From a virus: a stretch of 20,434 bases of DNA. This document shows positions 1 to 20,434 of the stretch, piece after piece. Position 1 is the stretch's first letter. Every line of letters starts with the position of its first letter. The position numbers and the translations under genes were made by a program. The stretch is from positions 1 to 20,434 of the IMG/VR virus record IMGVR_UViG_3300018080_000687. One strand, written 5' to 3'. The notes beneath the pieces are model-generated. The model did not search any database and had not been told where the DNA came from. It saw nothing but the letters and a program-made list of their open reading frames with translations.

Positions 1-417
1 AACACCAGCGCCGTGGGCGTCACGATCAAGGAGCCGTGGACCCGCGGTCGTCAGATCGCGTTCCTGCTGATGGGCGGCGCGCAGGCTGCGACCGTCGACG
101 GCAAGATGGAGATCCAGGGTCTTCAGCGTGACGACGGCACGACGTGGGCGACGCTCAAGGAGTACGACGGCTCGACGGACCTCGAGTTCACCGTCACGCT
201 TCTCGATGACGCGGGTGACTTCGAGAACGGTCTCGTTCTCGGCACGATCCCGCTGTCGCACGTCGACTCCGAGACGTACTCGGCGATCCGCGTCAAGTAC
301 ACCGAGGGTGGCAACGCCGCGTCTCTCATCTGCGTCGGCTACGTCATCTACGACCTGTTCGAGAAGCCGTCCGGCATGACCGACGACCTCTTCTCGAAGT
401 GCCGCTACGCGAGCTAG
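1..417 (+). CDS. Virion structural protein, 5'-truncated (possible head decoration protein)
   Basis: The frame is open from base 1 and stops with TAG at 415-417. At least 138 residues are visible and the true start lies upstream of the window. A GTG at base 13 is the first possible internal start, but the codons before it stay in frame, so I treat the gene as cut by the window edge. The visible protein is rich in short beta-type segments, with a WTRGRQIAF segment near the start and a DLFEKPSGMTDDLF segment near the end, and it has no signal peptide or membrane span. Its place just ahead of the head-tail connectors fits a small capsid-associated or decoration protein. That role is inferred from position only; I do not recognise the family with certainty. 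Confidence 0.7.
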   Translation, partial: NTSAVGVTIKEPWTRGRQIAFLLMGGAQAATVDGKMEIQGLQRDDGTTWATLKEYDGSTDLEFTVTLLDDAGDFENGLVLGTIPLSHVDSETYSAIRVKYTEGGNAASLICVGYVIYDLFEKPSGMTDDLFSKCRYAS

Positions 418-420
418 CGG

Positions 421-570
421 ATGACTGACAACCCGCGCGACCGGACCGGCGTCGGTGACGGCTACGTGGCACCCGTGCCACCGAACCGTGAGGCACCTCC
501 GCGTGTCGTCGCCGTCGTCCGTACTCCGGTCGCTCGGGTTGGCCTCAAGCATGACAAGGAGCGAAGCTGA
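421..570 (+). CDS. Small hypothetical protein, 49 aa
   Basis: A short frame starts at ATG 421, three bases after the preceding TAG, and ends at TGA 568-570, which overlaps the next gene's ATG in a TGATG junction. It begins MTDNPRDRTG and ends GLKHDKERS. The middle is rich in proline, valine and arginine, with no hydrophobic span. I see no clear Shine-Dalgarno sequence, so it would depend on coupling with the gene before it. It fills an otherwise empty 150-base gap exactly and keeps the overlapping junction style of the cluster, which is the main reason to believe it. It also carries AAGGAGCG, the ribosome binding site of the next gene. Function unknown. Confidence 0.5.
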   Translation: MTDNPRDRTGVGDGYVAPVPPNREAPPRVVAVVRTPVARVGLKHDKERS

Positions 571-926
571 TGGGAACCCCGCGCATCGACACACTCACCT
601 TGATCGTCGGCTCAACGAGGCCGTTCGACGTTGAGCTCGTGGACAAGGACGATGCGGAGCTCTCACTCGCTGGTGTTACACGCGCGACGCTCCGGATCGC
701 GACGTCTCTCTCGGCCACCGCCGACATCCTGTCGCTGGACACGGACGAAGGGGATCTCGCAATCGGGACCGGCAAGCTGACAGGCACCATGACACAAGCG
801 CAAGCGGACGCACTCACGACAGGGATCCATATCTGTGAGTGCGCGTTGCTCATCGGGTCCGGGTGGCAACACACGGACCTCTTTCACGTTCACGTGCGAC
901 CGGCTGTCGCGGAGCACCTCTCATGA
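570..926 (+). CDS. Small beta-rich virion protein, 118 aa
   Basis: It starts at ATG 570, overlapping the previous stop, with AAGGAG at 555-560 upstream, and ends at TGA 924-926 inside the ATGA junction with the connector gene. Residues 7-50 have the pattern of phage Ig-like or BppU-type N-terminal domains: DTLTLIVGSTRPFDVEL, then a polar turn, then GVTRATLRIA. A second set of strands follows (ICECALLIG, HTDLFHVHVRP). Such small proteins are common between capsid and connector genes. I infer a structural role, perhaps capsid decoration or support of the connector, but nothing in the sequence shows it directly. The GC-rich reverse-strand frames over this region look like shadows. Confidence 0.7.
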   Translation: MGTPRIDTLTLIVGSTRPFDVELVDKDDAELSLAGVTRATLRIATSLSATADILSLDTDEGDLAIGTGKLTGTMTQAQADALTTGIHICECALLIGSGWQHTDLFHVHVRPAVAEHLS

Positions 927-1462
927 TCTCCATGGCCATCCTACGGAAGGCTCTCAAGTGGTCGCCCGAGCGCGAGGACGAACTCGAGATGCTTCGCGAC
1001 TCGGTCGTCGAGCTATGGGAAGAGGTCACGGGTCTCAAGTGGAATACCCGCGCAGCGCACGAACAGACGGTGGTCACGTCGCTGAACGCGACGTCGATCC
1101 TGCTCGAGCTTCTCCCGGTCGGGACGATCGCATCGGTCTACGAGAAGAACAAAGGCGACAGCTCGTGGGTCCTCGTCGACGAGGACGCGTACGAGCTCAT
1201 CGGTCGACGCACGCTGGAGCGTATCGACGGTGACATCTGGCTCGACTACGTGAAGGTGACGTACGCAGGTGGAACGGACGACGCTGACGCGATCATCAAG
1301 CGCGCTCTCATCGCACAGGTGAAGTTCGAGAGTACGCGGCTCGATGGCGAGGACCAGGCCGTCGAGAGCAAGAGCGTGGGTAAGTCCACAACGAAGCTCC
1401 TGCGTCCGGACCTTCACCCGTTCTTCCGCAAGGTCGCAAGGCAGAAGGGTCGCAAGGCGTGA
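923..1462 (+). CDS. Head-tail connector protein, HK97 gp6-like
   Basis: I chose ATG 923 because it overlaps the preceding TGA (ATGA). A longer frame opening at 839 would run deep into the previous gene. The product is 179 residues. The N-terminal half is helical (about residues 10-35, EREDELEMLRDSVVELWEEV). A beta-rich middle follows, with VKVTYAGGTDDAD near residue 115, and then a final helix (IIKRALIAQVKFE). The segment V-T-Y-x-G-G followed by an alanine-rich helix is characteristic of gp6-like connectors, which form the ring below the portal that completes the head. The order connector, gp10-like protein, terminator candidate, major tail protein is the classic siphophage order and supports the call. 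Confidence 0.75.
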   Translation: MISMAILRKALKWSPEREDELEMLRDSVVELWEEVTGLKWNTRAAHEQTVVTSLNATSILLELLPVGTIASVYEKNKGDSSWVLVDEDAYELIGRRTLERIDGDIWLDYVKVTYAGGTDDADAIIKRALIAQVKFESTRLDGEDQAVESKSVGKSTTKLLRPDLHPFFRKVARQKGRKA

Positions 1463-2124
1463 GCGACGAATTCGACATTCGCCTGACTCCTGAGACCGTC
1501 CACAGCATGCGACGCTTGCGGGCGACGCTCGGCCCTGAGAAGTTCGCAACATCGATGGACAACTTCTTTGAGGGGATGGCTCAGAAGGCAGCGGGTCACA
1601 TCTCGACCACGATGCTCTCAGGCCAGCGCCTCAACCGCCGGACGGGTAACCTGGCCAGATCCATCGTAGGGCGGGCTGCACGGCTCGGGAAGGCCCCTGG
1701 GATGCGCGTAGGTGTATTCCGTGGTGCCGCAGCCTCGGACTACGCACGGATCCAGGAGGAGGGCGGGACGGTCAAGGCAAAGCCAGGCAAGGCCCTGGCC
1801 ATCCCGATGGACGCGGCCAAGACTCCGGCCGGCGTTCCGAGATGGGAGTCGCCGCGTGACGCGCCGGTCGATCTGAAGCTCGTCCCGTTCACCAAGGGCG
1901 GCGCAGGGAAGGCCGGTCTGTTCGACGAGAAGACGATCGGCGAGGACGGCGATCTCTCGAAGGCCAAGATGTACTACCTCATCGTCAAGAAGGTGCGCAT
2001 CCGCGGGAAGCACTATCTCCGTGACGGGTTCCGCAACTTCATGCCGACGACGGTCGAGGAGCTGGGGCTGTTCGTTGCGAATCGCTTCCGCTCGGCGTTC
2101 TGGAAAGGCGGGATGTTCAAGTGA
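1459..2124 (+). CDS. Head-tail joining / tail component protein, HK97 gp10-like
   Basis: It starts at GTG 1459 in a GTGA overlap with the connector stop and yields 221 residues. The family signature is visible: RRTGNLARSI at about residues 60-69, then YARIQEEGGTVKAK at about 94-107, then KALAIPM. In gp10-like proteins this is the sequence in which a tyrosine or alanine-containing strand leads to an E-x-G-G turn. The C-terminal part (YLRDGFRNFMPTTVEELG) matches the usual final helix of the family. The protein joins the completed head to the tail. It ends at TGA 2122-2124, overlapping the next GTG. The inserted stretch at about residues 120-165 is longer than in the shortest family members. Confidence 0.75.
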   Translation: MSDEFDIRLTPETVHSMRRLRATLGPEKFATSMDNFFEGMAQKAAGHISTTMLSGQRLNRRTGNLARSIVGRAARLGKAPGMRVGVFRGAAASDYARIQEEGGTVKAKPGKALAIPMDAAKTPAGVPRWESPRDAPVDLKLVPFTKGGAGKAGLFDEKTIGEDGDLSKAKMYYLIVKKVRIRGKHYLRDGFRNFMPTTVEELGLFVANRFRSAFWKGGMFK

Positions 2125-2558
2125 GCGCGTTCCGAACGATGATGGACACGTTCCTTGAGTTAGCGAAGTCCGTTCGCTCTGGCGCGTACTTCGCAAAGCG
2201 GGGTGCGATCATCTGGGTGGCGCACCCGTGGGAAGCGTCAGGTAAGGATCGCGCAATCTCGATCCAGGTGGACGAGGGGTCGCTGCTGCCGAACGAGATG
2301 GGCATGAGGCAGACCGCGGTGACGATGGAGATCGCCGCGCCGATGCCGCACCCTGAGGAGATCGCAGCGATCGACAGCGCACTCGAGGATGAGATGATCA
2401 CCGACGCGGTGTGGATCCTTGAGGCCATTCTCAGAAGGCAAGACGACCAGGGCGACCCGGTCGTTTTCAAGGTGGACCGAGACGCCCCGTTCGTCGAATG
2501 GCACGACGCGGAGTTGAAAGTCCAAGGACTTGTGGTGTACTTCAAGGCTACGTGCTAG
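2121..2558 (+). CDS. Tail terminator / tail completion protein candidate
   Basis: It starts at GTG 2121 in a GTGA overlap and ends at TAG 2556-2558, giving 145 residues. The order of predicted elements is an N-terminal helix (FRTMMDTFLELAKSV), a WVAHPWEASGKDRA segment, strands around TAVTMEIAAPMP, a helix (IDSALEDEMITDAVWILEAILR), and a final strand pair (WHDAELKVQGLVVYFKA). This alpha-beta arrangement and size fit the gpU-like terminators that cap the tail tube. Its place immediately before the major tail protein is where such a gene normally sits. No signature motif is visible, so the call rests on position, size and pattern. Its last codons and stop lie within the strong ribosome binding site of the next gene. 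Confidence 0.6.
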   Translation: MSAFRTMMDTFLELAKSVRSGAYFAKRGAIIWVAHPWEASGKDRAISIQVDEGSLLPNEMGMRQTAVTMEIAAPMPHPEEIAAIDSALEDEMITDAVWILEAILRRQDDQGDPVVFKVDRDAPFVEWHDAELKVQGLVVYFKATC

Positions 2559-2567
2559 GAGGCAGAC

Positions 2568-3656
2568 ATGAGCGTATCCGGCGCACAGGACTTTTGGGTC
2601 GTCGGTTCACGGCTGTATTTCCAGCAGGATGCGGTCGACAGTGTCGATCAGCCCTGGGTGGATCTCGGTGTGATCCAGACGGCGAACCCCAGTCTCGAGG
2701 TCGAGAAGGTCGAGCTGATGGACTCGGACGGTGGGCTCAAGAGCCTGGTGGACGAGGCCGTCACCGCGATGAACGAGACGTACGAGATCGTCTGCTCCAA
2801 CATCAGCGCGCGGAACCTCGCGTTCCTGATGATGGCGGAGCCGCCCACCTCGTTCACGCAGTCGGCCGCCGAGAAGGAGGTGACGCACGACTGTCCGAAG
2901 GTCGGCGGTCTCGTCAAGCTTCACGACTCGGACACCGACAACACCCTGCTGTTCAACATGCCGGTCATCACGGGCGTCATGTCGGCCGCGGTCTCGGGCG
3001 GTGTGCTCACCGAGAGTGCGATCACCGACATCGTCGCGTCGACGAAGACGATCACGGCCACGGGCGACCTGTCGAGCGACCTGTCGCCGGGTGATCAGTT
3101 CATCGTTCGTCGCACGGGTCTCGCGAACATTCTCAACGCGAAGACGTACACGGTCGTCACGGCGACGTACACGTCGTCCACGGCCATCGTCGTCGTCGAG
3201 ACTCCCGCGGCCGACGAGACCACGATCACGGGCACGATCGTCTACGCGGCGTCCGGCGACTCGGGCACGATCTACGATCAGGACACCGACTGGGAAGTCG
3301 TCAGCCTCGACCGCGGCTTCATCCGCATCATCGACGGTGGCGCGATCTCCGCGGACGGAACCGATGTCGTCGTGATCTTCCAGCTCAACGCGCTCAGCGG
3401 CGAGCGGACTTTCCTGCCTCAGACGATGGAGGACGTGATCAAGGGCGAGGCGCTCATCATGTGGTCGCGTGACAACCACGCCGATCAGACGGTGAGGCAG
3501 GCCCGCGTCTCGATCACGCCCGCGGGCGCCGCGCTGTCCGCGGACGACTTCTCCAACATCACCTTCACGGTGAAGGTGCTGAACGACATCACGGACGCCG
3601 ACGAGCCGGCCGGTCGCGTCCTTCACTTCAAGGGCACCGTGCCCGACGTTTCGTAG
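2568..3656 (+). CDS. Major tail protein (tail tube)
   Basis: ATG 2568 has a full AGGAGG at 2557-2562, the strongest ribosome binding site in the first half of the window, as expected for an abundant protein. The stop codon of the previous gene is part of that site. The product has 362 residues. It begins with GAQDFWVVGSRLYFQ, and residues 25-110 form a beta-rich N-terminal domain. Residues 154-227 read as a separate small beta domain (SPGDQFIVRRTG, then KTYTVV, then STAIVVVETP, then TTITGTIVY). The remainder returns to tube-type strands, ending HFKGTVPDVS. Tube proteins of siphophages often carry one such inserted or appended Ig-like domain on the tail surface. Size, strong translation signal and position before the chaperone genes make this the best tube candidate. 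Confidence 0.8.
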   Translation: MSVSGAQDFWVVGSRLYFQQDAVDSVDQPWVDLGVIQTANPSLEVEKVELMDSDGGLKSLVDEAVTAMNETYEIVCSNISARNLAFLMMAEPPTSFTQSAAEKEVTHDCPKVGGLVKLHDSDTDNTLLFNMPVITGVMSAAVSGGVLTESAITDIVASTKTITATGDLSSDLSPGDQFIVRRTGLANILNAKTYTVVTATYTSSTAIVVVETPAADETTITGTIVYAASGDSGTIYDQDTDWEVVSLDRGFIRIIDGGAISADGTDVVVIFQLNALSGERTFLPQTMEDVIKGEALIMWSRDNHADQTVRQARVSITPAGAALSADDFSNITFTVKVLNDITDADEPAGRVLHFKGTVPDVS

Positions 3657-3677
3657 TGTAGGAAGGCCCCGTTCGCG

Positions 3678-3757
3678 CTCGGCTCCGGAGTGCCGAGTTA
3701 GGCCATCGAGGGCAGCGTAGCGAACGACGCTGCTCTCACTTCTCTCACACTCCGGAG
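3678..3757 (+). promoter_or_regulatory. Structured leader between tube and chaperone genes
   Basis: The gap 3657-3763 has no gene. It holds two hairpins: CTCGGC/GCCGAG (3678-3683 with 3692-3697, loop of 8) and GCAGCGT/ACGCTGC (3712-3718 with 3727-3733, loop of 8). Neither is followed by a T-run, so they are not simple terminators; they may attenuate transcription or protect the tube mRNA end. The top of the first hairpin (3683-3692) is complementary over 10 bases to 3748-3757, which contains the GGAG ribosome binding site of the chaperone gene. The palindrome CTCCGGAG occurs in both places. Confidence 0.5.
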
Positions 3758-3763
3758 ACAGGG

Positions 3764-4288
3764 ATGACTGACGAGACGAAAGACGAGGTGAAGGACCTCG
3801 AGATCATCTTCCCGCAAGGGCGGGTGATCGAGCTCATGGACGACGTTACGGTGAGGGTGATGCCGATGGGCTTCATCCACATCCGACGCTTCTCGGATGA
3901 CCTCGCAAGAGTCGCGGCGGCGATCATGGACGCCGTCGAGATCGACCCAACGAAGTCCGAGACAGAGATCGGCGCGTACATCGCCGCGCAGGCGATCCCA
4001 CTGCTGATGGGAAACTGCGTTGAGATGATCTCGGCTTGCCTCGTGTTCGAGAAGGGAGGTGAACTGGCTCATGCGGACCTCAACCGCCTGCCGCACTACT
4101 ACGCACCTCCGATCATCGAGGCGTGGCTCGACGAGTCGTTCGGGTCAGAGGAGAAGCGAAGCCCTTGGGTGAGGGCGATCAACCAGGTGATCGCCCGAGT
4201 CACGGGGAACGAGAAGTTTCAGATCTCGGGGACGCTGTCCAAGCTCTGGTCTTCGCTGGCCACCAAGCTTCCGACATCTTCCGAGTGA
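3764..4288 (+). CDS. Tail assembly chaperone, G analogue
   Basis: It starts at ATG 3764 with CCGGAG at 3752-3757 and yields 174 residues, ending at TGA 4286-4288. It has an acidic start (MTDETKDEVKDLEI), then FPQGRVIELMDDVTVRVMPM. A helical body follows, with YYAPPIIEAWLDESFG near residue 112. It sits between the tube gene and the tape measure, the fixed position of the chaperones that bind the tape measure and recruit tube subunits in lambda-like tails. A second frame, shifted by -1, stays open past the stop and carries the T-like part. The usual G to G-T extension by frameshifting is therefore possible, but I see no canonical slippery heptamer (see findings). Confidence 0.75.
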   Translation: MTDETKDEVKDLEIIFPQGRVIELMDDVTVRVMPMGFIHIRRFSDDLARVAAAIMDAVEIDPTKSETEIGAYIAAQAIPLLMGNCVEMISACLVFEKGGELAHADLNRLPHYYAPPIIEAWLDESFGSEEKRSPWVRAINQVIARVTGNEKFQISGTLSKLWSSLATKLPTSSE

Positions 4289-4476
4289 CGCAGGACGGTA
4301 TGCCGTACCGCGGGTGGACGTGGCCGCAATTCCTGTTCTACAGCGACCGTACCCGCCGCGGGGTTGGACGGCTGATCGCGACGATGGCGCAAGGCCTTGT
4401 CGGTGGTGTCAGTGCGATACTCGACAAGGACGCCGGCAAAGAGTTCGCTCAGTGGCTTCGAGAGGTGCGGAAGTAA
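4285..4476 (+). CDS. Tail assembly chaperone, T analogue (separate start or -1 frameshift product)
   Basis: The frame is -1 relative to the preceding gene. It becomes protein-like from about RVTQDGMPYRGWTWPQF onward, with GVSAILDKDAGKEFAQWLREVRK at the end, and stops at TAA 4474-4476, directly abutting the tape measure ATG. Two readings are possible. As an independent gene it would start at GTG 4285, in a GTGA overlap like two other junctions here, giving 63 residues; ATG 4300 with AGGA upstream is another option. As in lambda G-T it could instead be reached by a -1 ribosomal frameshift somewhere before 4286. The frame is open upstream beyond 4123, so the upstream boundary cannot be fixed from sequence. 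Assigning it to the chaperone pair is reasonably safe; the mode of expression is not. Confidence 0.6.
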   Translation: MTQDGMPYRGWTWPQFLFYSDRTRRGVGRLIATMAQGLVGGVSAILDKDAGKEFAQWLREVRK

Positions 4477-7400
4477 ATGGCCGAAGAACGCATCAGCATC
4501 CTCGCGTATCTCAAGGATAAGGTGAGCCCCAAGGTCGGCAAGATCGCGACCGGGGTGAAGTACCTTGGGAAGACGCTGAAGGTCGTGGGGACTGCTGGTG
4601 CGAAGTCCTTCGGGATGCTCGGCCGTGTGCTCAAGTCCATCAAGGGCCAGATCTTCAACCTTCGCAACCTCATGGGCGGCGCTGCGGTCGGCGTTGTCGT
4701 CAAGCAGTTCGCTTCGTTCGAGCGTGAGATGGCTAACGTCTACACGCTGCTCGACGACGCGCCGGCCCACATGGAGAACTTCGAGAGGGGCGTCAAGCAT
4801 CTCGCCAAAACCACTGGCGAGTCCATGGACGATCTCGCGAAGGCGCTCTTTGATGCGATCTCCGCAGGCGTTGCGCCAGGCGGTGCGATCCAGTTCCTAG
4901 AGAAGGCCGCGAAGCTGGCGATCGCTGGCAACACCGACATCGCTAACTCCACTAAGGGCCTCGTCGCAGTCTTGAACTCGTACAGCCTGGGCGTCGAGCA
5001 CGCTGAAGACGTCAGCGACTCGCTGTTCAAGGCGATGAAGGGCGGCATCACGACCATCGAGCGCATGGCCGCGTCGATGGGCATGATCGCCCCGGCCGCA
5101 GCCCTAGCTGGCATCTCCTACGATGAGATGAACGCGGCCCTTGCGACGATCACCAAGACTGCCATGCCGACCGAGCAAGCGGTCACCGCCTTGCTCAACA
5201 CGATCACCGTGTTGCTCGGCCCGCAGGAGGACTCGCTTAAGCTCGCCGAGCAGCTTGCGAAGAAGTTCCCCGAGCTCAACTTCGAGCTCTCGATCGCCTC
5301 GCTTCGTACGAAGGGGCTCGCGAGGTGGTTCGCCGATCTCGCCACCGCCACCGGCGAAGACGCCGAGGTGATGAAGAAACTGATCCCGAACATCCGCGCC
5401 TACAAGGGCGTCGCGGTCCTCGCCGCGAATGGCGCGAAGGTGCTCGGGCAGATGATCGAGGAGCAAGGTAGGAAAGCTGGCACCACGGCGCGTGAGTTCA
5501 AGAAGGTCGAGATCACGCTGATGCATCAGATGAAGCAGCTCAAGGCAACGTTCCTTGTGCTTCTCATCGAGATCGGGGCGGCGATGAAGCCGTTCCTCGA
5601 GAGCACCATCGGGAAGCTGCGGGCTGCGATCGACTACGTCACAACGCAGCGTGCGACGATCCAGGCGTGGGTCACACAGATCATACGCACCGCAAAGCAG
5701 CTCGTGACGATCGTTAAGACGCTGGTCGCGCAGCTCGATATCGTTCCGGCGCTCGTGAACTCGGTCGTCGTAGGGATGACCATCCTCGTCCGCGTGTTCT
5801 GGGCGGCTCTTCCGATGTTGCTCACGACGATCACGCTCATCGGTAAGCAGCTTGGGTTTGCGCTGATGACCGCGCTCATCGGGGCGAGCAAGGAACGGTT
5901 CGCAAAGGACCTCGCGTCAGGGAACACGACGTGGGCTGGCGAGATCGCCGCGAAGCTCGGCCTCGGCGCGGACAAGGTTGCGGAGCTGCGGGCGTACGGG
6001 AAGGAGATCAACCGGCTCGAGCAGGCGCTTCAGAACTTGATCAGAGCGAAAGAGGCCGCAGCTCGTGCTGGTGCCCCGACGAAGCAAGAACGTGACATGT
6101 ACGACATGGGTCTTCAGCCGACGAAGACCGGGAACAAAGCCGTCGACGAGCAGCTGGCCCTCAACAAGCTGGCTCGCTTCGACCCAGAGGCGCTTGCGCA
6201 GAAGATCGCAACGGCCTCAGCGCGGATCGCAGAGCTTCGTGAGGAGCTCGGCGGGGCCATCACGGACGGCACCCTCGACGCGGACAAGGAACGCTTGCGT
6301 GAGCAGTCGGCCGAGTTCATCAAGGACGTTGGTACAGCCATAGCCGAAGAGCTCCCTGGCCTCACGCACGGCCTCGCCCCAGAGTCACGAGCGGCGATCA
6401 ACCGACTCATGGATATGTGGGGTCAGCAGTTCAACGATCGCCTCAAAGAGGCCGCAGGTAAGGACGCAACTGCGAACCTGATCAAGGTGCTCAAGAAGAC
6501 GATCACCGATGTCTCGGCTGAGGTCGCAGCCACCGGCTCGGAGATGGGTGGTGCGTTCGGAGGGATCTTCAGCGGCTTGCTCGGCGGGGACGACACCGGG
6601 CTGTCTGGACCACCCTCCATCAACATCGAGAAGACCGTCGAGGGGATCAAGGAGCAGTTCACCATCCTCGAGGAGCGGATGGAGCTGTTCCGACAGCGCC
6701 GCGATGAGGCGCGGGGGATGGAAGAGGACGGGGTCATCTTCTCGTCCGAGGCGTTGCGGATGGAGACTGAGGCGCTCGCGAAGATGAAGGAGGAACTCGC
6801 GTCTTTCGACGGGGTCCTCGAGATGTTCATCGGTCGCGCGAACGAAGCTGACGCAGCCACGCTCAAGCAAGAGCTGCGAGACGTTCTGGACAAGCTCGAG
6901 AAGATCCGCAAGGAGATGAAGGACGACAAGCCGAAGGGGAACTTCCTCACGGGGCTTGCGAGCGGGGCGAAGAAAGCGGCCGAGCAGCTTGGGGATCTCA
7001 AGACGCTCGGAGCCGCCGTTGGGGCGAGCCTCGTCAACGATCTCAGCGACTTCTTCGTGAACATGTTCGACAAGGGGTCGCAGTCGTTCGAGGACTTCCT
7101 GAAGACGTTCCTCAAGGGCATCGCAAAGATGATCGCGAAGGCTCTCATCGCGAGGGCGATCATGTCGGCCTTCGGGTGGTCGAGCGCGAACAAGGGTGGA
7201 CGGATGGGGTTCGCCATCGGCGGCCCGGTCCCTGGCCCGGACGTGAACCAGGACGTCATCCCTGCGATGCTCACACCAGGCGAGTTCGTGATCCCTCGGA
7301 AGTCGGTCGAGCATTACGGCGCAGGGGCCATGGAAGCGATCAGGCGTCGGATGTTGCCACGGTCGTCGCTCGCAACGCATGGACGGCCGTCACCTCGTGT

Positions 7401-7590
7401 CGTCAAGCGTGAGTTTGCGACAGGCGGTGAGGTCGTCGGTGATGACGGGCCGATGGTTCAACGCGCAGTGGTCGTTGCGGACGAAGAGTCCTTCGGTCAT
7501 CTGCTTGCGGGAGGACGTCGAGCGATGATGGACTTCTTCGGTACGAACGCCGATGAGATCAGGCGTGTCCTCGGAGGGGCGCCAGCATGA
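4477..7590 (+). CDS. Tail tape measure protein (TP901 family)
   Basis: It starts at ATG 4477 directly after the previous TAA and yields 1037 residues, the longest gene in the window. Residues 1-65 are basic and amphipathic. Residues 70-270 match the TP901-type core: FEREMANVYTLL, then LAKTTGESMDDLAKALFD, then GNTDIANSTKGLVAVLNSY, then GISYDEMNAALATITKT. A long hydrophobic stretch at about 428-468 (VVVGMTILVRVFWAALPMLL) is a membrane-span candidate. Charged helical, coiled-coil-like stretches flank residues 500-640 and 690-790. The C-terminus has the helix SFEDFLKTFLKGIAKMI (about 870-886) and the glycine motif GFAIGGPVPGPD with IPAMLTPGEFVI (about 909-936) common to many tape measures. The usual scale of roughly 0.15 nm per residue would give a tail near 150 nm. 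It sets tail length and is ejected ahead of the DNA. Confidence 0.92.
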   Translation: MAEERISILAYLKDKVSPKVGKIATGVKYLGKTLKVVGTAGAKSFGMLGRVLKSIKGQIFNLRNLMGGAAVGVVVKQFASFEREMANVYTLLDDAPAHMENFERGVKHLAKTTGESMDDLAKALFDAISAGVAPGGAIQFLEKAAKLAIAGNTDIANSTKGLVAVLNSYSLGVEHAEDVSDSLFKAMKGGITTIERMAASMGMIAPAAALAGISYDEMNAALATITKTAMPTEQAVTALLNTITVLLGPQEDSLKLAEQLAKKFPELNFELSIASLRTKGLARWFADLATATGEDAEVMKKLIPNIRAYKGVAVLAANGAKVLGQMIEEQGRKAGTTAREFKKVEITLMHQMKQLKATFLVLLIEIGAAMKPFLESTIGKLRAAIDYVTTQRATIQAWVTQIIRTAKQLVTIVKTLVAQLDIVPALVNSVVVGMTILVRVFWAALPMLLTTITLIGKQLGFALMTALIGASKERFAKDLASGNTTWAGEIAAKLGLGADKVAELRAYGKEINRLEQALQNLIRAKEAAARAGAPTKQERDMYDMGLQPTKTGNKAVDEQLALNKLARFDPEALAQKIATASARIAELREELGGAITDGTLDADKERLREQSAEFIKDVGTAIAEELPGLTHGLAPESRAAINRLMDMWGQQFNDRLKEAAGKDATANLIKVLKKTITDVSAEVAATGSEMGGAFGGIFSGLLGGDDTGLSGPPSINIEKTVEGIKEQFTILEERMELFRQRRDEARGMEEDGVIFSSEALRMETEALAKMKEELASFDGVLEMFIGRANEADAATLKQELRDVLDKLEKIRKEMKDDKPKGNFLTGLASGAKKAAEQLGDLKTLGAAVGASLVNDLSDFFVNMFDKGSQSFEDFLKTFLKGIAKMIAKALIARAIMSAFGWSSANKGGRMGFAIGGPVPGPDVNQDVIPAMLTPGEFVIPRKSVEHYGAGAMEAIRRRMLPRSSLATHGRPSPRVVKREFATGGEVVGDDGPMVQRAVVVADEESFGHLLAGGRRAMMDFFGTNADEIRRVLGGAPA

Positions 7591-8642
7591 CAATCGAGGC
7601 GGTGGAAGGGTTCGATCTCTTCGCGGCGAACGCAGCGTGTCGCACGGAGATAGGCCGACGATGGCCAGGTACGAACACAAGCATCGACGCGTCAGGCCCT
7701 CAGACTGAGGCCGGGCGCTACGGTGGTCTCGCGTGGTCTGGGATCTCGACCAACGAGCTACTTCACACGAGGACGTTCACCGAGGACGACGAGTGGGTGA
7801 TCGGGTTCGCATTCTCGTTCGCGAACCCTGCGCTCGCCGACGAGCTGCGCATCCGGTGGCTGCTTTCTGGGACGACGCAGCTCACGCTCCAGGTGAAGTC
7901 GAACACTGCGACGCAGATCACGCTCGGGTTCTATCGCGGTGTCACGCAGGTTGGGAACGATCTCGTTCTCACGATCAACACTTCGATCACGGATTGGCGG
8001 TACCTCGAGTTCCGCGTCAAGTTCAGCGCGACCGTCGGGGAGGTCGAGGCGTGGACGGACGGCGTTCGCGACTTCCTCGTCACAGGTCTCAACACCGTCG
8101 ATACAGGTGCGGGCGGTTGTGACTCCATCGACATACGGATCAACACCGACGGCGTGACCGGTTGGACGCTTGTGGACGACATGTACATCATGAGCGATGG
8201 GGCGGGCGCGGTCCTCGGTGAGCAGGTCGTTGAGACGCTTCAGCCTGACGCAGACGGCACCACGAGCGGGATGACACCACTGACGGGTAGCGACCACTAC
8301 GCGATGGTGGACGAGGACCAGGCCGACGATGACACGACGTACCTTGAGGCTGACGACGACGATGAACTAGAACTCTTCGACTATCCGGCGCTCTCGCAGA
8401 TCGCGGGTGCGATCGCGGCAGTCGAGGTCGAGACACAAGCTGCGGTGTCCTCGTGGGGCACTCGCAAGATGAAGGCCGTGGTCCGCACGAACTCCACGAA
8501 CGTGAAGGGCGATGAGGAGACGGTCGACAGTACCTCGTACGAAGTGAAGCGTCAGCTGTGGGACGAGAACCCGGAAGCAACGACTCCGTGGACTCCAGCC
8601 TCAGTGAACGCCGCCGAGTTTGGTGCCGAGAGATCGGCCTAA
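7587..8642 (+). CDS. Minor tail protein with jelly-roll (LamG/ConA-like) N-terminal domain
   Basis: It starts at ATG 7587 in an ATGA overlap with the tape measure stop and yields 351 residues. Residues 1-210 have the run of strands of a concanavalin/laminin-G-like sandwich often found in phage tip proteins: EGFDLF at the start, WVIGFAFSF at about 71-79, RYLEFRVKFS near 137, and WTLVDDMYIMSDG near 192. A hinge with GSDHYAMVDED leads to a strongly acidic patch (DDDDELELFD, about 255-264). The C-terminal part, 265-351, has alternating strands and a helix (YPALSQIAGAIAAVEVETQA). Position after the tape measure and the sandwich fold suggest a tip or fibre protein that may bind surface sugar. This is inference; no receptor-binding residues can be named. 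Confidence 0.7.
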   Translation: MTIEAVEGFDLFAANAACRTEIGRRWPGTNTSIDASGPQTEAGRYGGLAWSGISTNELLHTRTFTEDDEWVIGFAFSFANPALADELRIRWLLSGTTQLTLQVKSNTATQITLGFYRGVTQVGNDLVLTINTSITDWRYLEFRVKFSATVGEVEAWTDGVRDFLVTGLNTVDTGAGGCDSIDIRINTDGVTGWTLVDDMYIMSDGAGAVLGEQVVETLQPDADGTTSGMTPLTGSDHYAMVDEDQADDDTTYLEADDDDELELFDYPALSQIAGAIAAVEVETQAAVSSWGTRKMKAVVRTNSTNVKGDEETVDSTSYEVKRQLWDENPEATTPWTPASVNAAEFGAERSA

Positions 8643-8658
8643 GAAAGGAGCTGTACCG

Positions 8659-9210
8659 ATGGAGCATTGGGACCCGAAGGGCCCGAACTCGCTCCCGTTC
8701 GATGGCTTGCCGGACGATCTCTACGCGCTGTTCGTCCAGCCGGTGATCAAGAACGACGAGGACGAGTGGGTACCCCTCGGAAATCGTCGGCGCTTCCGCG
8801 TCGGCAACAAGGTCGTGAATCAGCGCACGACGATCCAGGACGAGCAGCTTGTCCGCATCCAGGAGATCGAGTGCTCGATGCCTCACGCGGCATTCGAGGG
8901 CGCGTTCACCAAGCGTCGCACGGTCGTCCTCGTCGAAGACGACGATGATCTCGACGCGGGTCACATGAAGGTGGCGGAGACCGACGAGACCGTCGTGATC
9001 GCCGACCGCCCGAGTGCGATCAAGCTCGAGACCTGCTACATGCCGACGAAGGACGACCCGGACGTGATCGAGGATGCCTGGCCGAACCCCGTTTTGAACG
9101 GGGCCACGCACATGCGCATCGGCTTCGTTCCGACGTCGCAGTTCGACGGCAAGGACAGGCGGCCGGTCCAGCCGCTCGTGATCGTCCCGATCATCGGAAC
9201 GGAGGGCTGA
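8659..9210 (+). CDS. Hypothetical virion-associated protein, 183 aa
   Basis: I chose ATG 8659 because AAAGGAG at 8644-8650 sits eight bases upstream. A GTG at 8620 would lie inside the previous gene and lacks such a site. The protein starts MEHWDPKGPNSLPFDGLPDD. It has several strand-like segments (LYALFVQPVI, RRRFRVGNKVV, KRRTVVLVEDDDDLD), then MRIGFVPTSQFDG, and ends with PLVIVPIIGTEG. It has many acidic residues and no membrane span or signal peptide. I do not recognise the family. Its place between two structural genes suggests a virion protein. It ends at TGA 9208-9210, three bases before the next ATG. Confidence 0.6.
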   Translation: MEHWDPKGPNSLPFDGLPDDLYALFVQPVIKNDEDEWVPLGNRRRFRVGNKVVNQRTTIQDEQLVRIQEIECSMPHAAFEGAFTKRRTVVLVEDDDDLDAGHMKVAETDETVVIADRPSAIKLETCYMPTKDDPDVIEDAWPNPVLNGATHMRIGFVPTSQFDGKDRRPVQPLVIVPIIGTEG

Positions 9211-9213
9211 TCG

Positions 9214-9681
9214 ATGGCTTCAGGAGTCAAGTTCGTCAGCAACAACTTCCTCGGTGAGACGCTCGGCGGCAACGTCGACATGGACACCGACGTTCTCAAG
9301 ACCATTCTCGTCGACACGACGAATGACATGGACGACGAGGACGACTTCGTCGCGGACATCGGCACGCTCGGCGAGATCAGCGTGTCGGGGTACGTCGGCG
9401 GGCACGGTGGCGCGGGTCGCAAGACTCTTGCGAACCCGACCATCGCCGTCGACGATGGCAACAACCGCGCCACGTTCGCGGCCGACGATCAGACGTGGAC
9501 CAGCCTCGCGTCCGGCGTAACGATCAAGGGTGCGATTCTTCATCGCGCCGGCACGTCGAACGACAACGATGCTCTTTGTATCGGGTTCTGGCCGGCGGAC
9601 CTGCCGACCAACGGTGGCGACGTGACGCTCTCCTTCACCGGAGGCTTCCCGATGCTGCTCACCCGCGCCGCTGGCTCGTAG
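9214..9681 (+). CDS. Small phage structural protein of the beta-barrel 'ADD-x-W' type
   Basis: It starts at ATG 9214, with GGAGGG at 9201-9206, and yields 155 residues. The pattern is one I recognise as recurring in many unrelated phages. An opening F-x-x-N-x-L segment leads into MDTDVLKTILVDTT. Next comes a DIGTLGEISVSGYVGGHGGAGRKTL block. Then DDGNNRATFAADDQTWTSL, and last an AILHRAGTS segment with a closing strand (GDVTLSFTGGFPMLL). Family members are listed as head fibre, decoration or baseplate-associated proteins, with no firmly agreed function. In this position, before a terminator, it would be the last gene of the first tail transcription unit. It ends at TAG 9679-9681. Confidence 0.65.
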   Translation: MASGVKFVSNNFLGETLGGNVDMDTDVLKTILVDTTNDMDDEDDFVADIGTLGEISVSGYVGGHGGAGRKTLANPTIAVDDGNNRATFAADDQTWTSLASGVTIKGAILHRAGTSNDNDALCIGFWPADLPTNGGDVTLSFTGGFPMLLTRAAGS

Positions 9682-9696
9682 CAGACGCTGACTCAG

Positions 9697-9724
9697 GGCG
9701 GGGCGCTTCGGTGCCCCGCCTTTT
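9697..9724 (+). terminator. Rho-independent terminator with UUCG tetraloop
   Basis: Eight perfect pairs (9697-9704 with 9713-9720) continue through a G-T wobble and a C-G pair around a TTCG loop (9707-9710). TTTT follows at 9721-9724. The stem is nearly all GC and the C(UUCG)G loop is exceptionally stable, so this is a confident terminator even with a short T-run. It ends the unit containing the 155-aa protein, so the genes after it need read-through or a promoter I could not find. Confidence 0.9.
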
Positions 9725-9739
9725 CGTCGGAGGAGACTG

Positions 9740-10069
9740 ATGGCTGTCAAGCTGCTGAAGGTTCGATACCGGCCGAAGGTCGCTGAGGTCGTCATCGACG
9801 ATGGTGGCACTGTGCGCACCTTCCACAAGTGGGGTTTCAAAAAGGGTACCGCACTCAAGACGCTCACCGCGTGGGTCACCGAGTGCGTTCAAAGAGCGCG
9901 CGCCGAAGAGGCCGCCGAAGCGAAGCGTCTTGCCGACGAGACGGCGGAGACGAAGGCCGATAAGGTGCTCGCGCTTCTGACGTGGGCGCGTGATAACATC
10001 GATGACCCAACGGTTCGCGAGGGGCTCAAGATCGTAGCTTCTGCGAAGGTTGCGAAGGCGGTGAGCTAA
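9740..10069 (+). CDS. Small helical hypothetical protein, 109 aa
   Basis: It starts at ATG 9740 with GGAGGA at 9729-9734, directly after the terminator, and ends at TAA 10067-10069, overlapping the next ATG (TAATG). Residues 1-40 are basic with short strands (KLLKVRYRPKVAEVVIDDGG). Residues 41-80 form a long alanine- and glutamate-rich helix (RARAEEAAEAKRLADETAET). The last 30 residues are helical and basic at the end. I do not recognise the family. The nearby genes are fibre and tip proteins, so an assembly or structural accessory role is possible but unsupported. Confidence 0.6.
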   Translation: MAVKLLKVRYRPKVAEVVIDDGGTVRTFHKWGFKKGTALKTLTAWVTECVQRARAEEAAEAKRLADETAETKADKVLALLTWARDNIDDPTVREGLKIVASAKVAKAVS

Positions 10070-11334
10070 TGGCCACGATCCAAAGTAACGGGACAGGGGG
10101 CGGCAACTGGTCGTCTGGCTCGTCTTGGAACGGCGGTGTGATGCCTGCGGTCGGGGTGGACGACGCGGTCATCTTGAACGGTGACACGATCACGAAGGAT
10201 ACAGCAGCGCACGCGTCGAAGGACTGCCTGAATCTCTCCATCGACACCGGGGGGATCCTTGCCATCGGGGCAAATAGCCTCGAGTGTACTATGCTCACGT
10301 CGTCGACCGGCTACGGCAAGATTACTGGGACCACCGGGTCTCTTGAGTGCGACCTCAACAGGTGGCGGGGCCAGTGGGACATCCAGGGCACCGACAAAGA
10401 CAACATGTTTGAGATCAAGCGAAACGGTGGGAACCTCGACCTTCACTGGGACGACTCTTACGGCAAGACAGGAACGCGAGTCTTCAGATGGTGCAAGTTC
10501 GACGGTCAGGGCGGCGGGTACACGATGTTCTACGCTTGGAAAGCTGGTGAAACCTTCGAGCACTGCGACTTTAAGGACCACAACCTCTGCGGCTCCACGA
10601 ACACCATCAGCTCCTTCAAGTTCTACGACTGCTACTTCTACGACGCCACCGCCGGTTACGGCGTCAACAGTAACTCGTGGGTCGCGCAGTTCTTCGACTG
10701 CGTGTTCGGCGATGACCGCGATGGAACAGGCGGGCTCACGAACAGTAAGGACTTCCACTTTACTGTCGCTCGCCCATGCATTGCTGAGTGTTTCAACTGT
10801 GAGTTTCACTCTTCCACGGTCACCGGTAATCACGGCGTAGGAACCTTCTTCTACTCCAAGGACCACGATAAGGTCCGAGGCGACTGGCAGTTCGCGTCTC
10901 ACGGCGGTAGGATTCTTCGTTCAACGGACGCCGCGCGAGACGGGACTTATGGGTTGGAGTTCATTCCGGACACCAGCCAAGACGACATGGACGAGGAGCC
11001 GTTGACGTGGCGCCTCGAGTATAAGGTCGAGGCGGGGGACACGATTGACTTCACCGTGGACGTCTTCAACGATGACGGGGATCTGAATCTCTCGGGTGAT
11101 GATCTGGAGATCATTCTCGACCCTGAGAATACCTGGGGTCGTCGTGAGGTAGTCGACGCTGACGACATCAACACTCCCGACCTCGCGTACGAGACGTGGT
11201 ACACCGTCAACTTCACCGGAGGAGTCTGTTCGGGGACTTCTGAGAAGGGCATGTTTACGGTCGAGCTCGTGCTACGCAAGACGGCTACGAACGCAGTCCT
11301 CTACTTCGCGGACCCGGCGTTCACGATTAGCTGA
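10069..11334 (+). CDS. Beta-helix minor tail / fibre-like protein
   Basis: It starts at ATG 10069, overlapping the previous TAA, and yields 421 residues. The N-terminus (GGGNWSSGSSWNGGVMP, then GVDDAVILNGDTI) is the cap pattern seen ahead of right-handed beta-helices in phage and secreted proteins. Residues 40-260 form the helix. An aromatic-x-x-C-x-F motif recurs at about 141, 165, 187, 210 and 243 (WCKF, HCDF, DCYF, DCVF, NCEF), roughly one rung of 22-24 residues apart except for the last gap. Residues 270-421 look like a separate beta sandwich (TYGLEFIPD, WRLEYKVEAGDTIDFTVDV, NAVLYFADPAFTIS), resembling carbohydrate-binding modules. I infer a host-surface-binding role. No catalytic residues for glycan cleavage are evident, and enzyme activity is unproven. 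Confidence 0.65.
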   Translation: MATIQSNGTGGGNWSSGSSWNGGVMPAVGVDDAVILNGDTITKDTAAHASKDCLNLSIDTGGILAIGANSLECTMLTSSTGYGKITGTTGSLECDLNRWRGQWDIQGTDKDNMFEIKRNGGNLDLHWDDSYGKTGTRVFRWCKFDGQGGGYTMFYAWKAGETFEHCDFKDHNLCGSTNTISSFKFYDCYFYDATAGYGVNSNSWVAQFFDCVFGDDRDGTGGLTNSKDFHFTVARPCIAECFNCEFHSSTVTGNHGVGTFFYSKDHDKVRGDWQFASHGGRILRSTDAARDGTYGLEFIPDTSQDDMDEEPLTWRLEYKVEAGDTIDFTVDVFNDDGDLNLSGDDLEIILDPENTWGRREVVDADDINTPDLAYETWYTVNFTGGVCSGTSEKGMFTVELVLRKTATNAVLYFADPAFTIS

Positions 11335-13796
11335 TGGCAACGACAACCACCACGTTTGAGTTCTGCGGGCTTCTCGGGGTTGTCACTGAGACTGAGAAGA
11401 CTGAAGACGATAGCGGGCTTGAGTTCTGTGGTCTAACCGGCCCGATCTCTGGCAACGCAACGGGCGCGGCGGCGCAAGAGGAGGAAGTCGCCCCGCTCGA
11501 CATCGCGGTCGACCTTCCAGCGACGACGACGAGTGGTGGCGAGGCTGAAGAAGAAGTCGCCCCGCTCGACATCGCGTTCGAGCTTCCTGCGATCACACTC
11601 GTGGGAACGCAGACCATCGACGCGTCTCCTCTTGAGCCGGCCGTCGATCTTCCTACCGCAACGTTCGAGCCAGGCGAGATGGAGATCGATGCACCCGAGC
11701 TCAATCCCGTTGTTGAGATTGTGACGGCCGAGGTCACAGGTCACTACACCAAGGAGCTTGCGTCCCTTGAGGTCGAGGCCGAGACCGAGACAGACCCGAC
11801 CTTCGGGCCAGGCGAGGCTGAGATGGAAGCCGCGCCTCTCAACCCAGCGGTCGAGCTCCCCGCGACCTCACTCGACCTCGACGGGATCAACGTCGAGCCG
11901 CTTGAGCCAGCCGTGGAGCTCCCCGCGGGTACCGCGTCAGGCGGGGAGGTCGAGATCGCGGCCGCGCCTCTCAACCCGGCGGCCGATCAACCGGCTGCCA
12001 CAGTGGACGGTGAAGCTGCCATAGACGTCGACCCGCTCAACCCGGCTGTCGACATGCCTGCGGCGACTACGACAGGTCAAGACGGCACTATCACGGCTTC
12101 ACCGGTCAATCCAGCTATCGACCTACCCGCCGGGACCGTGTCACCTGAAGTGAGCGAGATCGTGGCCGCACCTCTCAACCCAGAGGTCGACCTCCCTGCC
12201 GCTGCGCAGTCAGGCGGGGAGAGCGAGATCGCGGCTGCGCCTCTCAACCCAGAGATCGATGTTCCTGCGACGGACCTGGAAGGCTCTCTCGTCGCCGCGC
12301 TCGCGCCCCTTAACCCAGAGTTCGACCTACCGCCTGCGACGGCTGCCGCATCGAGCGCTGGCGTGATCACCGCTGCGCCTGTGAACCCGGTCGTGGACCT
12401 GCCGACGGCGGTCCTCGCGAGTGTGGGCGATGAGCTCAAGATCACGAAGCAAGCGATTCAGGTTCTTGGTCGAGCGCACTCGACCGTGGTCCCGGTCACC
12501 ATCGACGGTGACACCGTGTTGCTCGACCTCGTTCCGCACAACTGGGTCGCTGTCTTCCGCGTCGAGACTTCGTTCTTCACAGACGTGACGATGACCGAGA
12601 CGATGCGAGAAGAGCGAAGCGCGCTTCGTGAGAAACCGCTACGTGCGATCGCCGCGAAGTTCACGGGGCTGAACCGAGATGACTCACGTCGCATCCTGTG
12701 GAACATGGCGAGAGCGACCGCGACGCAGGTACCCGTCCCGCTCTACTGCGATCACACGCGTTTGTCGGCTGCGGCCCTGGTCACAGCGACGACGCTTCAC
12801 GGTGACTTCCGCTGGCGGCGGTTCTTCGCTGGGGCTCGTCTCATCGTTCACACATGGGACGCAGACCAGCGTCCGACGGACGCTGAGATCCATGTCATTG
12901 AGACGATCGCTGCGGATCGCATGTCGGTGACGATCGCGTCACCGGGGCTCACGGCTGGCAAGGCGAAGTACGCCCGCGTGATGCCACTGATCGACTGCGA
13001 CGTGGTGGTCAAGCAAGCGGGGATGGCGTTGACGGTGGACAAGCTCGACGTGAACGTCGGGTTCCTCGAGCTTCCTGGGATCTCCTCGCTCCCCGCTACT
13101 GTTCGAGACACAGAGCCGTGGCTACCGTTCCACGATGGCAGCCCGGTCTTCACGACTCGATCATCGTGGTCCGCATCGCACTCATTCGAGGTCGTCGGAT
13201 CTGTGACGAAGGCGACTGACGGGCGGGCCTCTTTGACTCATGCGATCGGGACGCGACCTCGGTTCATCCACAAGCTACGCGTGGATGCGATGACACGTGA
13301 GGCCGCGTGGGACATCGTCCAGTTCTTCGAGACGTGCCGCGGTCGCTTCCGTCGTTTCTGGTTCGCAGGGCCGATGGCGCTCTGGGACCCGGTCTCGTAC
13401 GATGGTGTAGTCGTGAAGACGACGCGCGTCGGCGACGTGCGGAACCCGCAGGACTTCTGCCGGTACGTTGCGTTCGTTCTGCACGACGAGACGGTCGTGA
13501 TTCGCAAGGTCGCCAGCGTTCATGACAACGGGACGAACTTCCTGTTCGGCCTCGAGGGTGATCTGCCGTCAACCGTGACGACGTCGACCGTTCGCAAGAT
13601 GGTTCCGGCGTGGCCCGTTCGCTTGACGCGAGACGTCATCGCAGAGCGTTGGACGACGGACGAGCTGTGCCGCGTCGAGTTCCAGATGATCGACAACGAA
13701 GACCGCGACGCTCGCGTGACACACCTCGAGGCTGACGAAGACCGCAGCTTGCTCGTAACGAAGCAGACGGTCCGAGTGCTCGGAGCGAAGACATGA
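11334..13796 (+). CDS. Distal-tail-like protein with a 14-repeat N-terminal extension
   Basis: It starts at ATG 11334 (TGATG overlap) and yields 820 residues. Residues 8-36 carry two copies of an EFCGL-x-G motif. Residues 49-365 are fourteen tandem repeats of about 23 residues with the core APLNPAVDLPA. Residues 370-820 are the folded part: VPVTIDGDTVLLDLVPHNW, WRRFFAGARLIVHTWD, then ASLTHAIGTRPRFIHKLRVD, FFETCRGRFRRFWFAGPM and AWPVRLTRDVIAERW. The stretch around the F-x-x-C-R-G-R-x-R-x-F-W-F-A-G core resembles the DUF2460/GTA distal tail (gp12-like) proteins that join the tube to the tip. That match is by pattern and by the following gene order, not by alignment. It ends in an ATGA overlap with the hub gene. 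The repeat extension is far longer than anything expected of that family. Confidence 0.7.
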   Translation: MATTTTTFEFCGLLGVVTETEKTEDDSGLEFCGLTGPISGNATGAAAQEEEVAPLDIAVDLPATTTSGGEAEEEVAPLDIAFELPAITLVGTQTIDASPLEPAVDLPTATFEPGEMEIDAPELNPVVEIVTAEVTGHYTKELASLEVEAETETDPTFGPGEAEMEAAPLNPAVELPATSLDLDGINVEPLEPAVELPAGTASGGEVEIAAAPLNPAADQPAATVDGEAAIDVDPLNPAVDMPAATTTGQDGTITASPVNPAIDLPAGTVSPEVSEIVAAPLNPEVDLPAAAQSGGESEIAAAPLNPEIDVPATDLEGSLVAALAPLNPEFDLPPATAAASSAGVITAAPVNPVVDLPTAVLASVGDELKITKQAIQVLGRAHSTVVPVTIDGDTVLLDLVPHNWVAVFRVETSFFTDVTMTETMREERSALREKPLRAIAAKFTGLNRDDSRRILWNMARATATQVPVPLYCDHTRLSAAALVTATTLHGDFRWRRFFAGARLIVHTWDADQRPTDAEIHVIETIAADRMSVTIASPGLTAGKAKYARVMPLIDCDVVVKQAGMALTVDKLDVNVGFLELPGISSLPATVRDTEPWLPFHDGSPVFTTRSSWSASHSFEVVGSVTKATDGRASLTHAIGTRPRFIHKLRVDAMTREAAWDIVQFFETCRGRFRRFWFAGPMALWDPVSYDGVVVKTTRVGDVRNPQDFCRYVAFVLHDETVVIRKVASVHDNGTNFLFGLEGDLPSTVTTSTVRKMVPAWPVRLTRDVIAERWTTDELCRVEFQMIDNEDRDARVTHLEADEDRSLLVTKQTVRVLGAKT
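11478..12428 (+). repeat. Fourteen tandem coding repeats, about 69 bp each
   Basis: Fourteen units of 22-24 codons encode [E/A]-I-x-A-A-P-L-[ND]-P-x-[VIF]-[DE]-[LIV]-P-A, followed by a variable Gly/Ser/Thr/Glu spacer. The first two units share 24 identical bases (beginning 11484 and 11553), exactly 69 bases apart. CCTCTCAACCC recurs in at least four units, near 11836, 11967, 12170 and 12240. Unit 5 is the most degenerate. Exact spacing by whole codons and local DNA identity indicate growth by duplication inside the gene. Confidence 0.9.
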
Positions 13797-14593
13797 CGAC
13801 GCCACTAGTAGGCACCGAGAAGGAGCGCATCTTTCTCTTCGAGTTCGAGGCCGATGGAGTGGTCACCAAGTACACCGACTGGGACACGCCGTTTGGCGAC
13901 TACACCGCTACGCCGACGATCGACCTCAAGATCTCCCCGATCACAGCTCTCCTCGCCGAGACGGTTCACACGATCACCATGCCGCTTGACGAGATGACTG
14001 CCGCGATTTCGAGCGGCTCGCCTCATGCGGTGGTGACGGTGACAGTCAAGGAGCTCTATCGCGGGAGCCGCCCGGTCATTCTCACGACGTTCATCGGTGA
14101 GATCGGTCGTGCGGTTCGCAACGCGCAAGGACGCAAGGATCGTGTGAAGTTCGAGATCAACAACGAGAAGTACCGGTTGAAGGCGGCGATGGGGTTGCCT
14201 GCGAACCATCAGTGTGTGTGGACCTTCGGTGACACGAAGACGTGCGAGTACGACGCAGTGGCCGTTCGCGAGACTGGTACACTCACCGTCGTTGACTTGA
14301 CTCATGTGACAATCTCGGGGCTCTCTGTGCCGCCCACTGTGGACGCGACGTACTGGGTTCGTGGTCGGGTCATCTACGAAGGCGTCGAGCTGACGATACG
14401 CAAGTGGGACGAGGCAGACGCGTTCCATCTTGTTCGCCGACCTCCGGACTCGTGGGACGGGCAAACGGTCACCGTTCAACCTGGGTGCGACAAGAGCCGT
14501 GAAACATGTGAGGACCGATGGAGCAACCTTCTCAGGTTCGCTGGCGCAGGCTACGCCATCCCCGCCTATCACCCCGTGATCGAGAATCCGTAG
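13793..14593 (+). CDS. Tail tip hub protein with four-cysteine (Fe-S) motif, GTA gp13 / lambda gpL-like
   Basis: It starts at ATG 13793 (ATGA overlap) and yields 266 residues. The first 130 residues are beta-rich (ERIFLFEFEADG, PTIDLKISPITA, VVTVTVKELYRG). The diagnostic part is C-terminal: NHQCVWTFGDTKTCEYD (Cys 141 and 151), then QPGCDKSRETCEDRWSN (Cys 232 and 239) and RFAGAGYAIPAY. This matches the end of the DUF2163/BR0599 group, to which the GTA hub protein belongs. Lambda gpL carries an Fe-S cluster on comparable cysteines, so I infer a cluster here. The protein would form the ring connecting the distal tail protein to the central hub. Its end overlaps the peptidase gene by 76 bases. 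Confidence 0.8.
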   Translation: MTTPLVGTEKERIFLFEFEADGVVTKYTDWDTPFGDYTATPTIDLKISPITALLAETVHTITMPLDEMTAAISSGSPHAVVTVTVKELYRGSRPVILTTFIGEIGRAVRNAQGRKDRVKFEINNEKYRLKAAMGLPANHQCVWTFGDTKTCEYDAVAVRETGTLTVVDLTHVTISGLSVPPTVDATYWVRGRVIYEGVELTIRKWDEADAFHLVRRPPDSWDGQTVTVQPGCDKSRETCEDRWSNLLRFAGAGYAIPAYHPVIENP

Positions 14594-15051
14594 AGGAACG
14601 TCTCGACGAGGTGTTGCGCAGCTGGCTGGGCACACCGTACATGGCAGGGCAGTGCGCAAAAGGCGGTGGAGTAGACTGCGTTCGTTTCGTCTCCGCAGTG
14701 GTAGACGAAATGTGCGGCTGCGTGCGAGTGCCGATGGTCAAGCTCCCACAGGACGTAGCGTTCCACCAGCCTGCGACAGCTCGACGGGCGTGGCTCATGT
14801 TTCGTAGAGCATATGAGCCCGTCGAGGAGATCAAGAACGGTGAGGTCGAAGCTGGTGATCTCATCGTGATGTCACAAGGCACGATCGCAGGACCGGGACA
14901 CGCCGCGATGATCGGGCCTCGAACAGGGTCAGTGTGGCACTCCACAGGCCGTGAAGTGGAGACCGTTGGACTCATCAGCTTGTTCCAGCCTCGCGTGCGT
15001 CTCTACGGGGTGTACCGCATGAAGGACAAGGACCGATGGCTAGCGTCATAG
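14518..15051 (+). CDS. Tail-tip NlpC/P60 cell wall peptidase (lambda gpK / GTA gp14-like)
   Basis: The product has 177 residues. The catalytic triad of the NlpC/P60 family is visible: Cys54 in GVDCVRFVSA after the typical LGTPYMAG, His128 in GHAAMI, and His141 in WHST. It would cleave peptidoglycan peptide bonds during DNA entry. ATG 14518 is chosen because TGAGGA lies just upstream (14509-14514) and the next start in frame is GTG 14611, which would remove the charged helix before the core. The cost is a 76-base overlap with the hub gene, long for this cluster. The same AGGACCGATG context starts the next gene. It is the third gene in the GTA-like order hub, peptidase, megatron. Confidence 0.85.
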   Translation: MEQPSQVRWRRLRHPRLSPRDRESVEERLDEVLRSWLGTPYMAGQCAKGGGVDCVRFVSAVVDEMCGCVRVPMVKLPQDVAFHQPATARRAWLMFRRAYEPVEEIKNGEVEAGDLIVMSQGTIAGPGHAAMIGPRTGSVWHSTGREVETVGLISLFQPRVRLYGVYRMKDKDRWLAS

Positions 15052-17738
15052 TGCCGATGATCATCAGCATGGCAATCTCGTATCTCGCGTCGAAGTTCTT
15101 GGGTCCCGACGACAAGGACCCACCACCTTCGATGAAGGACGATAAGCCGACGACGACTGCCACCCGTGGCGCGTTTGTCCCATGGCTCATGGGCGTGCGT
15201 CGCGTCGGCCCGATCTTCGCGTGGGTCGGCAGTCGCTATCGGTCGACTGAGAAGGCTCGAGGCTGGAAAGGTGGCGACGACCCGAACGAGGACAAGAAGC
15301 AGAAGGTGTACTACGAGTACGGCTGGCACCTTCTCTGTGTCGGTCCAGCCGTTAAGCTGTGGGCCATTTACGAGAACGGGAAGAACCTCCTGCCGTGGCC
15401 GCTCGATTCGGTGGGCTACCCCAGCGGCACAACGATCAACCTCCTGCCGAAAGGCAAGTTCGACATCTGGTGGGGCGAAGGCAACCAGCCTGCTAACTCG
15501 TATCTCGGGCAGGTTGGCAAGATGGGCCTGCTCTCACGGTGGCCGTTTATCTGCTCGATCGTGTGGAGACCAAAACGTCTCGGGCTCTCGCCTGTCTGGC
15601 CGTTGCTCGACTACGTCGTAGAGGTTCATCCTGACTACGCAAGCCAGGTGAGCGAAGACGGCGACTGGCTGGTTGGAACGCAGTCGCTGAAGGGCTATCA
15701 GAAGAACATCAAGTCCGTTGTGGCTGGCGCGGCCGGCGTCGGCTACATCAAGGTAAAGCCGATCAGCGGGAAGTACCTCATCAACTCAACGATGACGATC
15801 GAGGTGATCGGGAACCATGCGAGCAACAACGGGACGTACACGATCACACACACGTCGAACGTCAACTCGGGATACAAGACAGTCTCAACGAAGCTGTTCG
15901 TGAGCGCTGCGATCCCCGCGTCGACAGGCAAGGTGGGGTACGTCGAGTTCTACGAGTTCGATCACAACTCAGGGGCAAACCCCGCGTATGTCATCGATCA
16001 GCTCCTCTTCGCTACGTACCCGCACGGACTGGCTCTCAACCCAGATCACTTTGACATCGCGTCGCTTGACGCGCTGGCTCTCGCTCTAGGAGCCGCAGGT
16101 GAGAAGCTCTCGATCACTTACCTCGCGACCGACGGTCAGGAAGCTGAGGCCATCCTTGCGGCGATAATGCAAGATTGCGGCATCGCGTTCCGATGGAACT
16201 CAGAGAGCGGCCTGTGGGAATTCAAGGTGATCCGCGCTGAGACGCATCAGCCTGTCATACCTGCGGACTTGCTGCTCCCACCGTTGCCTGAGATCAACAC
16301 CGTGTTCGAGGTCGTGCGACCGATGGACAAGATGGTCTTCGAGTTCCCGAACTGGGGTACTCGCTTCCGCATGATGACGCTCGTCGTTGACGACGACGCC
16401 TTGGCCGAGGCTCGCGGGCAGATCCGCACGAAGAAGATCCGGATCCCCACGGTCGTCGACATCGACACCGCCACGATGGTCGCCGAGCGCCGTGGTCAAG
16501 AGGCGCTCGGTGTTGTCACCGCATGGAAGTTCACAGCGCAGGGCGAGGCTCGACTCGTCAAGCCCGGCGCGTCGATCTTCGTGGACGGGTTTGACGACCC
16601 GATGCGAGTGATGTCTGTGGACCTAGCCCAGAAGACCGGCAAGGTTGTCATCGAGGCTGTCACGGACTACTACTCCGTGGATCCGTCAGGTGCGCCTACG
16701 GTCATCCCTGGTACCTCGGACGAGACTGAGATCGAGATCGAGGAAGACGACCAGTGGGAGCCGATCGAGATGCCGCCTGACGCAGGTGACGCCATGGGTG
16801 CGTACGGGGGCACCGCGACTCGACCCGCGGTGGCGTTCCCCGCGGTTCGCGGCGGCGAGGGTGTAGACGGGCATCTCGTCTACGCCTCAGAAGACGACGT
16901 GACGTTTGAGTGTATCGCGTCGTTCGAGTCGGTGCAGTCTGGCGGGTTGCTCATCGACGAGATGACGGCGACGCAACCTACGATGATCGAGACTGGCCCG
17001 ACGTTCACCGCGCTCGGCGTGGACATCGCAGACGTTGCGCAAGATCTCAGCTCAGACGTCGCTGGCTGGCGTCGCGGGAAGCAGGTTGTGTTCTGTGGCT
17101 CTGAGGTGATGTTCGTGCGTGAGATCACCGCGATGGGCGGGGATGTGTATCGGCTCGACGGGATCATCCGCGCGCGTCTCGGTTCGGACATCGAGGCTCA
17201 CGTCGCCGACGATGAGGTCTACATTTGTAACTACAAGGAGATCCCGGTCTTCACGGATCTCATGTTCCGACCCGGCGGCACGGTGTACTTCAAGCTCGTG
17301 CCGTACGGTGACACTCTCATCGCCATCGATGAGCTCACGTCTCGTTCGCTCACGATCCGTGGGAACACGATCGTCCCTGCTCCAGTGACGGGACTCTCGA
17401 ACGATCGGCATACGCTTGCGTTCGACGGGACCGAGTCGCCTGTGTTCGTGTGGGGCTACAGGTTCGGGCGCGAGCCTTCTTCAGGTTGCGGCGCGCAAGT
17501 CGCCGGCGAGCCAACCGCGCCGTCTGTTGTTGAGGGTGTGTTCCTCGTCACGGTAACCGACGTCAGCGATGTGACGAAGCGAGTGGTCACTGTCACCGAA
17601 CCGACGTGGACGTACACGAACGCTGACCTACTCTCAGACTTCGGCGGCGCGGCGCCGTCTTCGTTCAAGCTGCTTGTCGAGCACGTGCGCGGCGGCAAGG
17701 GATCCGGCTCTTCCACCATCACGATGACGAAGCTGTAG
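15036..17738 (+). CDS. Central tail tip / host specificity protein (lambda J, GTA 'megatron'-like)
   Basis: It starts at ATG 15036 with AAGGA upstream, overlapping the peptidase by 16 bases, and yields 900 residues. The hydrophobic start (MASVIVPMIISMAISYLASK) and the segment RGAFVPWLMGVRRVGPIFAWVG (about residues 44-65; family pattern: proline, then an R-R-V-G-P strand) are typical of these proteins. Residues 170-225 and 305-560 hold the hub-type core, with ANPAYVIDQLLF near 310, DCGIAFRWNSESGLWEFKV near 379, and MVAERRGQEALGVV near 480. Residues 227-305 look like an inserted beta domain. An acidic linker lies at about 562-585 and FnIII-like strands follow at about 790-900. Lambda J reaches roughly 1130 residues, so this is a smaller member. 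It would form the tip spike and contact the host envelope. Confidence 0.8.
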   Translation: MASVIVPMIISMAISYLASKFLGPDDKDPPPSMKDDKPTTTATRGAFVPWLMGVRRVGPIFAWVGSRYRSTEKARGWKGGDDPNEDKKQKVYYEYGWHLLCVGPAVKLWAIYENGKNLLPWPLDSVGYPSGTTINLLPKGKFDIWWGEGNQPANSYLGQVGKMGLLSRWPFICSIVWRPKRLGLSPVWPLLDYVVEVHPDYASQVSEDGDWLVGTQSLKGYQKNIKSVVAGAAGVGYIKVKPISGKYLINSTMTIEVIGNHASNNGTYTITHTSNVNSGYKTVSTKLFVSAAIPASTGKVGYVEFYEFDHNSGANPAYVIDQLLFATYPHGLALNPDHFDIASLDALALALGAAGEKLSITYLATDGQEAEAILAAIMQDCGIAFRWNSESGLWEFKVIRAETHQPVIPADLLLPPLPEINTVFEVVRPMDKMVFEFPNWGTRFRMMTLVVDDDALAEARGQIRTKKIRIPTVVDIDTATMVAERRGQEALGVVTAWKFTAQGEARLVKPGASIFVDGFDDPMRVMSVDLAQKTGKVVIEAVTDYYSVDPSGAPTVIPGTSDETEIEIEEDDQWEPIEMPPDAGDAMGAYGGTATRPAVAFPAVRGGEGVDGHLVYASEDDVTFECIASFESVQSGGLLIDEMTATQPTMIETGPTFTALGVDIADVAQDLSSDVAGWRRGKQVVFCGSEVMFVREITAMGGDVYRLDGIIRARLGSDIEAHVADDEVYICNYKEIPVFTDLMFRPGGTVYFKLVPYGDTLIAIDELTSRSLTIRGNTIVPAPVTGLSNDRHTLAFDGTESPVFVWGYRFGREPSSGCGAQVAGEPTAPSVVEGVFLVTVTDVSDVTKRVVTVTEPTWTYTNADLLSDFGGAAPSSFKLLVEHVRGGKGSGSSTITMTKL

Positions 17739-17748
17739 GAGGTAACTC

Positions 17749-18141
17749 ATGGCACGGCCCGCACACGTCGACGTCGTCAGCGCCGTTCAGAACTGGGATG
17801 GTCAGGTTCGCGACAACTTCGATCTCGTCTTCGAGACGCCGTACCCGATCCCGGTGTACGACGATTTCGCTTCGCTGCCGACCGCAGGCGAGTACGAGAA
17901 CTGCCTTGCGGCGATCGTCGACGAGGACCGCATGGTGTACTCGAACGGCACGGCGTGGGTGTACCTCCCGCTGCGGCGCGCGGACGCCGTTGCGGACCTC
18001 AGCATCACGATGCCGTCCGACTCGCCGGCCGACGCTGATGCGCTGCGCGATGATCTCGTGAGCAACGCGCTCGCAGAGATCGAGACGAAGATCAACGACC
18101 TTCTCGCGGAGCTCCGCGAGGCAGAAATCATCGACACGTAG
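17749..18141 (+). CDS. Small tail-associated protein, 130 aa
   Basis: ATG 17749 has a perfect TAGGAGGT at 17736-17743 that includes the stop codon of the previous gene, the strongest ribosome binding site in the second half. The product starts MARPAHVDVVSAVQNWDGQ. The motif YDDFASLPTAGEYENCLAAI followed by YSNGTAWVYLPL (residues 42-75) is a small beta element common in phage tail fibre and tip proteins. The C-terminus (about 95-128) is a helix rich in alternating Ala, Leu and acidic residues, a coiled-coil candidate. This suggests an oligomeric tip or fibre accessory made in larger amounts than the tip protein. The assignment is by pattern only. Confidence 0.65.
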   Translation: MARPAHVDVVSAVQNWDGQVRDNFDLVFETPYPIPVYDDFASLPTAGEYENCLAAIVDEDRMVYSNGTAWVYLPLRRADAVADLSITMPSDSPADADALRDDLVSNALAEIETKINDLLAELREAEIIDT

Positions 18142-18145
18142 CGAA

Positions 18146-18161
18146 GGCCCCAGTCGGGGCC
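18146..18161 (+). promoter_or_regulatory. GC hairpin after the last structural gene
   Basis: A six-pair stem GGCCCC/GGGGCC closes a four-base loop (AGTC) starting five bases after the stop. There is no T-run, so on its own it is unlikely to terminate. The copy GGGGCC...GGTAACT (18156-18171) reappears at 18283-18303, so it may belong to the larger structured interval. GGTAACT here (18165-18171) matches the inner arm there. Confidence 0.5.
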
Positions 18162-18212
18162 ATGGGTAACTGACAACGCACCTCACGGCCGCACCGCGCT
18201 GTCGCGAGACAA

Positions 18213-18264
18213 GCAAGGAAGAAGAAGTACCTGGCTCGAGTTAGTTGCCTTCTCCTTACCTTGC
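18213..18264 (+). promoter_or_regulatory. Long imperfect stem-loop in the non-coding interval
   Basis: GCAAGG (18213-18218) pairs with CCTTGC (18259-18264). AAG pairs with CTT (18219-18221 with 18255-18257) past a one-base bulge. After a mismatch, AGAAG pairs with CTTCT (18223-18227 with 18249-18253). The loop is 21 bases. Fourteen pairs in an A/G-rich arm suggest RNA structure rather than protein coding; no gene is evident in 18142-18426. No promoter for this region alone could be recognised. Confidence 0.4.
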
Positions 18265-18282
18265 CGCGTGCTCTGGGGGGCA

Positions 18283-18326
18283 GGGGCCAGACTCACGGTA
18301 ACTCACTGGCAGTTACCCCTGGCCCC
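18283..18326 (+). promoter_or_regulatory. Upstream hairpin competing with the terminator (candidate antiterminator)
   Basis: The outer arms GGGGCCAG (18283-18290) and CTGGCCCC (18319-18326) pair perfectly over eight bases. Inside them GGTAACT (18297-18303) pairs with AGTTACC (18311-18317) around a seven-base loop. The right outer arm is the same strand that forms the left arm of the following terminator hairpin, so the two structures cannot form at once. Confidence 0.55.
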
Positions 18327-18344
18327 ACATGGGGCCAAGTTTTT
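18320..18344 (+). terminator. Rho-independent terminator of the late structural operon
   Basis: TGGCCCC (18320-18326) pairs with GGGGCCA (18331-18337) around ACAT. AG and five T residues follow (18340-18344). The seven-pair GC stem plus T-run is a standard intrinsic terminator. It separates the structural genes from the helicase, which has its own promoter just downstream. Its left arm is shared with the upstream competing hairpin. Confidence 0.8.
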
Positions 18345-18356
18345 CTCAGATGAGGC

Positions 18357-18385
18357 TGTACATCGGGTCCTCCAGCCTGTACAAT
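18357..18385 (+). promoter_or_regulatory. Sigma-70-type promoter for the helicase gene
   Basis: TGTACA (18357-18362, four of six matches to TTGACA) and TACAAT (18380-18385, five of six matches to TATAAT) are separated by exactly 17 bases. Transcription would begin near 18392, giving a leader of about 35 bases before ATG 18427. It lies between the terminator and the helicase, where a new unit must begin. GTACA also occurs at 18358, 18379 and 18405. Confidence 0.6.
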
Positions 18386-18401
18386 GAACTTGTTCATTGT
18401 A
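18380..18401 (+). promoter_or_regulatory. Perfect 22-bp inverted repeat, operator candidate
   Basis: TACAATGAAC (18380-18389) and GTTCATTGTA (18392-18401) are exact inverted repeats with TT between them. The left arm contains the -10 hexamer of the helicase promoter and the right arm covers the predicted start of transcription. A dimeric repressor bound here would block the promoter. The repeat is AT-rich in an otherwise GC-rich region and has no T-run after it, so a terminator is unlikely. Confidence 0.7.
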
Positions 18402-18426
18402 GCCGTACAACGATAGGAGACGACCA

Positions 18427-20434
18427 ATGAGGAACGCACTACCTACGCTGGACCTCGGTGATCATCCGATCCTCGAGCCGCTGAGCGACGCGACGAGAGA
18501 GGTGCTCTCGCCGCTCCAGCTTCAGCCCACCGACTTCCTCCACATCGCCACGGATGCGAACGGCGAGCACTTCGAGATGCGTGCCATCCGCGCACGCTTC
18601 CTTGATGTCGACGAGAACCCCGCCACCTTCGAGCCGGGGATCCTCATGACCACCTCCGACGGCGAGCACGTCGTCGAGACTGGGTCCGCTTCGTTCGGGG
18701 CCCGCTACGACTTCTGGAAGCGCATCCCTGAGTGCCGCGAGAAGGAGGGCCTTTCCTGGAACGAACGCGGGCGCCGCTGGGTTGCCGGCACGGACTACTC
18801 CTGCGTTGTGGTCCACCACAGCTGGCCAGCCACACGCATCATCTTCGCCGACGAGACCGCCGAGCTGCTCTACACGATGCTGCTCAAGCGTTTCATGCGG
18901 CAGACGCTTCGCGCCAAGCTCCAGTCCGAGTTCAAGATCGAAGGCACCGTCCCGGCCATGCCGGACGACTACTTTCCGGACGACCTTCGCAAGCATCCGG
19001 CAGCGGATTACCAGAAGACCGCCGCGATGATGAGCCTCGGCCAAGAAGGCACCGCGCTGTTCATGGATCGGGGCACTGGCAAGACGTACGTCAGCGTCGA
19101 TCGCATCTGCCTCGAGGCGCACCGCGCTCAGAAGGGTCGCATGCCTGGCGAGCCCGCGCACATGAGCCGCGTCCTGATCATCGCTCCGCTTCAGGTTCGT
19201 CTCAACTGGCAGCAGGAGTTCGAGAAGTTCGCATGGGTCGGCGGCAAGGTCACCGTCCTTCGCGGCGGCAAAGAGAAGCGCATCCAGATCCTGACTCACG
19301 CGATCCGCACAGAAGAGGACTGCGCCTTCTCAGCTGTCATCGTCTCGTACGACACCGCGACCCGCGACATCGACTACCTCAGCAAGCTCCAGTGGGACCT
19401 CGTCGTTCTCGACGAGTCGCACCGCATCAAGTCGACGCACACCAAGAGGTGGCAGCAGATTCGCAAGCTGCGCAACTGCTCACGCCGCCGTCAGATCCTG
19501 ACTGGTACGCCGTACGCGAACACGATCTTCGACCTCTACTCCCAGCTCGAGTTCCTCGGCAAGGGGCAGAGCGGGTTCTCCAGCTTCAAGGCGTTCGTTC
19601 GCTTCCACGGGAAGTTCGAGAAGCAGAACGGTCGCGACGCTCTCGTCGGGATCGACAACATCCCGCTGATGCACGAGCGGCTCGCGCGGCTCTCCTTCCA
19701 GATCACGAAGGAAGAGGCCGGCCTCAAGCTGCCGCCCAAGGTGTACGACACCGTCGAGGTCGAGATGACTCCCAAGCAGCGTGAGTACTACGAGAAGATG
19801 GCCACGCAGCTGGCAGTCGAGATCGAGGACATGCTGAGCGGCGCGATGGACCAGACGGCGAACAAGGCGATGACCGCTGAGAACATTCTCACGAAGCTCC
19901 TACGCCTCGCGCAGATCACGAGCGGTCACGCCGTGTGGAGCGCCACGTACAACGACGAAGGCGAGATGCTCACGCCTCGCACGGTCGAGCAGATCGACAA
20001 GGACCGCAACCCCAAGATCACCTGGCTCGTCGAGCAGCTGAAGGAGGAGCTCGCTGAGGATCCTCTGGCGAAGAAGATCGTGTGGGCCGTCTTCGTCCCC
20101 GACATCATCGAGATCGAGCGAGCTCTTAAGGCCGCCGGCATCAAGGCCGTGACGTACTACGGCGCGACGAGCCAGGCGAACCGTGAGGCCGCCGTCGAGG
20201 ACTTCAACAACGACCCGACCGTCCGGGTGATGATCGCGAATCCGCAGACCGCGGGTGAAGGCCTCAACCTCCTCGGCTACGACCTGAAGAACGAGGAGGA
20301 GTCGCTAACCTACTGCGACCATCAGATCGTCTTCAGCGCCAATTGGAGTCACGTGCTGAGGGCGCAGCTCGAGGATCGCGCGCATCGCCGCGGCACGCGC
20401 TGCCCCGTCCAGATCACGGACCTCGTGATCAGCA
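18427..20434 (+). CDS. SNF2-type DNA helicase/translocase, 3'-truncated
   Basis: It starts at ATG 18427 with AGGAG at 18415-18419 and stays open to the window edge (669 codons seen). The helicase motifs are in order: motif I DRGTGKT (Lys219), motif Ia VLIIAPLQVRLNWQQEFEKF (about 253-272), motif II DESH (329-332), motif III LTGTPYAN (358-365), motif IV KIVWAVFVPD, motif V QTAGEGLNLL (about 606-615) and motif VI QLEDRAHRRG (647-656). This is the SNF2 branch of superfamily 2, which uses ATP to move along duplex DNA. The first 200 residues match no domain I know and contain a KFM/CREK-type mixed region. Motif I reads DRGTGKT rather than the usual D-x-G-L-G-K-T. In phages such genes usually start the replication/early block, consistent with the promoter and terminator upstream. 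Confidence 0.88.
   Translation, partial: MRNALPTLDLGDHPILEPLSDATREVLSPLQLQPTDFLHIATDANGEHFEMRAIRARFLDVDENPATFEPGILMTTSDGEHVVETGSASFGARYDFWKRIPECREKEGLSWNERGRRWVAGTDYSCVVVHHSWPATRIIFADETAELLYTMLLKRFMRQTLRAKLQSEFKIEGTVPAMPDDYFPDDLRKHPAADYQKTAAMMSLGQEGTALFMDRGTGKTYVSVDRICLEAHRAQKGRMPGEPAHMSRVLIIAPLQVRLNWQQEFEKFAWVGGKVTVLRGGKEKRIQILTHAIRTEEDCAFSAVIVSYDTATRDIDYLSKLQWDLVVLDESHRIKSTHTKRWQQIRKLRNCSRRRQILTGTPYANTIFDLYSQLEFLGKGQSGFSSFKAFVRFHGKFEKQNGRDALVGIDNIPLMHERLARLSFQITKEEAGLKLPPKVYDTVEVEMTPKQREYYEKMATQLAVEIEDMLSGAMDQTANKAMTAENILTKLLRLAQITSGHAVWSATYNDEGEMLTPRTVEQIDKDRNPKITWLVEQLKEELAEDPLAKKIVWAVFVPDIIEIERALKAAGIKAVTYYGATSQANREAAVEDFNNDPTVRVMIANPQTAGEGLNLLGYDLKNEEESLTYCDHQIVFSANWSHVLRAQLEDRAHRRGTRCPVQITDLVIS

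Follow-up and report, generated by a model that had tools for sequence, protein, structure and literature searches.

A distal tail protein with an N-terminal array of acidic 23-residue repeats in a fragment of an uncultured phage

Siphophages are thought to add parts for host recognition as decorations on their distal tail (Dit) proteins. A 20,434-base fragment of an uncultured phage, the whole of which is called the window here, encodes a siphophage tail module that includes an 820-residue Dit protein (11334-13796, plus strand) with an array of short repeats at its N-terminus. This locus raises the question of what kind of Dit carries the array, whether the repeats are volatile DNA or an old protein module, and what such an array might do at the tail tip.

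The repeat array and the Dit core

The array, delimited by autocorrelation and by reading of the sequence, occupies 11469-12431 on the plus strand (about residues 46-366). Its units follow the consensus APLNPAVDLPA at a spacing of 21-26 residues, and the motif starts at residues 53, 76, 98, (124), (145), 167, 188, 211, 233, 256, 279, 302, 324 and 348. Twelve units have a clear motif, one near residue 122 carries a 2-residue insertion (APELNPVVEIV) and one near residue 145 is degenerate, its motif gone, giving about 13 repeats. BLOSUM autocorrelation compared with shuffles yields z = 9.4 at lag 23, far above chance, with harmonics at lags 45 (z = 7.9), 46 (z = 5.4) and 68 (z = 5.3). Together with the reading frame, this periodicity agrees with the location and description of the array given in the original prediction; of the fourteen repeats that it had counted, the 12 clear units stand and the two near residues 122 and 145 are weak. 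Also as predicted, the array is acidic and free of cysteine: it holds 61 Asp/Glu vs 2 Lys/Arg, a net charge of about -59 per 328 residues, and is rich in Pro, Gly, Ser and Ala, with variable spacers.

The array is preceded by a leader read from the sequence (residues 1-45; 11334-11468, plus strand), in which we noticed a further short duplication, FEFCGLLG / LEFCGLTG, that holds all the cysteines found ahead of the core. Another near-identical pair of motifs stands one on each side of the core: ITKQAIQVLG just ahead of it (residues 370-379; 12441-12470, plus strand) and VTKQTVRVLG at the extreme C-terminus (residues 808-817; 13755-13784, plus strand). None of the other loci compared for this feature has the pair. 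We also looked for an internal start from which the core could be made on its own and found none: within the first 450 residues a Shine-Dalgarno-like sequence accompanies just one in-frame start, at residue 164, inside the array.

The core itself (residues 385-792; 12486-13709, plus strand) matches the two-domain family PHROG 1082, annotated as “tail assembly protein”, over its full length with an E-value of 1.4e-34. A single-sequence search of the PDB returned 8vjh_B at E 0.023, and hhalign of the core against ten aligned family members, the window not among them, gave E 2.4e-18 over 388 columns. The family profile with the window included matched 8rk3_U at 8e-151 and 8vjh_B at 2e-96. We take 8vjh_B to be the distal tail protein of phage chi and 8rk3_U to be gp49 of Pseudomonas phage JBD30, the latter from a match in length. 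The 8rk3_U entry is titled “Virion structural protein” and has 567 residues, which is the length of gp49 in the published description (PMC11445458). Judged by these profile matches, the C-terminal 435 residues are a Dit core of the chi/JBD30 type, and we infer from its full-length alignment and its homology with JBD30 gp49 that it would be a double Dit forming a trimeric ring, with two tail-tube-like domains that each carry an OB insertion.

Fusion of the repeats to a distal tail protein, as originally predicted, is thus borne out by the PHROG 1082 match. The proposed placement in the gp12/Dit group fails, as DUF2460 scores 13.9 bits vs the Pfam cut-off of 30.4, below GTA gp12 membership, and the protein is chi/JBD30-like instead. 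The accompanying statement that such proteins are normally single compact rings without an extension is wrong for the chi/JBD30 family, because terminal decorations are common there: JC01, MP29 and YuA have an N-terminal extension of about 165 residues, in R16L and V7 the extension is C-terminal, and RHph_X2_30, RcCWillis and CN1 have none. The N-terminal domains of ~165 residues are present in only part of the family and are therefore not defining; the window Dit lacks them, and the repeat array fills their position. The array showed no match to the Dit core family, and none of 13 sampled Dit-family loci carries such a repeat. When diverse Dit cores were aligned, divergence was too great for a degenerate pattern search. 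Peptide-pattern searches of IMG/VR found no close relatives of the array, the Dit core or the tape measure protein, and neither did tblastn against phages and plasmids, where the low-complexity filter may hide the repeat.

Profile searches placed the gene in the order tube, tape measure, cassette, Dit, hub, NlpC and megatron. The tail tube protein (2568-3656; NF052337) and the tape measure protein (4477-7590, plus strand; PF10145, TIGR01760) are followed by a five-gene cassette (7587-11334, plus strand), and the Dit gene by the baseplate hub protein (13793-14593, plus strand; TIGR02218/BR0599), an NlpC/P60 peptidase (14518-15051) and a megatron/tip protein (15036-17738, plus strand), whose C-terminal part is GTA-megatron-like. 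The Dit gene thus lies between the tape measure and hub genes, as expected for a chi/JBD30-type Dit. Because it abuts or overlaps both neighbours by a few bases, translational coupling with them is likely. The hub and peptidase reading frames as called overlap by 76 bases (14518-14593), and the peptidase gene probably begins downstream of the position called. Directly downstream of the tail genes we also observed a SNF2-family helicase (18427-20433, plus strand), with NCBIfam matches to the SCO1167-type helicase and weaker ones to defence helicases, e.g. ZorD and DrmD.

In JBD30-like phages, the slot between tape measure and Dit is the site of the side-fibre genes. We tested the relation of the cassette to the JBD30 fibre proteins and found no gene matching phrog_687, the JBD30-type fibre family, at 7587-11334. 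A profile match within the cassette identifies a PHROG 644 protein (9214-9681, plus strand).

Age of the array at the DNA level

In the original prediction the array looked actively expanding or contracting, with a copy number that may tune reach or receptor binding. Tandem Repeats Finder reported no DNA array at the repeat region, because the unit copies have diverged in DNA: pairwise identity between clear units is mostly 0.4-0.7. At residues that units share, the same codon is used 296 times vs 303.4 expected from the phage's own codon usage. The amino acid pattern is therefore kept while synonymous sites are random, which indicates selection on the protein and argues against ongoing expansion. 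By these codon data the array is an old module that has been conserved as protein, as opposed to a DNA repeat still undergoing slippage.

Units 1 and 2 are the exception. A 24-base block in unit 1 (11484-11507, plus strand) recurs identically in unit 2 (11553-11576, plus strand) at a distance of 69 bases, exactly as had been predicted, and an exact repeat of this length was reached in 1 of 500 synonymous recodings. These are the only units that share an unusually long DNA block, and this is the sole sign of recent duplication or conversion; one later event of either kind is plausible. Near-identical DNA copies, the mark of a recent variable-number tandem repeat, are confined to this pair. The block is what favours a volatile repeat changing its copy number by slippage, but the chance-level codon agreement across all unit pairs and the blank Tandem Repeats Finder result speak against it. 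So does the one comparable pair of loci, L050 and L083 (see below), which have proteins 95% identical and equal counts, the same 15 units in each. We therefore consider slippage a very improbable account of the array.

Similar repeats in other uncultured phages

We scanned IMG/VR with a degenerate 3-unit DNA pattern derived from the window and removed low-complexity frames. Repeat reading frames of 583 residues and 15 units were found in L050 (3394-5142, minus strand) and L083 (3287-5035, minus strand), and one of 415 residues and about 6 units in L100; a second pattern identified L137, whose frame (6490-7506, plus strand) encodes 338 residues and 10 units with a period of exactly 24. Matches to a relaxed 3-unit DNA pattern were mainly PLPLPL or PLGMPLGM low-complexity frames and were rejected after translation. 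L135 (an Actinoplanes contig), L015, L136 and L138 were likewise discarded as chance low-complexity frames. No isolate phage searched has the repeat.

Like the window array, the repeats of L050/L083, L137 and L100 have many units, lie in phage structural regions and follow the same period and hydrophobic pattern. The periods of this PL...LP repeat among the window and the matching contigs are 23, 24 and 22/45. In single profile-profile comparisons the window matched L050 at E 1.3e-5 and L137 at E 4.8e-4, scores that were reached by none of 100 column-permuted controls in either case. An HMM of the window unit detected L050, L083 and L137 at 30 bits vs at most 14 for shuffles; it did not report L100, which is connected to the group through the L050 profile (17.5 bits vs 8.4 for shuffles). 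Reverse HMM searches were near the shuffle level (11.9 vs 10.3 with L137, 10.5 vs 10.4 with L050), and a combined repeat profile scored below shuffles (9.2 vs 13.4). Since the loci were chosen with a window-derived DNA pattern, agreement at the P, L and LP positions is in part a product of the selection and similarity there is inflated; unit number, exact period and gene neighbourhood were left free by the search pattern. The window array thus shares a period of 22-24 and a profile with these repeats, in loci that were selected by pattern and with weak reverse searches.

The acidity of the window array is not common to the other repeats. Its acidic spacers contrast with Thr/Ala/Ser-rich, nearly uncharged spacers in L050/L083 and L137 and with Pro-rich, slightly basic ones in L100. 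No PHROG 1082 protein was detected in the L100 and L137 records by the same search that finds JC01, R16L and V7, so the Dit fusion is specific to the window among the loci found. As in the window, a PHROG 644 gene lies near or next to the repeat gene in L100 and L137, the only two records long enough to judge; L050 and L083 are uninformative here because they are 5-kb fragments. None of 36 control contigs contains PHROG 644, and the PHROG 644 neighbourhoods of six isolate phages have no such repeat.

In the 583-residue proteins of L050 and L083, a 23-residue PL...SLP repeat alternates with another repeated segment (VHYRRAVGQRGYQYYGPVSYS), and their gene is surrounded by head-tail adaptor and tail genes. 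In L137, residues 264-334 match PHROG 33619 and the C-terminal end of the protein is a short repeat of another kind (AAEDRIFDVAAEDRIYEV), which suggests that such phage proteins collect several short-repeat types.

The repeat is not described in the profile libraries or the literature covered by our limited search, and the module is apparently undescribed. We propose, tentatively and with rather more doubt than confidence, that the 23-24-residue PL...LP repeat is a module that moves between proteins of uncultured phages and was grafted here onto a Dit ring as three long arms at the fibre-anchoring site. If true, its reuse across unrelated phage structural proteins would make it a new building block, unrecognised by the Pfam and PHROG libraries searched, and would allow arm length and binding in uncultured phages to be approached from sequence in a testable way.

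Possible roles of the array and comparison with known systems

Structure prediction gave no usable model: AlphaFold reached pLDDT 32 for the whole 820-residue protein from a single sequence and pLDDT 37 for the array with its relatives, where weak strand assignments were unreliable. BLAST and the HMM libraries returned no convincing match to the array, and Pfam and PHROG revealed neither a carbohydrate-binding nor a fibre domain there (the PHROG match being at chance level only, E 2.5). In JBD30, gp49 forms a trimer, with two tail-tube-like domains contributed by every chain; domain I (residues 2-74) is a long loop that wraps the tail side fibres, domain II (residues 75-174) stretches perpendicular to the tail axis, and these N-terminal domains are retained in the virion (PMC11445458). 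Because the window array occupies the position of domains I and II, three repeat arms at the tail tip are the best reading, by analogy. The original prediction that the repeats project from the tail tip thus draws support from homology, since in JBD30 the corresponding terminus points away from the tail and anchors side fibres.

The product of the gene is the distal tail protein, the ring-former between tail tube and baseplate, in which ~13 acidic 23-residue repeats stand where JBD30 gp49 has its fibre-wrapping and projecting domains. Three copies of the array, one per ring subunit, would project sideways from the tail tip, if the trimer seen in JBD30 applies here. Their most likely role would be that of a long, multivalent stalk, in direct contact with the host surface or as a holder for the fibre proteins encoded just upstream; we estimate the length of a 320-residue array at about 100 nm fully extended and several nm as a compact solenoid. 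The repeat itself is old and kept as protein, as the codon data show, and the other loci support its use in different phage structural proteins. To this reading as a whole, a Dit ring whose arms of ~13 repeats project as a multivalent stalk or fibre holder, we assign an even chance of being right.

The main rival, possible and clearly less probable, is a flexible and mostly unstructured acidic tether that docks tail-tip proteins, such as those of the upstream cassette, and makes no host contact. Strong acidity, richness in Pro, Gly, Ser and Ala, spacers of variable length, the precedent of domain I as a long loop around fibres (PMC11445458) and the lack of a confident AlphaFold fold are all compatible with a tether. 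However, the hydrophobic PL.P.VDLP pattern of 23 residues is kept despite fully diverged codons, which suggests a repeated fold, and the related arrays are hydrophobic or Thr-rich and not acidic. A role confined to assembly, as a chaperone or propeptide removed or buried in the virion, would suit the N-terminal position, but the corresponding domains of the JBD30 relative stay in the virion (PMC11445458), and we regard it as improbable.

Known decorated Dits bear on a further possibility, that the array is a self-sufficient receptor-binding adhesin making many weak contacts to host surface polymers. Evolved Dit (evoDit) proteins carry a carbohydrate-binding module (CBM), and Dits with additional binding domains of this sort are well established among phages of Gram-positive bacteria (PMC9128512); a galectin-like domain is documented, and modelled as a decoration, on the LSH1 Dit (PMC13243795), and the documented insertion domain of the R4C Dit has been speculated to bind host components (PMC10276861). 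In contrast, the array has no carbohydrate-binding family, and most cell surfaces would repel so acidic a protein segment unless cations acted as mediators. We consider an adhesin of this kind rather unlikely.

Compared with the evoDits, the window protein is likewise a Dit ring protein with an extra module that possibly serves host recognition, and it may work like them. In the evoDits of Gram-positive phages the module is a globular CBM that is mostly inserted centrally, whereas the window has an N-terminal array of short repeats; we do not file it among the evoDits because no CBM is recognised. The BACON-domain repeats of crAssphage (PMC6949934), compared by description, are also tandem protein repeats in a phage protein; they are repeats of a full domain, in contrast to the 23-residue units here. 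The closest likeness is to JBD30 gp49 (PDB 8rk3) and the chi Dit (PDB 8vjh), with a core homologous over the full double-Dit length, the same gene order from tape measure to hub and an extra region before the core. Where these have N-terminal domains I/II of ~170 residues, the window Dit has a repeat array of ~320 residues, and the phrog_687 side-fibre genes of JBD30 have no counterpart found in the window cassette. By sequence and position, then, the window Dit belongs to the chi/JBD30 distal tail family, with its N-terminal domains replaced; as a decorated Dit it falls into an ordinary category and is modestly novel, and the repeat module is the interesting part.
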